From Bacteroidota bacterium (GTDB taxonomy: Bacteria; Bacteroidota; Bacteroidia; 2-12-FULL-35-15), in the NCBI GenBank assembly GCA_025963725.1, contig JAOQAE010000004.1, positions 431,616-495,615 of the forward strand: a DNA stretch of 64,000 nt. The letters are read 5' to 3'. The notes under the pieces are model-generated. The model was not told the origin of the DNA and searched no databases. It worked only from the letters and a program-made list of their open reading frames with translations. The position numbers were made by a program, and so were the translations under genes. Shown piece after piece: positions 1 to 64,000 of the stretch. Numbering within the stretch: position 1 is the first letter of the stretch; each line of letters opens with the position of its first letter.

Positions 1-169
1 TCCCGACGTGATCAGCCAGTGGAGCAGCGCCAATAATGCATCGGTGAACATTGTACGCTCCGAAAAAAGATATGAAAAGGAAAGGCAGCTGGAGATCTTT
101 GAATTGTTGCAGACCGGCTGCATGATCACCGATGATAAGCTGTTCAGGCTGCTGAACTCGATGGCTTAG
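1..169 (+). CDS. C-terminal end of an unrecognised protein (partial)
   Basis: An open frame enters from the left edge and stops with TAG at 167-169, giving the last 55 residues of a protein that begins outside the window. The visible part is hydrophilic and probably helical, with a charged stretch (SEKRYEKERQLEIF) followed by a short segment ending in LLNSMA. I do not recognise the family and cannot assign a function. Its stop codon overlaps that of the opposite-strand gene at 166-168 by two bases, so the two genes converge with no space for a terminator. Codon use looks like that of the neighbours, which is why I believe the frame is real. Confidence 0.5.
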   Translation, partial: PDVISQWSSANNASVNIVRSEKRYEKERQLEIFELLQTGCMITDDKLFRLLNSMA

Positions 170-732
170 TTCTCCTCGATGATGTCGAGGATCTTCTCCA
201 TTTTTTTATCATCGTATTTTCCGGAAGTGGTGTATTTAACTTTCCCGGTTTTATCAAGCACGAAGAAATAAGGAACATCGCGTTTCTGGAAATCGAGTTC
301 TTCCTTATAGGTTTTTCCCCCGTCATAAAAAAGCAGGTAAGGATACAGTTCTTTATCGGTCTTCGCTTTTATTTTTTCTTTCGATTGTTTTGCCGCCATC
401 TGGTTGGCGCCGGTGAACATCGGGATGAAATACAGGTTTATATCGTAGTCGTAGCTTACATCGAACACATCGGCCTTGGAAGCATCCACCTGCCCGATGA
501 ATTTATTGTAAACGGGATTGATCCAGGTCCTGAGGTCGTCTTCGGCCGCAGAGCTGAATGCCATGCAGATGAGCGTATACTTTCCTTTGGTATCAGCCGG
601 GATGTTCACGGCTTTTCCGTCATACGCCTCACAGCTGATATCGGGGAACATGTTGCCGACAACGCCGGCAGGCTTAAAAGCAATGAGTGCTGCAGAGGCA
701 AGAACGGCGAAGGAAAGAAAGATGGTTTTCAT
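166..732 (-). CDS. Secreted thioredoxin-fold protein lacking the CXXC motif
   Basis: A 188-aa protein with an N-terminal signal peptide (MKTIFLSFAVLASAALIAF), so probably periplasmic. The order VGNMFPDI, then GKYTLICMAFSS, then VPYFFVLDKTGKV near the end is the layout of AhpC/TlpA-type thioredoxin-fold proteins. Where a TlpA or ResA protein carries CXXC after the first core strand, this one reads SSAAEDDL. It therefore should not be a thiol oxidoreductase; a chaperone-like or binding role is possible but is inference. Bacteroidota encode many redoxin-like proteins, and some are non-catalytic. The ATG follows a short spacer after the 782-1051 gene and the two could be cotranscribed. The fold is moderately certain and the role is unknown. 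Confidence 0.7.
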   Translation of the reverse strand: MKTIFLSFAVLASAALIAFKPAGVVGNMFPDISCEAYDGKAVNIPADTKGKYTLICMAFSSAAEDDLRTWINPVYNKFIGQVDASKADVFDVSYDYDINLYFIPMFTGANQMAAKQSKEKIKAKTDKELYPYLLFYDGGKTYKEELDFQKRDVPYFFVLDKTGKVKYTTSGKYDDKKMEKILDIIEEN

Positions 733-781
733 GTTTTGAATGGTTTAAGGAACTGAGGATATACCATAAAGAATCGTGCCG

Positions 782-1051
782 TTATTTCAGGACGGGAGGC
801 AACTTTTCCCTGGTGAGCTCCAGTCCTGCGAGCTTCAGGACGAAAACCGCTTTTCCATTTTCAAAAACAGTTTTCATCTCATCGCGGAGCAGGTTCATCA
901 ATTCGTCGTACTCTCCGAACAGCTGTGTGCTCAGTCCGTTCACTTCAACGCGGATGCCCTTGTTTTGTTTTATGCGCTGGATAAAATCGATCACTTTTTG
1001 TTCGTAGGCATCTTCGAGTGCGTACATGCTTATTTCAACGGTTGCGGTCAT
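782..1051 (-). CDS. YkoF/MTH1187-like thiamine-binding family protein
   Basis: An 89-aa cytoplasmic protein without signal peptide or membrane segment. The pattern EISMYAL at the start, then VIDFIQRIK, VEVNGLSTQLFGEYDELM and a closing AVFVLKL is that of the small ferredoxin-like YkoF/DUF77 proteins, where the STQLFG stretch follows a beta strand. Members of that superfamily bind thiamine or hydroxymethylpyrimidine, but the ligand of the short Bacteroidota versions is not established as far as I know. It lies head to tail with the thioredoxin-fold gene, 49 bases upstream of that gene's start. Nothing in the neighbourhood points to thiamine metabolism. Confidence 0.6.
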   Translation of the reverse strand: MTATVEISMYALEDAYEQKVIDFIQRIKQNKGIRVEVNGLSTQLFGEYDELMNLLRDEMKTVFENGKAVFVLKLAGLELTREKLPPVLK

Positions 1052-1140
1052 ATTTGCGGATAGCGAATTTGTACGAATATTACGAATCTGTGTTTATGAA
1101 AGAAATGTTTATTGTGATCGGAGCCTATGGAAAATTTTGT

Positions 1141-1187
1141 GCGTTGTCAGTTCGAGTTGAGCGCTTTTCGCGCGAAGTATCGAGAAC
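1141..1187 (+). repeat. Interspersed repeat family A, copy 1
   Basis: The copy starts GCGTTGTCAGTTCGAGT and ends GTATCGAGAAC, with a GC-rich self-complementary centre (GCGCTTTTCGCGC). The same ends occur at 7718-7806, 13770-13828, 39495-39603, 53223-53260 and 57766-57803, always between genes and in both orientations. Confidence 0.75.
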
Positions 1188-1225
1188 GTGCGACGGCTTT
1201 GCAGGTACTACCTTCCGGTCTTCTG

Positions 1226-1828
<603 letters not shown>

Positions 1829-1853
1829 AAAGTGTTATGGTTATAATAAAGAT

Positions 1854-2006
1854 TTATTTTTCTGCTTCTATGATCTTAGCCGATTTTAACATCCGGCCAA
1901 TGCGGATCAGCTTCATCAGCATTTCAAAACGTTCGGTATAAGTGCGGTTAAGGATGATCTGCTCCCTTTCCTGCTCGTTTATAATAACTTTTTTTCCTGG
2001 TTTCAT
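1854..2006 (-). CDS. 50-aa conserved-looking small protein
   Basis: A short frame (ATG at 2006, TAA at 1854) encodes 50 residues starting MKPGKKVIINEQEREQIILN and ending AKIIEAEK. It is highly charged and predicted helical, with no signal peptide or membrane segment. Support for a real gene comes from a Bacteroidota-type -7 box on the same strand (TAAATTTG, 2031-2024) that would place the transcript start about ten bases before the ATG. The gap between topB and the cyclophilin gene would otherwise be 270 bases. The function is unknown; the IIxNRTYTERFEMLMKLIRIGRM stretch reads like a small helical hairpin. It may be cotranscribed with the cyclophilin gene downstream. Confidence 0.55.
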   Translation of the reverse strand: MKPGKKVIINEQEREQIILNRTYTERFEMLMKLIRIGRMLKSAKIIEAEK

Positions 2007-2023
2007 GAGCTTTTAATGCTCAC

Positions 2024-2031
2024 CAAATTTA
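2024..2031 (-). promoter_or_regulatory. -7 box of a Bacteroidota promoter for the 50-aa ORF
   Basis: The minus strand reads TAAATTTG here, matching TAnnTTTG, with a TTTG at 2057-2054 at slightly long spacing (22 bases). Confidence 0.45.
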
Positions 2032-2087
2032 AATAAAAATGTTGATAAAACTTCAAATCATTTTTTCGCTAAACTGCCTGCCATTGT

Positions 2088-2095
2088 TAATTTTG
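2088..2095 (+). promoter_or_regulatory. -7 box directly in front of topB
   Basis: TAATTTTG matches the TAnnTTTG consensus and ends only four bases before the topB ATG. If it is used, transcription would start at or next to the start codon and the mRNA would be leaderless. Confidence 0.45.
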
Positions 2096-2099
2096 AGCT

Positions 2100-4472
2100 A
2101 TGAAAGTATGCATTGCAGAAAAGCCGAGTGTTGCGAAGGAAATAGCCGAGATCCTCGGCGCTAAACAGCGGAAGGATGGCTACTGGGAAGGGAACGGCTA
2201 CCAGGTGACCTGGACCTTCGGGCATTTGTGCGAGCTGAAGGAGCCGCATGAATACGACAGCGCATACCGCGAATGGAACCTCAACATGCTCCCGATCCTG
2301 CCGGTAAAATTCGGGATCAAGCTGAAAAATGACAAAGGCATAGAGAAGCAGTTCAATACCATTTCCACACTTTTTGAAAATGCAGAAGAGATCATTAACT
2401 GCGGTGATGCCGGCCAGGAAGGGGAATTGATCCAGCGCTGGGTGCTGGCCAAATCAAATTGCAGGAAGCCGATGAAGCGCCTCTGGATCTCTTCGCTTAC
2501 CGAAGAAGCCATCCGTGAAGGATTTAAAAAGCTGAAGGATGCAAAAGATTACGACAGCCTTTATTTTGCAGGCTATTCGCGTGCCGCTGCCGACTGGCTG
2601 CTGGGAATGAATGCAACGCGCCTGTACACCATCAAGTACGGGAACGGGAACAGGCAGGTGCTTTCCGTGGGGCGCGTGCAAACGCCTACGCTTGCCATGA
2701 TCGTGAACCGCCAGATCGAGATCAATAATTTCCGCTCGGCAATTTTCTTTGAGCTCAAGACAAAATACCGCGATGTGGTTTTCAATGCGCAGCTCGACCG
2801 CTTCCAGGGAGATGAAAAGCAAAAGGCAGAAAACCTGCTTGCTTCGCTCGTGAATGAAGAGTTTACGGTCACCTCCGTAGAAACAAAAAAAGGAAAGGAA
2901 TCATCGCCGCGGCTGTTCGACCTTACCTCACTGCAGGTGGAATGCAATAAGAGATTCGGCTTCTCTGCCGATGATACGCTGAAAACAATTCAGAACCTCT
3001 ATGAGAGGAAATTAGTGACCTACCCGAGGGTGGATACCACATACCTCCCGGAAGACATCTATCCGAAGATCCCCGGGATCCTGCAGCAGATGGTGAATTA
3101 CAGCGCGCTGGTTTCGCCTTTGCTGAAAGAGCCGATCCGTAAATCGGGAAAAGTGTTTGACGATAAAAAAGTAACGGATCACCATGCCATCATTCCTACG
3201 GATGTGCGTGCGCAGGGACTTGCAGGTGCGGAAGCGAATGTGTACGATGTGATCGCAAAGCGCTTCATCGCCGCATTTTACAAGGATTGTGAAGTGTCGA
3301 ACACCGTAGTGCTTGGTAAAGTGAAAGAAGTGGAATTCAAGGCGAACGGAAAGCAGATCCTCGATCCGGGCTGGAGGGTAGTGTACAGCAAGGAAACCAT
3401 TGATGAGGATGAGAAGGAAGAGATCCAGCTGCTGCCCGAATTTGTAAAGGATGAAAAAGGCCCGCATGAAGCTTACCTGGCCGAAGGAAAAACAACACCG
3501 CCGAAAGCCTTTACCGAGGCTACGCTGCTGCGCGCCATGGAAACGGCAGGCAAGCAGGTGGAAGACGAGGAGCTGCGCGAGCTGATGAAAGACAACGGCA
3601 TCGGCCGGCCTTCAACACGCGCTGCGATCATTGAAACATTGTTCCGCAGAACGTACATCCGCCGTGAGCGTAAAAATATTGTCCCTACCATTACAGGCAT
3701 GGAGCTGATCCGCACCATCAACAATGAATTGCTGAAGTCGGCTGAAATGACCGGCAACTGGGAATTCAAGCTGAGGCAGATCGAAAAGGGGGAATACCAG
3801 GCAGATGCATTTTTGCAGGAGATGAAGCAGATGGTGAGCGACCTCGTGATCCAGGTAAAAGGAGAATCGGGGAAGCGCATTGCGGTGGAAAGCGCTGAGC
3901 CGGTGCCGAAAGCAAAGGGCGAACAAAAGGCGGGATGCCCGAAATGCAAGTCGGGAACCATGCTGAAAGGCAAAACTGCCTTCGGCTGCAGCAACTTCAA
4001 AAACGGCTGCGATTTTAAGATCCCCTTCGAGCTCATGGGCAAAAAGCTAAGCGATGTTCAGATCCTTGCGCTGGCGGATAAAGGAAAAACACCGATGGTG
4101 AAAGGCTTCGACATGGGCGGGACAAAGAAGGACGGAATTTTAAAGCTGACAGCCTCCTTCAACATCGAGTTTGAAGAAAAAGAAGCGGCAGCGCCAAAGC
4201 CGAAAAAAGAAGCCGGGCCGGTGGCTTGCCCGAAATGCAAAACAGGAACCATCCTGAAAGGCAATTCTGCATTCGGTTGCAGCAACTGGAAAAACGGCTG
4301 CAGCATCAGGTTTCCTTTTGAGCTGTTCGGAAAGCCATTTACGGAAGCTCACATCCTTGCCCTCTCCAAAAAGGGTGAAACAGCGGAGATCAAAGGCTTT
4401 GTGAAGGATGGTAAAAAAGTGAACGGGAAAATAAAGCTGAATGAGAATTTTGAGCTGGTGATCGGCGCTTAA
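2100..4472 (+). CDS. topB: DNA topoisomerase III (type IA) with two C-terminal zinc-ribbon modules
   Basis: A 790-aa type IA topoisomerase that cuts one DNA strand through a 5'-phosphotyrosine, passes the other and reseals, decatenating replication and recombination intermediates. The N-terminal TOPRIM domain starts CIAEKPSVAKEIAEIL with its acidic motif at CGDAGQEGEL. The catalytic Tyr is probably Y315 in TYPRVDTTYLPED. The C-terminus carries two similar modules, each a four-Cys ribbon (C613, C616, C630, C637, and a second set beginning C710, C713) followed by a PFEL..GK...ILAL.KG stretch. Such repeats are common in the Bacteroidota TopB branch. The gene stands alone between opposite-strand genes. 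The start is the first ATG after the promoter box. Confidence 0.95.
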   Translation: MKVCIAEKPSVAKEIAEILGAKQRKDGYWEGNGYQVTWTFGHLCELKEPHEYDSAYREWNLNMLPILPVKFGIKLKNDKGIEKQFNTISTLFENAEEIINCGDAGQEGELIQRWVLAKSNCRKPMKRLWISSLTEEAIREGFKKLKDAKDYDSLYFAGYSRAAADWLLGMNATRLYTIKYGNGNRQVLSVGRVQTPTLAMIVNRQIEINNFRSAIFFELKTKYRDVVFNAQLDRFQGDEKQKAENLLASLVNEEFTVTSVETKKGKESSPRLFDLTSLQVECNKRFGFSADDTLKTIQNLYERKLVTYPRVDTTYLPEDIYPKIPGILQQMVNYSALVSPLLKEPIRKSGKVFDDKKVTDHHAIIPTDVRAQGLAGAEANVYDVIAKRFIAAFYKDCEVSNTVVLGKVKEVEFKANGKQILDPGWRVVYSKETIDEDEKEEIQLLPEFVKDEKGPHEAYLAEGKTTPPKAFTEATLLRAMETAGKQVEDEELRELMKDNGIGRPSTRAAIIETLFRRTYIRRERKNIVPTITGMELIRTINNELLKSAEMTGNWEFKLRQIEKGEYQADAFLQEMKQMVSDLVIQVKGESGKRIAVESAEPVPKAKGEQKAGCPKCKSGTMLKGKTAFGCSNFKNGCDFKIPFELMGKKLSDVQILALADKGKTPMVKGFDMGGTKKDGILKLTASFNIEFEEKEAAAPKPKKEAGPVACPKCKTGTILKGNSAFGCSNWKNGCSIRFPFELFGKPFTEAHILALSKKGETAEIKGFVKDGKKVNGKIKLNENFELVIGA

Positions 4473-4508
4473 TACAAAAGCACAGGAAAAATGTGAGATC
4501 TCATCTGC

Positions 4509-5144
4509 TTATCGGATCGACCTGTTGAGGCCATCAGCGCCCCATTCGCCCAATCCTGTAAAGATATTGCCGAAAGAGTTGTTATTGAACGGACGGTATT
4601 CATAAGATCCGCGGTTTGGATCAAAGTTATAATCCATGTTGCCCTGTGAAACAGTTGCACGGAAACCGATGGAGGAATGTTCCGTCATTTTATAATCCAT
4701 TCCGAAGGAAGCCGCCTTGTACATATTCCGGCGATTGCTCATTCCGCTTGCATCCACCATCAGGGCGCCCGAAAGCGATACCTTCCTGTTCAGCTGGTAT
4801 TCGCCGCCTGCAAACACCAGGTTGCCGGAAAGATTGCGTTTTCCCGCCACTGTGTATGATTCATTCCTGCCGGAGCCAAAGCCCGGGCTGAGCGAATAAT
4901 GCATGAAGCCTGCGGTAAGGGAGAATTTTTTAGAAAGACTGTAATTGATCTTCGGCGCTATGAATGTTGCAACCGAAGCATTTTTTGAGTTGCTTTGAAA
5001 GCTAAGGCTGGTGCCGGCCATAACAGATCCGCTGATGCGGTCTTTCACAGTGGCTTTTCGTTTTGCCGGATAATAATCCTCCGCGGTTTGTGCGAAGGAA
5101 CCAAGGCAAAGCAGGAAAAATAAAACGGAAGCGCTTGTTTTCAT
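4509..5144 (-). CDS. Secreted beta-rich protein, probable outer-membrane barrel, unknown function
   Basis: A 211-aa protein with signal peptide MKTSASVLFFLLCLGSFAQ. After a short basic linker the chain alternates polar and hydrophobic residues in strands (SLTAGFMHYSLSPGF, YTVAGKRNLSGNLVFAGGEY, KVSLSGALMVDASG), the texture of a small outer-membrane beta-barrel. No named family is recognised. The frame is open six codons further upstream to a TTG, but that TTG lies inside the TAAATTTG promoter box, so the ATG at 5144 is the better start. It sits alone, convergent with topB, and no partner suggests a role. Confidence 0.65.
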   Translation of the reverse strand: MKTSASVLFFLLCLGSFAQTAEDYYPAKRKATVKDRISGSVMAGTSLSFQSNSKNASVATFIAPKINYSLSKKFSLTAGFMHYSLSPGFGSGRNESYTVAGKRNLSGNLVFAGGEYQLNRKVSLSGALMVDASGMSNRRNMYKAASFGMDYKMTEHSSIGFRATVSQGNMDYNFDPNRGSYEYRPFNNNSFGNIFTGLGEWGADGLNRSIR

Positions 5145-5159
5145 AATAAAATCGTTTTT

Positions 5160-5167
5160 CAAATTTA
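5160..5167 (-). promoter_or_regulatory. -7 box for the 4509-5144 gene
   Basis: The minus strand reads TAAATTTG, 15 bases before the preferred ATG at 5144. It argues against the longer frame whose TTG lies inside this box. Confidence 0.45.
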
Positions 5168-5271
5168 AGAAATAAAATCAGGTTTTAAAAATAATGTACC
5201 GGATAGATTTGTAAATTCGTGGCGCCTGCCCCGCGCGACGGCACCACATTAAAAAAAATTGAGATCGGCAT

Positions 5272-5520
5272 ATGAAATTATTTGTAAAGAACCTCGACAG
5301 GGACATCAATGAAATGCAGCTGGAAGGCTTATTCGCACAGTACGGCAAAGTGGTGTCCACCAAAATAGTATACGATACCATTACCTGGGAATCAAAAGGG
5401 TTCGCCTTTATGGAAATGGCGAAAAAGGAAGACGGCGAAAAGGCGATCGAAGCCCTGAACGGGAAAGAAATACGCGGTAAAGAGCTGATCGTGCAGGTGG
5501 CGGAAGAAAGAAGGAGATAA
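5272..5520 (+). CDS. Single-RRM RNA-binding protein
   Basis: An 82-aa protein that is essentially one RNA-recognition motif. RNP2 is LFVKNL at the N-terminus and RNP1 is the SKGFAFMEM stretch, with the usual aromatic residue for stacking on bases. The domain runs to the C-terminus and ends with a basic tail (EERRR). Stand-alone RRM proteins are known in Bacteroidota and cyanobacteria, where they act as small RNA-binding regulators; its targets cannot be read from the sequence. The stop codon overlaps the ATG of the next gene (TAATG), which suggests coupled translation with the serine hydrolase lipoprotein, although no functional link is obvious. Confidence 0.9.
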   Translation: MKLFVKNLDRDINEMQLEGLFAQYGKVVSTKIVYDTITWESKGFAFMEMAKKEDGEKAIEALNGKEIRGKELIVQVAEERRR

Positions 5521-6698
5521 TGAGGTTCTTTTTATTCTACTCCGTTTTTATTCTCTTAGTTGCCTGTGGAGCCTCGGAAACCGGTACCGGCGTTACTGAA
5601 GCGCCGCCGCAGAACCAGGACAGCATCAATGCCTTTCTCGTTAAGATCCATGCAAAGGAAAAAGCTTACCGCATCGATACCCTGTTTAAGAACAAGGTGA
5701 AGAATGCCGGCTTCAACGGCTGTGTGCTGGTGGCTCAGCATGGGCAGGTGATCTACAAAAAGGCATTCGGCTTTTCCAATTTCAAGAAGAAAGATTCCCT
5801 TCGTTTAAATTCGGCATTCCAGCTCGCTTCGGCATCCAAAACGCTTACTGCCGCCGCTATCCTGCTGCTGATGGACAGGGGACAGCTGAAGCTCAGCGAT
5901 TCTGTACAGAAATACCTTCCCGGCTTCCCGTATCCCGGGATCACCATCCAGATGCTGCTTACGCACCGCTCCGGCCTGGGCAACTACGTTTATTTCTGCG
6001 AGCCTTATTGCGACAAGCCCAATACCTACAAAGGCAGCTGCTTTAACAACCAGGCCATGTTCGAGATCATGAAGTCGTTCCGCCCCGGCGTATATGCAAA
6101 GCCGGGCAAAAAGTTCGAATACTGCAACACCAATTATGCGCTGCTGGCGCTGATCGTTGAAAACGTATCCGGCACTCGCTTTCCCGAGTTCATGGAAACC
6201 AATATTTTCAAGCCTCTTGGCATGAACGATACCTGGGTGCATGATCCGCAGGCCGATACGGCACATAAATTCAAGACCTTCGGTTACAATGGCCTGGGCC
6301 GCCCGGAAGAAGATACCTATGCGGATGATGTGTACGGTGATAAAGGCGTGTATTCAACGGTGGAGGACCTGTTCAAATGGGACAGGGCGCTGTATTCCGA
6401 GGTGCTTCTTAAAAAAAGCACGATCGAGGATGCCTTTAAGGGCTACAGCAACGAGCACAAGGGCAAGCGCAATTATGGCTATGGCTGGCGTATGATCGAC
6501 GATGGGAAAAGCCCGAAGATCATTTATCATAACGGCTGGTGGCATGGCTACAACAGCCTGTTCCTGCGCCGCCCGGCCGACGGAACCACCATTATCGTAC
6601 TCTCCAACAAGTTCAACCGTACTGCTTACCAGGTACAGGGCGTGCTGGAGATCCTCTCTGAAGGCAAAGGCGCAGCCGAAATGGAGGGTGAAGAATAA
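5520..6698 (+). CDS. Beta-lactamase-family serine hydrolase lipoprotein (class C/PBP-like)
   Basis: A 392-aa protein with a lipoprotein signal (LLVAC, acylated Cys at residue 16) followed by a serine beta-lactamase/DD-peptidase fold. All three active-site motifs are present: SxxK as S104-A-S-K107, YxN as Y201-C-N203, and an HNG triad in YHNGWWHGY replacing KTG. This set is typical of the large class C-like group (PF00144), which contains esterases and D-amino peptidases as well as lactamases; the true substrate is unknown. Two Cys-containing inserts (YFCEPYCDKPN and GSCFNN) could form disulfides. The start overlaps the stop of the RRM gene. Confidence 0.9.
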   Translation: MRFFLFYSVFILLVACGASETGTGVTEAPPQNQDSINAFLVKIHAKEKAYRIDTLFKNKVKNAGFNGCVLVAQHGQVIYKKAFGFSNFKKKDSLRLNSAFQLASASKTLTAAAILLLMDRGQLKLSDSVQKYLPGFPYPGITIQMLLTHRSGLGNYVYFCEPYCDKPNTYKGSCFNNQAMFEIMKSFRPGVYAKPGKKFEYCNTNYALLALIVENVSGTRFPEFMETNIFKPLGMNDTWVHDPQADTAHKFKTFGYNGLGRPEEDTYADDVYGDKGVYSTVEDLFKWDRALYSEVLLKKSTIEDAFKGYSNEHKGKRNYGYGWRMIDDGKSPKIIYHNGWWHGYNSLFLRRPADGTTIIVLSNKFNRTAYQVQGVLEILSEGKGAAEMEGEE

Positions 6699-6704
6699 GC
6701 TGAG

Positions 6705-6734
6705 TTGCTTATCCTGCGTACTTTTATACCTTTG
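6705..6734 (+). promoter_or_regulatory. Promoter of the coiled-coil lipoprotein gene
   Basis: TTG at 6705-6707 and TACCTTTG at 6727-6734 are separated by 19 bases, a good match to the Bacteroidota housekeeping promoter. It implies a leader of roughly 110 bases before the ATG at 6854. Confidence 0.6.
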
Positions 6735-6853
6735 CGCCGTCCAACTATCGAAAATTACTTACCAGGTATCGAAAAACCGATTGGCATGTAATTTTATTGC
6801 GAACATTTGCATTGTGAAAATTAACAATTACTAAATAACCAAAACAACCCCCT

Positions 6854-7708
6854 ATGAAAAAACTAATTTATTTGATCGCATTTATGCCATTTGCATTCAG
6901 CTGCGGAGATGGTAATAAACCAAGCGGTTTATCTGTAGAAGACAGTTTAACTGCCGTGAGCGGCGGTCAAAGAGTACGCATCGAACGCCAGGATTCGAGC
7001 ATCCAGGACTTTATCCAGGGATTCAACGAGATCCAGGCGAACCTTGATGAGATCAAAGCAAAGGAAAAGATCGTATCAACAAACAGCAAAGATGCTGAAA
7101 CCCGCAAATCGAAAGAGGACCAGATCGTTGCCGACATTCAGACCATCTATGATGTGATGAACAAGAACAAGCAGCGCCTCGAGACCATGAGGTCAAAGCT
7201 GAAAGCTTCGAACAAGAAGAACGAAGAGCTTGAAAAATTCATCAACCGCTTAACTGCAGAGATGGAGCAGAAGGATGCTGAGATCACCGACCTGAAAACA
7301 CAGCTCGAGCACCTGAACATCGAGATGACGAACCTGAACACTACCTACCAGGAAGAGATCCAGTCCGGACAGGTGAAAACAGAAAAGCTGCACACAGCAT
7401 ACTATGCATTCGGTACTGCAAAAGAGCTGATCAAGAACAATGTATTGACAAAAGAAGGCGGATTCATCGGTTTGGGTAAATCCCAGAAAGTGAAAGAAGA
7501 CTTCAACAAGGATTATTTCACCAAAGTGGACATCACTTCTATGAATGTGATCCCATTGGGCGCTAAAAAAGCGAAGCTTGTAACTACACACCCTGCAGGC
7601 TCTTACAAAATTGAAGGAGCTGACGGTAAAGCTGAGAAGCTGACCATCCTCAATGTTGAGGACTTCTGGAGCGCATCTAAATACCTTGTGGTTGTAATTG
7701 AGCAGTAG
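6854..7708 (+). CDS. Coiled-coil lipoprotein of unknown function
   Basis: A 284-aa protein with a lipoprotein signal ending FAFSC (Cys 17). Residues from about 45 to 180 form one long, strongly charged coiled coil with heptad-like spacing (DEIKAKEKI, KKNEELEKFINRLTAEMEQKDAEI). A compact C-terminal domain of about 100 residues follows, with FGTAKELIKNNVLTKEGGFIGLGKS and a final KYLVVVIEQ strand. This layout belongs to a widespread Bacteroidota family of envelope lipoproteins; I recall some members being named as adhesins but cannot confirm that here. It is monocistronic, with its own promoter and a terminator at 7828-7858. Confidence 0.75.
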   Translation: MKKLIYLIAFMPFAFSCGDGNKPSGLSVEDSLTAVSGGQRVRIERQDSSIQDFIQGFNEIQANLDEIKAKEKIVSTNSKDAETRKSKEDQIVADIQTIYDVMNKNKQRLETMRSKLKASNKKNEELEKFINRLTAEMEQKDAEITDLKTQLEHLNIEMTNLNTTYQEEIQSGQVKTEKLHTAYYAFGTAKELIKNNVLTKEGGFIGLGKSQKVKEDFNKDYFTKVDITSMNVIPLGAKKAKLVTTHPAGSYKIEGADGKAEKLTILNVEDFWSASKYLVVVIEQ

Positions 7709-7717
7709 TAGTTCCAG

Positions 7718-7806
7718 TTCTCGATACGTTTTTCTGAAAAAGAAAAACACTCGAACTGACAACGCAATGTCACTTCGAGTTTGACCGAAGGGAAAGTATC
7801 GAGAAG
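7718..7806. repeat. Repeat family A, copies 2a (minus) and 2b (plus), tail to tail
   Basis: 7718-7765 is a minus-strand copy whose complement starts GCGTTGTCAGTTCGAGTG, nearly identical to copy 1 at its ends. 7769-7806 is a plus copy (GTCACTTCGAG, then GTATCGAGAAG). Only three bases separate them, so the pair forms a large imperfect palindrome. Confidence 0.75.
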
Positions 7807-7827
7807 TTTTGTTAGCAATAACATTCT

Positions 7828-7858
7828 AAAAGCCGCCCCAAACAGGGGCGGCTTTTTA
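7828..7858 (+). terminator. Rho-independent terminator after the coiled-coil lipoprotein gene
   Basis: Stem GCCGCCCC paired with GGGGCGGC, a five-base loop, then TTTTT. Confidence 0.85.
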
Positions 7859-7871
7859 TTTATATTTACCC

Positions 7872-8531
7872 ATGCTCAAAAAAAATATCATTATCCCTAA
7901 AACTGCGCGCTACTTTCTGTCGGCAGAGCCTTCCGGCAATATAGAAGAAATCTGGTTCGTGTGCCACGGCTATGCGCAGCTGGCGAATTATTTCATAAAG
8001 AACTTCGAAGCGTTGAATACGGGGAAGGCGCTCGTGGTTGCTCCCGAAGCGCTGAACCGCTTTTATTGGAACGGTTTCTCCGGAAAGGTTGTCGCCTCGT
8101 GGATGACAAAGGAAGACCGCGAGGACGAGATCCGCGATTACGTGGCCTACCTGGATGCTGTGTACCAGGAAGTGCTTTCGCAGCTGGAAAATAAGAATGT
8201 AAAAATAACCGTGCTCGGCTTTTCACAAGGCACGGCCACCGTATGCCGCTGGCTTGCCAATGGGCGGTCACATGCCGATAATATGGTATTGTGGGCAGGC
8301 GCTTTTCCCGCCGATATGGACCTGCAATTGAACAAAGCCGTGTTTAACGAGATGCGAACAGTGCTTGTGACCGGCGACCAGGATGAATTTATAAAGGAAG
8401 AGCAAGTGAAAGAGCATGAGCAGCTGCTGAAGGAGAATGGCATCAGCCATGAAGTGCTGCGCTTTAGCGGCAGGCACGAGATCAGGGAGGAAACGTTGCT
8501 GGAGCTGGCATCCCGGTTAAGGGGCGCTTAA
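7872..8531 (+). CDS. Alpha/beta hydrolase, phospholipase/carboxylesterase-like
   Basis: A 219-aa cytoplasmic protein with the fold of the phospholipase/carboxylesterase family. The nucleophile elbow is GFSQGTAT, the acid is probably in VTGDQDEFI, and the His is in SGRHEI near the C-terminus. An early WFVCHGYAQ segment gives the oxyanion-hole strand. The length is normal for this esterase group. The physiological ester is unknown. The gene ends convergently with the 8517-8945 gene and overlaps it by 15 bases, so each stop codon lies within the other gene's coding strand. Confidence 0.88.
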   Translation: MLKKNIIIPKTARYFLSAEPSGNIEEIWFVCHGYAQLANYFIKNFEALNTGKALVVAPEALNRFYWNGFSGKVVASWMTKEDREDEIRDYVAYLDAVYQEVLSQLENKNVKITVLGFSQGTATVCRWLANGRSHADNMVLWAGAFPADMDLQLNKAVFNEMRTVLVTGDQDEFIKEEQVKEHEQLLKENGISHEVLRFSGRHEIREETLLELASRLRGA

Positions 8532-8945
8532 GAATGTTTTCAGCCATTCTACGGCTTTCTCCTCGTCGTTGAACAGCCGCGTTGGCCGTGCTGGCTTGTT
8601 AAAGCTCAGGTACATGTTGCCGACAAGCCGTTGGGCAAAGGAGCGGGTCACATAGGCTTCCGCCATGGCAAAAGGATCCGATTCCGGAGTTGCGATATAA
8701 GCCCTTGCTTCGGGCGTAGGCAGTATGTATTCGCTTACAAGGATCAGCAGGGGGAACCGCTTTCCGCTTCCCAGCTCTTCCAGCGTATCCACGATCAGCT
8801 TTACATGCTGCACATCAATGTCTTCTTCGCCGCTGATGTTTACCTGCGCAAGGCCATCGATACGGATGGCAACGGAGATCACATCAAACTTTTTTTCAGA
8901 AAGGATCCTGACCTGCTGCTGTTTCAGCTGAAGCGCTCCGCTCAT
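8517..8945 (-). CDS. DUF7793-like protein (STAS-related)
   Basis: A 142-aa soluble protein starting MSGALQLKQQQ. The order VISVAIRIDG, VQHVKLIVDTLEELG, FPLLILVSEY, ARAYIATPESDPFAMAEAY and VGNMYLSFNKPARPTRLFNDEEKAVEWL is the layout of Bacteroidota proteins that resemble SpoIIAA/STAS folds, some annotated as DUF7793. No catalytic residues are evident. A longer frame starts 14 codons upstream but would run into the SRPBCC gene; with the ATG at 8945 only one base separates the two genes, so they form a tight operon. Fold assignment moderate, function unknown. Confidence 0.7.
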   Translation of the reverse strand: MSGALQLKQQQVRILSEKKFDVISVAIRIDGLAQVNISGEEDIDVQHVKLIVDTLEELGSGKRFPLLILVSEYILPTPEARAYIATPESDPFAMAEAYVTRSFAQRLVGNMYLSFNKPARPTRLFNDEEKAVEWLKTFLSAP

Positions 8946-8946
8946 G

Positions 8947-9501
8947 TTATTCGGCAGCCGCAGCCGGTGCTGCAGGCATTGATTCACAGTGCTTCTTCAG
9001 GCCAGCCAGCGTTTTTTCAAAGTCGCCTCCAAGCATGCCGTCCATCATTAATCCCGGAACCCTGCCGAAAAATCCCATGTCCATGTCCATATAAGTGGTG
9101 GCGATGCAGCCGTTGCCCTCATTCCTGAATTTCCAGCCGCCGCGGCTTGTTCCCATGCCTTCAAATTCAAGGTCGGTAAGGATCAGCGTATCAGGCTTGC
9201 TTTCAACAATAGTGATGTTCCCGTGGCCAACGTTCTCGTTGTCGCTGGTCCAGAGGTGCTTTGCGCCAACGCCGCTCTCAGGGCCTTCATAGGTTGATTT
9301 CATGGCAGGGTCGATGTTGTCCCAATACGACCATTGCGGCCAGTTATGAAAGTTGTTTACCTGTGAGAATGCAACAGATGCAGGCACATTGATCTGCGTG
9401 GAGCGCTCAACGCGCACGTTCGAAGGCAGGAAGAGCGAAACAATGAGAAAGAGTGCAACAAGCACAAGCAAGGCGATACCTATTTTCTTCAGGATCTTCA
9501 T
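8947..9501 (-). CDS. Membrane-anchored SRPBCC (START-like) protein
   Basis: A 184-aa protein with one N-terminal membrane anchor (IGIALLVLVALFLIVSLFL) followed by a SRPBCC/polyketide-cyclase-like domain. Family marks are NVRVERSTQINVPASVAF, FHNWPQWSYWDNIDP and YEGPESGVGAKHLW, the usual start of AHSA1/START-like domains, which form a deep hydrophobic pocket. The ligand is unknown. The C-terminus is Ala-rich and disordered (PAAPAAAAE). It is the first gene of a two-gene unit with the DUF7793-like protein one base downstream. Confidence 0.85.
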   Translation of the reverse strand: MKILKKIGIALLVLVALFLIVSLFLPSNVRVERSTQINVPASVAFSQVNNFHNWPQWSYWDNIDPAMKSTYEGPESGVGAKHLWTSDNENVGHGNITIVESKPDTLILTDLEFEGMGTSRGGWKFRNEGNGCIATTYMDMDMGFFGRVPGLMMDGMLGGDFEKTLAGLKKHCESMPAAPAAAAE

Positions 9502-9638
9502 TTTGTTGATGTGTTAAGGTTCAGAATGTTGCCGCTTTAACGGCAGGAATATTTATGGCCGGGGTGCTACCGCTTGACCTGACGAATATATAAAGATTTA
9601 ATGATTATCATAAGGTTTGCTAAGATTTTAATGCAGAA

Positions 9639-9676
9639 CGTCATTGCGATCCGCCACGGCGGAGAAGCAATCTCAT
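9639..9676 (+). repeat. Repeat family B, copy 1 (single arm)
   Basis: CGTCATTGCGA...GAAGCAATCTC matches the arm of the perfect palindrome at 51470-51537, here with an internal CCGCCACGGCGG hairpin. Confidence 0.7.
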
Positions 9677-9760
9677 TATAGTAATTGCCCTTCTGCCGCC
9701 CGGAATGATGTTTCCTGATTTTATCTGAATTAAATGTACATACATGCAATGTGATTTACG

Positions 9761-9768
9761 TAACTTTG
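9761..9768 (+). promoter_or_regulatory. -7 box of the ABC exporter gene
   Basis: TAACTTTG matches TAnnTTTG 18 bases before the ATG at 9787. No clear -33 TTTG is seen at the expected spacing. Confidence 0.45.
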
Positions 9769-9786
9769 CGGAAATTTTTCTGACAG

Positions 9787-11547
9787 ATGAAATTACTCTA
9801 TACATATTTAAAAAGATACCGCTGGCTGGTGCTGCTGGCATTGGTTTTAGCCGCTGTTAACCAGGTGTTCTCCCTGCTGGATCCCTATATCTTCAGTTTG
9901 ATCGTAGATAATTACGCAACCACGCCTCATTTGAAAACGGAGCATCATGAAGTGCTGAACAAGGCGCAGTATGTGAAAGGCGTTGGTTTCCTGATCTTAT
10001 TGGCCATGGGCGTTGCGATGGTTTCGAGGATCGCCAAAAATTTCCAGGATTATTATGTGAATGTGATCACGCAGAAGCTGGGCGCGCAGATCTATTCCGA
10101 CGGGCTGCAGCATTCGCTGGAGCTGCCTTACCAGGTGTTCGAGGACCAGCGCAGCGGTGAAACCCTTGGCAAGCTGCAGAAGGTAAGGGCCGATGTGGAG
10201 AAGCTCATCATGGCTTTCGTGAGTGTTTTATTTACATCGCTTGTGGGGGTTGTATTTGTGATGATCTATGCGATCAAGATCCATTGGCTTATTGCAGTGG
10301 TTTACTTTTCAGCAGTACCAATTTTAGGGTTCATTACTTCTGTGCTGAGCAAAAAAATAAAAGTGATCCAGAAGAAGATCGTGGGCCAGACAACCGCATT
10401 GGCAGGTTCTACAACCGAATCGCTCCGGAACATAGAGCTGGTGAAAAGCCTCGGCCTTGCCGACCAGGAGATCAAGCGCCTGAACGGGACCACGCTGAAG
10501 ATCCTCGGACTGGAATTAAAGAAAGTGCGTTACATCCGCAGCATCAGCTTTATCCAGGGCACCTTTGTAAACTTCCTGAGAAGCGTGATCCTGTTTATTT
10601 TATTGTATTTTATTTTCGGCGATGTGCTCACACTCGGACAGTTGTTTTCCATGCAGATCTATTCCTTCTTTATTTTCGGGCCTTTGCAGGAATTAGGGAA
10701 CATCATCAACGTGTACCGTGAAGCGGAGGTGTCGCTCGATAATTTTCAGTCGATCCTCGACACGCCGAAGGAAGTGAAGCCGAAAAGCCCTGTAAACATT
10801 AATGGAATGGAGATGCTGAAGTTCGACAATGTAACGTTCAAGCACCAGACTGCTTCCAACAATGCGCTGGAGAAGATCAGCTTTGATGTGCAGAAGGGCG
10901 AAACCATTGCATTTGTGGGGCCTTCCGGCTCCGGTAAAACAACGCTGGTGAAGCTGCTGGTGGGATTGTACCAGCCGCTCGGCGGAGATATTTTTTATAA
11001 CAATAACAGCAGCAAGGTGGTTGACCTCGACCAGCTGCGTTCGCAGATCGGCTTTGTAACGCAGGATACACAGCTGTTCTCGGGCACCATCAAGGAGAAT
11101 TTATTATTCGTTGCTCCCGGCGCAAGCGATGCGGAATGCATGGATGTGCTGAACAAAGCGGCCTGCCAGAGCCTGCTGGCGCGTGCCGATAACGGGATCG
11201 ATACCATGATCGGCGAAGGCGGAGTAAAAGTATCGGGAGGAGAGAAGCAGCGCCTGTCGATCGCGCGTGCATTGCTGCGCAAGCCTTCACTGCTTGTGTT
11301 TGATGAGGCTACATCGGCGCTCGATTCATTAACGGAAGAAGAGATCGGGAAAACGATCCGTACGCTGTCGAAGAATGAGAATCACATGACCATCATCATC
11401 GCGCACAGGCTAAGCACCATTATGCATGCCGACAGGATCTTTGTGCTTGAGAAAGGAACTATTATCGAGCAGGGCAAACATGAAGACCTGCTGCAGCATA
11501 AAGGATTGTATTATGCGATGTGGAGGCAGCAGATCGGGGAGAGGTAG
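9787..11547 (+). CDS. ABC exporter, fused membrane and ATPase domains
   Basis: A 586-aa half-transporter with a six-helix type I exporter membrane domain (about residues 1-330) and an ATPase domain. Walker A is GPSGSGKTT with K384, the signature is VSGGEKQR, Walker B is LLVFDEATSALD, and the switch His is in IIAHRLST. The protein should work as a homodimer or with another half-transporter, exporting a lipid, drug or peptide; MsbA- and multidrug-type members cannot be told apart here. It is monocistronic, with an opposite-strand gene starting two bases after its stop. Confidence 0.93.
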   Translation: MKLLYTYLKRYRWLVLLALVLAAVNQVFSLLDPYIFSLIVDNYATTPHLKTEHHEVLNKAQYVKGVGFLILLAMGVAMVSRIAKNFQDYYVNVITQKLGAQIYSDGLQHSLELPYQVFEDQRSGETLGKLQKVRADVEKLIMAFVSVLFTSLVGVVFVMIYAIKIHWLIAVVYFSAVPILGFITSVLSKKIKVIQKKIVGQTTALAGSTTESLRNIELVKSLGLADQEIKRLNGTTLKILGLELKKVRYIRSISFIQGTFVNFLRSVILFILLYFIFGDVLTLGQLFSMQIYSFFIFGPLQELGNIINVYREAEVSLDNFQSILDTPKEVKPKSPVNINGMEMLKFDNVTFKHQTASNNALEKISFDVQKGETIAFVGPSGSGKTTLVKLLVGLYQPLGGDIFYNNNSSKVVDLDQLRSQIGFVTQDTQLFSGTIKENLLFVAPGASDAECMDVLNKAACQSLLARADNGIDTMIGEGGVKVSGGEKQRLSIARALLRKPSLLVFDEATSALDSLTEEEIGKTIRTLSKNENHMTIIIAHRLSTIMHADRIFVLEKGTIIEQGKHEDLLQHKGLYYAMWRQQIGER

Positions 11548-11549
11548 AG

Positions 11550-12191
11550 CTAGTTTTTCCTTTTCAGCCAGTCCGGTGGATCCACCACGATAGGGCAGAA
11601 GCTGTTGCCGAACAGCACCTTCTTTTTATCAAAGCCGCCCAGCTTGTTATCGTAGATCAGGCAGTAATATCCTTTTGCATAATTGGAGATGTCTACAGAG
11701 TTGCCGTAACCCTGCTTGGCGATAGCGCCGTAGGGATTGTAAATAATGAAATAGGTGTCTGCCGTAAATGTAATGGTCTGGTTATGGTCCACCACGGCAT
11801 AGCTTACAGGTTCCTTCTTTGAATAATAGCTCACCGCATCGGAGAACCTGCTGATCTTGTCGTATCCTTTCTGGCGCACGCGGAATTTATTTTCACCGCT
11901 GCTTAAAATAACGGGAACAGAATAGGAATTCGGTGTCGGGCTCCCGATCCCGGTTACTTCGCCCACCTTCACCCATTTATCAAAAATGAATTGCTCCACG
12001 ATGTACGGCAGGGAGCCGTGCTCATTGGTAGCTGTCCAGCTTACCATGCCATCCTTGCTGATCTTAAACGACTGAACCACAAAGGTTGCAATGATCTTTT
12101 CCGATTTGCTATCGTTTCCGCCCTCCGGTGTTTTAAAGGCAGCCGAAAGAATGACTACTGAAAGTAATATCGCATAAAGCGCTCGTTTCAT
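11550..12191 (-). CDS. Secreted protein of unknown function with a sorting-domain-like segment
   Basis: A 213-aa protein with signal peptide MKRALYAILLSVVILSAAF. The body contains fibronectin-like strands (IIATFVVQSFKISKDGMVSWTA, ENKFRVRQKGYDK). Residues about 145-190 (TYFIIYNPYGAIAKQGYG, then YAKGYYCLIYDNK) resemble the second half of a T9SS type A domain, but the YPNP start motif is missing and a basic tail follows, so I would not call it a T9SS cargo protein. It lies alone on the minus strand, convergent with the ABC exporter gene. Confidence 0.6.
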   Translation of the reverse strand: MKRALYAILLSVVILSAAFKTPEGGNDSKSEKIIATFVVQSFKISKDGMVSWTATNEHGSLPYIVEQFIFDKWVKVGEVTGIGSPTPNSYSVPVILSSGENKFRVRQKGYDKISRFSDAVSYYSKKEPVSYAVVDHNQTITFTADTYFIIYNPYGAIAKQGYGNSVDISNYAKGYYCLIYDNKLGGFDKKKVLFGNSFCPIVVDPPDWLKRKN

Positions 12192-12263
12192 GGTGGTTAT
12201 ATTTATGGTTATAACACAGCAAAAGTAGAGCAGGAAAAAAAGAGAATAACCCCGGCGATTTTA

Positions 12264-12309
12264 TTTAATTAACATTTCAGTGTTAATATCTGCTGAAACA
12301 TTAATTAAA
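12264..12309. repeat. Imperfect palindrome in an AT-rich spacer
   Basis: Two 17-base arms (12264-12280 and 12293-12309) are complementary except at two positions and enclose 12 bases. The arms contain TTTAATTAA and CATTTCAG. There is no T tract, so it looks more like an operator or mobile repeat than a terminator. The rest of the spacer 12192-12404 is AT-rich without ORFs. Confidence 0.5.
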
Positions 12310-12404
12310 TCAATACGATCATCAATTGTTAATACTGTTAATAACTCTGAACAGTAAGGCAGGGGATGATCTCCGGGCACTTCGGGAAAGCAGAAAATTA
12401 AGAA

Positions 12405-12824
12405 TTAAGGATTCATAAGCCTTTCAAGCGACCTGAAGATGTCAGTATGCGCTTTTTTAATGGTATGAAGGAGAATACGGGCAATAACGGTGATCGCTTT
12501 CACGTCCACCTGCTCTGTAATGGTGGTATAGCCATTCCCGTCTTCCGAGAAGCTGAAGCGGATCTGCAGGTCAACGCCTTTGCGCACATGGGAATTGTAA
12601 GTGATGGTCCCGTCAGTCTCGGCCACTTCAACGGTATATTCCGGCTTCATGGGAATAAAGCCGAGCAGCAATACGCTTTCATTGATGTAAAAGGTATTTG
12701 TGCCGGTTTTTGTCACTTTCTGCATCAGCGGGTGCAGTTCCCCGAATTTTTCAAAATCCAGGAAATAAGGATAAAGCTCCGCTTTGGCAGCTTTGATGCG
12801 GGTATGCAGGGTGATGCTATGCAT
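12405..12824 (-). CDS. SRPBCC-family protein
   Basis: A 139-aa soluble protein. Features of the START/SRPBCC fold are an opening strand (HSITLHTRIKAA) and helix (AELYPYFLDFEKFGELHPLM), several central strands (YTVEVAETDGTITYNSHV, LQIRFSFSEDGNGYTTITEQVDV), and a long C-terminal helix ending FRSLERLM. No signal or membrane segment is visible. Ligand and role are unknown. The start codon lies inside the last codons of the small ORF at 12817-12969 (ATGCATAG), which suggests translational coupling if that ORF is real. Confidence 0.75.
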   Translation of the reverse strand: MHSITLHTRIKAAKAELYPYFLDFEKFGELHPLMQKVTKTGTNTFYINESVLLLGFIPMKPEYTVEVAETDGTITYNSHVRKGVDLQIRFSFSEDGNGYTTITEQVDVKAITVIARILLHTIKKAHTDIFRSLERLMNP

Positions 12825-12969
12825 TGGCCAGTCCTCCTTCCGCCATTTTATCAGAGATCACTTTTATAGCGCGTTGTTTGTATAACCGTTTGAATATCAG
12901 AAAATTATTTGTATTTCTTCGTATAAATACGCTTGTGTGGGCAATACAGGGGAGGAACGTTTTTTTCAT
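12817..12969 (-). CDS. Candidate 50-aa small protein coupled to the SRPBCC gene
   Basis: A frame begins MKKTFLPCIAHTSVFIRRNT at 12969 and ends GLANA with TAG at 12817-12819. A minus-strand -7 box (12996-12989) lies 20 bases upstream of the ATG. The stop overlaps the start of the SRPBCC gene by eight bases. The product is basic with no clear signal peptide or membrane span. It could be a genuine small protein, a leader peptide that controls its neighbour, or chance; I recognise no family. Confidence 0.4.
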   Translation of the reverse strand: MKKTFLPCIAHTSVFIRRNTNNFLIFKRLYKQRAIKVISDKMAEGGLANA

Positions 12970-12988
12970 AAGATAATATATCTGCCCG

Positions 12989-12996
12989 CAAATTTA
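12989..12996 (-). promoter_or_regulatory. -7 box upstream of the 50-aa ORF and SRPBCC gene
   Basis: The minus strand reads TAAATTTG. It is the only good promoter-like match before the 12405-12969 unit. Confidence 0.4.
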
Positions 12997-13126
12997 CATT
13001 ATAATTTTTTAGAGGCGCATTTGGGGAATCATTTCCTCAGCCGCCTGAAAAAAAGGCCGGGCACCGAAATTTAGATGTCAACAGGACAAAAACTATAGCT
13101 ACAAAAACAAACATAAACGATATACT

Positions 13127-13540
13127 ATGCAAAATTTAGATCATTACTATAATTTATTTGTTGCGGCGGACAACCAGCTGTATGCTGAATCGCTGAAACA
13201 ATCGCTGGAAACTTCATTTGACAAGAATGTGAAAGTGGAGGCCTTCATCTCCAAAGAGGAGTGCATCAATTACATTGGAAAGCAGCATAAGCCCGACATC
13301 GTGTTGCTGGATTACAAATTGAACAAAAAATCGAACGAGAGCAACAGCACTTATACTGTCGACAGGATCAAGGAAATGAGCCCTGATACGATCGTGATCA
13401 TGATGTCGAACGAGGAAGATATGCCTTCCGCTGTTAAAGCCCTTCGTTATGGCGCTTATGACTATGTGATGAAAGACCGTTTTGCTTTTTCACACATCCG
13501 GGAAGCTGTTGAAAAATGCCTGGTGCCATCAAAATGTTAA
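13127..13540 (+). CDS. Stand-alone response-regulator receiver protein
   Basis: A 137-aa protein made only of a CheY-like receiver domain. The phospho-acceptor is D62 in IVLLDYKL, the conserved Ser/Thr position is S94 in IMMSNEED, and the Lys is K116 in YDYVMKD. The N-terminal acidic pair that binds magnesium is reduced: AADNQ has a single Asp (D15). An unusual charged insert (NKKSNESNSTYT) follows D62. There is no output domain, so it would act by protein-protein contact. No histidine kinase is nearby. A terminator follows at 13611. Confidence 0.88.
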   Translation: MQNLDHYYNLFVAADNQLYAESLKQSLETSFDKNVKVEAFISKEECINYIGKQHKPDIVLLDYKLNKKSNESNSTYTVDRIKEMSPDTIVIMMSNEEDMPSAVKALRYGAYDYVMKDRFAFSHIREAVEKCLVPSKC

Positions 13541-13610
13541 ACTTTTTTATTGCTTGAACAAAAATAAAAAACAGCCGGCTAAAACACCACCTGTTAGCCT
13601 GTAAATAAGG

Positions 13611-13641
13611 GAGGAGCTCATAAGGCTCCTCTTTTATTTTT
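13611..13641 (+). terminator. Rho-independent terminator after the receiver gene
   Basis: Stem GAGGAGC paired with GCTCCTC, then a T-rich run. Confidence 0.75.
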
Positions 13642-13769
13642 TACTATTCAGAGAATGGAGCGCAGGCCATTATGATTGTTATGATTTAACGGGATCTGAT
13701 CGTCGTCGACGAGTTAAATATGATTTGATGTACTGTGGTGTCAGGCGAGGGTCAAATTGTCGAAGTCTA

Positions 13770-13828
13770 CTTCTCGACTCCGCTCGAAGTGACTTTAAAG
13801 CGATCTCAGTTCGAGCGAAGTCGAGAAC
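13770..13828. repeat. Repeat family A, copies 3a (minus) and 3b (plus)
   Basis: 13770-13793 reads CTTCTCGA...TCGAAGTGAC (minus copy) and 13806-13828 reads TCAGTTCGAG...TCGAGAAC (plus copy), the same tail-to-tail arrangement as at 7718-7806. Confidence 0.7.
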
Positions 13829-13877
13829 GTTGGGTAAGCACTTAAACCGCGAATCATAGCAGATCTATGAATGCGCT

Positions 13878-15089
13878 CTATTCAAAATCCGCGTAAAGCA
13901 AATACTTTTTCCGGATCACCTTGAATTTTTTCAGCCCCTCCGCCCAGCTTGCGCGGATCTCGCTTTCGCTTTTTCCATCCTTGATCTGCTGCTGCAGCGT
14001 GGCATTGCCGGCATGGTAATTAAAATTCTCATCAAAAAAAGTGGTTTTGTCTGGCGTTCCTTCATACATCCCGATCAGCCAGAACAGGTAGATCTTCTTA
14101 TAATCCTTCATGTATTCATTTCCGAAATCAACAAGGTTGAATCCCTTGCATTCCTGTCCTTTGTATTTAGGCTCCATCGCACCCGTTTTTGGTTGCGGAA
14201 CAAAGGTGTATTGTCCTTTTGTAAATGCCGGATGCCCGATCACCTGGAAAGGCAGCTCCGTTCCGCGTCCTAAGGAAACTACAGTGCCTTCAAATAATCC
14301 CAGGCTGGGATATAAATAAACCGATGCCATGTTCGGCAGGTTTGGCGAAGGCTTCACGGGAAGCTCATACAGGTCGTTATGCGTATAGCCTTCCAGCGTG
14401 ATCACTTTCAGGTCGCATTTCACTCCGCCTTTCAGCCAGCCTTCTCCATTGATCATTTGCGCATATTCACCGATCGTCATCCCGTAAACCAGCGGCACAG
14501 GGTGCAATCCCAAAAACGATTTCCAGGCATCTTCCAGCACCGGCCCGTCAATATAATAGCCATTCGGGTTGGGCCTGTCGAGCACGATCAGCTGCTTTTT
14601 ATTCTCCGCGCAGGCTTCCATCACATAGTGCAGCGTGGAGAGGTAAGTGTAAAAGCGTACGCCCACATCCTGTATGTCGAAGATCACCACATCCACATCC
14701 TTCAGCTGTTCAGGGAAAGGCTTTTTGTTTTTGCCGTACAGCGAAATGATCGGCAGCCCGGTTTTGCTGTCCTTTTCCGATTTTACCTTTTCACCGGCAT
14801 CCACCAATCCACGGAAGCCATGCTCCGGGCAGAACACTTTCCGGATGTTCACTTTTAATTTCAGGAGTGAATCAACAAGGTGCGTAGTTTTAATGTTCGA
14901 GGACTGGTTGGCAACAATGGCAACGGATTTGCCCTGCAGCAGCGGAAGGTATTCCGAGGTGCGGTCGGCGCCCATTTTAATATCATTGAGGCCTTTTACT
15001 GTGTTTTCAACGGCAACAAGTCCCTGCGCTGCCGCACCTGTGAAGGTCAGCACGAGCATGAACAGGAGATATGCTTTATTCATCTTCAT
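13878..15089 (-). CDS. namZ: Exo-beta-N-acetylmuramidase, NamZ/DUF1343 family
   Basis: A 403-aa exported protein (signal KAYLLFMLVLTFTGAAAQ) that matches the DUF1343 family throughout. Diagnostic stretches are ADRTSEYLPLLQGKSVAIVANQSS, the CPEHGFRG loop, VVIFDIQDVGVRFYTYL, LDRPNPNGYYIDGP and PSPNLPNMASVYLYPSLGLFEGT. Characterised NamZ enzymes remove terminal N-acetylmuramic acid from peptidoglycan fragments, so the likely role is recycling or scavenging of wall sugars in the periplasm. Two in-frame ATGs lie close together (15089 and 15083) and either could be used. It is divergent from the LolC/E-like gene with a 47-base spacer. Confidence 0.9.
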   Translation of the reverse strand: MKMNKAYLLFMLVLTFTGAAAQGLVAVENTVKGLNDIKMGADRTSEYLPLLQGKSVAIVANQSSNIKTTHLVDSLLKLKVNIRKVFCPEHGFRGLVDAGEKVKSEKDSKTGLPIISLYGKNKKPFPEQLKDVDVVIFDIQDVGVRFYTYLSTLHYVMEACAENKKQLIVLDRPNPNGYYIDGPVLEDAWKSFLGLHPVPLVYGMTIGEYAQMINGEGWLKGGVKCDLKVITLEGYTHNDLYELPVKPSPNLPNMASVYLYPSLGLFEGTVVSLGRGTELPFQVIGHPAFTKGQYTFVPQPKTGAMEPKYKGQECKGFNLVDFGNEYMKDYKKIYLFWLIGMYEGTPDKTTFFDENFNYHAGNATLQQQIKDGKSESEIRASWAEGLKKFKVIRKKYLLYADFE

Positions 15090-15098
15090 TTAAAATAG

Positions 15099-15106
15099 TA
15101 CTTTTG
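15099..15106 (+). promoter_or_regulatory. -7 box of the LolC/E-like permease gene
   Basis: TACTTTTG matches TAnnTTTG about 30 bases upstream of the TTG start at 15137. Confidence 0.45.
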
Positions 15107-15136
15107 CCGTAGTTAAAGCATCAAAGCTAATAAAAA

Positions 15137-16390
15137 TTGAGCATCGAACGCTTCATAGCAAAACGGATCATTTTCGGACAGTCGGGCAGCAATCAATTAT
15201 CGCGCCCCATTATGCGCGTGTCGGTGCTGGGCATTGCGCTGGGCATGGCCTTGATGATCCTTACACTTGCCGTGGTAAGCGGGTTCCAGAAAGAGATCAG
15301 GAACAAGCTCATCGGCTTCGGCGCGCATATCCAGATCACCAATTACGATAACAATGTAAGCGATGAGCCGCAGCCGATCACCAGCAGGCCCGACTTTCTC
15401 GAAGACCTGAATGAGCTTCCGCAGATCAAACACATTCAGTCGTACGCCACCAAAAGCGGGATCATAAAAACAAAGACGGATAATGAAGGCGTGCTGCTGA
15501 AAGGAGTCGGAGCTGATTACGACTGGAGCTTCATAGAGCAGAACCTTGTAGCCGGGAAAGTATTTACAGTGAGCGATACCGGCCTTACGCGCAGCATTGT
15601 GATCTCCAAGCTGCTTGCCGATAAGCTGGAGCTGAAGCTGGATGATAAAATGGTGATCTACTTCCTGATCCGGAAAACCGACAGCGCAGAAAATGTAAGC
15701 TATGAGCAGCGTGTGAAAACATTTTTTATTTCAGGGATCTACAACACCGGCTATGAGGATGTGGATAAAAAATTAACGCTTGTCGACATCCGCCAGATCA
15801 GGAAGCTGAACTACTGGAATGAAGATCAGGTTGGCGGCTTCGAGATCGCGATCAATGATTACAATCAGATAGATGAGCTGGGCGCTGAGGTGAATGCGCT
15901 TGCCGGGCAGGGCTTTGTGGCGCAAACCATCAAGGAAACAAACCCCACGGTGTTTTCCTGGCTCGATCTGCAGGATGTGAACGCGGTGATCGTGATCACG
16001 CTGATGCTGCTCGTTGCGGGGATCAATATGATCTCCGTGCTGCTGATCCTCATCCTTGAGCGAACCAATATGATCGGCATCCTGAAAGCGCTTGGCGCAA
16101 AGAATAAAAGCATCCGCGGAATCTTTTTATACAATGCCGCGTACCTGATCGGCAAAGGCCTGTTCTGGGGAAACCTGCTCGGGATCGGCATTGCGCTGAT
16201 GCAGCAGCAGTTTGGCCTTTTCACGCTCGACCCAAAAACATATTATATTTCAGTAGTGCCGGTGCACCTCGATGTGGTGACAATTCTCCTGCTCAATGCC
16301 GGCACGCTTGTATGCTGCCTGCTGATGCTCATCGTGCCAAGCTTCATTGTTGCGAAAATTACGCCGGTGAAATCGATCAGGTTTAGCTGA
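15137..16390 (+). CDS. LolC/LolE-like ABC permease (FtsX fold)
   Basis: A 417-aa inner-membrane protein with the lipoprotein-releasing permease layout: a first membrane helix after IERFIAKRIIFG, a large periplasmic domain (about residues 45-265), and three C-terminal helices of an FtsX-like domain. In Lol systems such a protein extracts outer-membrane lipoproteins with a LolD ATPase; no ATPase gene is adjacent. The start appears to be TTG: no ATG precedes the conserved N-terminal helix, and the next one (Met 26, IMRVSV) would cut it away. Given the number of lipoproteins here, a Lol role is plausible. Confidence 0.85.
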   Translation: MSIERFIAKRIIFGQSGSNQLSRPIMRVSVLGIALGMALMILTLAVVSGFQKEIRNKLIGFGAHIQITNYDNNVSDEPQPITSRPDFLEDLNELPQIKHIQSYATKSGIIKTKTDNEGVLLKGVGADYDWSFIEQNLVAGKVFTVSDTGLTRSIVISKLLADKLELKLDDKMVIYFLIRKTDSAENVSYEQRVKTFFISGIYNTGYEDVDKKLTLVDIRQIRKLNYWNEDQVGGFEIAINDYNQIDELGAEVNALAGQGFVAQTIKETNPTVFSWLDLQDVNAVIVITLMLLVAGINMISVLLILILERTNMIGILKALGAKNKSIRGIFLYNAAYLIGKGLFWGNLLGIGIALMQQQFGLFTLDPKTYYISVVPVHLDVVTILLLNAGTLVCCLLMLIVPSFIVAKITPVKSIRFS

Positions 16391-16398
16391 AAATTTCG

Positions 16399-16406
16399 TA
16401 AATTTG
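16399..16406 (+). promoter_or_regulatory. -7 box of the toxin-antitoxin pair
   Basis: TAAATTTG lies 22 bases before the antitoxin ATG at 16428. Confidence 0.45.
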
Positions 16407-16427
16407 CTTTATATAATTAAGAATAAA

Positions 16428-16661
16428 ATGAATGTAGCAGTCACAAAAGTTGAATTAGTAAAGCAACTTTTAAATTCAAATAATACAGCTTTGATTAAGC
16501 ATATCAAAGCCCTTTTTGAAACCGAGGATTCCGACTTTTGGGATGAAATGCCTGCTGATATAAAACAATCGGTTGAGCGTGGATTAAAACAAGCAGATAA
16601 GGGGGAGTTGAAAAGCCATAGCGATGTGATGAAAAAGTATAAAAAATGGCTAAAGAAGTAA
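16428..16661 (+). CDS. Antitoxin of a RelE/ParE-type toxin-antitoxin module
   Basis: A 77-aa acidic, helical protein starting MNVAVTKVELVKQLL. The segment FWDEMPADIKQSVERGLKQAD followed by a basic KKYKKWLKK tail is typical of the small antitoxins that precede ParE/RelE toxins in Bacteroidota. Its end overlaps the toxin ATG by 16 bases, so translation is coupled. By analogy it should neutralise the toxin and repress the shared promoter. The DNA is clearly more AT-rich than the genes on either side, which fits acquisition by transfer. A longer frame starts at a TTG inside the promoter box, so I use the ATG. Confidence 0.8.
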   Translation: MNVAVTKVELVKQLLNSNNTALIKHIKALFETEDSDFWDEMPADIKQSVERGLKQADKGELKSHSDVMKKYKKWLKK

Positions 16662-16948
16662 AATGGACTCCGGAAGCCGAGGACACTTTTGAAAAAATAA
16701 TACTTTACCTTCAGGATAAGTGGACTGAACGCGAAGTTTCCAACTTTGTTAATGCCAGCAGTAAAATAATTTCCTACATCTCTGAAAATTCGCTTATGTT
16801 TCGCCAATCGCGGAAGCATAATATCCGCGAAGCAGTGGTCACAAAACATAATTTGTTGCTATACAGGGTAAAGCCCCGCCATATTGAATTGCTTGCATTC
16901 TGGGATACCCGGAAAAATCCCAGGAAAAAGTTCAGGCGCAAAAAGTAG
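16646..16948 (+). CDS. RelE/ParE-family toxin
   Basis: A 100-aa basic protein with the RelE/ParE fold pattern: an opening strand VKWTPEAEDTFEKII, two helices with YLQDKWTEREVSNFV, strand VTKHNLLLYRV and a closing HIELLAFWDTRKNP. The last motif (FWDTRKNP) is common in ParE-like toxins of this phylum. RelE members cut mRNA on the ribosome and ParE members poison gyrase; the sequence does not decide between them. It overlaps the antitoxin gene by 16 bases and shares its low GC content. Confidence 0.85.
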   Translation: MAKEVKWTPEAEDTFEKIILYLQDKWTEREVSNFVNASSKIISYISENSLMFRQSRKHNIREAVVTKHNLLLYRVKPRHIELLAFWDTRKNPRKKFRRKK

Positions 16949-16967
16949 CCTTCCTGCATTTATCGCA

Positions 16968-16998
16968 TTTGCACCCTCCCTCTTTTTTTGTACTTTCG
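16968..16998 (+). promoter_or_regulatory. Promoter of the cystathionine beta-synthase gene
   Basis: TTTG at 16968-16971 and TACTTTCG at 16991-16998 are 19 bases apart, with the ATG 26 bases downstream. Confidence 0.5.
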
Positions 16999-17023
16999 CA
17001 TTCTCAGAAAACAAACAGAACCC

Positions 17024-18400
17024 ATGGCATTCAGAAAAGCAAGCAACAACATCCTTGAAACAATAGGCAATACACCTCTTGTCCGCATCAATAACCTTAC
17101 AAAAGACCTAAAAGCCACCGTATACGCAAAGGTGGAAACCTTTAACCCGGGCAACTCCATCAAAGACCGCATGGCGCTGAAAATGGTGGAAGATGCAGAG
17201 AAGGACGGCCGCTTAAAGCCGGGCGGGACCATCATTGAAGGTACCAGCGGTAACACCGGGATGGGACTTGCCATTGCAGCCATCATTAAAGGATACAAAT
17301 GTATTTTCACCACAACAGATAAGCAGTCGAAGGAAAAAGTAGATGCATTGCGCGCATTCGGTGCGGATGTGATCGTTTGTCCGACCGACGTTGACCCTGA
17401 AGACCCGCGCTCTTATTATTCCGTTTCTTCACGCTTGGTGAAGGAAGTGCCGAATGCCTGGAAGCCTAACCAGTACGATAATTTAAGCAATTCACAGGCG
17501 CATTATGAGCAAACCGGCCCTGAGATCTGGGAGCAGACCGAAGGAAAGATCACGCACCTTGTGGTGGGTGTTGGTACCGGCGGAACCATTTGCGGAACAG
17601 GAAAATATTTGAAGGAAAAAAATCCCAATGTGAAGATCTGGGGCATCGATACTTACGGCTCCGTGTTCAAGAAATACAAGGAAACCGGGATCTTCGATAA
17701 GAATGAGATCTACCCGTACATTACCGAAGGCATCGGGGAAGATTTTTTACCGGCGAATGTCGATTTCAATGTGATCGACCGTTTTGAAAAAGTAACCGAT
17801 AAGGATGCTGCGATGATGACCCGCGAGATCACCAAGCGGGAAGGCATTTTTGCAGGCAACTCCGCCGGTTCTGCCATGGCAGGCCTGATGCAGCTGAAAG
17901 ATGAACTGAAAGAAGGCGATGTGGTAGTAGTGATCTTTCACGATCATGGAACGCGCTATTTAGGAAAGATGTTCAACGATGAGTGGATGCTTGAAAAAGG
18001 CTTCTTCGATAAAAAAGGGCTTGTTGCTAAAGACCTCGTGAACAACAATACCAATGGAAAGCTGATCACTGTCGAAAGCAATGATACCATCGGAAATGCC
18101 GTGAAGCTCATGAGCAAAATGGCCATTTCGCAGGTGCCTGTCACCAATGGCGGAAGGATCATCGGCTCGCTCAACGAAAGCCTGATGTTCGCAAAGGTGA
18201 TCGCAAATCCTGACGTGAAAAGCCACATGGTGGAATCTATTATGCAGCCTGCATTCCCCTTCGTGGATATTTCGGCGCCGGTGGATTCATTGTCGGCCAT
18301 GTTCACCGATAACAATCCCGCTGTGCTTGTAAAGGATTTTAAGCTCGACAAAACATACATCATCACAAGGCATGATGTGATCAACGCGCTGACTAAATAA
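17024..18400 (+). CDS. Cystathionine beta-synthase (PLP domain plus CBS pair)
   Basis: A 458-aa fold-type II PLP enzyme that condenses serine (or O-acetylserine) with homocysteine, or makes cysteine. The PLP Lys is K47 in NPGNSIKDR; the GTSGNTG phosphate loop and GTGGTICG cofactor loop are intact. From about residue 335 a CBS-domain pair follows (VESNDTIGNAVKLM, ISQVPVTNGGRIIGSL, VDSLSAMF), as in eukaryotic-type enzymes where it senses ligands. The frame is open 12 codons further upstream, but the promoter position and family alignment favour the ATG at 17024. An inverted repeat follows the gene. Confidence 0.93.
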   Translation: MAFRKASNNILETIGNTPLVRINNLTKDLKATVYAKVETFNPGNSIKDRMALKMVEDAEKDGRLKPGGTIIEGTSGNTGMGLAIAAIIKGYKCIFTTTDKQSKEKVDALRAFGADVIVCPTDVDPEDPRSYYSVSSRLVKEVPNAWKPNQYDNLSNSQAHYEQTGPEIWEQTEGKITHLVVGVGTGGTICGTGKYLKEKNPNVKIWGIDTYGSVFKKYKETGIFDKNEIYPYITEGIGEDFLPANVDFNVIDRFEKVTDKDAAMMTREITKREGIFAGNSAGSAMAGLMQLKDELKEGDVVVVIFHDHGTRYLGKMFNDEWMLEKGFFDKKGLVAKDLVNNNTNGKLITVESNDTIGNAVKLMSKMAISQVPVTNGGRIIGSLNESLMFAKVIANPDVKSHMVESIMQPAFPFVDISAPVDSLSAMFTDNNPAVLVKDFKLDKTYIITRHDVINALTK

Positions 18401-18416
18401 CCGGTTATTAAGTTGA

Positions 18417-18451
18417 TTGGGTTAATTCGGGCTTAGCCTGAATTAACCCAA
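18417..18451. terminator. Inverted repeat after the CBS gene, possible terminator
   Basis: 15-base arms (18417-18431 and 18437-18451, containing GGGTTAATTC) with one G-T pair and loop CTTAG. No T run follows, so it may be an mRNA end structure or a mobile palindrome rather than an intrinsic terminator. Confidence 0.5.
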
Positions 18452-18479
18452 TACCCGATTAACCTTCAACCCTTTCCTG

Positions 18480-19325
18480 ATGACTATTTTTACCGACCAA
18501 TTAGGAAGAAAAATAAGTCTTACTGCAATTCCCCGCCGTATCATCTCCCTTGTTCCTTCCCAAACGGAGCTGCTGTATGATCTCGGCCTGCGCGATGAGG
18601 TGGTGGGGATCACTAAATTCTGCATTCATCCCGAAGAATGGTTCCGCACAAAAACACGCGTGGGCGGCACCAAAAAATATGATTTCGAAAAGATAAAAGC
18701 ATTGCAGCCCGACCTGATCATCGGCAACAAGGAGGAGAATGAAAAGGAGCAGATCGAATTGCTGATGAAGGAGTACAATGTATGGATGAGCGACATCTAT
18801 ACACTGAAAGATGCATTGCAGATGATCGCCGCGCTCGGAGCCCTGCTCGGAAAAAATGAAGCTGCCACCAATCTGAAATTAGAGATCGAATCACGGTTCC
18901 GCAGGTTTACAGCAAGCTCTCCATCTTCCACCAGCCTCCCACCTCCAACCCTCAACCTCCAACCTCCCACCTCCCGCCTCCGCACTTCCTACTTCATCTG
19001 GCGCAAGCCATACATGGTTGCCGGCCACGATACATTCATCAACGAGATGATGAAGCTCTGCGGCTTTGAAAATGTATTTACTGATCGCGATTCGCGTTAC
19101 CCGGAAGTAAGCAGGGAAGAGATCCTGGAAGCAAAGCCGGAGCTGATCCTGTTATCATCGGAGCCGTATCCCTTCAAAGAGCAGCACATCATGGAATTCC
19201 GGGAACTGCTGCCCGATGCGAAGGTGATGGTGGTTGACGGTGAGATCTTTTCCTGGTACGGCTCCCGGCTGCTGAAGGCGCCTGCTTATTTCAGCACGCT
19301 CATCGAAGCGGCGGCCTCGGCATAA
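18480..19325 (+). CDS. BtuF/FepB-like metal-chelate binding protein without signal peptide
   Basis: A 281-aa protein with the helical-backbone receptor fold: N lobe with RIISLVPSQTELLYDLGL and VVGITKFCIHPEEW, a helical spine, and C lobe with MVAGHDTFINEMMKLCGFENVF and EEILEAKPELILLSSEP. Such proteins bind cobalamin, haem or siderophores. No signal peptide is present and the first ATG follows the 18417-18451 inverted repeat, so the protein appears cytoplasmic; this form is familiar in Bacteroidota but its role is unclear. Residues about 145-168 are a Pro/Ser/Leu linker encoded by a C/T-rich low-complexity repeat (18918-18990) that looks inserted between the lobes. Confidence 0.82.
   Translation: MTIFTDQLGRKISLTAIPRRIISLVPSQTELLYDLGLRDEVVGITKFCIHPEEWFRTKTRVGGTKKYDFEKIKALQPDLIIGNKEENEKEQIELLMKEYNVWMSDIYTLKDALQMIAALGALLGKNEAATNLKLEIESRFRRFTASSPSSTSLPPPTLNLQPPTSRLRTSYFIWRKPYMVAGHDTFINEMMKLCGFENVFTDRDSRYPEVSREEILEAKPELILLSSEPYPFKEQHIMEFRELLPDAKVMVVDGEIFSWYGSRLLKAPAYFSTLIEAAASA
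18918..18990 (+). repeat. C/T-rich minirepeat inside a coding sequence
   Basis: Iterations of CTCCCACCTCC and CTCCAACCTCC, about 70 bases with almost no G on this strand. It is translated as a Pro/Ser/Leu-rich linker and keeps the frame. Confidence 0.75.
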
Positions 19326-19370
19326 AAAAACGGAACTCTTACTAAATGTTTTTTTTGAGCTAATTCTTCT

Positions 19371-19378
19371 TAGCTTTG
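19371..19378 (+). promoter_or_regulatory. -7 box of the patatin gene
   Basis: TAGCTTTG, 20 bases before the ATG at 19399. The nearest TTTG (19354-19357) is too close to be a normal -33 element. Confidence 0.4.
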
Positions 19379-19398
19379 TACCTGCAAGACAGCACCCT

Positions 19399-21699
19399 AT
19401 GAATTTTTTTAAGCAATCCGTACTTACTCTCCTGGTATTGGCCTTGCTGCTCTTTTCACAACATCAGGCAAAAGCCCAGAAGGTAGGTTTGGTATTAAGT
19501 GGCGGCGCAGCCAGCGGAATTGCGCATATAGGCGTACTCAAAGCCCTCGAGGAAAATCACATCCCCATCGATTACATTACCGGCACCTCCATGGGTGCGC
19601 TCATCGGTGCGCTGTACGCGATGGGCTATTCGCCCGACCAGATAGAGGCGATGGTAAAAAGCGAGCAGTTCAGGAACTGGTCGGAGGGCATCATCGACCA
19701 GAAATTTGCATACTACTTTAAACGCGACGATAACAATGCGGCCTGGATCTCCTTCAAGCTCTCCGATTCCAGCCTTACGTCGCTTTTACCTACCAATCTT
19801 ATTTCGCCGGTCGCGATGGACTTTGGCACCATGGAGCTGGCAAGCGGTGCTGCCGCTGCTGCAAAATACAATTTCGACAGCCTCTTTGTGCCCTTCCGCT
19901 GCGTGGCTTCCGACATCGAGCTCAAAAAATCGATCATCTTCGGCAAGGGAGATCTTGCGGAAGCGGTAAGGGCATCCATGTCGTATCCCTTTTACATCAA
20001 GCCGATCACGGTGGATGGCAAGCTGCTGTACGATGGCGGATTGTACAATAACTTTCCTTCCAATGTGATGTACGATGAGTTCTACCCCGATTTTATCATC
20101 GGCAGCAATGTGACCGGGAATAACCCGCCTCCCAACGAGGATGATATTCTTTCGCAGATCAAAAGCATGCTGCAAAGCAAATCCGATTACACCATCCAGT
20201 GCGAGGCCGGCGTGATCATAGAGCCGATCACCGATGTGGGCCTGTTCAACTTTAATAACGTGGAGCCGATCATCGACAGCGGCTATGCGGCAGCCATGCG
20301 CCGGATGGATTTCATAAAGCAGTATGTTGAAAGACGGGTGGAGCCTATCGAGATCGCGGCAAAAAGGAAACAGTTCAAGGACAAGCAGCCGAAGGTCATG
20401 TTCGACCAGATCCATATTGAAGGCCTCAACAAAAAGCAATCGGAATATGCGCGAAAGGTGCTGCGCCATAAGAACAGGCTGGTGAGCTTTGAGGATATTA
20501 AGGAAGGCTATTTCAGGCTGGCTTCCGACAACAGGATCAAAAGCATTTATCCGAAGGCGAAGTTCAACCCCGAAACAGGCTATTACGACCTGTACCTCCG
20601 GATCAAGAAAGAGCGGAACATTGTAACCTATTTCGGCGGCGATTTCTCCAACAAGCCCATCAGCGAAGGCTATCTCGGGCTGCAGTACAATTACCTCGGG
20701 CGCTTTGCCGCAAGCCTTATGGGAAATGCCTATTTCGGCAAGCTGTACAGCTCCGTGCAGGTGAAGACGCGCCTCGATTTTCCGCTGCCTACGCCATTGT
20801 ATGTGGAGCCCGTGTTTGTATGGAACAAATGGGATTATTACAGGAGCAGCAGCGCTTTCCGCGAGGACATTAAGCCCGCGTACCTTGTGCAGAGTGAAAT
20901 GTATGGTGAGATCAATACAGGTTTCCCTACCGGCAAAAAAGGCCGCATCGTAACAGGGGCCGGACTTGCGGAGATCACAGACACGTATTACCAGACCAGC
21001 AATTTTTCGCAGCGCGATACCGCCGACCGTACCGATTTTGATGTGGTGAGCGCACAGGCTTATTACGAGATCAATTCACTGAACAGGAAACAGTATGCGA
21101 ACAAGGGCGAATTCCTGAACATCCGTGTACGGTATGTGAACGGTCTCGAAACAAACACGCCGGGATCCACCACCGTGATCGATACGCTCACCAGCTACCT
21201 GAACTACCATGAATGGGTAACATTTAAGATGACCGGCGAGCGGTACTTCAACAGGCGCGGAACACTCAAGATCGGCATCTTCGGCGAGGCCGCCTATTCC
21301 ACGCAAACGCTATTCAATAATTATACATCCAGTATCCTTTCGGCTCCTGCCTTTCAGCCTACTCCCGACAGCAAAACCCTGTTCCTGGAAAATTACAGGA
21401 CGCATAAATACCTTGCGGGAGGCCTGAAATTCGTGGTGAATATCCGCAAGAACATCGAGTTCAGGCTGGAAGGATATATTTACCAGCCTTACGAGGTGCT
21501 CATCAAGCGCGAAGACCTGAAAGTGGACTACGGCCAGCCCTTTGCTCTGCAGCACTACATCGGCACAGGCGCAATTGTATGGCATACGCCGGTGGGCCCG
21601 ATGTGCTTCAGCGTGAATTATTACGACCAGGTGAAAGACCCTTTCTCCATCCTTTTCCATTTCGGCTTTATCATGTTCAACAAGCGTGCGCTGGAGTAA
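19399..21699 (+). CDS. Patatin-like phospholipase fused to POTRA and Omp85 barrel (type Vd-like)
   Basis: A 766-aa exported protein (signal to about residue 26, QAKA). The N-terminal patatin domain has the oxyanion stretch GGAASG (35-40), nucleophile S64 in GTSMG and catalytic D212 in DGGLYNN, so the Ser-Asp dyad is complete. A single POTRA-like segment follows (KVMFDQIHIEGLNKKQSEYARKVL shortened here by position, about residues 333-405), then about 350 residues of beta-barrel ending in an aromatic-rich strand (FSILFHFGFIMFNKR). This is the domain order of PlpD-type autotransported phospholipases. Lipid hydrolysis at the cell surface or in the periplasm is the likely role. The gene is monocistronic. 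Confidence 0.9.
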   Translation: MNFFKQSVLTLLVLALLLFSQHQAKAQKVGLVLSGGAASGIAHIGVLKALEENHIPIDYITGTSMGALIGALYAMGYSPDQIEAMVKSEQFRNWSEGIIDQKFAYYFKRDDNNAAWISFKLSDSSLTSLLPTNLISPVAMDFGTMELASGAAAAAKYNFDSLFVPFRCVASDIELKKSIIFGKGDLAEAVRASMSYPFYIKPITVDGKLLYDGGLYNNFPSNVMYDEFYPDFIIGSNVTGNNPPPNEDDILSQIKSMLQSKSDYTIQCEAGVIIEPITDVGLFNFNNVEPIIDSGYAAAMRRMDFIKQYVERRVEPIEIAAKRKQFKDKQPKVMFDQIHIEGLNKKQSEYARKVLRHKNRLVSFEDIKEGYFRLASDNRIKSIYPKAKFNPETGYYDLYLRIKKERNIVTYFGGDFSNKPISEGYLGLQYNYLGRFAASLMGNAYFGKLYSSVQVKTRLDFPLPTPLYVEPVFVWNKWDYYRSSSAFREDIKPAYLVQSEMYGEINTGFPTGKKGRIVTGAGLAEITDTYYQTSNFSQRDTADRTDFDVVSAQAYYEINSLNRKQYANKGEFLNIRVRYVNGLETNTPGSTTVIDTLTSYLNYHEWVTFKMTGERYFNRRGTLKIGIFGEAAYSTQTLFNNYTSSILSAPAFQPTPDSKTLFLENYRTHKYLAGGLKFVVNIRKNIEFRLEGYIYQPYEVLIKREDLKVDYGQPFALQHYIGTGAIVWHTPVGPMCFSVNYYDQVKDPFSILFHFGFIMFNKRALE

Positions 21700-21762
21700 A
21701 ACAGTGGAGCCACAGCCCTGCAATTTCTTTCTATTCTTTTGAAGATCAATATTTTGCCAAAT

Positions 21763-21794
21763 TTTGATATTTAGGATAAATTTGCCTAAGTTTG
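21763..21794 (+). promoter_or_regulatory. Promoter of the pyrophosphatase gene
   Basis: TTTG at 21763-21766, 20 bases, then TAAGTTTG at 21787-21794: a near-consensus Bacteroidota promoter, with a leader of about 60 bases. Confidence 0.6.
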
Positions 21795-21862
21795 CAGCCC
21801 TTTAAATGGATATTTCTGTTTAAGGGGAATTGAAACAAACTACAAACAATTTAACTGATACT

Positions 21863-24346
21863 ATGAACGAATACGTAATTTACTTAGTACCCGCATTAGG
21901 GGTTTTAGGATTGCTGGTAATGGCGATCAAGAGTGCCTGGGTAAGCAAACAGGATCCGGGTGATGCAAAAATGCAGGAGCTCGCCGGCTATATTGCCGAC
22001 GGTGCAATGGCTTTTTTAAAGGCAGAATGGAAAGTGCTCAGCATTTTTGTTTTGTTTGCAGCAGCATTATTAGCGTATTCGGGAACTATCCACGAAATTA
22101 ACGGTAAGGAGATCCACTCAAGCTGGATCATCTGCATCGCATTTATTATAGGTGCCGTATTTTCTGCAACAGCAGGATACATCGGGATGAAGGTTGCCAC
22201 AAAGGCAAACGTTCGTACCACGCAGGCAGCCCGTACAAGCCTTGCACAGGCGCTCAAAGTTTCATTTACGGGCGGTACCGTAATGGGCCTTGGTGTTGCC
22301 GGTTTGGCAGTATTGGGCTTAGGCGGGTTGTTCATTGTATTCCTTAATGTGTTTGCAGGCATGGGCCCCGATACGGTTAAAACCGCTATCGAAGTGCTTA
22401 CCGGCTTCTCCCTGGGTGCCGAGTCGATCGCGCTGTTTGCACGCGTTGGCGGTGGTATCTATACCAAAGCAGCCGATGTTGGAGCGGATTTAGTAGGTAA
22501 AGTGGAAGCGGGAATTCCGGAAGATGACGTTCGTAACCCGGCTACAATTGCCGATAACGTTGGAGATAACGTAGGTGACGTTGCAGGTATGGGCGCCGAT
22601 CTTTTCGGTTCTTATGTGGCAACAATCCTTGCAACAATGGTATTGGGGCAGGAGATCGATGCTTCCGCGGATAACTTCCAGGGAATGTCGCCGATCTTAT
22701 TGCCAATGGTGATCTGCGGGCTTGGAATTGTGTTCTCTATTATCGGAACGCTTTTCGTTCGCATCAAGGATGAAAAATCAAATGTGCAGAATGCGCTGAA
22801 CATGGGTAACTGGTCATCCATGCTGCTCACCGTGATCGCATCTTATTTCGTTGTAAACTACATGCTGCCTGAGCACCTGAGCCTGCGTGGATACGAATTC
22901 ACCCGTACAGGTGTATTCGCGGCCATCATCGTGGGAACCGTAGTAGGAGCCATCATGAGCATCGTTACAGAATATTATACGGCAATGGGCAAAGGCCCGG
23001 TAAACTCGATCATCCAGCAATCATCCACAGGCCATGCCACCAACATCATCGGTGGTTTATCCGTAGGTATGAAATCAACCGTAGTGCCTATCTTAACACT
23101 CGCTGTAGGTATTGTATGCTCTTACTCTTTTGCAGGATTATACGGTGTTGCTATTGCAGCGGCAGGTATGATGGCAACAACTGCTATGCAGCTTGCGATC
23201 GATGCATTCGGGCCTATCGCGGATAACGCAGGCGGGATCGCTGAAATGAGCCAGCTTCCTCCTGAAGTGCGTGAGCGCACCGATAACCTGGATGCTGTTG
23301 GAAATACAACAGCTGCAACCGGAAAAGGCTTTGCGATCGCTTCGGCGGCATTAACATCACTTGCATTATTCGCGGCATTCGTTGGAGTAGCCGGCATCTC
23401 TGCTATTGATATTTACAAAGCGCCTGTGCTGGCTGCATTGTTCGTTGGAGCAATGATCCCTTTTATTTTCTCTGCATTGTGCATCGCTGCGGTTGGTAAA
23501 GCTGCAATGGACATGGTACAGGAAGTTAGGCGCCAGTTCCGCGAAATTCCGGGCATTATGGAATACAAGGCAAAGCCCGAGTATGAAAAATGCGTGGAGA
23601 TCTCTACAAAAGCTTCTATCCGCGAAATGATCCTTCCGGGGGCAATTGCGCTTATCACGCCATTATTGGTAGGCTTCGGCTTAAAAGGACTGTTCCGCGA
23701 AGTGAGCTCTGCGGAGATCCTGGGCGGATTGCTTGCTGGTGTTACCGTATCGGGTGTATTGATGGGAATTTTCCAGAACAATGCCGGCGGTGCATGGGAC
23801 AATGCAAAAAAATCATTCGAAAAAGGAGTGCTGATCAACGGCGAAATGTTCTACAAAAAATCGGAGCCGCACAAAGCATCCGTTACAGGTGATACTGTTG
23901 GAGATCCGTTCAAGGATACTTCCGGGCCTTCCATGAACATCCTCATTAAATTAATGTCGATCGTATCCCTCGTAATTGCACCTTACATCGCAGTGAACTC
24001 TGCGGATGGAATGGACAAATGCAAAATGGGAACAGAATGCGAAATGGGAGCAGGCGCAATGAAGGATGATTGCTGCAAAATGGCAATGAACCCGAAATGC
24101 GACATGGAAAAATGCATGCACATGACCAAGGAAGCTTGCGCTGCATATTGCGATTCTGTTGGCTGCACGGCTGAGCAAAAAGCAATGTGCGTAGAGCATG
24201 CTGGCACGGCCGGAAAATCATGCTGCAAAGAAGGAGCGGAAATGCATGGCGATAAAGCCTGCATGGAAGGCTGCACTCACGGCTGCAAAACAAAAGAAGA
24301 ATGCATGACGGCATGCGGCGACGCATGTGCGAAGAAACATGAATAA
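21863..24346 (+). CDS. hppA: Membrane-bound ion-pumping pyrophosphatase with Cys/Met-rich C-terminal tail
   Basis: An 827-aa protein. Residues 1 to about 715 are a complete multi-helix membrane pyrophosphatase that couples PPi hydrolysis to proton or sodium export. Substrate motifs [38 protein letters not shown] and [17 protein letters not shown] are intact. Ala at 484 (GNTTAA) marks the potassium-dependent subtype; sodium versus proton specificity cannot be settled by eye. The surprise is residues 717-827: 111 residues with 18 Cys, 13 Met and 5 His, in CC, CxxxC and MxM patterns, resembling a metallothionein or copper chaperone. In known structures the C-terminus lies outside the cytoplasm, so the tail should be periplasmic. 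The start is ATG 21863; an open frame 11 codons upstream lacks support. Confidence 0.95.
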
Positions 24347-24360
24347 ATAACGTTCAATTT

Positions 24361-24400
24361 AACAGCAGCGCCACACCATTAGTGTGGCGCTGCTGTTTTT
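24361..24400 (+). terminator. Strong terminator after hppA
   Basis: A perfect 16-base stem (arms 24361-24376 and 24382-24397, AACAGCAGCG...), a 5-base loop and a T run. Confidence 0.9.
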
Positions 24401-24414
24401 ACCGGCTTATAAAG

Positions 24415-24936
24415 ATGAAACAATACCTGTTGAAAGGAATGCTGTTGCTTTTGATCCTCGCGGGCTGCAAAGCTGCCGGCACAAAAATGATCATGCTCGA
24501 GGCCAGCCCGGAGGTAGAGGTCACGGTGAATTCCGCCTGCCGCAACTCCGCCATTCTGCCACTGAAGGATGAGGCAGGGCTTAAATCTGCTCTCCGCAGC
24601 CATTCTTCCGCGGCCATGAAGCGCCTGAAGCTGAAGACCACCGCAAAAGAAGCGAAAAGCACCTTCACCACCACAAAGATAGAGCTGGCCATTTATGAGA
24701 CCTGCCAGGGGAAATCGGATAATAATCCGCCGCCGGTCCGCCTGCACGAAAAGCTCACGCTTCAGCACACAAAAACCAAAGAAATGTATGTGTTTGAAAT
24801 GGATACGCTTATCAATAATCAAAAGCTGAATCCTAACCAGCTGGCGGTTCCCAAAGTGGATTACGAAGCGTACCTTCTGCCTGTCACCCAGTTGGCATAT
24901 CAGAAGGCGAAAACCTTTTTTAGCCGGAAAAAATAA
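24415..24936 (+). CDS. Small lipoprotein of unknown function
   Basis: A 173-aa protein with a lipoprotein signal LLLILAGC (Cys 18). The rest is basic and beta-rich, with no recognised domain: TKMIMLEASPEVEVTVNSACRN near the start, TFTTTKIELAIYETC in the middle and a closing basic tail (FFSRKK). Two further Cys could pair. It starts 15 bases after the hppA terminator, so it probably has separate transcription, although I see no good promoter in that short gap; read-through from hppA is possible. Open frames upstream of the ATG run into the terminator stem and were not used. Confidence 0.7.
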   Translation: MKQYLLKGMLLLLILAGCKAAGTKMIMLEASPEVEVTVNSACRNSAILPLKDEAGLKSALRSHSSAAMKRLKLKTTAKEAKSTFTTTKIELAIYETCQGKSDNNPPPVRLHEKLTLQHTKTKEMYVFEMDTLINNQKLNPNQLAVPKVDYEAYLLPVTQLAYQKAKTFFSRKK

Positions 24937-24995
24937 CGTACTTTTAGTGCCCTGAAAAAAACAAACATCAAACATAAATTGCAAACAAGAAAAAA

Positions 24996-27410
24996 ATGAA
25001 GAAACTATTACTATCCGTATTTGCCATTGCGGCAATGTACAATGCACAATCCCAGGTTGTGTTTTATGAAGATTTCGACGGAGTTGCCGGCCCAACGGCA
25101 GGCGGTCCCGGAACATACAATTTCCCTTCCGGCTGGACCCTTGCGAATGTGGATAACAGGACACCTAACGCAGCTGTTTCCTATGTGAACGCTGCATGGG
25201 AAAGAAGAGAGGATTTCGCAGGTACACTTACCGATTCAGCGGCTTTCAGCACTTCTTATTATTCTCCGGCAGGTACTGCCAACGACTGGATGGTTACTCC
25301 TGCTATCGGGCCTTTGCCTGCAAACACCATATTAACCTGGAATGCGGTAGCTTACGATCCAGCTTACCGTGACGGTTACGAAGTAAGGATCATGACCGTT
25401 GCGCCAACAGGCGGAACAGGTGTGATCGGTAACCTGATCACTGCATCCACCGTTTTATTTTCAACGACTGCGGAAAACACTACGTGGACTGCGCATTCTG
25501 TCAGCTTAGCCGCTTATGCCGGACAAACGGTTTACGTTTCTTTCCGTAACAACGCCTTTGATAAATATCTTTTGCTGATCGATGATGTGAAGCTGGAAGT
25601 GTCGCGTCCGCAGGATGCAAAGCTGGTGTCCCTCGACACAGTTCCTGATTACACCATCATTCCTAAAACACAGGTGTACAACATGCCTACAGCGGCAACT
25701 GTGATGAACAACGGTACCAATCCACTGATCAATGTGGCATTGAGGTTGAACGTATACAACGGCGCTTTTACACAGATCTACACAAATACAGGATCTGCTA
25801 TTCCTTCACTCGCTCCGGGAGCATCTGCTTCAGTAAGCGCAGGATCTTACATGATCCCGGCTACGCCTGATGCATATTATTTCGAGTACATTGTTACACA
25901 CAGCACGGCAGATAATTACACTGCCGATGATACATTGTACAATTCCATCATTGTGGATGATTCGGTGTACGCACGCGACAACGGGAACGTGGTTGGCGCG
26001 CTGGGCATCGGTGCAGGCAACGGCGGTTTCCTTGGCCAGTCGTTCACCATCAACGCACCTGCAAGCCTTTCTTCCATTACGTATTATGTAACACGCGGAT
26101 ATACCGGTGAGCCAACAGCTGCTGTTCTTTGGAACATGTCTGCAGGATCTCCTAACGCGGTCGTTGCATCTACTGATACCATTACTTATCCCGACGATTC
26201 TGCAAGAGTATACACCCTTGCGATCAGCGGCGGCGATTATATGCTTGCACCTGGAACGTACGCGGTAACTGCCGTTGAGTTCGACAGCACATTATCACTT
26301 GCACAGGCAAGCGGCATCTTCAAAGCGGGAACAACCTGGGTTGACTGGCCTACAAGCCCTATCACAGGCTGGGCAAATAACGAGGATTTCGGCGCTTCTT
26401 TCGCCAAGTCGTATGTATTGCGCCTTAACCTGAACCCTGACTGTTCTTCACTTGCCGCTTTAGTAAGCGTTACAAATGCAACCTGTGTTGGATGTCCTAA
26501 TGGAACGGCAAGCGTTAGTGCTACGGGCGGAACAGGCTCGTACACATACCTGTGGACACCGGGTGGAAGCACTACTGCAACAGCAACCGGCTTAACAGCA
26601 GGAACCTATATGGTTACGATCACTGATGGTTACGGCTGTGCGGTTACAGCTATGGCTACAGTGGCAAATCCTGATTGCTCCGGCTTCATGGCATCTGCTA
26701 CATCTACCAACACTACCTGCGTAAGCTGCACCGATGGTACTGCTACTGCCAACGCTACAGGCGGAACAGGCTCTGCAACCTACTCGTGGGCTCCTACGGG
26801 AGGAACTGCTGCAACTGCAACAGGCCTTGCACCGGGAACATACACAGTTACGATCACCGATGGAGCAGGCTGCTCAAGCACCGCAACTGCAACGGTTGGA
26901 ACTCCTGATTGTTCTGCATTGCTCGCAACAGCAACATCTTCCGATGCAAGCTGCGCTACCTGCGCCGATGGTTCTGCAATGGTGAATGTTACCGGCTCAA
27001 CCGGCAGCGTAACCTACATGTGGTCACCTGCGGGCGGAACATCGGCTTCTGCAACCGGATTAACCCCGGGAACTTACACCGTTATGGTTACCGATTCAGT
27101 AGGCTGTATGACTACAGATACTGTGCTTGTTGATTTCGCTACAGGCATCGAAGCAAAAGCTGTTGCTGCCAACACTGCGATCTACCCGAACCCGGGTGTC
27201 GACGTGTTCACGATCCATATTCCTGAGCAATTCGGAAATGAAACAGTGATCACTGTAAGCAACTACCTTGGAGAAACAGTTTACTCAAAGGCATTCAATT
27301 CTTTCGGAAATAAAGAGCTGAACCTGTCTTCGCTTTCTGCCGGAAAATACACCATCCGCTTTGCGAATTCCAATTATGTAGTGAACAAGAACTTCACGAT
27401 CATCAAATAA
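24996..27410 (+). CDS. T9SS cargo: cleaved-adhesin/MAM-like domain, three SprB-type repeats, type A sorting domain
   Basis: An 804-aa secreted protein (signal MKKLLLSVFAIAAMYNAQSQ). Residues about 20-200 form a choice-of-anchor/cleaved-adhesin jelly roll (VVFYEDFDGV, WMVTPAIGPLPANTILTWNA, ILLIDDVKLE-type end). A CARDB-like and a further beta domain follow. From residue 483 there are three 78-aa SprB-like repeats (26442-27143, each 234 bases) with CVxCxxGTAxxxATGGTGSxTYxW and GTYxVTITDxxGC. The end is a T9SS type A domain beginning IYPNPG and ending FTIIK. The product is expected on the cell surface or secreted, as an adhesin or motility-related factor. Terminator at 27430. Confidence 0.9.
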   Translation: MKKLLLSVFAIAAMYNAQSQVVFYEDFDGVAGPTAGGPGTYNFPSGWTLANVDNRTPNAAVSYVNAAWERREDFAGTLTDSAAFSTSYYSPAGTANDWMVTPAIGPLPANTILTWNAVAYDPAYRDGYEVRIMTVAPTGGTGVIGNLITASTVLFSTTAENTTWTAHSVSLAAYAGQTVYVSFRNNAFDKYLLLIDDVKLEVSRPQDAKLVSLDTVPDYTIIPKTQVYNMPTAATVMNNGTNPLINVALRLNVYNGAFTQIYTNTGSAIPSLAPGASASVSAGSYMIPATPDAYYFEYIVTHSTADNYTADDTLYNSIIVDDSVYARDNGNVVGALGIGAGNGGFLGQSFTINAPASLSSITYYVTRGYTGEPTAAVLWNMSAGSPNAVVASTDTITYPDDSARVYTLAISGGDYMLAPGTYAVTAVEFDSTLSLAQASGIFKAGTTWVDWPTSPITGWANNEDFGASFAKSYVLRLNLNPDCSSLAALVSVTNATCVGCPNGTASVSATGGTGSYTYLWTPGGSTTATATGLTAGTYMVTITDGYGCAVTAMATVANPDCSGFMASATSTNTTCVSCTDGTATANATGGTGSATYSWAPTGGTAATATGLAPGTYTVTITDGAGCSSTATATVGTPDCSALLATATSSDASCATCADGSAMVNVTGSTGSVTYMWSPAGGTSASATGLTPGTYTVMVTDSVGCMTTDTVLVDFATGIEAKAVAANTAIYPNPGVDVFTIHIPEQFGNETVITVSNYLGETVYSKAFNSFGNKELNLSSLSAGKYTIRFANSNYVVNKNFTIIK
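26442..27143 (+). repeat. Three tandem 234-base SprB-like repeat units
   Basis: Units begin at the Cys codons at 26442, 26676 and 26910. The exact 234-base period is kept without indels. Confidence 0.8.
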
Positions 27411-27429
27411 TTTTTAAATACCTTAATGC

Positions 27430-27466
27430 AAAGGAGCTCTCTTAACCGGGGGCTCCTTTTGTTTTT
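27430..27466 (+). terminator. Rho-independent terminator after the SprB-repeat gene
   Basis: Stem AAAGGAGC paired with GCTCCTTT, loop of 14 bases, then a T-rich run. Confidence 0.75.
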
Positions 27467-27491
27467 GATCCGTTCCAAATGCTTAATTTTG
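27464..27491 (+). promoter_or_regulatory. Promoter abutting the arylsulfotransferase-like gene
   Basis: TTTG at 27464-27467 (inside the terminator T run) and TAATTTTG at 27484-27491. The ATG at 27496 is four bases further, so the transcript would be nearly leaderless. Confidence 0.45.
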
Positions 27492-27495
27492 GCGC

Positions 27496-29130
27496 ATGAG
27501 AAAGGCGTGTTTCTTTTTATTCATCCTGTTGTCGTTCCAGGGGGCGGCTCAAACCGCTACCATCGGTTTGCTGCAGCAGGATCCTGCGAGCCAGCCCGGC
27601 ACGCTGCTGTTTGCGCCCATCGCAAATAAAAAGACTTATCTCATCGATAAGTGCGGGTATGAGCTGCATTCGTGGATGAGCGCTTACCGGCCGGGAATGT
27701 CGGCCGACCTGCTCGAAGACGGCTTGCTGCTGCGCGCGGGTTATACGCTGAATCCGGTATTTGGCGGCGGCGGCGGAAGCGGAGGTGTGATCGAGAAGAT
27801 CGCCTGGAACGGAACAGTGGTATGGTCGTATCTCATTTCAGACTCGGTGCGCTGCCTGCATCACGACCTGCATCCATTGCCCAACGGAAATATCCTTGCG
27901 CTTGTATGGGAAAGGAAAACGAGTGCGGAGGCTGCGGCTGCAGGAAGGCTGGGCGGATTGACAGAAGGGGAGATGTGGAATGAGAAGATCATCGAGCTGC
28001 AGCCCGCAGGAAGCAGCTCGGCAACTATCGTATGGGAATGGAGCGCCTGGGATCATCTTGTGCAGGATGCAGACAGCACTTTGCCCAACTATGGAATGAT
28101 CTCCGCTGAGCCCGGCCGGATCAATATAAATGCCGACCCTGTTACTGCCGCCGACTGGATCCACCTGAATTCCATAGATTACAATCCTGCCCTTGACCAG
28201 GTAATGGTCAGCTCACGCATCTTCAGCGAGATCTGGATCATTGACCACAGCACCACAACGGCAGAAGCGGCAACACATGCAGGCGGCAATTCAGGCAAAG
28301 GCGGCGGCCTTCTGTACCGCTGGGGAAACCCGGCAATGTACCACAGGGGTACATCCGCTGACCGTAACTATTTCGGGCAGCACAATGCTGCCTGGATCAA
28401 GCCGGGATTGAACGGCGCCGGTGATATCATGGTCTTTAACAATGGAAAGGACCGTCCCGTTTCCGATTATTCTTCGGTGGATATTATACAGCCGCCGATG
28501 GATGCTTTGGGAAATTATACCCTTGATCCTGTTCTTTCTTTTCAGCCTGACAGCGCTTACTGGAGCTATTCAGGGCCACCGGGATTTTATTCGAACAACA
28601 TCTCGGGCGCACAGCGCCTCCCGAATGGAAATACAATGATCTGCAACGGTACCGGCGGATTGTTCTTTGAAATAAATGCAGGAGGAATAGTTGTATGGCG
28701 CTATAAAAATCCCGTAAACCTTGCAGGGCCTGCCACCCAGGGCTCCACCATTTATAACAACAATGTATTCCGCGTGGCGTTCTATGAACAAAGCTATGCG
28801 GGCTTTACAGGTCATGCGCTTGTTCCCGGCGACCCCATTGAGATCGATCCGGTTGCCTACAGCTGTGATGTTCCTCTGAACCTTGAACATACGGAGCTCC
28901 CGCAGGTTCGCGTGTACCCGAACCCTTTCAGCGACGCGGTCAACATTGGAATGCCGGCAGGAGAAGCTTTTTCAGCGCGGTATGTGATCAGCGATATTAC
29001 AGGAAGGCCTGTGATGAATGGCGTTGTTACTTCTTCTTTTCCGCAGATCAATTCATCTTTGCTTGCCCCGGGAATTTACCTGCTGAAGCTGGATCTGGCT
29101 CATACAGCGGTTTTCCGGATCATAAAATAA
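27496..29130 (+). CDS. T9SS cargo, arylsulfotransferase-like beta-propeller
   Basis: A 544-aa secreted protein (signal ending FQGAAQ). The body resembles the arylsulfotransferase (ASST) propeller family: LIDKCGYELHSW, RCLHHDLHPLPNGNILAL, WEWSAWDHLVQD, ADWIHLNSIDYNP and GAQRLPNGNTMICNG are its repeated-blade signatures, including the HHD/HPLPNGN motif. True ASSTs transfer sulfate between phenols using an active-site His; whether this member is an enzyme is not known. The C-terminus is a T9SS type A sorting domain (VYPNPFSD ... GIYLLKL). Its gene follows the previous cargo gene by 85 bases, across a terminator. Confidence 0.88.
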   Translation: MRKACFFLFILLSFQGAAQTATIGLLQQDPASQPGTLLFAPIANKKTYLIDKCGYELHSWMSAYRPGMSADLLEDGLLLRAGYTLNPVFGGGGGSGGVIEKIAWNGTVVWSYLISDSVRCLHHDLHPLPNGNILALVWERKTSAEAAAAGRLGGLTEGEMWNEKIIELQPAGSSSATIVWEWSAWDHLVQDADSTLPNYGMISAEPGRININADPVTAADWIHLNSIDYNPALDQVMVSSRIFSEIWIIDHSTTTAEAATHAGGNSGKGGGLLYRWGNPAMYHRGTSADRNYFGQHNAAWIKPGLNGAGDIMVFNNGKDRPVSDYSSVDIIQPPMDALGNYTLDPVLSFQPDSAYWSYSGPPGFYSNNISGAQRLPNGNTMICNGTGGLFFEINAGGIVVWRYKNPVNLAGPATQGSTIYNNNVFRVAFYEQSYAGFTGHALVPGDPIEIDPVAYSCDVPLNLEHTELPQVRVYPNPFSDAVNIGMPAGEAFSARYVISDITGRPVMNGVVTSSFPQINSSLLAPGIYLLKLDLAHTAVFRIIK

Positions 29131-29204
29131 TACCTGATTTGCTCCTGCTCTTTTCCGTTTCATAAATAAGTTTATCTTTACGGCAGAACATTTAAAACTA
29201 CTTC

Positions 29205-30152
29205 ATGAAACAATTGTTTTTTGCCGCGCTGGCAATGTGCATGTCTGTATGCGCTTCCGCGGCTGTAACAGACACAACCTCTACCGAAGAAATGGATTCA
29301 GTTTCCTACGATCTTGCAATGGCGAGGCTCGATAGCGCAATGAAAGCGCTTGATTATAAAACAGGTAAAATTGCTATCCAGGGCGACCTTGCAACGGTTA
29401 CGGTACCTGAAGGCTTTGGCTTTCTTGATGCGAAGGATGCCCAGTTTGTGCTTACCGACCTCTGGAATAATCCCGAAGACCATGACATTCTCGGAATGCT
29501 GGTGCCGAAAGGCGTTGACCTGCTTGCATCCGAATCGTGGGCGATCATTTACAGCTATGAGGAAGACGGGCACGTAGACGATGATGACGCGGAAGATACC
29601 GATTACGCGGAGTTGCTGGGTGACATGCAAAAGGATATATCCGCAAATAATTCGAGCCGCATTGCTGCAGGCTATTCTCCTATGGAGCTGATCGGCTGGG
29701 CAAAAACGCCGTTCTATGATAAAGCATCCCACAAGCTGCACTGGGCAAAGGAAATTAAGTTCGGCACCGATTCGCTGAATACGCTCAATTATAACATCCG
29801 TATGCTTGGCCGTAAAGGTGTTCTTGTGATGAACATTGTGTCGGGGATGGATAATATGAAAGTGGTGGAAGCGAACATCGATAAGATCCTTGCAAGCACC
29901 GATTTTACCGCAGGCAACACCTACGCTGATTTTGATTCGGACGTTGATAAGGTGGCGGAATACGGTATCGGCGGATTGATAGCCGGAGGTATTTTATTAA
30001 AGACAGGCCTGCTTGCAAAGCTCGGGATCTTTTTCCTGAAGGCCTGGAAGTTCATCGCCATAGGAGTTGTAGGGTTGGTAGCATTCCTTAAGAAAAAATT
30101 CACTGGTAAGAAAGATAATTCGGATGATAACCATCCGAGGTTAGATCAATAG
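29205..30152 (+). CDS. DUF2167 membrane protein
   Basis: A 315-aa protein with a signal peptide (MKQLFFAALAMCMSVCASA). The domain matches DUF2167: VTVPEGFGFLDAKDAQFVLTDLWNNP, GMLVPKG, WAIIYSYEEDGHVDDDDAEDTDY, GWAKTPFYDKASHKLHWAKEI, and two C-terminal hydrophobic helices (GIGGLIAGGILLKTGLLAKLGIF shortened by position, about residues 250-295) followed by a charged tail. The function of DUF2167 is unknown. The gene is monocistronic with a terminator at 30178. Confidence 0.88.
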   Translation: MKQLFFAALAMCMSVCASAAVTDTTSTEEMDSVSYDLAMARLDSAMKALDYKTGKIAIQGDLATVTVPEGFGFLDAKDAQFVLTDLWNNPEDHDILGMLVPKGVDLLASESWAIIYSYEEDGHVDDDDAEDTDYAELLGDMQKDISANNSSRIAAGYSPMELIGWAKTPFYDKASHKLHWAKEIKFGTDSLNTLNYNIRMLGRKGVLVMNIVSGMDNMKVVEANIDKILASTDFTAGNTYADFDSDVDKVAEYGIGGLIAGGILLKTGLLAKLGIFFLKAWKFIAIGVVGLVAFLKKKFTGKKDNSDDNHPRLDQ

Positions 30153-30177
30153 GCCTGCCTGCAAAAAGCATAAGAAG

Positions 30178-30207
30178 CCTCTTCGTTTTTACGGAGAGGT
30201 TTTTTTA
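30178..30207 (+). terminator. Rho-independent terminator after the DUF2167 gene
   Basis: Stem CCTCTTCG paired with CGGAGAGG (one G-T), T run of seven. Confidence 0.75.
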
Positions 30208-30249
30208 TGCCCGGATTTTTTGTGACTGGCAAATGGAAGATGCTGCTCA

Positions 30250-30316
30250 GCGATTTTCCGCCGGTAAAGGCAATAAGCCGGGCTAATTTTGGATCAGATA
30301 CTAATTTAGAAAGGAG
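30250..30316 (+). promoter_or_regulatory. Regulatory block of lipoprotein paralog 1
   Basis: GCGATTTTCC at 30250-30259, -7 box TAATTTTG at 30284-30291, and Shine-Dalgarno AAAGGAG ending at 30316, six bases before the ATG. Spacing from the first box to the -7 box is 25 bases, as for paralogs 2 and 3. Confidence 0.65.
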
Positions 30317-30322
30317 AAACAA

Positions 30323-30784
30323 ATGAAAACGAACGCAAAAAACTTAGGAATTGCATTACTTGCATCAGTAACAGTATTATTTGGCTGCAAAAAAGAGGAC
30401 ATCAGGCCAATGGCCCGTCCAACACCTGTAAGTGCAACCAGCAAGCCCATAGCAAAAGAGCTTAACTTCTGGAAGATCTCATCCTTCCAGCTGAATGGAA
30501 AATACAGCAGTGACGAGACTGTAAAGTTTGAAGGCTGGTCATTCCAGTTCAACGATGATGGAACCGTGGTGGCCAGAAAAAAAGAGGAGAAGCTAAAAGG
30601 ACACTGGGGAACCAAAATGAACGGCTCGAGGGAGATCATGGTATTTGATTTTGGCGGACAGGAGCCGTTCTATGAACTGAACAATTATTGGGAAGTTGCA
30701 AAGAAAACAACGCAGTATATGCTTCTGCAGGATCATGATGATTCGGACGGAAGCACCGGCGAGCTGATTTTTGAAAAAATGTAA
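30323..30784 (+). CDS. Lipocalin-like lipoprotein, tandem paralog 1
   Basis: A 153-aa lipoprotein starting MKTNAKNLGIALLAS with lipobox LFGC (Cys 22) followed by KKEDIRPM. After a variable linker the mature domain runs NFWKISSFQL, FEGWSFQFNDDGTVVA, LKGHWGTKMNG, IMVFDFG, LNNYWEV and a closing ELIFEKM strand. This succession (W at the start, FxFxxDGxVxA, GxW, DFG, LNxxW) is shared with the next two genes and is compatible with a small lipocalin-like barrel, though I cannot confirm the family. The signal peptides are nearly identical (MKTNxKxL). It has its own promoter block and terminator. Confidence 0.8.
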   Translation: MKTNAKNLGIALLASVTVLFGCKKEDIRPMARPTPVSATSKPIAKELNFWKISSFQLNGKYSSDETVKFEGWSFQFNDDGTVVARKKEEKLKGHWGTKMNGSREIMVFDFGGQEPFYELNNYWEVAKKTTQYMLLQDHDDSDGSTGELIFEKM

Positions 30785-30794
30785 TAAGGGAAAG

Positions 30795-30826
30795 GCCTCT
30801 TTTTGAAGATCAAAGGAGGCTTTTGC
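30795..30826 (+). terminator. Terminator after paralog 1
   Basis: Stem GCCTCTTT paired with AAAGGAGGC (one bulge), T-rich tail. Confidence 0.6.
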
Positions 30827-30874
30827 TTTATGGGCCTTGTTGCAGGATGATCGTCGTACATAAATGTTCTATCA

Positions 30875-30944
30875 ACGATTATCCAATGTGAAGAAGTAAC
30901 AAGCATAGTAATTTTGTTTAAAGTATTAACCAATTAGAAAGGAG
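30875..30944 (+). promoter_or_regulatory. Regulatory block of lipoprotein paralog 2
   Basis: ACGATTATCC at 30875-30884, TAATTTTG at 30909-30916 (25-base spacing), and AGAAAGGAG ending at 30944 before the ATG at 30953. Confidence 0.65.
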
Positions 30945-30952
30945 AACAAATA

Positions 30953-31459
30953 ATGAAAACGAACGCAAAAAGCTTAGGGATAATTTTATTTACCCTTGCA
31001 ACAGCTTTCTTTGGCTGCAAAAAAGAAGATATTTCCCCATTGCCGGGTGTTGAGCATCATAGTGCTAAGGCTGTAGATGTAACGGCGCCGGCTACCGGAA
31101 ACGAGAATAAAGGCATGTCGCAAGAGCTGGATGGCTTCTGGACGATAAGCGCATTTTACCTTGAAAGTAACAACACGAAAGGCGGCGGGCAAACACAAAA
31201 GTTTAACGATTGGCGGTTTGCATTCAACCGCGACGGACAGGTAGCTGCCTTTAAAAACGGACAGCGTGTAATGGGAAAATGGTCGAGAGGAAGTTTAAAC
31301 CTGAAAGATGACATCACGCTCGATTTCGGTTCCCAATATCCGTTCAGCCTGTTAAATAATACATGGCAGACCCAGGATAAAACAGTGCAGTGGAGGTTCC
31401 TGCAGGATAAAAACGCCGCAGACGGAACCTCCGGATACGTTGTTTTTAAGAGGTTGTAA
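30953..31459 (+). CDS. Lipocalin-like lipoprotein, tandem paralog 2
   Basis: A 168-aa lipoprotein beginning MKTNAKSLGIILFTLAT with lipobox FFGC and the same KKEDI after the Cys as paralog 1. The linker is longer and disordered (about residues 30-55). The mature domain repeats the paralog pattern: GFWTISAFYL, FNDWRFAFNRDGQVAAF, VMGKWSRG, ITLDFGSQ, LLNNTWQ and GYVVFKRL. The N-terminus is nearly identical to that of paralog 1 while the domain has diverged strongly, which points to an old duplication with a preserved signal and promoter. Substrate unknown. Confidence 0.8.
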   Translation: MKTNAKSLGIILFTLATAFFGCKKEDISPLPGVEHHSAKAVDVTAPATGNENKGMSQELDGFWTISAFYLESNNTKGGGQTQKFNDWRFAFNRDGQVAAFKNGQRVMGKWSRGSLNLKDDITLDFGSQYPFSLLNNTWQTQDKTVQWRFLQDKNAADGTSGYVVFKRL

Positions 31460-31478
31460 TAAGAAAATAGTAACAGAG

Positions 31479-31513
31479 AAACGTCTCATCCCCGCGGATC
31501 GAGACGTTTTTTA
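31479..31513 (+). terminator. Terminator after paralog 2
   Basis: Stem AAACGTCTC paired with GAGACGTTT, 13-base loop, T run. Confidence 0.85.
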
Positions 31514-31562
31514 TTGTCTGGCATTCCGTGCAAACACATTAGCGACAAGAAATGTTGCTTCA

Positions 31563-31634
31563 ACGATTATCCGCCTCTTACGGCTTTATTGTGTTGTAAT
31601 TTTGAATCAGGATATTAATTTAATTAGAAAGGAG
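31563..31634 (+). promoter_or_regulatory. Regulatory block of lipoprotein paralog 3
   Basis: ACGATTATCC at 31563-31572, TAATTTTG at 31597-31604 (25-base spacing), AGAAAGGAG ending at 31634, ATG at 31641. Confidence 0.65.
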
Positions 31635-31640
31635 AAACAA

Positions 31641-32147
31641 ATGAAAACGAATTCAAAAAAACTCGCAGTAGCATTATTAGGTGTAGCATCATTATTTGCA
31701 GCATGTAAAAAAGAAGAGATGCGCCCTATGAATATTTCAGATAAATCGCAGTTGGAGCAGCCTGATCAGCGTATGGCCCAGCCTGACCAGAATATGTTTG
31801 AGCAAACACTTTGCAGCCACCGCTGGCTGATCGGTGCTTATAATGACGGTAAGTTCCAGTCGCGTACCGACCATACGGCGATGTTCCGTGACTATGTGTT
31901 TGAGTTTAACGACAGGCATGTGGTGATCGCAAAAGGGGCTGAAAAGAACATTGTAGGTAAGTGGAATACATTTACTGTTGACGGACAGAAAAGGCTGGTG
32001 CTCGATTTTGGCTTTAGGCCATGCATTAAGCTGAATGCAAAATGGAGCCTTGTAAATTACAATTCAGGAGCAATTACGCTTCGTGACTGGGTTGGAAATG
32101 AGACTGCCGCGCTCGATTTCAAAGCCGTATATGATGTGGCAAAATAG
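31641..32147 (+). CDS. Lipocalin-like lipoprotein, tandem paralog 3
   Basis: A 168-aa lipoprotein beginning MKTNSKKLAVALLGVAS with lipobox FAAC and KKEEMRPM after the Cys, very close to RPM in paralog 1. A Gln/Asp-rich linker (QLEQPDQRMAQPDQNMFEQ) is specific to this copy. The domain keeps the family marks: HRWLIGAYNDGKF, FRDYVFEFNDRHVVIA, IVGKWNTF, LVLDFGF and LNAKWSLVN. An open frame continues upstream of the ATG across the promoter block and is not part of the gene. Function unknown. Confidence 0.8.
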   Translation: MKTNSKKLAVALLGVASLFAACKKEEMRPMNISDKSQLEQPDQRMAQPDQNMFEQTLCSHRWLIGAYNDGKFQSRTDHTAMFRDYVFEFNDRHVVIAKGAEKNIVGKWNTFTVDGQKRLVLDFGFRPCIKLNAKWSLVNYNSGAITLRDWVGNETAALDFKAVYDVAK

Positions 32148-32162
32148 TTTTAAGGGAAAACG

Positions 32163-32202
32163 AAAAAATGCCTGTTGTGCGTATGCAGAACAGGCATTTT
32201 TT
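32163..32202. terminator. Bidirectional terminator between paralog 3 and the 32233-32619 gene
   Basis: A perfect 14-base stem (AAAAAATGCCTGTT and its complement) with A and T runs on both sides. Confidence 0.85.
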
Positions 32203-32232
32203 ATGCTGTTTATTGTATAATGGTGATCTGAC

Positions 32233-32619
32233 CTATTTAATGATGAGCTCGAATGCCGGCAGCTTTATTTCATTTTTGTTTACATCTACCGCGATCACTT
32301 CTTCAATAATGATCTTCGAGATCCTGCCTTTTTTTGCCTTCATCGCTTCCAGCACCTGGCTGCTGAATACATTTCCGCTTACCTGGTAATCCATGAATGC
32401 ATCTTTTCCGGCATCGCCTTTTACAAGGATCATCACCTTGAATGATTTTACCTTTGTTTTCTCATCCTTTGTGACCAGCATGTTGCATTTTTCGAGGTCC
32501 TCGATGCTGTAGGATGCTTTTTCTGTTTTGCAGATCGATACAGCGCTCTTTTTGTCCTGTGCGGTTGCAGTAATGCTTACGACTGTGAACAGTGCTGCGG
32601 CTAAGATTAGTTTTTTCAT
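32233..32619 (-). CDS. Small secreted protein, GldM C-terminal-domain-like
   Basis: A 128-aa protein with signal peptide MKKLILAAALFTVVSITATAQ. The mature part (about 105 residues) reads FKVMILVKGDAG, DYQVSGNVFSSQVLEAMKAKKG, RISKIIIEEVIAVDVNKNEIKLPAFELIIK. This order of strands, with FxVxxxVxG, SGN, a short helix and IxxEEIxA...LP, resembles the last Ig-like domain of the gliding/T9SS motor protein GldM. A free-standing secreted copy could interact with GldM partners, but that is speculation. It is followed on the same strand, upstream, by the subtilase gene (34-base gap), so the two may be cotranscribed. Confidence 0.6.
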   Translation of the reverse strand: MKKLILAAALFTVVSITATAQDKKSAVSICKTEKASYSIEDLEKCNMLVTKDEKTKVKSFKVMILVKGDAGKDAFMDYQVSGNVFSSQVLEAMKAKKGRISKIIIEEVIAVDVNKNEIKLPAFELIIK

Positions 32620-32652
32620 AGGTTGTTTTTAGGTTAGTACGGTAAATGCTGT

Positions 32653-34353
32653 TTAGTAGACAATGAGCTTTACAACGGCGGAGCTTTTGCTCTTATTGCC
32701 GAGGCTTACAAAATAAACGCCTTTGCTTAGCCCGCTGATGTCCATATTGACCCGCTGCTTTCCTGCGGAGCTTTCGTTATGCACACGCTTCACTTCCTGT
32801 CCGAGCACATTTGTGATGATCACATCCGCTGTTTCGGAAGCATCGATCACCACGGTTAAATTGTGCTTTGCAGGGTTTGGATAAACATTGCTGATCTCAA
32901 ATGCATGCTCTGCGCCTGCTGGTTCCTGGACCCCGGTAAGGAGGCAATAGTTCTGGATCGACTTCACCGCTTTGTAAAGGTTAAGCCTTCCGCCGGTAAG
33001 CGTAATTCCGGCCAGCGCAGCCACCGGGTCGGTTGCGCCTAAAATGGAATCCTTCACCATGAGTGCGATCCCGGCAGGATCAGCTTTATAATTGGCAATG
33101 AACTGCGGGCATGCCACGGAGTATAAAAGTCCGATAGTTCCCGCAACGTGCGGCGTAGCCATGGATGTGCCGGAAATGGAGTTGTAATTATTGGTTCCGG
33201 AGGAATAATACGTGGAAGTGATATTGGTCCCCGGTGCGCCCAGGTCGATCATCGTAGCGCCATAACCTGCATTGGCTTTGGTGTCGTTGCTTTTTGTATT
33301 GGTCACTGCGATGAGCCAGTTGCTCGGACAGGCAGTGGGAATGTCTCCCTGCGTATCCACATTGTAATTGGCATTGGCCGTTGCGCCGGCGCTTAGGATG
33401 CCTACTGCGCCAAGCGAATCATACATGGCGCACCAGAGCGGGTAAGCCGATGGCATGGCAAGGTCGACGCCGAAAGAGGAGTTGGTCGCCACTACGAATG
33501 CGCCCTTGGCGCCGTTGGTAATGTTGTATTCCCTGCGCTGGTCGCGGGCGAAGGAATACGCCGCCACCACGTTCGCTTCAAATGAGCCGCCGCCGCCGCC
33601 ATAGCTGATCGGCATGATCTTCACATTCCAGTTTACGCCGGTTACGCCAACTGCGTTATTTCCTTTTGCACCCACAGTTCCGGCGACGTGCGTGCCGTGG
33701 CTTTGTGGTGTCCAGTTATCATTTCCTGCGGAAGAGTTCCATCCGTCAAAATCGTCTATATAGCCGTTTGCATCATCATCAATTCCGTTGTTCGGGATCT
33801 CGTCATAATTCTTCCAGTAGTTCGGAACAAGGTCGGGATGCGTAAGTGAAAATCCGCCGTCCACTATCGCTACCACAATGGTGTCGCCCTGCGAGGTGAG
33901 CCCGCCGGTGGTAATGTCCCAGGCTTCGGGCGCATCAATATCCGCGTCCGCCACAGCGCCTGCACCGCCGTTTGAGCCGGTGTTGTCCATATCCCACATA
34001 ACACCGAACTGCGGGTCGTTCGGCACGGTGTTACGCTCGTTCACATAGTGGTTGTATTGCACGATCTTCACACCCGGATAATTCCTTACGGCCGACAGCA
34101 TGGTTTCCTCATTTACAGTGTTGTTGCTGAAGCTGAACAGGTAAATGTGCATGCTGCGGGAAAGCTCGCGCTCTGCATGGAGGCCGGAGCTCACGCCGTT
34201 CAATTTTGAAAGCCCGGATTCAAGAGAATTCACCTCGGTGCCCGCTTCCAGCATCACGAGCAGGTTTCCCGGAACGTGATTGTTATCCTGCGCAACGGCC
34301 GGCTGGAAAATACCCGCAAAAATGATAGAAAGGAAAGTAACTGTTTTTTTCAT
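32653..34353 (-). CDS. Subtilisin-like serine protease (S8), T9SS type A cargo
   Basis: A 566-aa secreted protease. After the signal peptide (to about residue 21) an inhibitor-like prodomain (residues 25-110) precedes the S8 catalytic domain. The triad is complete: D165 in VAIVDGG, H219 in SHGTHVAG and S397 in SGTSMATPHVAG; the oxyanion Asn is N291 in ATNSSFG. A run of Gly (YGGGGGS) lies in a surface loop. The C-terminus is a T9SS type A sorting domain (VYPNPAKH ... GVYFVSL ... VKLIVY). Expected location is the cell surface or medium, with a role in protein breakdown. Confidence 0.95.
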   Translation of the reverse strand: MKKTVTFLSIIFAGIFQPAVAQDNNHVPGNLLVMLEAGTEVNSLESGLSKLNGVSSGLHAERELSRSMHIYLFSFSNNTVNEETMLSAVRNYPGVKIVQYNHYVNERNTVPNDPQFGVMWDMDNTGSNGGAGAVADADIDAPEAWDITTGGLTSQGDTIVVAIVDGGFSLTHPDLVPNYWKNYDEIPNNGIDDDANGYIDDFDGWNSSAGNDNWTPQSHGTHVAGTVGAKGNNAVGVTGVNWNVKIMPISYGGGGGSFEANVVAAYSFARDQRREYNITNGAKGAFVVATNSSFGVDLAMPSAYPLWCAMYDSLGAVGILSAGATANANYNVDTQGDIPTACPSNWLIAVTNTKSNDTKANAGYGATMIDLGAPGTNITSTYYSSGTNNYNSISGTSMATPHVAGTIGLLYSVACPQFIANYKADPAGIALMVKDSILGATDPVAALAGITLTGGRLNLYKAVKSIQNYCLLTGVQEPAGAEHAFEISNVYPNPAKHNLTVVIDASETADVIITNVLGQEVKRVHNESSAGKQRVNMDISGLSKGVYFVSLGNKSKSSAVVKLIVY

Positions 34354-34465
34354 GCTTGGCTTTTTTAATGAATTGCATTAGATGCTTGCGGGGGATAACT
34401 TATACGTTAGTGCTTAACAATATTAGCGAATTATTATGTAATTTGCAATACATTGAAAACAAAAA

Positions 34466-37400
34466 ATGTCAGCTAAGAATTTTACGATTTACAAGTCATC
34501 AGCAGGTTCGGGAAAAACCTTCACGCTGGTAAAAGAGTACCTTGCGCTGGCATTGAATGATGCATCAAATCCGCCGCAGGCCTATAAGCATATCCTCGCC
34601 ATTACCTTTACGAACAAGGCCGCTGCCGAAATGAAGGAGCGGATCGTAAAGGCGCTGAAAGAGCTGGCGGAGGATGATTACAGCGCTATATCCGCCGGTT
34701 CCAAAACATTGCTTTCTATTTTAAAGGAGCATGAAAAGCTGAATGCCGGCGGACAGCTGGGCGATGAAGTGATCCGCAGGCGCGCGAAAAATATCCTGAC
34801 CGCCATCCTGCATAACTATTCCGATTTCGCAATAGGAACCATTGATGCGTTTGTGCACAAGGTGGTGCGCACCTTCGCCTTCGACCTGAAGATCCCGATG
34901 AGCTTCGACATTGAGATGGATGATGAGAAACTGCTGACGCAGGCCATCGACCTGCTGGTGGCGCAGATCGGGAATGATGAGCGGCTTACAAAAGCGCTGA
35001 TCGAATTCACCGAAAGCAAAACCGATGATGAAAAAAGCTGGCACATCGAGACCGACCTGATGAAGTTCGCGAAGAACCTGCTGAATGAGGAAGGCGCCGT
35101 GTACATAGAGAAATTAAGGGAGCTGGGCGTTGATGATTTTTTCCGCTTCAAGGACACCCTGTTTTCGGAGATGAAAAAATTTGAGAATGGTGTAACAGGT
35201 GCTGCACAAAAAGCAGAGCAGCTGATCAGAAATTCAGGGCTTACCGCGAAGCAGTTCTTCCAGGGCGACCGCGGCATTGCGGGCTATTTCGAAAAGCTCG
35301 CAAAGGGAAGGATGGATTACATCCCCCCGAATAATTACGTGATCGCAACAGTCGGGGAAGATAAATGGGCAGCAGGGAAGATCAGCCGGGATGAGCAGTC
35401 GGCGATCGAGGGCATCCGGCCCCAGCTGCTGGACGCATTTAATTCCATCCAGGTGTTGAAGGACCAGGGCTATTCCGAATACATTCTGTTCGGGCTCATC
35501 AACAGGAATATTTATTCGCTGGCAGTGCTCAATGAAATTGAGAAGCTGCTGGATCAATACAAGTCGGAGAACAACATCCTTCATATTTCCGAATTCAACA
35601 AGATGATCGCGAAGATCGTTTTGAACGAACCGATTCCCTTTATTTATGAGCGTTTAGGCGAACGTTACAACAATTACCTGATCGATGAGTTCCAGGATAC
35701 TTCCGTATTGCAGTTCCAGAATTTATTGCCGCTGATCGACAACTCGCTTGCGGGCGGATTCTTTACAATGCTTGTTGGCGACGGAAAGCAGGCGATCTAC
35801 CGCTGGCGCGGCGGCGAGGTGGAACAGTTCGCGATGCTGCCTGAATTGTTCTCCCACCAGGATAACCCGCTTGTGCTGGAGCGGGAGGACGCATTGAAGC
35901 GAAATCACAATCCGCAGGTGCTGAACCGGAATTTCAGGAGCAAGCGCGAGATCATCGAGTTCAACAACAGCCTGTTCAGGACGCTTTCGGGAAAGCTCCA
36001 TGAGCGTTACCGTGGCATCTACGATAAGCTCGAGCAGGAATTCAATCCCGAAAATACAGGGGGATATGTGCAGGTGGAATTCATTGAAGAGCAGCAGGAA
36101 GAGTGGCGGGAAAAGAATTTTGTGCGGACTTACGAGATCATCACCGGCCTGTTAAAGGATAATTACCAGCTGAAGGATGTGGCGATCCTTGTGAGGAAAA
36201 ACACCGACGGCAGCGACATCGCGAATTATCTTACGGAGATGAACATCCCGGTGATCTCTTCCGATTCGCTGCTGCTGAGCAATTCACGGGAGGTTAATTT
36301 TATCCATTCCATTCTGAAGTTCCTGGCCAATACCAATGATGATATTGTGCATGCCGAGATCCTCGAATACCTGATCATCGGAGGCTTTATCGGCGACAGA
36401 ACGCTCGATGCACTCATCCTTGAAAAGCGCAAAGGCGGATTGCTGCCGCTGATCAGGCAGATAGCGCCCGCCTTTAATGTTACCGCATTATCCAAGATGG
36501 CGCTGTACGAGCTGGCAGAGGAGCTTACCGGACTGTTCAGGCTGAACGCACAGCCGAACGCTTACATCCAGTTCTATCTCGATGAAGTGCTCAATTACAG
36601 CATTAAGAAGAACAATAACCTCAACGATTTTATCGAATACTGGGAAGATAAAAAAGGCAAGGCTTCACTCGTGATCCCGCAGGGGATGGATGCGGTGAGC
36701 ATTATGACGATCCACCGTTCCAAAGGCCTCGAGTTCCCGGTGGTGATCCTGCCGTTCTCCAGCGGAAAAGTGAAGAACGGAAAAGATAATTTATGGATCG
36801 ACCTTGAAAATGAAAAGCTGCCCGGCTTTGCGTCGGCGCTGGTGCCGGTGAGCGAAAGCCTCGAAGAAACAGAGTACGGACATTTATACGAAGAGGAAAA
36901 AAGCAAATCGCTGCTCGACAGCCTGAACGTAATGTATGTAGCATTTACGCGGCCCGAGGAACGCATGTATATCCTTGCCGATAAGCCATCGAAAAATCCG
37001 TCCAACATGGGAAAAACAAGCGATATGCTGGCCTATTACTACCAGGTGGCCGGCGAGTGGCAGGATGGAAGGACGGTTTACACGTTCGGGGAAGAGAAAA
37101 AGCATGTTGTCCGCAAACAGCAGCAGCAAACACTGAACTTTAAGCTTGAAACATTCAATTCCAACCAGTGGCGCGACAGCATCAAAATGCGTACAGCCGC
37201 CCCGAGCATCTGGAATACCAATATGGCCGAAACCAAAAAGGATTATGGCGTAATGGTGCACACGGCGCTGGCGCGGATCAGGTATGCCGATGAAGTGGAA
37301 GAGGCGGTAAACAGCATGCTTTCGGAAGGATTGATCAATACGGAAGAGCAGGAACACCTGCTGGAAACCCTCATGAAAATTGTGGCGCATCCGCAGCTCG

Positions 37401-37657
37401 GAATTTATTTCCGCAAAGGGCCCCGGATCAAAAACGAGTCGGAAGTGATCGACCTCAACGGGAAAATGTTCCGGATGGACAGGGTGGTGATCGATAAGAA
37501 GAATGCCGTGGTCATCGACTATAAAACAGGCGGAAAGAAGAGGGATCACCAGAAGCAGGTGCTCGAGTACAGCGACCTTCTTTTGCAGATGGGATATGTG
37601 GTCACCGAGAAGCTGCTGGTGTACATCGAAGACCTGGAAGTAGTATCGGTAAAATAA
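34466..37657 (+). CDS. UvrD-like helicase with C-terminal nuclease (AddA/RecB-like)
   Basis: A 1063-aa superfamily 1A helicase-nuclease. Helicase motifs: Walker A SSAGSGKT with K17, Walker B YLIDEFQDTS, motif III GDGKQAIYRWRGGE, motif V/VI MTIHRSKGLEFPVVILPF and YVAFTRPEERMY. The C-terminal PD-(D/E)XK nuclease is RMDRVVIDKKNAVVIDYKTGG with acidic residues and Lys in place. It fits the processing enzyme for double-strand breaks of Bacteroidota. The usual partner, an AddB-like nuclease, is not adjacent: upstream is a divergent protease and downstream a TonB_C-like gene. The start is the ATG after a TAATTTG-like box. Confidence 0.92.
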   Translation: MSAKNFTIYKSSAGSGKTFTLVKEYLALALNDASNPPQAYKHILAITFTNKAAAEMKERIVKALKELAEDDYSAISAGSKTLLSILKEHEKLNAGGQLGDEVIRRRAKNILTAILHNYSDFAIGTIDAFVHKVVRTFAFDLKIPMSFDIEMDDEKLLTQAIDLLVAQIGNDERLTKALIEFTESKTDDEKSWHIETDLMKFAKNLLNEEGAVYIEKLRELGVDDFFRFKDTLFSEMKKFENGVTGAAQKAEQLIRNSGLTAKQFFQGDRGIAGYFEKLAKGRMDYIPPNNYVIATVGEDKWAAGKISRDEQSAIEGIRPQLLDAFNSIQVLKDQGYSEYILFGLINRNIYSLAVLNEIEKLLDQYKSENNILHISEFNKMIAKIVLNEPIPFIYERLGERYNNYLIDEFQDTSVLQFQNLLPLIDNSLAGGFFTMLVGDGKQAIYRWRGGEVEQFAMLPELFSHQDNPLVLEREDALKRNHNPQVLNRNFRSKREIIEFNNSLFRTLSGKLHERYRGIYDKLEQEFNPENTGGYVQVEFIEEQQEEWREKNFVRTYEIITGLLKDNYQLKDVAILVRKNTDGSDIANYLTEMNIPVISSDSLLLSNSREVNFIHSILKFLANTNDDIVHAEILEYLIIGGFIGDRTLDALILEKRKGGLLPLIRQIAPAFNVTALSKMALYELAEELTGLFRLNAQPNAYIQFYLDEVLNYSIKKNNNLNDFIEYWEDKKGKASLVIPQGMDAVSIMTIHRSKGLEFPVVILPFSSGKVKNGKDNLWIDLENEKLPGFASALVPVSESLEETEYGHLYEEEKSKSLLDSLNVMYVAFTRPEERMYILADKPSKNPSNMGKTSDMLAYYYQVAGEWQDGRTVYTFGEEKKHVVRKQQQQTLNFKLETFNSNQWRDSIKMRTAAPSIWNTNMAETKKDYGVMVHTALARIRYADEVEEAVNSMLSEGLINTEEQEHLLETLMKIVAHPQLGIYFRKGPRIKNESEVIDLNGKMFRMDRVVIDKKNAVVIDYKTGGKKRDHQKQVLEYSDLLLQMGYVVTEKLLVYIEDLEVVSVK

Positions 37658-37787
37658 ATATTCTGATTCAGCGTTATTTTCGCGCATCCCCCCTTGTATC
37701 TTTTTGCGAATGCTCCGTTATTCTGACAGAATATTCCCCGAGGCATCCATTTAAGAATAGGTTCGTCATAAGAATAAACGAATTTAT

Positions 37788-38225
37788 ATGAAATCTCTGA
37801 CGATTGTCTTCTTATTGTTGTTTGCTACACAGGCCATTGCGCAGACTGATGGAAAAACCGGAACAATTACGGTAAAAAAGAACAGCGACGCAATGCTTGT
37901 GTATGATACCGAGTACCTTCCGCGCGGTTTTATTCTGTTTCCCGAGTATCCGGGTGGTGAAAGAGCCCTGGAGGCATTTATTAAGAAAAATATAAGGATC
38001 CCGGAAAAGGTTAAGCAAAAGAGAATAAATGTTATTTGCTTTACAAGCTTTATTGTAACGAAAACCGGGGAGATCTGCGGCATCGAGGTGCATCAGCTTC
38101 CCCGATATTCGGAATGTGTGGATGAAGCGATACGCCTTGTGAAGCTTATGGGCCCCTGGACGCCGGGCGTTGCGGAAGGTGCGGTCGCCAATATAAGGAT
38201 CCATATAAAAATAGAATTCAAATGA
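37788..38225 (+). CDS. Secreted TonB_C-domain protein 1
   Basis: A 145-aa protein with signal peptide (LLLFATQAIAQ) followed directly by a TonB C-terminal-like domain: YPGGERALEAFIKKNIRIP, CFTSFIVTKTGEICGIEV and the end motif CVDEAIRLVKLMGPWTPGV. Unlike TonB it has no membrane anchor and no Pro-rich spacer, and no ExbB/ExbD genes are near. A GTITVKK strand follows the signal, as GTIKVKK in the next gene and GTIKVAK in the gene at 41477. A periplasmic binding or scaffolding role is possible. The next gene follows by 30 bases. Confidence 0.78.
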   Translation: MKSLTIVFLLLFATQAIAQTDGKTGTITVKKNSDAMLVYDTEYLPRGFILFPEYPGGERALEAFIKKNIRIPEKVKQKRINVICFTSFIVTKTGEICGIEVHQLPRYSECVDEAIRLVKLMGPWTPGVAEGAVANIRIHIKIEFK

Positions 38226-38255
38226 TCATCCCCGTAATTATACAACCCGATCCGA

Positions 38256-38678
38256 ATGAGATCATTGATCCTGCTGCTGGCGCTCCTGCCGGCAACCGCT
38301 TTCGCACAAACCACCAATAAAGGCACTATTAAAGTAAAAAAGGCGCCGGCAGCCGGCACTGTTTATGCCGTGGTCGACCAGATGCCGGGATTTCCCGGCG
38401 GGGAAAGCGCAATGCTGATCTTCATACAGGCGAATGTCAGGTATCCGCAATCCGCCATCGACAGTATGCGGCAGGGAACCTCGTACATCACCTTTGTGGT
38501 GGAATTGGATGGCAGCATGAGCGATATAAAGGTGCTGAAAGGTGCTCCGGGCTGCCCTGAATGTGATCAGGAGGCGATCCGGGTTGTTAGTTCAATATCA
38601 GGATGGAGGCCGGGAATGCAGAACGGGAGTCCCGTGAGGACACAATTTAACCTGCCGATCAGGTTTAGGATAAGATAA
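38256..38678 (+). CDS. Secreted TonB_C-domain protein 2
   Basis: A 140-aa paralog of the preceding gene: signal peptide LLLALLPATAFAQ, GTIKVKK motif, then FPGGESAMLIFIQANVRYP, TSYITFVVELDGSMSDIKVLKG, CPECDQEAIRVVSSISGWRPGM and final strand QFNLPIRFRIR. The pattern PGG...I..N..YP...G...V.F.V..dG...d..v..g....D.EA.R.......W.PG is the canonical TonB_C signature and is better kept here than in copy 1. Two Cys (CPEC) lie before the D-EA helix, as a single Cys does in copy 1. It is probably cotranscribed with copy 1. Confidence 0.82.
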   Translation: MRSLILLLALLPATAFAQTTNKGTIKVKKAPAAGTVYAVVDQMPGFPGGESAMLIFIQANVRYPQSAIDSMRQGTSYITFVVELDGSMSDIKVLKGAPGCPECDQEAIRVVSSISGWRPGMQNGSPVRTQFNLPIRFRIR

Positions 38679-38732
38679 TCTGTATCTTTTTACGACCTTT
38701 ACGTTATATCATCGAAACACGGTAAGGAGAAT

Positions 38733-39296
38733 ATGCTACAAACGTCAAAATACCATGCTACTGAAACCGATCTCGCCAATGAACAGGCGCTGGTGGAAGC
38801 TGCAAAAAAGAACCCGGAAAGGTTCGCCCCTCTTTACGATAAATACTATGAGCAGATCTTCCGGTTCATATACCAGCGTGTGGATGATAAGGAGCAGGCG
38901 TTTGATGCCACGCAGCAAACCTTTATGAAAGCGATCAACAACCTGCCGAAATACGAGTTCAGGGGAGTGCCGTTCGCTTCATGGCTTTACAGGATCGCAA
39001 GCAGCGAGGTGAACAACCTCTACAGGTCACAAAAAGCGCAGCGTACGGTGAATATTGAATCGGTGAGCGTATACCATATCATCGATGAGATCCAGGAAAG
39101 CAAGATCGATGAGTACCATGATAAGATCGTGGATATAATTTCGGAGCTGCCCGAAGATGAATTACAGCTGATCGAGATGCGTTTCTTTGAGAAGCGTGCA
39201 TTTAAGGAAATAGCCGAGATCCTCGATATTACGGAGAACAATGCGAAGGTGAAAACATACAGGATCCTGGATAAGCTGAAAAAAATGATAAAATAG
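38733..39296 (+). CDS. ECF-type RNA polymerase sigma factor
   Basis: A 187-aa sigma-70-family protein with regions 2 and 4 only. Region 2: FAPLYDKYYEQIFRFIYQRVDDKEQAFDATQQTFMKAI and FASWLYRIASSEVNNLYR; region 4: LIEMRFFEKRAFKEIAEILDITENNAKVKTYRILDKL, a helix-turn-helix. The linker between them (about 95-125) is longer than in minimal ECFs. The target promoters are unknown. The next gene on the strand encodes a single-pass membrane protein that could be its regulator, although 380 bases of repeat DNA lie between. Confidence 0.92.
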   Translation: MLQTSKYHATETDLANEQALVEAAKKNPERFAPLYDKYYEQIFRFIYQRVDDKEQAFDATQQTFMKAINNLPKYEFRGVPFASWLYRIASSEVNNLYRSQKAQRTVNIESVSVYHIIDEIQESKIDEYHDKIVDIISELPEDELQLIEMRFFEKRAFKEIAEILDITENNAKVKTYRILDKLKKMIK

Positions 39297-39385
39297 TTGG
39301 CAGTAGGGAGGCTGGAGTTCGTAGACGGTTAGCTTAGTGACTGAAGTCTTAAATAAGACAGAATTTAAAATGAGGCAGGATCTGT

Positions 39386-39415
39386 TCCCCTCTTGAGAGG
39401 GGTTAGGGGTGTGTT
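39386..39415 (+). repeat. Repeat family D, copy 1
   Basis: CCCCTCTTGAGAGGGG palindrome followed by TTAGGGGTGTGTT. Other copies: 55433-55462 (minus) and 55540-55570 (plus). Confidence 0.8.
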
Positions 39416-39432
39416 AAATAGTAAAAAATAAG

Positions 39433-39470
39433 AATTCGTAATTAGTAAATTAGTACAAATTCGTAATTAG
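39433..39470 (+). repeat. Repeat family E, copy 1
   Basis: Iterated ATTCGTAATTAGTAAATTAGT units, similar to 39608-39648. Confidence 0.65.
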
Positions 39471-39494
39471 CAGAGTTTATGTTAAATGTTAATA

Positions 39495-39603
39495 GCGTCA
39501 GTTCGTCCCGATAGCTATCGGGAAGCGAGGAACGAGCATATCGAGAACAAGCCTGCGCGCTTTCTCGATACTCTCCCTTCGGTCGAATTCGAAATGACAA
39601 CGC
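39495..39603. repeat. Repeat family A, copies 4a (plus) and 4b (minus)
   Basis: 39495-39548 reads GCGTCAGTTCG ... ATATCGAGAAC and contains the hairpin CCCGATAGCTATCGGG. 39561-39603 is a minus copy whose complement starts GCGTTGTCATTTCGA. Here the copies face away from each other by 12 bases. Confidence 0.75.
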
Positions 39604-39607
39604 ACAC

Positions 39608-39648
39608 AAATTCGTAATTCGTAAATTAGTAAGCATTCGTAATTAGTA
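39608..39648 (+). repeat. Repeat family E, copy 2
   Basis: Again ATTCGTAATTCGTAAATTAGT-type units, directly before the 39677 gene. Confidence 0.65.
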
Positions 39649-39676
39649 GATGAAATTGAATAGATAATTACTCAAA

Positions 39677-41398
39677 ATGAAACGAAAAGTAAACATTAAC
39701 CGTCCTAAGCCGGGTGCCGATGAAATCAATCAGCACAAGAACTTTGATTCGGTTTTGAAAAATACAGCAGGAATGGGTGCAAAGCCATTGTTGAAGAAGC
39801 CCTGGTTTCTTTCCAGCATGGTGGTTGTAACAGCCGCGATCATTACCACAGCGCTGGTGCTCACTAAAAAAGAGCAGCAGCCGGTTGTGACGGAAAGCGT
39901 GCAAACAACGGATGCCGACAGCCTTGCGCTGGCAGCGTTCTACAAAACGGAGGAAGCAAAGCCCTGCATTGCGCCCCCAATTAACGGACTGAACATTCCT
40001 TACACCAGCTTTAAGGTAAACGCAGAAAAAGGCGCAGCGCTCGATTTTAAAACAGGCTCTAAGCTGAACATTCCGAAAGATGCGTTTGTGGATGAGGACG
40101 GAAAGCCGGTAAAAGGCGATGTGGAGCTTCGTTACCGCGAATTTCACGATGCAGCCGACTTTTTTGTGAGCGGCATCCCGATGACCTACGACAGTGCCGG
40201 TGTGCGGTACCAGTTCGAGTCGGCCGGAATGATGGAAATGCTGGCGTATAAGGATGGGAAGCCTGTGAACATGGCCCCGGGCAAAACGATCAATGTAGAG
40301 CTTGCATCGGCTTACAAAGGCACAGAATACAATCTCTACAAGCTCGATACAGTGAAAAATAACTGGTCGTGTTTGGGAAAAGACAAAGTAGAAAATTCGG
40401 GAACAAATAAGGTATCGGGGAGTAAGGAAGATGTGGTGAAGCTGGAGGAAACTCCTGAATACAAGGTAGTGGAAGTGAAGAAAGAGGAAGTGAAGGCAGA
40501 GAAGGAAAAGCAGATCGCTGCATTGCCGAAACCTGCGCCGGAGCCTAAAAAGCCGGCTAAAGTGGACAAGGATAAGTATACATTTAACCTTGATCTCGAC
40601 CTGAGCGATTTCCCGGAATTTGCCGTTTATAAGAATGTGCAGTGGGAGCTGGGCGCCGAGAATAAGAACATGAACAATGCCATGTGGGTGGAGCTGAACA
40701 AGATCATCTGGGAAGATGCTACTCTCAAGGAAGGCAATAAAAAAGGAGAGAACTATTTCCTGAGCCTGAAAAAAGGCTCGAAGCAGGTGAATAACCTTGT
40801 AGTATACCCTGTGTTCGAAGGCAAGAACTATGAAACCGCCATGAAGGATTTCAGCGCAAAGTTTGAAAAGTATTCAGCAGCGCTTGATAAGCGCAAAGTA
40901 AGCGAGAAAAAAATAGAAGAGGAATACGAGGCGAAAATAGCAGCGCTGCAAAAGAAGCAGCAGGAGCTGGAAGCCAAGTGGAAAAGAGAGATGGACCAGC
41001 AGGTGGCAAGCATGGCAACGGAGGAAAAAGTAATGCGTGTGTTTCGCATCAGCAGCTTCGGAGTGTATAACAGCGATTGCCCTTCTGCCTATCCGCGCGG
41101 CGTTGCCTGCAATGCAACGCTCACCAATGAAAGGAACGGCAAGCTGATGTGCTACGAGGTGTACCTTGTTGACAGGCACAGGAATGGCCTGTTCACCTAT
41201 CAGAAGAACCCGGTAACTACTTTTTCATTCGATCCGAATTCTACCAATATCCTTTGGACCGTTGAAAATGGCGTGTTGTATTACCTGAAGCCGGAAGAGT
41301 TTGAAGCAGTAAAAGGCGGCACACAGAATATAGCGATGAGCAGGGTGGAGCAGCAGTTCAAAACGGTGGATGATATGAAAGCTTTTTTTAGTTTGTGA
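39677..41398 (+). CDS. Single-pass membrane protein, possible anti-sigma regulator
   Basis: A 573-aa protein: about 45 cytoplasmic residues, one membrane helix (FLSSMVVVTAAIITTALVL), then a periplasmic part. Residues 105-215 hold a domain that begins YTSFKVNAEKGAALDFKTGSKLNIP and continues AFVDEDGKPVKGDVELRYREF, a pattern found in other Bacteroidota envelope proteins. A Lys/Glu-Pro-rich linker (about 250-300) and a coiled coil rich in Lys/Glu/Gln (about 395-440) lead to a C-terminal domain with CPSAYPRGVACNATL. Position after an ECF sigma gene and the topology suggest an anti-sigma or signal-sensing role; no known anti-sigma motif is visible. Confidence 0.65.
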   Translation: MKRKVNINRPKPGADEINQHKNFDSVLKNTAGMGAKPLLKKPWFLSSMVVVTAAIITTALVLTKKEQQPVVTESVQTTDADSLALAAFYKTEEAKPCIAPPINGLNIPYTSFKVNAEKGAALDFKTGSKLNIPKDAFVDEDGKPVKGDVELRYREFHDAADFFVSGIPMTYDSAGVRYQFESAGMMEMLAYKDGKPVNMAPGKTINVELASAYKGTEYNLYKLDTVKNNWSCLGKDKVENSGTNKVSGSKEDVVKLEETPEYKVVEVKKEEVKAEKEKQIAALPKPAPEPKKPAKVDKDKYTFNLDLDLSDFPEFAVYKNVQWELGAENKNMNNAMWVELNKIIWEDATLKEGNKKGENYFLSLKKGSKQVNNLVVYPVFEGKNYETAMKDFSAKFEKYSAALDKRKVSEKKIEEEYEAKIAALQKKQQELEAKWKREMDQQVASMATEEKVMRVFRISSFGVYNSDCPSAYPRGVACNATLTNERNGKLMCYEVYLVDRHRNGLFTYQKNPVTTFSFDPNSTNILWTVENGVLYYLKPEEFEAVKGGTQNIAMSRVEQQFKTVDDMKAFFSL

Positions 41399-41401
41399 TG
41401 G

Positions 41402-41437
41402 GGTTTACGCAGAACCGCAAAGAACGCAGAGGGACCA
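41402..41437 (+). repeat. Low-copy repeat-like segment (family G)
   Basis: ACGCAGAACCGCAAAGAACGCAGAGGG repeats a GC(A)AAGAACGC theme. It lies directly upstream of the 41477 gene and resembles short repeats scattered in other Bacteroidota genomes; a second copy was not found here. Confidence 0.35.
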
Positions 41438-41476
41438 CCCCCGATGCGTTCTTTTGTTTTTTTTAATCATGCAGGT

Positions 41477-42055
41477 ATGGGCACCAAATATTTCTATAGT
41501 TTTATCTTTCTTCTCTTTTCTGCGCTGGCTGCTGCACAGGCGGATACCGTGCCGAAGCAGGGCACCATCAAAGTGGCAAAGCATAAGGATCTTCCCGTGT
41601 ACATCCAGGCAAAGGCAGATTACGGCATCAGCGGCCCAGATCGCTTTCAGCCTTATCCCATAGTGCCCGGGCATGCTTTCCCGTTCAACTACACAAAATT
41701 CTTCTGGGATTATTTTAAAACGCGCAAGGTCGACCTGCGTGGAAAGGCCGCGGATACAGTATACCTGGAAGTGAATGTTTCGAAAAAGGGGAAAGTGCGC
41801 ATCGCGGATATTACCTATTCCATGTCAAACGGAAAGAAGATGCTGTACGATGTGGTGCAGGTGAAGGAGATGAACGGCCTGCACCTGAACTGCTTCAACG
41901 CGCTGAGCCAGGTGAAGGAATGGTATCCCGCTTACGATGTGGATACAAAGGTTGACAGGTACAGGGGACAGACCGTGATCAAACCTGTGCGCACCAGGCA
42001 CGATGCAACCGGCATCATCACCATCATTTTTTCAACGGAGCCTTTCGACGACTAA
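41477..42055 (+). CDS. Secreted TonB_C-like protein 3
   Basis: A 192-aa protein with signal peptide MGTKYFYSFIFLLFSALAAAQ and a GTIKVAKHKDLPVY segment that matches the GTIxVKK start of the two TonB_C proteins at 37788 and 38256. The body is more diverged: AADTVYLEVNVSKKGKVRIADITY, LNCFNALSQVKEWYPAYDV, and a final IITIIFSTEPF strand keep the beta-dG-beta and W-x-P elements of TonB_C. The function is unknown. Frames starting upstream of this ATG run through the repeat at 41402 and were rejected because they push the signal peptide inside. Confidence 0.65.
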   Translation: MGTKYFYSFIFLLFSALAAAQADTVPKQGTIKVAKHKDLPVYIQAKADYGISGPDRFQPYPIVPGHAFPFNYTKFFWDYFKTRKVDLRGKAADTVYLEVNVSKKGKVRIADITYSMSNGKKMLYDVVQVKEMNGLHLNCFNALSQVKEWYPAYDVDTKVDRYRGQTVIKPVRTRHDATGIITIIFSTEPFDD

Positions 42056-42100
42056 ACCGGGCGTCATTTTTTTTCTATCTTTATCCGCTCAAGGCAAGCG

Positions 42101-43636
42101 ATGCAATTCTTCAGCAACAAAAAGATCTATTTCCTGCTTTCCTTTATCGAAGGCGGTTCTGTAATGGCAGCCGAGCTGATGGGTGCAAAAATGCTTGCGC
42201 CTTATTTCGGCTCCTCGCTGTACGTTTGGGCAAGCGTGCTCGCGATCACACTCGGAGGCCTTGCTGTGGGCTACTTTGCCGGCGGTATCGTTTCCTACAG
42301 GAGTAAAAATCCTCTTACGCTGTTCTATGTATTGCTGGCAGCAGCAGTGTTTACCATGCTGATGCCTTTCTCCTCCCGCTTTATTTTATGGCTCGTCGGC
42401 ATGCACAGCCTGATCCCCTCGGTGATCATCTCCGCCAGCTTTATTTTGTTTCCGCCTGTGTTCATGATGGGGATGGTATCTCCGCTGATCATCCGCGCCA
42501 TCACAACAGATATTGAACAGTCGGGCAGGGCGGCAGGCGCCATTTACGCGATCTCCACCGTTGGCGGCATCATTGCCACATTCAGCTTCGGCTTTTATGT
42601 GATCCCCGAATTCGGCTTAACGATGCCTTCCATTTACACAGGCATCATCCTCGGCCTGATCCCGCTTATTGTGCTTCTCCGGCAAAAGCAGACAGGCAAA
42701 GCGCTTGGTTTTTTTTTGCTTTGTGCATGGGCTTTTTCGGCGGCAACGTTTAAATCAACAGCTTCCGGGATAAAAGTGGTGTATAGCGCCGAAGGCCTGC
42801 TGGGGCAGGTAATGGTGCTGGATTACCCGCATTACGATCAGCAGAAGAAGGTGGATGGCCACAGCCGCTGGCTGTTCGTGAACCGCATTTCGCAAACCAT
42901 GTACGATTCGCTTGCGGATGAGAACAGGAAGGAAGAAAAATACTTCACCTACGTGTACCGCATTTCCGATTTCAGCGATTCCATTCCGAAAGATTCAAAG
43001 ATCCTGCTGCTTGGATTAGGCGGTGGCAGCATTGCCAAGCGCCTTACGGAAAAGGGATTTTCGGTGGATGTGTGCGAGCTCGACAGGCGCATTGCGGAAG
43101 TTGCAAAGAAATATTTTTACCTCGATGAGCATGTGCAGGTATCGGTGGATGATGCCCGGCATTATATCAAAACCTGCGATAAGAAATACGACCTGATCAT
43201 CTTTGACATGTTCAGGGGAGAGGATGTTCCGAACCATGTGTTCACCACGGAATCGCTGGAAGAAACGAAGAAGCTGCTGAATCCCGGCGCGACTGTTTTT
43301 GTCAACAGCCTGGGCTACATCGAAGGAACAATGGGCAAATCGATGCGCTCCATCTACAAAACCTTTAAGGCTGCGGGCTTTAATGTTGAAGTGCTGCCCA
43401 CCGATCCCGATCCCAACCAGCGCAACCTGCTGTTTTACGCTTCTCTCGGAAAAGTAAAGCCCAATGCCGGATTTATTCCTGAAAATAAAATAGACCTCGC
43501 TGATGCCGTGGTATTGAAAGATGAATATCCCGTTCTCGACCTGCTGAATGCAGAAGCGGCCAAGCGCTGGAGGATGCTGGCCATCGGCAGCTTTAACTCC
43601 GATATGCAGCAGCAGTCGTTGCCGCTTTTTAAATAG
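42101..43636 (+). CDS. Fused MFS-like membrane / spermidine synthase-like protein
   Basis: A 511-aa protein. About the first 225 residues hold a set of membrane helices (SFIEGGSVMAAELMGAKMLAPYFG, VLAITLGGLAVGYFAGG) typical of fused transporter-spermidine synthases. The C-terminal half is a Rossmann methyltransferase-fold: glycine loop LLGLGGGSIAKRL at about residues 303-314, acidic DVCELDRRI, and DARHYI...YDLIIFDMF. In polyamine synthases a conserved Asp in the DxF region abstracts the proton; an Asp is present (FDMFRGEDVP). Whether it really makes spermidine is uncertain, because many such fusions have other substrates. Confidence 0.88.
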   Translation: MQFFSNKKIYFLLSFIEGGSVMAAELMGAKMLAPYFGSSLYVWASVLAITLGGLAVGYFAGGIVSYRSKNPLTLFYVLLAAAVFTMLMPFSSRFILWLVGMHSLIPSVIISASFILFPPVFMMGMVSPLIIRAITTDIEQSGRAAGAIYAISTVGGIIATFSFGFYVIPEFGLTMPSIYTGIILGLIPLIVLLRQKQTGKALGFFLLCAWAFSAATFKSTASGIKVVYSAEGLLGQVMVLDYPHYDQQKKVDGHSRWLFVNRISQTMYDSLADENRKEEKYFTYVYRISDFSDSIPKDSKILLLGLGGGSIAKRLTEKGFSVDVCELDRRIAEVAKKYFYLDEHVQVSVDDARHYIKTCDKKYDLIIFDMFRGEDVPNHVFTTESLEETKKLLNPGATVFVNSLGYIEGTMGKSMRSIYKTFKAAGFNVEVLPTDPDPNQRNLLFYASLGKVKPNAGFIPENKIDLADAVVLKDEYPVLDLLNAEAAKRWRMLAIGSFNSDMQQQSLPLFK

Positions 43637-43649
43637 TAACGAGATTATT

Positions 43650-43753
43650 GTCATGCCGTGCCACGACACGGCATCTCTGCAAAATCATAAGCATCCTGGA
43701 TTTCTGCCAACATTAACATCGCGTAGAGATCCCGTGTCGGAGCACGGGATGAC
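43650..43753. repeat. Repeat family C, two inverted arms
   Basis: Arms 43650-43678 (GTCATGCCGTGCC...) and 43725-43753 (complement GTCATCCCGTGCT...) match at 25 of 29 positions and each contains its own CGTG-CACG hairpin. 46 bases lie between. It occupies most of the 43637-43789 spacer. Confidence 0.75.
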
Positions 43754-43789
43754 TGAACACTTGAATAAGAAAATGAAATATAAAAAAAA

Positions 43790-44341
43790 CTAAAACCCAA
43801 TATTCACTCCAACGCGAATGATCGGGTTCGTATACGGAGTGTAAACCGATTCGGTAAAGTTGTACAATAGCATCGCAACAATAGAAACATTATCGCTTAC
43901 CCTCTGGACATACCCGCCACCCGCAAGCAGGCTTTCCACATCCACCCTTCTCCGGTTAAAGTCAAAGGCTTCAAGGTTAAGATATTCGTATTCCACATGC
44001 GCGAAAAGGTAATCGGTGAACAGGTACCTTCCGAATACACGCCCGCCGTATACATTGGTTTCAAAATCGTAGTACTTATCGCGGTAATGGTAATACTGGT
44101 AGGTGGCGCCAATGCCCACGCCGATCTTATCGGTGACCTTGTAGCCCAGCAGCGGCGAAACATCAATAAAGGTAACGGTGCCGAATTGTGCACCAAGGTT
44201 TCCTCCCGTGAAGAGCTTATCGATGAAACGCTCTTTTGGCGGGTGCTTTCGCAGCATAGTGCTGTCCTGCGCCTTTCCGGCGAAGGTGATCAGGCTGAGA
44301 ATAACAGCCAGTAGTGCTATTTGAAACGATTTTGCGCGCAT
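43790..44341 (-). CDS. Outer-membrane beta-barrel-like protein, unknown function
   Basis: A 183-aa protein with signal peptide (FQIALLAVILSLITFAGKAQ). The mature part has amphipathic strands ending in short turns: GNLGAQFGTVTFIDVSPLLGY, VGIGATYQYYHYRDKYYDF, YGGRVFGRYLF and a closing strand NPIIRVGVNIGF with C-terminal Phe, a typical barrel-assembly signal. About eight strands are likely. No known family is recognised. The protein is convergent with the spermidine-synthase-like gene and divergent from the SDR gene. Confidence 0.7.
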   Translation of the reverse strand: MRAKSFQIALLAVILSLITFAGKAQDSTMLRKHPPKERFIDKLFTGGNLGAQFGTVTFIDVSPLLGYKVTDKIGVGIGATYQYYHYRDKYYDFETNVYGGRVFGRYLFTDYLFAHVEYEYLNLEAFDFNRRRVDVESLLAGGGYVQRVSDNVSIVAMLLYNFTESVYTPYTNPIIRVGVNIGF

Positions 44342-44402
44342 TGCTTTGTAAAATTAACAAAAAAATCCCTTTCTTTGGCTTGAACTAAACGAATAATCAA
44401 CG

Positions 44403-45113
44403 ATGAATATTATTGTAACAGGGGCGAGCAGGGGCATCGGCTATGAGCTGGTAAAGCTGTTTGCAGCTTCCGCCGGCAATAAGGTGATCGCCGTGGCCCG
44501 CAATGCGGAAAAGCTGGAAGCGCTGAAGAAGGATTGCGCAGCATTGCAGCTGCCTGCAGAGGTGATTGCCATCCCTTCCGACCTGGGCAATGCAGGGCAG
44601 TTAAGCGCGCTTTCAGAGCAGATCCGTTCTCATGTTGATTCTGTGGATGTGCTCATTAATAATGCCGGCGCCATTGTCAACAAGCCCTTTCCGGAGCTTA
44701 CCGCGGCCGATTTTGAATACGTGTATAAGGTAAATGTATTTGCCGTGGCCGCTCTTATTCAGAAAGTGATCCCTGTAATGAATGCAGGGCAGCGCTCACA
44801 CATTGTTAACATTAGTAGCATGGGCGGGTTCCAGGGAAGCGCTAAGTTTGCGGGCCTTTCCGCCTACAGCTCCTCTAAGGCCGCACTGGCCTGCCTTACC
44901 GAATGCCTCGCGGAAGAGTTCAGGGACAGCAATATCGCTTTCAATTGCCTGGCATTGGGTGCCGCGCAAACCGAAATGCTCAGCGAAGCCTTCCCGGGTT
45001 ATAAAGCCCCGGTGTCTGCAGTGCAGATGGCGCAGTTCATTGCCGACTTTGCCTTAAAGGCGCATCACTTCATGAACGGGAAGATCATTCCGCTCTCGAT
45101 GAGCACTCCTTAA
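44403..45113 (+). CDS. Short-chain dehydrogenase/reductase
   Basis: A 236-aa classical SDR. The NAD(P) loop is TGASRGIGYE at residues 6-15, the NNAG motif is in VLINNAGAI, and the catalytic Ser, Tyr and Lys are in NISSMGG and YSSSKAAL. The C-terminal part is short compared with many SDRs. It oxidises or reduces an alcohol or carbonyl; substrate unknown. It stands alone between the barrel gene and the giant adhesin gene. Confidence 0.93.
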   Translation: MNIIVTGASRGIGYELVKLFAASAGNKVIAVARNAEKLEALKKDCAALQLPAEVIAIPSDLGNAGQLSALSEQIRSHVDSVDVLINNAGAIVNKPFPELTAADFEYVYKVNVFAVAALIQKVIPVMNAGQRSHIVNISSMGGFQGSAKFAGLSAYSSSKAALACLTECLAEEFRDSNIAFNCLALGAAQTEMLSEAFPGYKAPVSAVQMAQFIADFALKAHHFMNGKIIPLSMSTP

Positions 45114-45223
45114 AAATGGTTTGACCGTTAATTTCATATATTCGTAACCTATTTTGTAATTGTTCGTAGAACGTGCCGTGTGTTTTCACAGAACCACCGG
45201 TACTCCAAACTAAATTCTATTTT

Positions 45224-48200
45224 ATGAGAAAAATTCTTACGCTTTTTTCCCTTCTTCTTATTGGTAAAATGGCACTGGCCCAGGATCTCAGCGTGATCGG
45301 CATTACAGCTCCCGTATCGGGCTGCGCAATGACCGCCACGGAAAATGTGACGATCCGTATCTTTAACTATGGCGCCGGCCTGCCCGCAGGCACCAGCTTT
45401 AACGTCAGCTATACCATCAATGCCGGGGCACCTGTAACGGAAATGGTAGTGCTCGGCGCTCCGCTCCTTACCAGCTCTACATTTATTTACACATTCACCA
45501 CCCAGGCCAATCTCAGCACCCCGGGCTCGTATACCCTGGCATCCACGGTTGCTATTGCAGGCGATGTGAACCCGACCAATGATGCCTTCAGCGGTTATGT
45601 GGTCACCAATACCGCTCCATCCGTGGGCGGCACGATCGCCGGCGGCACCAATGTCTGCATCTCCGGAAACAGCGGCGTGCTTACCCTTTCAGGACATACA
45701 GGAAGCGTGCTGCGCTGGGAATATTCCACCGACGGCGGAAGCACCTGGATCAACATCTCCAATACCACCACCACGCAAAGCTATACCAACCTTACCGTTC
45801 CTACTCAATACCGGGCTGTGGTGCAAAACGGAAGCTGTGCAACGGCGAATTCAGCTGTGGCCAGCATGACCATCAATCCCGCTTCTGTAGGCGGATCGGT
45901 TTCCGGGACTGCCACGGTTTGTTCCGGCGTCAACGGCGCCACAATGAACTTGACCGGCAAAACGGGTAACGTGGTCCGCTGGGAATTTTCCACCGATGGC
46001 GGCGTTACATGGAGCCCGATCGCAAATACCACTACCAGCCAGTCTTATCTTAATCTTGTGACCACAACACGCTACCGTGCAGTGGTGCAGAGCGGCGCAT
46101 GCGCGGCAGCTTTTTCAAGCGCGGCCATTATCACTGTAAGCCCTCCAACAGTAGGTGGAACGGTAAGCGGCGGAACAACAGTGTGCAGCGGTGTGAACAG
46201 CGGCTCGCTTACATTAAGCGGACAAACAGGCGCCATTACACGCTGGGAATTTTCCACCGATGGCGGCGTAACCTGGAGCAATATCGCCAACACCACCACT
46301 TCACAATCCTATACGAATCTTGCGGCTACCCGCTATTTCAGGGTACTGGTAAAAAGCGGAAGCTGTTCGGCGCTCTACTCAACTATTGATTCTATTGTTG
46401 TAAGGCCGCTTTCAGTGGGAGGAACGATCTCTTCCAGCGCAACTGTCTGCAGCGGAAGCAATACCGCTTTAATGACGCTTACGGGGTATACCGGAACTGT
46501 TCAGTATTGGGAATCTTCAACAGACGGCGGAATCACCTGGGTCAATATTCCGAACCCTGCCGATACCTTAAGCTATTTCAATTTAACAACCACCACCAAA
46601 TACCGTGTGAATGTGCGGAACGGGACCTGCGCTTCAGCTAATTCTGCGATCGCAACAATTACGGTGAACCCGGTTTCAGTTGGAGGCAACACCGCGATGA
46701 ATGATACTGTTTGCAGCGGTGCGAACAGCGGAACCATTACCCTGAGCGGGCATACAGGCTCCGTAGTGAACTGGGAATCGTCCACCGACGGCATCACCTG
46801 GAGCACAATTGCAAATACCACTACAACGCAGAATTACCTGAACATTGCAGCAACAACCTATTACAGGGCAAATGTGGCGAGCGGAGTTTGTCCTTCTGCA
46901 GCCTCATCCATCGACACCATTACTGTTACGTCACCTACGGTAGGCGGTTCGGTAACTGTAAACAGCAATGTATGCTATGGAAATAATACAGGCACATTGA
47001 ACCTTGCAGGCCATACCGGGAACATCATCCGCTGGGAATATTCCATCGATGGCGGGATCAACTGGGTGGCCGTTGCGAATACGACCACTTCGTACACGTA
47101 TACAAATATTACCTTAACAACACAATTCAGGGCGGTGGTACAGAATGGTACATGTCCGCCGGTGAATTCAGCGCCAGCTATTTTAACGGTTGATCCTGTA
47201 TCGGTAGGCGGCACCATCAATGGCAGCACAACTGCCTGCGGCGGCTCGAACAGCGGAACGCTTGATCTGATCGGTTATGTAGGAACTATCCAAAGCTGGG
47301 AGTCTTCCACCGATGGCGGTGTTACCTGGACAAGCATTGCCAATACAACCGCAACGGAGAACTACCTGAACATTGTGACCACTACCATTTACCGCGTGAT
47401 CGTACAAAGCGGTGTTTGCTCGCAGGATACTTCCGCTACGGCAACCATTACCGTTGATCCTCCTACTGTTGGCGGAACACTTACCATGGATGATACCGTT
47501 TGCGCCAGCTCCAACCTTGGAACGCTTTCACTGAGCGGGCAAACAGGAACGATCCAGCACTGGGAATCTTCCACCGACGGAGGAATTACCTGGATCACGC
47601 TTGCCAATACTACAGCTTCGCAGGTGTACACCAATCTCTCAACCACCACATCCTACAGGGTGTCGGTGAAGAGCGGCGTTTGTAATTCAAGCACATCCAA
47701 CATCGTGACCATCACGGTGGATCCGGTTGCAAATGGTGGAACGCTGAACGGCACAACAACCGTTTGCGATACCATCAGCAGCGGAACATTAACGCTGGCA
47801 GGCTCCGTGGGAGCGATCCAGAACTGGGAATCATCCACCGATGGCGGCTTGACCTGGAGCATGATCGCGAATACAACCACATCGCAATCGTATACCAACC
47901 TTACCGACACCACCTGGTACCGTGTGATCGTTTCCAGCGGATTGTGCGGAAATGATACATCTTCGGTAGCAACTATCTACATCAACCCTGCAACAGTAGG
48001 CGGCATGGTAGCCAGCAGCGATACGGTCTGCATCAGCGGCAATAGCGGCGTGCTTCACCTTACAGGATACACGGGAATGGTAACAGGATGGGAAGCATCT
48101 ACCGACGGCGGCTTCAACTGGACGCCGATCTCGAACACTACGGATTCGCTTACGTACAATAACCTTGGCATTACCACCATTTATCATGCAATTGTAAAAA

Positions 48201-50044
48201 GCGGGATCTGCAATGCCGATACTTCCATGAGGGCAACCATCACGGTGAACCCGATTGCAGTGGGAGGAACATTGAACGGAACAGCAACCGTTTGTGATAC
48301 TGTTAATACAGGAACCCTTACGCTTACAGGCTCTGTGGGAGCAGTACAGAACTGGGAGTCGTCGACAGACGGCGGCACAACCTGGAGCATGATCGCGAAC
48401 ACAACCACTTCATTGACCTACACTAATTTATTGGATACAACATGGTACCGCGTAATTGTAATGAGCGGCGCATGCGGAAGCGATACATCTTCCACGGCGG
48501 TGATCTATGTGAACCCGGCTACAGTTGCAGGAACACTTGCAGCGGATGATACGGTTTGCTCCGGCATCAACAGCGGCGTGCTGCATTTAACAGGCTATAC
48601 CGGGATGATCCAGGGCTGGGAATTATCGGTAGACGGCGGCTTCAACTGGACGCCTGTTTCCAATACCACAGATTCGATCACCTACAACAACCTTACGGGT
48701 ACTACCATGTATCACGTGATCGTGAAGAGCGGCATTTGTAACGCGATGACATCAAATGCCGTGACGATCACAGTGAATCCGGTTTCAGTTGCCGGCTCCA
48801 TCGGTGGCGCAATGCCAGGCTGCGAAGGCGCTAACGGCGGAACGCTTACACTTTCAGGATACACAGGCGCTGTGCAGAGCTGGGAGTCGTCGATCGACGG
48901 CGGCTTGACCTGGAGCAGCATTGCAAATACAACAGCAACACAATCCTATTCCAACCTTACGGATACAACATGGTACCGTGCGATCGTGATGAGCGGCGTT
49001 TGCTCGGCAGATACTTCTGCCGCCGCAACGGTGATCGTTTATCCGAAGCCAATGGCAATGGCTTCAGCCGATACGGTTTGCTCCGGAAGCATAACCACGT
49101 TCACAAACTCGTCCACTATCACTTCCGGATTCATCCAGTTCAACCAGTGGGATTTCGGTGATGGTAACAACTCATTGTCGGTGAACCCTACACATAACTA
49201 TGCAACTGCCGGCACCTACAATGCAAGCCTGCTCACCACATCCAATATGGGATGCCTCGATACGGCAACTGTAACGGTGATCGTAAATGCAGTTCCTTCG
49301 AATGTGATCACGGCAAGCGGGCCGCTTACGTTCTGCTCCGGCGACAGCGTTGTGCTTTCTGCAGCGACAGGCACTTACAGCTACATGTGGAGCACAAGCG
49401 ATACAACACAAAGCATCACCGTAACAACTTCGGGAACTTTTGTAGTGATCGTTACCGACACGGTGAACGGCTGCTCTTCCAATAACATGGAAACAACAAC
49501 CGTGCTGCCTGCACCTGTGGTGTATGCAGGCGCCGATACAACCATCAGCCTCGGAAGCACCATCACGCTGAACGGGATGGGCGTAGGCGTAGTGAGCTGG
49601 AACTGGTTCCCGAACACCGGCCTGAACAGCGTGTCGATCCCGAACCCATCGGCGACACCGCTTGTGAATACTACGTACCAGCTGATCGGAACAGACATCA
49701 ACGGCTGTACCGATAAGGATTCGGTGACCATTACCGTGGAGGCCGATTTCAACATCACCATCTCCAACCTGATGACGCCGAATGAAGATGGCTACAACGA
49801 CCGCTTCATCATTCAGAACCTCGAGAACTACCCGAATACCAAGCTCACGATCGTGAACAGGGACGGACAGGTAGTTTACAAATCCGATGCGTATGACAAC
49901 AACTGGGATGGAAGATTACAGTACGGAAAAGAAAGTTATGGCAAAACGGTGACGGATGGCACATACTACTATTTCATCCAGGTGGAAGGAAACGATAAAG
50001 TTTACAAAGGTGCTATCACCGTGATCAGGGAGGGAGATAAATAA
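45224..50044 (+). CDS. Giant repetitive surface protein, T9SS type B cargo
   Basis: A 1606-aa secreted protein (signal MRKILTLFSLLLIGKMALAQ). Residues 22-130 are a CARDB-like domain. Residues about 132-1274 are thirteen tandem Ig-like repeats of 88 residues (one of 87), each with VGGT, TVCSG, LSGxTG, WESSTDGGxTW, IANTTTSQSYxNL and YRxxVxSGxC. One PKD domain (FNQWDFGDGNN), two further Ig-like domains and a CHU_C/gliding-type type B sorting domain (LMTPNEDGYNDRFIIQNL ... YKGAITVIREGDK) finish the protein. Such proteins are adhesins or surface fibres handled by a PorP/SprF partner, which is the next gene (overlapping or 45 bases apart). A longer upstream frame lacks a signal and was not used. 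Confidence 0.93.
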   Translation: MRKILTLFSLLLIGKMALAQDLSVIGITAPVSGCAMTATENVTIRIFNYGAGLPAGTSFNVSYTINAGAPVTEMVVLGAPLLTSSTFIYTFTTQANLSTPGSYTLASTVAIAGDVNPTNDAFSGYVVTNTAPSVGGTIAGGTNVCISGNSGVLTLSGHTGSVLRWEYSTDGGSTWINISNTTTTQSYTNLTVPTQYRAVVQNGSCATANSAVASMTINPASVGGSVSGTATVCSGVNGATMNLTGKTGNVVRWEFSTDGGVTWSPIANTTTSQSYLNLVTTTRYRAVVQSGACAAAFSSAAIITVSPPTVGGTVSGGTTVCSGVNSGSLTLSGQTGAITRWEFSTDGGVTWSNIANTTTSQSYTNLAATRYFRVLVKSGSCSALYSTIDSIVVRPLSVGGTISSSATVCSGSNTALMTLTGYTGTVQYWESSTDGGITWVNIPNPADTLSYFNLTTTTKYRVNVRNGTCASANSAIATITVNPVSVGGNTAMNDTVCSGANSGTITLSGHTGSVVNWESSTDGITWSTIANTTTTQNYLNIAATTYYRANVASGVCPSAASSIDTITVTSPTVGGSVTVNSNVCYGNNTGTLNLAGHTGNIIRWEYSIDGGINWVAVANTTTSYTYTNITLTTQFRAVVQNGTCPPVNSAPAILTVDPVSVGGTINGSTTACGGSNSGTLDLIGYVGTIQSWESSTDGGVTWTSIANTTATENYLNIVTTTIYRVIVQSGVCSQDTSATATITVDPPTVGGTLTMDDTVCASSNLGTLSLSGQTGTIQHWESSTDGGITWITLANTTASQVYTNLSTTTSYRVSVKSGVCNSSTSNIVTITVDPVANGGTLNGTTTVCDTISSGTLTLAGSVGAIQNWESSTDGGLTWSMIANTTTSQSYTNLTDTTWYRVIVSSGLCGNDTSSVATIYINPATVGGMVASSDTVCISGNSGVLHLTGYTGMVTGWEASTDGGFNWTPISNTTDSLTYNNLGITTIYHAIVKSGICNADTSMRATITVNPIAVGGTLNGTATVCDTVNTGTLTLTGSVGAVQNWESSTDGGTTWSMIANTTTSLTYTNLLDTTWYRVIVMSGACGSDTSSTAVIYVNPATVAGTLAADDTVCSGINSGVLHLTGYTGMIQGWELSVDGGFNWTPVSNTTDSITYNNLTGTTMYHVIVKSGICNAMTSNAVTITVNPVSVAGSIGGAMPGCEGANGGTLTLSGYTGAVQSWESSIDGGLTWSSIANTTATQSYSNLTDTTWYRAIVMSGVCSADTSAAATVIVYPKPMAMASADTVCSGSITTFTNSSTITSGFIQFNQWDFGDGNNSLSVNPTHNYATAGTYNASLLTTSNMGCLDTATVTVIVNAVPSNVITASGPLTFCSGDSVVLSAATGTYSYMWSTSDTTQSITVTTSGTFVVIVTDTVNGCSSNNMETTTVLPAPVVYAGADTTISLGSTITLNGMGVGVVSWNWFPNTGLNSVSIPNPSATPLVNTTYQLIGTDINGCTDKDSVTITVEADFNITISNLMTPNEDGYNDRFIIQNLENYPNTKLTIVNRDGQVVYKSDAYDNNWDGRLQYGKESYGKTVTDGTYYYFIQVEGNDKVYKGAITVIREGDK
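45617..49045 (+). repeat. Thirteen tandem 264-base repeats in the giant adhesin gene
   Basis: Unit starts lie every 264 bases (unit 5 is 261). Units 9-10 (47726-48253) resemble units 11-12 (48254-48781) as pairs, showing a two-unit higher-order period. Confidence 0.85.
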
Positions 50045-50088
50045 TGAAAGCGATCCGGTTAAAAAACAAATCTCAAAAACAACATCCT

Positions 50089-51468
50089 ATGAGGAAACTT
50101 AATATAACAGCCGCAGTAGTTTTAATGGCCGCTTCCGCCTTCGCGCAGCAGCTGCCATTCAGCAGCCAGTATTATACGAATATGTTTGTTACCAATCCTG
50201 CTTTTACAGGCACCACCGATGAGCATACCCGCGCATTTATCACGCACCGCTCCCAGTGGATCGGTGTTGCAGGCGGGCCTCAAACCAGCTACCTTACCCT
50301 CGACGGCCCTATCGAGGCGAAGAACATCGGCCTTGGCTTAAAGCTGTATTCCGATGTAACGGACATCACTTCAAGGATGGGCGCTTTCGCGAATTACTCC
50401 TACAAGCTGAAGATCAACGACGATAATAATTTGTTCATCGGGCTCGCGGCGGGGATCCTGAACAACCGCATCGACTTTTCAAAGGCCGTAGTGCGCGATG
50501 TGGACGATCCCTTCCTGTTCACCGAATCACAAAGTAAAACCGTGTTCAGCGCCGATTTCGGATTGGGATACACCTGGAAAAGGCTGCAGGTGGGATTCGC
50601 GGTTCCGCAGGTATTGGGCAACAGGATCAAATACAAAAATAACTTGGGCGAGAACAGCTATTACAATTTATCGCGCCATTACCAGGGCTCCATCAAGTAT
50701 GTGTTCGATGTGGTAAAGGAAAAAGAGATCACGGCATACCCGCTGATCTTTGTAAGGGCTGCAAAAGGCGCTCCTGTTCAATACGATGTAAATGCCGTGC
50801 TCGACTGGAAAAAAATGGGCTGGGTTGGCGTTACTTACCACAGCAATTATGCGGTAGCTGCCAGCATCGGTCTGCGCTACAAAAACCTTGCTGTAGGCTA
50901 TGCTTATGATTTCGGGATCGGCAAAGTGAAAAAATACACGGGCTCATCCTCTGAATTTTTGCTGAGCTATACCTTCGGCGGAAACAGTCACAGGGCTGAA
51001 GAGCCTGCGGTGGTAACAAGAACAGAAACAAAAGATACGATGACGGAGATGATGCTGGCGAAATTAAAAGCGCAGTCGGATTCCAACCAGGCACAAACAG
51101 AGCGCTTGAAAGCGGAATTGCAGAAGCTGAAGAATGGCGGAGGCGCATCTTCTTCCTCCAATTCGGAAAGCCTTACGGAGAACCTGATGCGCACCGCTTC
51201 CAGCAACGACTTCGTGGATGAGAACGGGATGAGCATGGGAACCGGATATTACGTGGTGATCGGCTCTTTCAGCAGCAAGGACAATGCGAACAAGTTCAAG
51301 GAAGCAAATGTGATCAAGGGATATTCGCAAACAAATGTGATCCAGAACCACAAAACAAAAGTGTATTATGTGTATGTGATGAAAGCGGAAAGCCAGAAGG
51401 ATGGCGAGGCAGAGCAGGCAAAATACAAGAATGAATACCCGGATGTATGGCTGCAGAAGCTTGAGTAA
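50089..51468 (+). CDS. PorP/SprF-family outer-membrane protein with SPOR-like C-terminus
   Basis: A 459-aa protein starting MRKLNITAAVVLMAASAFAQ. Residues 22-330 are the PorP/SprF barrel: QQLPFSSQYYTNMFVTNPAFTG (the NPA motif), HRSQWIGVAGGPQTSYLTLD and LGLKLYSDVTDITSRMGAF are hallmarks. SprF-type proteins are required for export or anchoring of specific T9SS cargo such as SprB, so this gene most likely serves the giant protein upstream. A Gln/Lys-rich coiled coil (MMLAKLKAQSDSNQAQ) and Ser-rich linker lead to a C-terminal SPOR-like domain (GTGYYVVIGSFSSKDNANKF ... YVYVMKA). An ATG at 50044 overlapping the previous stop (TAATG) is an alternative start. Confidence 0.92.
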   Translation: MRKLNITAAVVLMAASAFAQQLPFSSQYYTNMFVTNPAFTGTTDEHTRAFITHRSQWIGVAGGPQTSYLTLDGPIEAKNIGLGLKLYSDVTDITSRMGAFANYSYKLKINDDNNLFIGLAAGILNNRIDFSKAVVRDVDDPFLFTESQSKTVFSADFGLGYTWKRLQVGFAVPQVLGNRIKYKNNLGENSYYNLSRHYQGSIKYVFDVVKEKEITAYPLIFVRAAKGAPVQYDVNAVLDWKKMGWVGVTYHSNYAVAASIGLRYKNLAVGYAYDFGIGKVKKYTGSSSEFLLSYTFGGNSHRAEEPAVVTRTETKDTMTEMMLAKLKAQSDSNQAQTERLKAELQKLKNGGGASSSSNSESLTENLMRTASSNDFVDENGMSMGTGYYVVIGSFSSKDNANKFKEANVIKGYSQTNVIQNHKTKVYYVYVMKAESQKDGEAEQAKYKNEYPDVWLQKLE

Positions 51469-51469
51469 C

Positions 51470-51537
51470 GTCATTGCGAGCGGTAGCGAAGCAATCTGTC
51501 AAAAGAATGAGATTGCTTCGCTACCGCTCGCAATGAC
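51470..51537. repeat. Repeat family B, perfect 28-base palindrome
   Basis: Arms 51470-51497 and 51510-51537 (GTCATTGCGAGCGG... and its exact complement) enclose 12 bases. It begins one base after the SprF stop codon. Confidence 0.85.
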
Positions 51538-51551
51538 TGCTGCAATTTAAA

Positions 51552-51582
51552 TTGCAAATCCTGAACGCCCTTTGTATCTTTG
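51552..51582 (+). promoter_or_regulatory. Promoter of the sialidase-like gene, embedded in a hairpin
   Basis: TTG at 51552-51554 and TATCTTTG at 51575-51582 are 20 bases apart. The -7 box is mostly in the loop of an 11-base hairpin (51563-51573 and 51586-51596). Confidence 0.5.
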
Positions 51583-51609
51583 TATAAAGGGCGTTCGGCT
51601 TTTATACAA

Positions 51610-53190
51610 ATGAAAAAACTACTTGCAGCTTTTCTGCTTCTGCTCGCAAATGCGTGCTTTGGACAAAGTAACATCAATGTTTCCTCTACAACGGGATGGG
51701 ACACTGAGCCCAGCCTTGCCATTAATCCCACAAATTCAAATAACCTCATTGCCGCCTGGATGCGTGTTTCCGGCTTTACGCTGGCGATCGGCACCTGCTA
51801 TTCCACCGATGCCGGCGCCACCTGGAGCGCGCCTGTTACAATTCCGCATTTACATCCCGGCTTTACCATGGCCGATGTATCTCTTGTGTTCGGCAGCGGC
51901 GGAACGGCGTACATGAGCTATATCGACCTGCATCCTTCGCATGATTCGGGTTATGTGATGCTTTCGAAATCGTTTGACGGCGGTATGAGCTGGAGCACGC
52001 CTGTTAAGGTGATCAGCGCGCTTGAAACAACGGACATTCCCGTGGACCGTCCATGGATCGCGGTAGACAACAGCGGAGGCGCCTATGACGGCAATCTGTA
52101 CATTGTAACAAAAAGCGCCGAAGAAGGCACATTGCCGCATCACATCTGGATGAAATCATCCACCGACGATGGAGCAAGCTGGGGAGCGCTCAAAATGCTG
52201 GACGACAGTATCCCGAGCAATTTAATTACCAATTCCATGGGAGTGCCTGCAGTGGGCGCCGATGGAAATGTATATGTTGCTTACATTTCATACAATCCGC
52301 CTCAGAGCCCTTTTCCGCGCATGGTCTGCCTGAAGTCGACAAACGGCGGTGCCGGCTTCATCCCGAAGATCATCGGCTTTCCTGCTTCCGGCTCGGCCAT
52401 CAGCGATACGCTTTACCAGGGAAGCTATGTGCTGAGCGCGAATCCTGCAAATGCGAACAATCTCATTTATACGTTCACCGACCAGCGCAACGGCGACCCC
52501 GATATTCTCAGCGTGCATTCCAACAATGCAGGTAACACCTGGAATGCCACGCCTGTGAGGGTGAACAAGGATGCGACAGGTAACGGAGTGGGGCAGGATA
52601 TGTGCTGGGCCGGGTTTTCAGCAACGGGAAAATATGCGGTGGCCTGGCGCGACAGGAGAAACACAGGCGGAACATCCTCCTCTCCCTTTGAGATCTATGC
52701 AGGTGTTTCCACCGATGGCGGCAGCACGTTCAAGCCCGATCAGAACTTAAGCTCTGCAGCTTCTCCCTTTATCAATATCCAGAAAGGAAATGATTTTATC
52801 GGCCTTTGCCTCGACGATAATTATGTGTTCAGCGATTGGTGCGACCTGCGAAGCGGCAATACCGAGATCTTTGTGAACAGGACGCCATTGTCTGTTTTTA
52901 CCGGCATCAGCGGCCTGCAGAATTCGGATGTGGGCATGAAGGTGTTCCCGAACCCGACCTCTGCCAATGCTACCGTGCAATTGCATTTGCGGGCGCCGCA
53001 GTTTTTAACCATCGACCTTGCGGATATGAGCGGAAATGTGATGAAAGTAATAGCATCCCAGTTATTTAACGGGCAGGATCCTTCGATCTATATTGATACG
53101 AACGGGTTGGCGGCGGGCTCTTATCTTGTAAGGGTTCAATCGGATGGCGGGAATGTGATCGCGACGACGTTATTGAAAGTGGAGCGGTAA
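51610..53190 (+). CDS. Sialidase-like beta-propeller (Asp-box repeats), T9SS type A cargo
   Basis: A 526-aa secreted protein (signal KKLLAAFLLLLANACFG). Asp boxes of the S-x-D-x-G-x-x-W type recur (STDAGATWS, SFDGGMSWS, STDDGASWG, SNNAGNTWN and a weaker STDGGSTF), giving a six-bladed propeller like exo-sialidases and BNR proteins. The catalytic Arg triad of true sialidases cannot be assigned confidently, so a glycan-binding or non-enzymatic role is equally possible. The C-terminus is a T9SS type A domain (VFPNPTSA ... GSYLVRV). The start is the ATG in the hairpin-headed transcript. Confidence 0.9.
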   Translation: MKKLLAAFLLLLANACFGQSNINVSSTTGWDTEPSLAINPTNSNNLIAAWMRVSGFTLAIGTCYSTDAGATWSAPVTIPHLHPGFTMADVSLVFGSGGTAYMSYIDLHPSHDSGYVMLSKSFDGGMSWSTPVKVISALETTDIPVDRPWIAVDNSGGAYDGNLYIVTKSAEEGTLPHHIWMKSSTDDGASWGALKMLDDSIPSNLITNSMGVPAVGADGNVYVAYISYNPPQSPFPRMVCLKSTNGGAGFIPKIIGFPASGSAISDTLYQGSYVLSANPANANNLIYTFTDQRNGDPDILSVHSNNAGNTWNATPVRVNKDATGNGVGQDMCWAGFSATGKYAVAWRDRRNTGGTSSSPFEIYAGVSTDGGSTFKPDQNLSSAASPFINIQKGNDFIGLCLDDNYVFSDWCDLRSGNTEIFVNRTPLSVFTGISGLQNSDVGMKVFPNPTSANATVQLHLRAPQFLTIDLADMSGNVMKVIASQLFNGQDPSIYIDTNGLAAGSYLVRVQSDGGNVIATTLLKVER

Positions 53191-53222
53191 AGCTTTCTCT
53201 AAAGTATTTTGACTCCTCAACA

Positions 53223-53260
53223 CTTCTCGATACTCTCCCTGCGGTCGAACTCGAAGTGAC
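53223..53260 (-). repeat. Repeat family A, copy 5
   Basis: Minus copy: CTTCTCGATAC ... CGAAGTGAC, with the CGGTCGAACTCGA centre also seen in copy 4b. Confidence 0.7.
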
Positions 53261-53284
53261 AGAAGTGCATAATCTGTGTTGAGT

Positions 53285-55357
53285 TTACCTCGGATACTCT
53301 ACCCGCACATGATACATGTTCATAAGCTTCTTCTTAAAGATCTTCTTTAATGTATTGATGTCCCTGAAGGTGATATCGGCATTTGCAAACTGGTTCTGCT
53401 CGATCTGCGAATCGATGATCTTCTCCACCAGCGCATCGATCGTTTCCGCATCGTATTTCTTTAAGCTCCTCGAAGCCGCTTCCACGGAGTCGGACATCAT
53501 CAGCACCGCCGTTTCCTTGGAAAAAGGGATGGGGCCGGGATAATGGAATTTATTCTCATCGATCTCCTCTTCCGGGAACGCCTTTTTGAACGAGCGGTAG
53601 AAGTAAGCCGTCATGGTGGTTCCGTGGTGCGTGCGGATAAAATCGATGATCTGCTCCGGTAAATTATTCTTTTTCGCGATCTCGATGCCTTTGATCACGT
53701 GGGAAATGATGATGCCTGCGCTTTCGTCATAGCTGAGGTCTTCATGCGGATTGATGCCGCTGGCCTGGTTCTCGATGAAATACATCGGCATTTCCATTTT
53801 GCCAATGTCGTGGTACAAAGCACCGGTACGTACCAGCAGCGAGTTGCCGCCAATGGTGTAGATCGCTTCCTCCGCAAGGTTGGCCACCTGCAATGAATGC
53901 TGAAAGGTGCCGGGAGCGCGGGATGCCAGCTCGCGCAGCAGCTTTCCGTTGGTGTCGGATAATTCAAGCAGGGAAACATCGGAGGTGAAACCGAACAGCT
54001 TTTCAAAGATGAAGATGAGCGGGTAGGAGAAGAGCGTGAGCAGCGAGCTTACACCGAACCAGGCAAAGTCGAACCAGGTGATCACATCGTTGTTGCCTTC
54101 CTGGATAATGGTGATGCCGATGTACGAAATGCTGTAGGTTAAAAAGATGAGGATCGCGGAAATAAAGATCTGGGAGCGGTTGCGCATGTTCACAATGCTG
54201 AAGATGGCAACCATTCCGCCAAGCAGCTGGATAAACGCGAACTCGAAGCGGTTGGGCGCCATGAAGGAAATGATGAGCACCGTTACAATGTGGACGAACA
54301 GGGCCACGCGTGTATCATAGAAAGCGCGGATGATGATGGGGAGAATGCAGAACGGCAGAATATAAATGCTGAACGACTGCGAATTGATGGAGAAGTGCGC
54401 CATCACCACCTGCAATACCACCAGCATTAAGATGAAGGTCACTTTTCCGTTATCGGAATAAATATCTTTCCTGAAAAACCGAAGGAAGGCCGCAAGCACG
54501 CTCAGGCAAATAGAGATGATGATGAGCTGCCCCAGCACAATAAAAAGATAGCTGCCTGTGCCGTTCGATTGCTCTTCGTATTCTATCTTCAGCGATTCCA
54601 GCACCTGGAACTTTTCCGCGTCAATGATCTCACCTTTGGAAACAATACTCTGGTCCTTGAGGATGATGTCGCGGGAAGGCGCAATGTCGCTGATGGATTG
54701 CTTCAGCACCTTTTCGGTGGTTTCCTTGTCGTAAAAAATATTGTGTGCGATGGCGTTTTCCAGCAGGGGAAGGATGCGGTCAACATCCGTGATCTTAGAG
54801 GCATACAGCTGGTCCTCGATGTATTCGTAAGCTGTTTTTGCAGTGTAAAAGTCGTTCAGGTCGTGCTCCTCCGCAATATTATCGTTCAGCACAAACACCG
54901 AATAATCCGGCGGCTTGTTCTCCAGCGCATCCGCAGGCTCAATGATGCCCCGTGCATAAATGCTGTCGATCAGCGTTTTCCCGAACTCAAGGGTGCGCTG
55001 CCTCAGGTAATCCGAGCTCTTTTTATTCCAGCCTGCATTCAGCGCTGCTTCAAACGCGGCCTTTTTTGCTTTTGGAACATTGGCATCGTAACGGAGGTAA
55101 GGCTTTGCATTTTTGATCACTTCTGCTTTTTCCTTCGCCAGCTCTTCCTGTGTTTTTTTAATGGCAAAGTCGAAGGGCGCGATCAGGTCCTCATGGTACC
55201 AGGGCTTGCCTTTCAGGTTCTGGAACTCGTACTTGAACTTCCCCTGTTTCGGGAATACATAAACGATCACGGCCAGGGCGATGCAGAATAAAATGCCCTT
55301 GTATATTTCGGGATGGCTGTGCCGTATGAATGAGATGATTTTTTTCAAGATCTGCAA
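53285..55357 (-). CDS. 7TM-HD phosphohydrolase, PgpH-like (probable c-di-AMP phosphodiesterase)
   Basis: A 690-aa membrane protein. After an N-terminal helix a large extracytoplasmic domain (about residues 45-265) precedes seven membrane helices and a cytoplasmic HD domain. The metal-binding H516-D517 lies in LYHDIGKM, with GTFQHSLQVANLAEEA upstream and IIDFIRTHHGTT downstream. This matches the 7TMR-HDED/PgpH family, members of which hydrolyse cyclic di-AMP; the family assignment is firm, the nucleotide is inferred. It is monocistronic on the minus strand and followed by a repeat-filled region on its upstream side. Confidence 0.92.
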   Translation of the reverse strand: MQILKKIISFIRHSHPEIYKGILFCIALAVIVYVFPKQGKFKYEFQNLKGKPWYHEDLIAPFDFAIKKTQEELAKEKAEVIKNAKPYLRYDANVPKAKKAAFEAALNAGWNKKSSDYLRQRTLEFGKTLIDSIYARGIIEPADALENKPPDYSVFVLNDNIAEEHDLNDFYTAKTAYEYIEDQLYASKITDVDRILPLLENAIAHNIFYDKETTEKVLKQSISDIAPSRDIILKDQSIVSKGEIIDAEKFQVLESLKIEYEEQSNGTGSYLFIVLGQLIIISICLSVLAAFLRFFRKDIYSDNGKVTFILMLVVLQVVMAHFSINSQSFSIYILPFCILPIIIRAFYDTRVALFVHIVTVLIISFMAPNRFEFAFIQLLGGMVAIFSIVNMRNRSQIFISAILIFLTYSISYIGITIIQEGNNDVITWFDFAWFGVSSLLTLFSYPLIFIFEKLFGFTSDVSLLELSDTNGKLLRELASRAPGTFQHSLQVANLAEEAIYTIGGNSLLVRTGALYHDIGKMEMPMYFIENQASGINPHEDLSYDESAGIIISHVIKGIEIAKKNNLPEQIIDFIRTHHGTTMTAYFYRSFKKAFPEEEIDENKFHYPGPIPFSKETAVLMMSDSVEAASRSLKKYDAETIDALVEKIIDSQIEQNQFANADITFRDINTLKKIFKKKLMNMYHVRVEYPR

Positions 55358-55432
55358 TTTGCTATGCGAAAATAATCATTTATTAAGGATTAAGACAGTT
55401 CTGTATGAAATCTGTTCGTGGAATTGATTTTT

Positions 55433-55570
55433 ACACACCCCTAACCCCTCTCGAGAGGGGGATTTGATTCTGGTAAACTGCACATTCTTGTTGAATTAGA
55501 CATTCTGTAAGTCATGATATTCATTATGAGCAGCGCCGGTTCCCCTCTTGAGAGGGGTTAGGGGTGTGTT
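55433..55570. repeat. Repeat family D, inverted pair (copies 2 and 3)
   Basis: 55433-55462 is a minus copy (ACACACCCCTAACCCCTC...) and 55540-55570 a plus copy with the CCCCTCTTGAGAGGGG palindrome. About 78 bases lie between them. Confidence 0.75.
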
Positions 55571-55619
55571 CGCAGGTGTTGAATTCAATGTTTATCGCAA
55601 TCCCCGTTTTCCGCTCCGC

Positions 55620-55650
55620 TTGTTAAACATCCGAATTATGCGTAAATTTG
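55620..55650 (+). promoter_or_regulatory. Promoter of the thiolase gene
   Basis: TTG at 55620-55622, 20 bases, TAAATTTG at 55643-55650; leader about 50 bases. Confidence 0.55.
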
Positions 55651-55705
55651 TACCCGGTTTAACTCTCTAATCAATCTCTGTCTCAACAAATCAACAATTA
55701 AAATT

Positions 55706-56884
55706 ATGAAAGAAGTTTATATCATTTCGGCAGTTCGTACACCAATGGGAAGCTTTGGCGGTGCATTGGCAGGTGTTCCTGCTACAAAATTAGGTGCTGC
55801 GGCTATTAAAGGCGCATTGGCAAAAGCCGGTGTCGACGGGAAAGAAGTGCAGGAAGTATACATGGGAAGCGTATTGCAGGCCAACCTCGGACAGGCTCCT
55901 GCGCGCCAGGCAGCAAAGTTTGCGGGCCTTCCGGATACCGTTCAGTGCACCACTATAAATAAAGTGTGCGCTTCAGGAATGAAAGCGATCATGATCGGTG
56001 CGCAAAGCATTATGTGCGGCGATGCCGATGTGGTGGTAGCAGGCGGAATGGAGAACATGAGCGCTGTGCCTTTTTACAATGAGAATCTCCGCTGGGGAAG
56101 CAAATACGGTAATGTAACGCTGATCGACGGCCTTGCGAAAGACGGCCTCACCGACGTATACAACAATTACGCAATGGGCAATGCAGCTGATATGTGCGCG
56201 AAGGAATGCAATATTTCCCGCGAAGACCAGGATGCATTCGCTATCGAATCATACAAGCGCTCACAGGCTGCATGGGCTGCCGGCAAATTCAACGATGAGA
56301 TCGTGCCGGTGGAGATCCCGCAGCGCAAAGGCGATCCGATCCTGATGAAGGAAGATGAAGAGTACAAGAATGTACGCTTCGAAAAGATCCCTGAGCTGAA
56401 AGGCGCATTCTCAAAAGAAGGAACAGCTACGGCTGCGAACTCTTCGACCATGAACGACGGCGCTGCGGCAGTGGTGCTGATGAGCAAGGAGAAAGCTGAG
56501 AAATTAGGTGTAAAGCCTCTCGCCGTGATCCGCGGATATGCCGATGCAGAGCAGGCTCCTGAATGGTTTACTACAACTCCTTCTATTGCGGTGCCGAAAG
56601 CGGTTGCTAAGGCCGGACTGAAAATGGAGGATGTGCAGTATTTTGAATTAAATGAGGCCTTCTCCACAGTAGGCATCGTGAACATGCAGAAAATGAAACT
56701 TGATGCGGCCAAGGTGAATGTGAACGGCGGTGCTGTTTCGTTAGGGCATCCATTAGGGTGTTCGGGTGCAAGGGTAGTGGTAACGCTGCTGAATGTGCTG
56801 AAACAGAATAACGCAAAGATCGGCGCTGCCGGAATTTGTAACGGCGGCGGCGGCGCAAGCGCGATGGTTGTTGAATTGCTGTAA
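55706..56884 (+). CDS. Acetyl-CoA C-acetyltransferase (thiolase)
   Basis: A 392-aa thiolase that condenses two acetyl-CoA or cleaves 3-ketoacyl-CoA. Active-site residues are all present: C88 in KVCASGMKA, H348 in SLGHPLGCSGAR and C378 in ICNGGGGASA. The length and the VYMGSVLQANLGQAPARQA segment are normal for the biosynthetic (PhaA/AtoB-like) group. No beta-oxidation or polyhydroxybutyrate genes are nearby, so the pathway is not decided by context. Confidence 0.95.
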   Translation: MKEVYIISAVRTPMGSFGGALAGVPATKLGAAAIKGALAKAGVDGKEVQEVYMGSVLQANLGQAPARQAAKFAGLPDTVQCTTINKVCASGMKAIMIGAQSIMCGDADVVVAGGMENMSAVPFYNENLRWGSKYGNVTLIDGLAKDGLTDVYNNYAMGNAADMCAKECNISREDQDAFAIESYKRSQAAWAAGKFNDEIVPVEIPQRKGDPILMKEDEEYKNVRFEKIPELKGAFSKEGTATAANSSTMNDGAAAVVLMSKEKAEKLGVKPLAVIRGYADAEQAPEWFTTTPSIAVPKAVAKAGLKMEDVQYFELNEAFSTVGIVNMQKMKLDAAKVNVNGGAVSLGHPLGCSGARVVVTLLNVLKQNNAKIGAAGICNGGGGASAMVVELL

Positions 56885-56892
56885 TAAGACAA

Positions 56893-56958
56893 GAGATTTG
56901 AGATGTGAGTATTGAGAGCAGTTCTCCTATCTCACATCTCAATTCTCATATCTCACAT
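56893..56958. repeat. Inverted GA/CT-rich repeat (family H)
   Basis: GAGATTTGAGATGTGAG pairs imperfectly with CTCACATCTCAATTCTC, and TCTCACATC occurs twice on the right side. It fills the spacer between the thiolase and NlpC/P60 genes. Confidence 0.65.
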
Positions 56959-56963
56959 CGAAA

Positions 56964-57740
56964 ATGTTCGGAATTTGTAATTTAAGCATTGTGCCTTGCC
57001 GTAAGGAGCCCTCTGACAGAAGTGAGATGGTGACACAGCTTTTATTCGGCGATCACTTTGAGGTGCTGGAAACACAGGGCAGCTGGTGCCGTATAAAAAT
57101 TGCCTATGACGATTATGAATGCTGGATCGATAAGAAACAATTCCAGCCGATCCAGCAGCATACGTTTGACATTCTGAATACCACAGAGATCTTCTCCTCC
57201 AACGAGCTTGTGCAGGTGATGACCCATAACAATACCAAACAATTATTTCCTGTTGTCATTGCCAGTTCCCTTCCGAATTTCGATAATGGTGAATGCGCCA
57301 TTGAAAACCACAGCTATTTATACGATGGCGCTTTTATCAGCGGCGCTTTGCCTTTTACAAAAGCGGGCATTATAGAAATTGCCATGATGTACCTGAATGC
57401 ACCTTATCTCTGGGGCGGCAAAACACCGTTCGGGATCGACTGCAGCGGCTTTACGCAGATGGTGTACAAGCTGAACGGCGTAAGGCTGAAACGCGATGCA
57501 TACCTGCAGGCGGAGCAGGGTGAAACATTAAGCTTCGTAGAAGAGGCGGAGGCCGGCGACCTTGCTTTTTTTGACAACGATGAAGGCCGGATCGTGCATG
57601 TGGGGATCGTGATGGATAACAACAGGATCATTCATGCCTCAGGAAAGGTGCGGATCGATGGCTTCGACCATCATGGCATTTTTAATAATGATAAAAAAGA
57701 TTATTCCCACCGCTTACGGCTGCTGAAAAGGATTGTGTAA
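56964..57740 (+). CDS. NlpC/P60 cysteine peptidase with SH3-like domain, no signal peptide
   Basis: A 258-aa C40-family peptidase that cuts peptidoglycan stem peptides. Residues 1-62 form an SH3-like domain (VPCRKEPSDRSEMVTQLLFGD, GSWCRIKIAYDDYECWID), residues about 65-130 a second one, and residues 133-258 the NlpC/P60 domain. Catalytic C160 is in GIDCSGF, H212 in IVHVGIV, with polar H224 next. The domain order is that of YkfC-type gamma-D-Glu-diamino-acid endopeptidases. No signal is present, so it may process imported muropeptides in the cytoplasm, as YkfC is thought to. Confidence 0.9.
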   Translation: MFGICNLSIVPCRKEPSDRSEMVTQLLFGDHFEVLETQGSWCRIKIAYDDYECWIDKKQFQPIQQHTFDILNTTEIFSSNELVQVMTHNNTKQLFPVVIASSLPNFDNGECAIENHSYLYDGAFISGALPFTKAGIIEIAMMYLNAPYLWGGKTPFGIDCSGFTQMVYKLNGVRLKRDAYLQAEQGETLSFVEEAEAGDLAFFDNDEGRIVHVGIVMDNNRIIHASGKVRIDGFDHHGIFNNDKKDYSHRLRLLKRIV

Positions 57741-57765
57741 ATTATCCGAAGCGTAAATGATAATA

Positions 57766-57803
57766 GCGTCAGTTCGAGTGCGAGGAACGAGCGTATCGAG
57801 AAG
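57766..57803 (+). repeat. Repeat family A, copy 6
   Basis: GCGTCAGTTCGAGTG ... CGTATCGAGAAG. The preceding TAATAG is shared with copy 4a. Confidence 0.7.
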
Positions 57804-57806
57804 TGA

Positions 57807-58475
57807 CTAAATCCTGATCTTCACTTCTTCCCCTAAAAAATGCGGCTGCTTGTGCAGCACATAAAGATCCAGCACCGCTTTGCATTTCGCAAAATATTCC
57901 CGGATGCTTGTCTTGATGCTGTAGCGCATCGGGACTTCCTTTGTTGAGAAGGCAAGCGCATTCATCTTGTAGTAATTCGCGATGAACAATGCGCGCTCAT
58001 TGTGAAATTCCTGGGAGATGATGATCACATCGGTTTGTCCGAAGACCTTCAGGCATCGCACCACCGAGTCGAGTGTACGGAAGCCTGCAAAATCCATGGT
58101 GATGCAGCTGTCGGGAATGCCGGCTTCCACTAAGGCATCATGCATGTCGGTGCTCTCATCATATCCCTCTTTTGAATTATCGCCGCTTACAATGATGTGC
58201 TTTATTTTGCCCGCTTTGAACAGCTCTGCTGCCGCTTCTATGCGGTAATTGAAGAACAGGTTCGGCCTGCCGCGGCTGAATTTATTGGTGCCCAGCACAA
58301 GCCCGACCGTACGCGCCTCGATCTTCGATACATCATTATAGATCTGCGATTTTGTGCTTTTAATGATCCATGTGTTGCAGAAGATAACGATGATCGCGAT
58401 CAGCAAAACAAGGAAGGATACCCACTTTGAAATTTTTTTATACGGAAGTGATTTTACTTTTTGAAGGAGAGCCAC
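57807..58475 (-). CDS. SanA/YdcF-like membrane protein (DUF218)
   Basis: A 222-aa protein with one N-terminal membrane helix (WVSFLVLLIAIIVIFCNTW) and a DUF218 domain: VGLVLGTNKFSRGRPNLFFNYRI, IKHIIVSGDN, MHDALVEAGIP, DVIIISQEFHNERALFIAN. The family includes SanA, linked to envelope barrier function in enterobacteria, but its activity is not established. The only usable start I find is GTG at 58475, inside the repeat at 58471-58489, with a TAA in frame five codons upstream. The start is therefore either supplied by the repeat or slightly miscalled. Confidence 0.82.
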   Translation of the reverse strand: MALLQKVKSLPYKKISKWVSFLVLLIAIIVIFCNTWIIKSTKSQIYNDVSKIEARTVGLVLGTNKFSRGRPNLFFNYRIEAAAELFKAGKIKHIIVSGDNSKEGYDESTDMHDALVEAGIPDSCITMDFAGFRTLDSVVRCLKVFGQTDVIIISQEFHNERALFIANYYKMNALAFSTKEVPMRYSIKTSIREYFAKCKAVLDLYVLHKQPHFLGEEVKIRI

Positions 58476-58585
58476 AGATTCACAGATTTAGGATGTTAAA
58501 AAAATTACACGAATGGTTTACTAATTAATGGCTTGAAAATCTGTTTTAATTATTTTTTGAAATAGCAATCTGTGAATCTGTAGCC
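58471..58585. repeat. Repeat family F, inverted pair GCCACAGATTCACAGATT
   Basis: Left end GCCACAGATTCACAGATT at 58471-58488 and right end AATCTGTGAATCTGT at 58567-58581 are inverted copies. The interior is AT-rich with no ORF. The left end overlaps the first codon of the SanA-like gene. Confidence 0.75.
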
Positions 58586-58589
58586 AAAA

Positions 58590-59453
58590 TTAAAAGTAAA
58601 GGTCCAGCAGCACAAACACTGCGAAGATCACGCTTGCAATGCCATTGGTAGTGAAGAACGCAATGTTCACCTTGCTGAGGTCGTTGGGCTTCACAAGCAA
58701 ATGCTGGTAGATCAGCAGTCCGCTGAAAAATACAACCCCTGTCCAGTACCATACATTGAAATGCGCATAAAACCCGGCATAGATCACAAAAAGCGCGCTG
58801 AACACATGCAATACGACAGATAGCGTGAGCGCGCCTTTTCTTCCGAGCCATACGGGAATGGAGCGAAGGTCTTTTGAGCGGTCGAATTCTTCATCCTGCA
58901 AGGCATAGATAATATCGAAGCCGCTAACCCAGAACAGCACTGCAAAGGAAAAGAACAAAGGCAACCATGCAAATTCCCCGGTAACGGCAAGGTAGGCGCC
59001 GATCGGGGCGAGCGCTAATCCTACGCCTAAAATAAGATGGCATAAGGCTGTGAAGCGCTTGGTGAGGCTGTATCCGAGCACCACCAGCAATGCCACGGGT
59101 GATAGATAGAAGCACAGCGGATTGATGAAAAAGGTGGCGCTTACAAATAAAATGCAGTTAATGAACACAAACACCAATGCTGCTGTCGGCTTCACAATTC
59201 CTGCGGGGATCTCGCGAACGGCGGTGCGTGCATTCTGCTCATCGATGTAACGGTCGATGTAGCGGTTAAAAGCCATGGCAGCGCTTCTTGCGAACACCAT
59301 GCAAAGTACCACCAGCCCGAACAATTCCAGGTTAAACGACGCATTGGTGGTGGTCACGGCAAGGAAATAGCCGATGATGGCGAATGGCAGTGCAAAAACT
59401 GTATGGCTGAACTTAACGAGCGAAAGATAATTGTTGATGGTTCTTGTTGGCAC
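58590..59453 (-). CDS. UbiA-family prenyltransferase, probable MqnP-type
   Basis: A 287-aa protein with eight or nine membrane helices. The two Asp-rich catalytic loops are NRYIDRYIDEQNARTAVREIPAG (about residues 62-85) and DIIYALQDEEFDRSKDLRSIP (about 172-192), which coordinate magnesium and the prenyl diphosphate. This pairing (TAVREIPAG, DLRSIP) is typical of the 4-hydroxybenzoate-like prenyltransferases that many Bacteroidota use for menaquinone through the futalosine route; the acceptor cannot be proved by sequence alone. The 95-aa membrane protein gene lies 12 bases upstream, so they form an operon. Confidence 0.9.
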   Translation of the reverse strand: MPTRTINNYLSLVKFSHTVFALPFAIIGYFLAVTTTNASFNLELFGLVVLCMVFARSAAMAFNRYIDRYIDEQNARTAVREIPAGIVKPTAALVFVFINCILFVSATFFINPLCFYLSPVALLVVLGYSLTKRFTALCHLILGVGLALAPIGAYLAVTGEFAWLPLFFSFAVLFWVSGFDIIYALQDEEFDRSKDLRSIPVWLGRKGALTLSVVLHVFSALFVIYAGFYAHFNVWYWTGVVFFSGLLIYQHLLVKPNDLSKVNIAFFTTNGIASVIFAVFVLLDLYF

Positions 59454-59465
59454 GGTACTGAAGCA

Positions 59466-59753
59466 TTAATGGTTCATTTTGCTCATGATGATCACTGCGA
59501 GCATAAACAGGATGGGAACAGAGCTGAGGAGCATACCCAGCACGCCGGCGGTGAATTTATGCTTATTGATCTCATTTCTTGTATCAATAAAAACGTAAAT
59601 GGCGGATGTCACCATACCCACAAATCCCGCAAGGATCGCAAAGAAAACCGCGAATGTGAATCCTATCCCCAACACCGGCGCGATGCATAAAAAGGCCGCA
59701 AGCGCTCCGAAGAAAACACTTGCGTATCCTAATACCTTTAATCTCTTTTCCAA
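59466..59753 (-). CDS. Small three-helix membrane protein
   Basis: A 95-aa protein with three predicted membrane helices (VLGYASVFFGALAAFLCIAPVLG, AVFFAILAGFVGMVTSAIYVF and GVLGMLLSSVPILFMLAVII), separated by short loops. Similar short proteins of unknown function are common in Bacteroidota. It is positioned between the subtilase gene (12 bases upstream) and the prenyltransferase gene (12 bases downstream), the latter suggesting cotranscription. Confidence 0.75.
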   Translation of the reverse strand: MEKRLKVLGYASVFFGALAAFLCIAPVLGIGFTFAVFFAILAGFVGMVTSAIYVFIDTRNEINKHKFTAGVLGMLLSSVPILFMLAVIIMSKMNH

Positions 59754-59765
59754 TTTTATAATTTT

Positions 59766-61895
59766 CTACAAAATTACCAATTTTTCCGAAGCAACGGTGT
59801 TTCCGTTCACCACAAGGCTGCAGAAATACAGGCCGGCGTTCAGCTCCGCCGTAAAGCTGGTAACGCTGTTGTTCAGCACAAGGATCTTAACCAGCTTGCC
59901 GGTGGAATTGTATATTCGGATCTCGTTCTTCGCTTTCTGGTTAAGGCCGCTCAACTTCACATTCAGCAGGCTGCCTGTACCGGAAGGATTCGGGTAAACG
60001 CTGAACATTGCAGGGTTTTCAGGGCTTTCTGCTATTCCTGTGAGCGAGCAGGTGAGCGCTGCAAAGGCGTCCACTTTCCCGTAGCCCCAGTAATTATCTG
60101 GCAGTGCGCTTCCTGTGAAGGCATCGGTTTTCGGGCATTGGATGATCGCGTTTTTTACTTCCATTGCGGTAGCGGTAGGGTTCTTCTGCAGGAACAGTGC
60201 TGCAATCCCCGCTACGCAGGGGCTTGAGTGGGAAGTTCCGCCATCGCGGACATGGTAGCCGCCCAGCGCAAGCGCATCGGGGTAGCTGGCAATGATGCCC
60301 GGAGCAAGGGAAAGCACAACTGCCGCCAGCGTGTTATCGCCGGGAGCGGCAATGTCGGGCTTGATCCTGCCGTCGCGTGTAGGCCCAACGCTGGAGGTAA
60401 TATGTCTTGCGCCGGCTACTGTTGAAGTGTTCAGGCAAACGTTCCCGTTATAATCGATATAGCTGTGCCGGTTCGTATAATTGGCCACCGCGATCACGTT
60501 ATCGAGGCAAAGAAAGCTGCTCACCGTGGTTTTGTTATTGTCCTGCTGCCTGTAGTACATGCTATCGGGCATTACGGCAACTGAAGGAAGTGCGCCGCTG
60601 TAAAAATCGAAGCTCCATGCATCGAACCTGCCGCTGCCGGTGGCCATCAGCCGCCAGTTATAGCCGGTTGAATCGGGATAGATCAGAAACTCCAGCGAAT
60701 AAGTGCCGTTGATAAGGTCGCCGTAGCTGAGGATCCTGCCGATGCGGTTGCCGTTGTTATAAAGCGTGTCTTCCTGCAACACACCCACATGCGCTGCAAT
60801 GTTTGAAAAAGAAATATTCCCGCGGCGGGAATAAGGGCTCATCTGGTCGGCGCCGATCGCAAACTGCACATTGTTAAAATCCGCTGTATCGGCCCAGATC
60901 TGGATATAAGGCGTTTGTCCCGAATAAGCCAAATACGTAAGATTGGTATCGGCGGTAACGGTGTATCCGAGATGATACGGCACATTCCCGGCATTCCCGG
61001 CAGCAGCCACAAAAGCCTGGCCGCTCTGCGCATTGATCATGCTGCTGATCATCTGCGCCTGCAGGTCCTGCCCGTCGTGCGAGCCGTAATAATCGCCGAG
61101 GCTGGCATTGATCACGCAGGGTTTTCCCATGGCCTGCGCCTTTGCATAAATATAATTCACTGCATCGCTGATGAGCGTGGAAGAGTTGCTGCTGAAATCG
61201 ATCGCTACCACAATAATATCCGCCTTTGGGGCAACGCCTTTGTAATTGCCTGTGGCAAGCCCGTTTCCTACTGCGATCCCGGCCACATGCGTGCCATGGC
61301 CTGAAAAAGGCACATCGGTATGTGCTGCGGCAAATCCGCTGTCGATCTGCAGGCTCGTCCATTCCTGTCCGTAATTATAAGGCAATGGGGTATTGGCTGC
61401 AGCGGGCTGCGATTGGTCCCAGAGAAAATCGATCCGGCTTTTCCCGGTGCTGTCCTGGAAATCGGGATGGCTGAAATCAATGCCTGTATCGATAATGCCG
61501 ACCACGATGCCGCTGCCATCATATCCCTGTGGCAATGGGGCTGTGCCGTTATGCACCTGCACGGTATTCGTCTGGATGAGCATGGTGTCGTTCAGCGGCT
61601 GTGTATGCGGTGTATAGGCTTCCATGCGCTGGATGGCATTGCTGCTTTCAAATGTTTTTACCGCGGAAACAGGGATGCGCACGGTGGAAATATTCCCGGA
61701 TGCATAATGAAAAATGCCTCCGGATGCAGCGCAGAGCTGCTTTACAGTTTCCACATTTCCTTTTACGAAAACATCGATTTGCTGTGAAGATGCAGGCGAC
61801 TCTTTTACTTTTCTTGCAAGGTCGAAATTCATTTTGCTTTGCGCGGAAAGCATCGCCGAGAAAAGCAGGAATGCCGGGAGTAGTATTTTCTTCAT
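59766..61895 (-). CDS. Subtilisin-like serine protease (S8), T9SS type A cargo
   Basis: A 709-aa secreted protease with signal MKKILLPAFLLFSAMLSAQ, a prodomain-like region to about residue 120, and an S8 domain. The triad is D136 in VVGIIDTGIDFSHPDF, H200 in SGHGTHVAG and S555 in GTSHSSPCVAG (an unusual variant of GTSMAxPHVAG with His after Ser). An insertion of about 180 residues of beta structure (roughly 300-500) lies between His and Ser, as in larger lactocepin- or fervidolysin-like enzymes. The C-terminus is a T9SS type A domain (VYPNPSGT ... AGLYFCSL). The gene is divergent from the Dlt-like operon. Confidence 0.93.
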   Translation of the reverse strand: MKKILLPAFLLFSAMLSAQSKMNFDLARKVKESPASSQQIDVFVKGNVETVKQLCAASGGIFHYASGNISTVRIPVSAVKTFESSNAIQRMEAYTPHTQPLNDTMLIQTNTVQVHNGTAPLPQGYDGSGIVVGIIDTGIDFSHPDFQDSTGKSRIDFLWDQSQPAAANTPLPYNYGQEWTSLQIDSGFAAAHTDVPFSGHGTHVAGIAVGNGLATGNYKGVAPKADIIVVAIDFSSNSSTLISDAVNYIYAKAQAMGKPCVINASLGDYYGSHDGQDLQAQMISSMINAQSGQAFVAAAGNAGNVPYHLGYTVTADTNLTYLAYSGQTPYIQIWADTADFNNVQFAIGADQMSPYSRRGNISFSNIAAHVGVLQEDTLYNNGNRIGRILSYGDLINGTYSLEFLIYPDSTGYNWRLMATGSGRFDAWSFDFYSGALPSVAVMPDSMYYRQQDNNKTTVSSFLCLDNVIAVANYTNRHSYIDYNGNVCLNTSTVAGARHITSSVGPTRDGRIKPDIAAPGDNTLAAVVLSLAPGIIASYPDALALGGYHVRDGGTSHSSPCVAGIAALFLQKNPTATAMEVKNAIIQCPKTDAFTGSALPDNYWGYGKVDAFAALTCSLTGIAESPENPAMFSVYPNPSGTGSLLNVKLSGLNQKAKNEIRIYNSTGKLVKILVLNNSVTSFTAELNAGLYFCSLVVNGNTVASEKLVIL

Positions 61896-61946
61896 GTGTA
61901 AAGATTATTTACGAAATTTACGAATTATATAGCAGATGCGGAAATA

Positions 61947-63416
61947 ATGGCTCACAGCCTTTTACATACAGATGAATCACCGGCTGAAAGGGTTGCAGGC
62001 GCTATGCGGAAGTTTGCGGCTCACAATGCCATGTACATCGGGCAGCGGTATTATACGTATGCAGAGCTGTATGAGCTCACAGGAAGGATCTATTCCCTGA
62101 TCCCGCAGGATAAAGTGTACAAGCGGATCGGGATCTGCTGCAATAACGATATTGAAACGTACGCGTCCATACTTGCTGTAAGTTTATACGGAGCGGCGTA
62201 TGTACCGCTGAACAGGGATTTTCCGGTATTGAGAAACAGGAAGATCGCAGAAGATTGCGGCCTGGAGCTGATCATGTGCAGCACGGAGAATGATGGCTTG
62301 AAGGCAATTGCAGGCGATGCTCAATATTTGCTCACAGCTTCCGCACAGGCAGCAGAAGGCAGGATCGTAAAAAGAACGGATCAGCCAACAAGCTATATCC
62401 TTTTTACTTCCGGCTCTACAGGCGAGCCGAAGGGCGTTCCGGTTTCTCATGCTAACCTGCGCAGCTTTTTCAATTACTTCCTTGCCAATTATGATTTTGA
62501 TGAGCGCGACCGCTTTCTTCAAACTTACGAGCTCACTTTCGATGTTTCCGTTTTCTCTTTTTTTATGCCCCTCATGGTTGGCGCCTGTTGTTATGTGCTG
62601 CCGGCTGAAGGCATAAAGCCGCTGAAGATCGTGGAATGCCTGCAGAAGCACACTATTACGGTTGTAAGCATGGTGCCCGGCGTGCTGCGTTATCTCGACA
62701 GCTATTTTAAAGAGATCGTTCTTCCGGGGCTGCGTTTCAGCTTTTTCTCGGGTGATGCCCTGTATCATGAGCTTGCGGCAAGGTGGAGCGGTTGCATTCC
62801 CAATGCCGCGATCCATAATTTTTACGGCCCTACCGAAACCACCATTGTGTGCACACGCTATATTTTTGACCCGCAAGGGCCGGTAACTGAAAACGGGATC
62901 GTGCCGCTGGGTAAGCCATTTGAAGGGATAGAGCTTATCATTGTAAATGAAGATCTGCAGGAAACCGAAAAGGGAGAGCTCTGCTTTTCCGGTACACAGG
63001 TGATCCCCGAATACCTTGATGGAGCAAACGGGGAAAAGTTCTTTGTGAAGAATGAAAAGCGGTATTATAAAACCGGCGACCTGGCTTCTTGGAACATAAC
63101 CGGTGATCTTGTTTTTCATGGCCGGGCCGACAGCCAGGTAAAGGTGAACGGCTACAGGGTAGAGCTGGCGGAAGTGGAGAATGCAGTACGCAAAGCATCC
63201 GGCAGCGAATGCATTGTGATGTGCGTGCAGGAAAATAAGCTGAGCCGCCTGGTCGCGTATACGCAGAAAGGCATGGATGAAGAAGCGCTGCGAAACAGGC
63301 TGGCAAGCCTTCTTCCGGAATATATGATCCCTCACAAATTCATCCCGGTTGATGCATTTCCCCTGAACGCCAACGGCAAAATTGACCGGAAAGCGCTGAT
63401 AAATGCGTATATTTGA
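61947..63416 (+). CDS. Amino-acid adenylation (AMP-forming) enzyme, DltA-like
   Basis: A 489-aa ANL-superfamily enzyme, the size of a free-standing adenylation domain. Core motifs: TSYILFTSGSTGEPKG (A3), FYGPTETT (A5), YKTGDLASW (A7), FHGRADSQVKVNGYRVELAEVE (A8) and NANGKIDRKAL with the catalytic Lys (A10). It should activate an amino or related carboxylic acid as acyl-AMP and load it on a carrier protein. The following genes encode a carrier protein and an MBOAT, the order of D-alanine (Dlt) systems; substrate not readable without specificity-pocket analysis. Confidence 0.9.
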   Translation: MAHSLLHTDESPAERVAGAMRKFAAHNAMYIGQRYYTYAELYELTGRIYSLIPQDKVYKRIGICCNNDIETYASILAVSLYGAAYVPLNRDFPVLRNRKIAEDCGLELIMCSTENDGLKAIAGDAQYLLTASAQAAEGRIVKRTDQPTSYILFTSGSTGEPKGVPVSHANLRSFFNYFLANYDFDERDRFLQTYELTFDVSVFSFFMPLMVGACCYVLPAEGIKPLKIVECLQKHTITVVSMVPGVLRYLDSYFKEIVLPGLRFSFFSGDALYHELAARWSGCIPNAAIHNFYGPTETTIVCTRYIFDPQGPVTENGIVPLGKPFEGIELIIVNEDLQETEKGELCFSGTQVIPEYLDGANGEKFFVKNEKRYYKTGDLASWNITGDLVFHGRADSQVKVNGYRVELAEVENAVRKASGSECIVMCVQENKLSRLVAYTQKGMDEEALRNRLASLLPEYMIPHKFIPVDAFPLNANGKIDRKALINAYI

Positions 63417-63424
63417 GGGAGCAC

Positions 63425-63664
63425 ATGGACACATCAGAACGCTTGCAGCAGGTATTCAGGAAAGTATTTCAGAAGGATGATCTCCTCGTCTCAGCGTCCA
63501 CAACCGCGAAAGACATCAGGATGTGGGATTCGCTCACGCACCTCGAATTGATCGCGGCAGTGGAAGAGGAGTTTAATATAAAGTTTTCCTTCAGCGAAGT
63601 GATGCAATTCAATGCGGTTGGCGATATGCTTGTTGCTCTCAGCCGGAAGTCCGGAGAAATATAA
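63425..63664 (+). CDS. Acyl carrier protein, DltC-like
   Basis: A 79-aa carrier protein. The phosphopantetheine-accepting Ser is S36 in MWDSLTHLELI, preceded by acidic helix I (SERLQQVFRKVFQKDDL) and followed by helix III (FSFSEVMQFNAVGDML). It should be loaded by the adenylation enzyme encoded eight bases upstream and hand the acyl group to the MBOAT that starts six bases downstream. A longer frame from a TTG upstream overlaps the previous gene and was not used. Confidence 0.9.
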   Translation: MDTSERLQQVFRKVFQKDDLLVSASTTAKDIRMWDSLTHLELIAAVEEEFNIKFSFSEVMQFNAVGDMLVALSRKSGEI

Positions 63665-63670
63665 CCATCT

Positions 63671-64000
63671 GTGATCTTGATCTTCAATTCCCTCATATTT
63701 CTGTGCTTTGTGGTTGTCACGGTCATCATCAACTACCTGCTTCCTGAGCGCTTCCGCTCTTTTTTTCTCCTGTTTTGCAGCCTCGCCTTTATCGGGTATT
63801 ACAACATCGAATCATTGCTTGCAGTGCTCGTATTCTCCCTTTTTACCTTTTACATTTCAAGGAACATCCGCGGGAACCGGCTGCTTTACATCGCTGGCAT
63901 CCTGCTCAATGCCTATGCGGTGATCATGTTCAATTATTTCTTCGCCACGCGGCAGGGATTTGACTTTTCATACGCGGCCATTAGCTTCAACGTCAACAGC
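63671..64000 (+). CDS. N-terminus of an MBOAT acyltransferase, DltB-like (partial)
   Basis: A frame open from GTG 63671 (or TTG 63677, giving MIFNSLIFL) to the window end. The opening IFNSLIFLCFVVVTVIINYLLPERFRSFFLLFCSLAFIGYYN is cut here by position: residues 4-44 show IFNSLIFL and RSFFLLFCSLAFIGYY, the standard N-terminus of membrane-bound O-acyltransferases of the DltB/AlgI group. The catalytic His lies beyond the window. Together with the two preceding genes it suggests transfer of an activated acyl group across the membrane to an envelope polymer or lipid. Confidence 0.82.
   Translation, partial: MILIFNSLIFLCFVVVTVIINYLLPERFRSFFLLFCSLAFIGYYNIESLLAVLVFSLFTFYISRNIRGNRLLYIAGILLNAYAVIMFNYFFATRQGFDFSYAAISFNVNS

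Follow-up and report, generated by a model that had tools for sequence, protein, structure and literature searches.

The three adjacent lipoprotein genes of this locus, each preceded by the same short box, raise the question of how their transcription and translation are controlled. They lie on the forward strand of the analysed stretch of 64,000 nucleotides (the window), as do all features described below, and encode small lipoproteins with a predicted surface location. Lipocalin-like lipoprotein 1 (153 aa, 30323..30784) was assigned by its open reading frame and by an AlphaFold2 model rich in beta structure, whose matches to lipocalin-like proteins are weak, lipoprotein 2 (168 aa, 30953..31459) by open reading frame and paralogy, and lipoprotein 3 (168 aa, 31641..32147) by paralogy; for the latter a longer TTG-started frame (31440-32147) is found in the ORF list. 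The three neighbours are paralogs with 29-40% pairwise identity. Their signal peptides, called almost identical in the preliminary description, are similar (14, 10 and 10 matches over the 22 residues that end with the lipobox Cys). The AlphaFold2 model has nine strands of at least three residues each, measured against the eight-stranded up-and-down barrel of lipocalins, and its PDB matches are weak. No Pfam or NCBIfam profile scored above cut-off with any of the three proteins.

Behind each gene lies a hairpin whose 3' arm or tail is U-rich, in agreement with the proposal of an own terminator per gene. These terminator-like hairpins were located at 30791..30824 (gene 1, z -3.4), 31478..31510 (gene 2, z -5.5) and 32163..32202 (gene 3, z -6.3). 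The DUF2167 gene upstream ends likewise, and the z values of all four hairpins range from -3.4 to -6.7. A scan for Sigma-70 promoters and terminators gave counts at chance level; its loop and tail rules missed these hairpins.

The phase-locked box with an identical -7 box could be confirmed for all three genes. CGATTWTCC occurs as CGATTTTCC at 30251-30259 (gene 1) and as CGATTATCC at 30876-30884 (gene 2) and 31564-31572 (gene 3), at a fixed distance before the -7 box TAATTTTG (30284..30291, 30909..30916 and 31597..31604). The reported distance of 25 bases holds if counted from end to start, whereas 24 bases lie between the boxes. These 24-nt spacers share 6, 11 and 5 identities in pairwise comparison, where chance alone would give about 6; the boxes, in contrast, are conserved. 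In the 4.79-Mb genome CGATTWTCC-N22-26-TANNTTTG was found three times, in each case here, and the reversed pattern was not found at all. The short box by itself is statistically insignificant in the window (4 occurrences, 1.45 expected; 9 of 100 shuffles reach 4). As a general promoter element it was rejected: of 79 TAnnTTTG promoters sampled, only the window's own three have CGATT at that distance. A -33 TTG is indeed missing from the three promoters; this is weak evidence, for just 23 of the 79 sampled promoters have one.

Comparison across promoters indicates a larger putative direct-repeat operator with a period of 21 bp, of which the box forms the promoter-proximal half. The operator has the consensus TTYRGCTATTR-N11-TCAMCGAWWA-N26/27-TAnnTTTG, the second half-site being situated 21 bp upstream of the box. 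For its derivation 64 matches were picked by box and -7 box alone, the upstream half-site being unused in the choice; 40 non-coding matches were kept, 19 coding ones were dropped and 5 non-coding ones were dropped by hand. In the kept set the upstream columns -21 T, -19 R, -17 C and -15 A are occupied in 34, 39, 36 and 31 of 40 cases, and in 36, 43, 36 and 31 of 45 if the five hand-dropped matches are included. The 19 coding matches do not share the upstream half-site (8, 12, 2 and 5 of 19).

In the window the upstream and proximal half-sites were located at 30226..30235 (CTGGCAAATG) and 30247..30256 (TCAGCGATTT) for gene 1, at 30851..30860 (TCGTCGTACA) and 30872..30881 (TCAACGATTA) for gene 2, and at 31539..31548 (TTAGCGACAA) and 31560..31569 (again TCAACGATTA) for gene 3. 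An independent matrix with a training set from other genes of other species was used to rank 925,018 positions. The whole promoters of genes 2 and 3 took ranks 1 and 2, and that of gene 1 scored at background level (8.5, rank 15); its R2 match (30227-30291, 23.8 bits) is a training site. Of 20 matrices with permuted columns, one scored 19.7, near the 20.8 of gene 3. With the upstream half of the independent matrix the three promoters peak at the 21-bp register (mean 2.3), compared with -1.8 and -3.8 for the adjacent registers and at most -8.8 for the remaining registers tested. Individually, the upstream half-site of gene 3 belongs to the top 0.12% of positions, that of gene 1 to the top 1.3% (score 1.2, with a neighbouring register slightly above at 2.0) and that of gene 2, the weakest, to the top 2.8%. 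The distance between operator and TAnnTTT/A was 27 bp in 27, 26 bp in 23 and unassigned in 9 of 59 R2 sites. Hence, a strict 27-bp spacing, as found for all three genes of the window, was rejected as a regulon-wide rule, 26 bp being almost as frequent. Also discarded were a hairpin or palindrome within the operator, which was seen by eye with variable loop, and an R1 match with a hand-counted spacing of 33 in front of a gene for an ECF-type sigma factor (G000 C3:135686).

The regulon, described as small before, comprises at least 16 R2 sites at E<=0.02 in the window's genome (G000). Across the 99 genomes of the comparison set, with sites counted among the best 50 or fewer candidates per genome, so that counts may run low, 12 genomes have at least 10 sites and the remainder 0-4. 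At E<0.01, the 20 fetched stretches contain 59 sites, including 10 training sites. Intergenic position was observed for 58 of 59 (15% of random windows) and a position immediately 5' of a same-strand ORF for 46 of 59 (6% of random windows). Architecture, narrow spacing and recurrence at promoters of the predicted operator are thereby established at the level of sequence. The genes behind these sites encode storage and stress proteins (ferritin/Dps-like, UspA, YtxH and DksA/TraR-type), receivers, a histidine kinase (hybrid kinase), STAS proteins and glycan-synthesis proteins. The trigger would be stress or stationary phase. In G046, a genome of another family, the simple pattern is enriched (15 vs 3), and 2 R2 sites were found among its best 50 or fewer candidates. 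In relatives, four lipoprotein family members (L033, L035, L012 and L029) lack a TAnnTTTR box within 150 nt.

A LytTR response regulator is the likely reader of the operator, its binding being predicted. The candidate of the window's genome, at C7:682261-682956, has REC and LytTR domains (PF04397, E 5e-17); its downstream neighbour is a receiver-only protein, further neighbours having been read by eye. Since a paralog with LytTR domain exists at C6:125177-125875 (PF04397, E 2.4e-19), the reader cannot be named with certainty. In most genomes operator and LytTR gene either co-occur or are both missing. Of the 12 regulon genomes 11 have a close homolog, as does one other genome, G032 (Fisher 1e-12 over 99 genomes and 5e-7 within the genus, neither phylogeny-corrected). 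The 11 regulators and that of G032 form one clade with 100/99 support against just three outgroup rows. Exceptions are G032 itself, with a 63%-identical LytTR protein yet one site among its best 50 or fewer candidates, and G017, with at least 17 sites and merely a 49% partial LytTR match at a contig edge. The operator precedes two LytTR paralogs themselves, by 43 nt in G008 and by 87 nt in G015. Among cluster families common to at least three genomes LytTR is the sole recognisable sequence-specific DNA-binding protein, as judged by reading (10 proteins of the fetched clusters were Pfam-checked, the others read by eye). Upstream of the C7 gene the R2 search gave no site; a lone TCACCGATT was seen there by eye.

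Taken together, we consider it probable that the tandem operator is read by a LytTR-type regulator which activates primary-sigma promoters of a lipoprotein and stress/glycan regulon. The C7 regulator, perhaps also its C6 paralog, would probably bind both repeats as a dimer just upstream of RNA polymerase, the -7 box of the primary sigma factor following after 27 bp (26 bp at numerous further sites). Binding, dimer formation and activation are inferred; activation would concern promoters without -33 element, in the window at least. The three lipoproteins would share this control with storage, stress, signalling and glycan-synthesis genes.

A real operator read by a regulator from another 21-bp direct-repeat family is unlikely. 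AraC-type sites, too, are known with a 21-bp tandem spacing, and LytTR genes might co-occur with the operator by hitch-hiking on the gene cluster, but no AraC-type protein was seen on reading the conserved cluster families. Moreover, of the 15 same-genus genomes with 1-2 sites, five (G004, G005, G014, G016 and G034, none of which contributed to R2) have a site no more than about 0.5 kb from their best LytTR homolog, and the nearest published resemblance found is a proposed Bacteroides LytTR operator. The earlier suggestion of an activator or alternative sigma site stands in its first part only. An alternative sigma factor taking the box as its -35 element would explain the lack of -33 TTG and the nearly fixed spacing; usual -35/-10 spacings, however, are far shorter than 26-27 bp, and the operator has a further half-site, shifted upstream by one 21-bp period. 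At -7 the promoters have the standard TAnnTTTG, variants of which are assigned to sigma-A in the available part of a Flavobacterium psychrophilum survey (PMC9723704). We regard an alternative sigma factor as very improbable. That the shared region is a functionless leftover of tandem duplication, as the tandem paralogs with alignable 5' regions might suggest, is very improbable: only 5-11 of 24 spacer positions agree, with boxes and distance fixed, and the same architecture precedes unrelated genes in other species and in another family. On this evidence alternative sigma factor and neutral duplication were both rejected.

The rare strong Shine-Dalgarno (SD) sequence could be verified. The extended SD AGAAAGGAGA is situated at 30308..30317 (gene 1, -17.1 kcal/mol), 30936..30945 (gene 2, -15.4 kcal/mol) and 31626..31635 (gene 3, -15.4 kcal/mol), with AGGAG ending 6-8 nt before ATG. 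The anti-SD tail was read from the sister genome G018, because a 16S search in G000 found none; in 5 of 14 control genomes the same search was likewise unsuccessful. Pairing ranges from -13.3 (13-nt tail) to -17.1 kcal/mol (17-nt tail), below the rpsU-type threshold of -13 kcal/mol. Among 323 sampled ORFs the three genes rank 1-3, and SD pairing is unenriched genome-wide (mean -3.06 vs mock -3.52). The strong SD is retained in many, though not all, lipoprotein family members of relatives; rpsU of the window's genome has no SD.

The extensive complementarity of -15 to -17 kcal/mol could simply mean high constitutive translation, for which these genes were said to be built. This claim is unsupported, and we regard it as doubtful in view of the missing background enrichment and of data on F. 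johnsoniae, as given in the available part of the source (PMC9976891): Bacteroidia ribosomes sequester the anti-SD, and a strong SD added to a reporter raised no output in the wild type, which was somewhat lower, while strong-SD reporters rose upon bS21 loss or alteration. Conditional translation is, in our analysis, the better guess. As a second layer, the extended SD might make translation of these MKTN lipoproteins depend on ribosomes with free anti-SD. The full two-layer control, with transcription in the LytTR stress/envelope regulon and translation only by such ribosomes, e.g. without bS21, is proposed tentatively and seems rather improbable. If true, SD-reading 'specialised ribosomes' in Bacteroidota would have a second client in the lipoproteins, non-ribosomal this time and in a species with no SD before its own rpsU. 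The SD result offers a concrete test whether such ribosomes serve non-rpsU genes.

The analysis thus yields, for uncultured Bacteroidota, a putative operator of a stress/envelope/glycan regulon together with its likely reader. LytTR response regulator relatives are common (97 of 99 genomes at E<=1e-10), yet our literature search, with subscription papers mostly outside its scope, found for this phylum the proposed operators of two Bacteroides operons only.

Among known systems, Bacteroides lipocalin-like/DUF4847 lipoproteins (PDB 4zgf, 4qrl) are the best Foldseek matches and have the small beta-rich mature domain in common with the window's lipoproteins, in which a lipobox is likewise present; TM-scores are just 0.42-0.54 and no Pfam/NCBIfam family reaches cut-off. 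The F. johnsoniae rpsU extended SD (bS21 autoregulation) is comparable in its 10-12 bp pairing with the 16S tail, in the energy of -15 to -17 kcal/mol and in the absence of background enrichment. In contrast, the extended SD precedes lipoproteins here. The C6:125177 paralog adjoins genes for SiaC, DUF6272, SpoIIAA-like (DUF7793) and MASE1-PAS proteins, as in SiaABC-type partner switching; here the neighbour is a LytTR regulator, whose effector role and connection to the C7 regulator are conjectural. In the LRS sensu stricto the LytTR regulator forms an operon with a membrane inhibitor. The regulator described here has a receiver domain, unlike the listed LytTR systems, and a receiver-only neighbour. 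The half-sites TTYRGCTATTR and TCAMCGAWWA also differ from ACCnnTTAn of known LytTR operators, as do the 26-27 bp to a Bacteroidota -7 box and the dispersed regulon of about 10-33 promoters. AMCGAWWA resembles the broad LytTR consensus ACCGACTAT by eye only; closest is the proposed Bacteroides operator TCCGGTATTCA-11-ACCGGAAATCA before TATCTTTG, given in the available part of PMC6193735. According to the same part, a LytTR operator is made up of direct repeats of 9 bp with 11-13 bp between them and immediately precedes the promoter. The 21-bp period in 40 promoters fits this separation in a 9-bp frame, and the repeats lie just 5' of the promoter as well. Thus, two promoter-adjacent direct repeats of about 21-bp period are shared with the AgrA, HdrR/BrsR and LRS promoters and the Bacteroides LRS-like operons, as is a LytTR-domain regulator, two paralogs of which are themselves preceded by the operator.

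The three lipoprotein genes (30323, 30953 and 31641), their CGATTWTCC boxes, -7 boxes and Shine-Dalgarno (SD) sequences were found at the positions given in the preliminary description, and a hairpin 3' of each gene agrees with the terminators proposed there. The distance from box to -7 box is constant as claimed, with 24 nt between them instead of 25. A search of the whole genome (G000, 4.79 Mb) for the box/-7 pattern yielded three matches, all at these genes, and none in the reversed control. With up to two mismatches, 14 matches were obtained against 2 in the reversed control; one of the additional matches lies upstream of a distant lipoprotein paralog (C7:1687115). Pairwise, the 24-nt spacers of the three promoters are identical at 5–11 of 24 positions. 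With spacers so diverged, it seems to be selection, not a recent duplication, that has kept the boxes. Directly upstream, the gene of a DUF2167 protein (29205-30152) has its own 3' hairpin.

The box is a real element, but just the proximal half-site of a larger operator. The layout CGAWWW-N27-TAnnTTTG is kept at many promoters of the lipoprotein family in related genomes; its -7 box is absent at the family members L033, L035, L012 and L029. Unrelated genes with the same layout were revealed by a mismatch scan and by a search of 37 genomes with R1, a sequence-only model from 11 promoters. In three species it stands upstream of a conserved 47-aa protein, in two ahead of a hydrophilic 'NSPKDEAVVNHSD' protein, and in G009 ahead of receiver-TM proteins. 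TCANCGAWWA-N27-TANNTTTG outnumbered its reversed control in G000 (12 vs 1), the sister genome G018 (13 vs 0), G002 (25 vs 5), G008 (18 vs 3) and others, and showed no enrichment in many of the 59 genomes, e.g. G003 (6 vs 13).

This pattern had 64 matches in the fetched DNA, of which the 40 retained as non-coding were aligned. A second half-site, which had no role in choosing the matches, lies 21 bp upstream (T in 34, R in 39, C in 36 and A in 31 of 40) and is followed by an A-tract. When five hand-dropped non-coding matches were restored, the counts were 36, 43, 36 and 31 of 45. As a useful negative control, the 19 coding matches that had been set aside gave 8, 12, 2 and 5. The predicted operator is TTYRGCTATTR-N11-TCAMCGAWWA-N26/27-TAnnTTTG. 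Among 59 model matches in fetched clusters, the distance to the -7 box was 27 in 27 and 26 in 23, with 9 unassigned. One promoter, common to G000 (L191, C7:1599231-1599275) and G018 (L190, C18:214351), was excluded from the operator counts. It precedes a 261-aa secreted protein; both half-sites are complete and spaced by 21 bp, and just 6 bp separate the second from TATATTTG. This shifted position could reflect repression or a different start site.

An independent matrix (72 columns) of 35 sites from other genomes, none upstream of this lipoprotein family, was scanned over the window and 400 kb of G000 (925,018 positions). Gene 2 (23.1) and gene 3 (20.8) took ranks 1 and 2; the next best position scored 14.9, and column-permuted matrices reached a maximum of 19.7 in 20 trials. 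The promoter of gene 1 scored 8.5 (rank 15), equal to background. Scored alone, the upstream half-site places genes 1, 2 and 3 among the best 1.3, 2.8 and 0.12% of positions. Averaged over these genes, its score is highest at the 21-bp register; gene 1 scores slightly higher one base off. By these ranks and half-site scores, genes 2 and 3 are firm predicted members of the regulon, and gene 1 is a likely one by family and architecture.

R2, a model of 38 sites, was run on 99 genomes with a cut-off of E<=0.02; because no more than 50 candidates were scored in each, the counts may be low. At least 16 sites were found in G000. Twelve genomes hold at least 10 sites, namely 11 of 36 same-genus genomes and G086 from another family; G040 has 4, and the remaining 86 have 0–2. 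The 20 fetched stretches contain 59 sites with E<0.01, including ten training sites; 58 are intergenic (15% of random windows), and 46 lie just 5' of a same-strand ORF (6% of random windows). The Pfam-checked genes after sites, or their homologs, encode ferritin/Dps-like, UspA, YtxH, DUF2383, VTC, STAS, receiver and hybrid histidine kinase proteins, a GT4/starch-synthase-like glycosyltransferase, a phosphoglucose-isomerase-like protein and a DksA/TraR zinc-finger protein. Further sites in G000 precede receiver-like proteins (C6:492418, C5:244596) and a signal-peptide protein (C7:860909), all named by reading. Judged by this gene list, the regulon looks like one for stress, storage and exopolysaccharide/envelope functions. 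The gene of the 47-aa protein (MKKLVLLLVGA..KYFNIKS; L036, L133 and L134 in the three species), which has the operator in each, lies in G000 about 1 kb away from the LytTR gene.

The SD was rightly described as rare and strong. In the three leaders, 10–12 bases pair with the 16S tail, taken from G018 (-15.4 to -17.1 kcal/mol), and these leaders rank 1–3 among 323 ORFs of a 464-kb sample; across these ORFs general SD pairing was no better than in mock windows. The genome has 13 matches to AGAAAGGAG-N3-9-ATG, vs 6 in the control, and 4 of the 13 stand, by reading, before real genes: the three lipoprotein genes and a fourth family member (C6:230866). The strong SD is unusual and, by exact search for AGAAAGGAG, found only before members of this family; pairing energies sampled about one tenth of the genome, and others are possible elsewhere. 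All three cluster genes of G018 retain it, and the four of G028 have a weaker form (-9 to -12 kcal/mol). In G009 the family members L029 and L137 have it, and it is missing at L012, L034 and L130. Box and SD are separable, because the paralog at C7:1687115 (L007) has the operator without an SD. According to PMC9976891, rpsU typically has a strong SD across much of the phylum, including about half of the Chitinophagales; rpsU of G000 (L060, C7:1666652-1666810), the one genome in which this leader was checked, has none. In G016 an operator precedes a receiver gene near the LytTR homolog (L263, C66:14435), with a strong SD, AAAAAAAGGAGG, in its leader (-12.7 kcal/mol). The beta-rich structure model of lipoprotein 1 is predicted with confidence from around residue 50 onwards. 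Its three best PDB matches (E 5e-4 to 5e-3, TM 0.42–0.54) are a DUF4847 protein, an uncharacterised protein and a lipocalin-like protein, all of Bacteroides; a role in ligand binding or envelope protection is a guess.

The regulon clusters have one recognisable sequence-specific DNA-binding protein in common, a receiver-LytTR response regulator. Of the 12 regulon genomes, 11 have a homolog with 63–100% identity (E<=1e-90), as does one genome outside this set, G032; in the remaining genomes the best homolog among the matches listed, which include the best E-value for each genome, had 52% identity (G004). Fisher's test of co-occurrence, in which phylogeny is ignored, gave 1e-12 for all 99 genomes and 5e-7 for those of the genus. 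The 12 proteins form a single clade (support 100/99), set against three outgroup rows only. Furthermore, the operator stands upstream of two LytTR paralogs, 43 and 87 nt from their own start codons, and in 5 of 15 same-genus genomes with 1–2 sites the site adjoins the best LytTR homolog of that genome. Against this link, G017 has 17 sites, but its only homolog is incomplete (49% identity) and lies at the edge of a contig, and G032 has the homolog yet 1 site. In G046, from another family, the simple box/-7 pattern is enriched (15 vs 3), yet there are just 2 R2 sites; its operator has perhaps diverged. No R2 site was found upstream of the LytTR gene of G000 itself (C7:682261-682956). A second LytTR regulator of this genome (C6:125177-125875) lies inside a module with SiaC, DUF6272, SpoIIAA-like and MASE1-PAS genes (L277, C6:122500-128500), and these neighbours suggest a possible partner-switching input.

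The regulon is real and probably of the LytTR type, and the preliminary description had seen the proximal half-site of its operator; no earlier description of it was found in the literature searched. According to PMC6193735, LytTR operators are 9-bp repeats, 11–13 bp apart, directly upstream of promoters, and the operator proposed there for Bacteroides is TCCGGTATTCA-11-ACCGGAAATCA before TATCTTTG.
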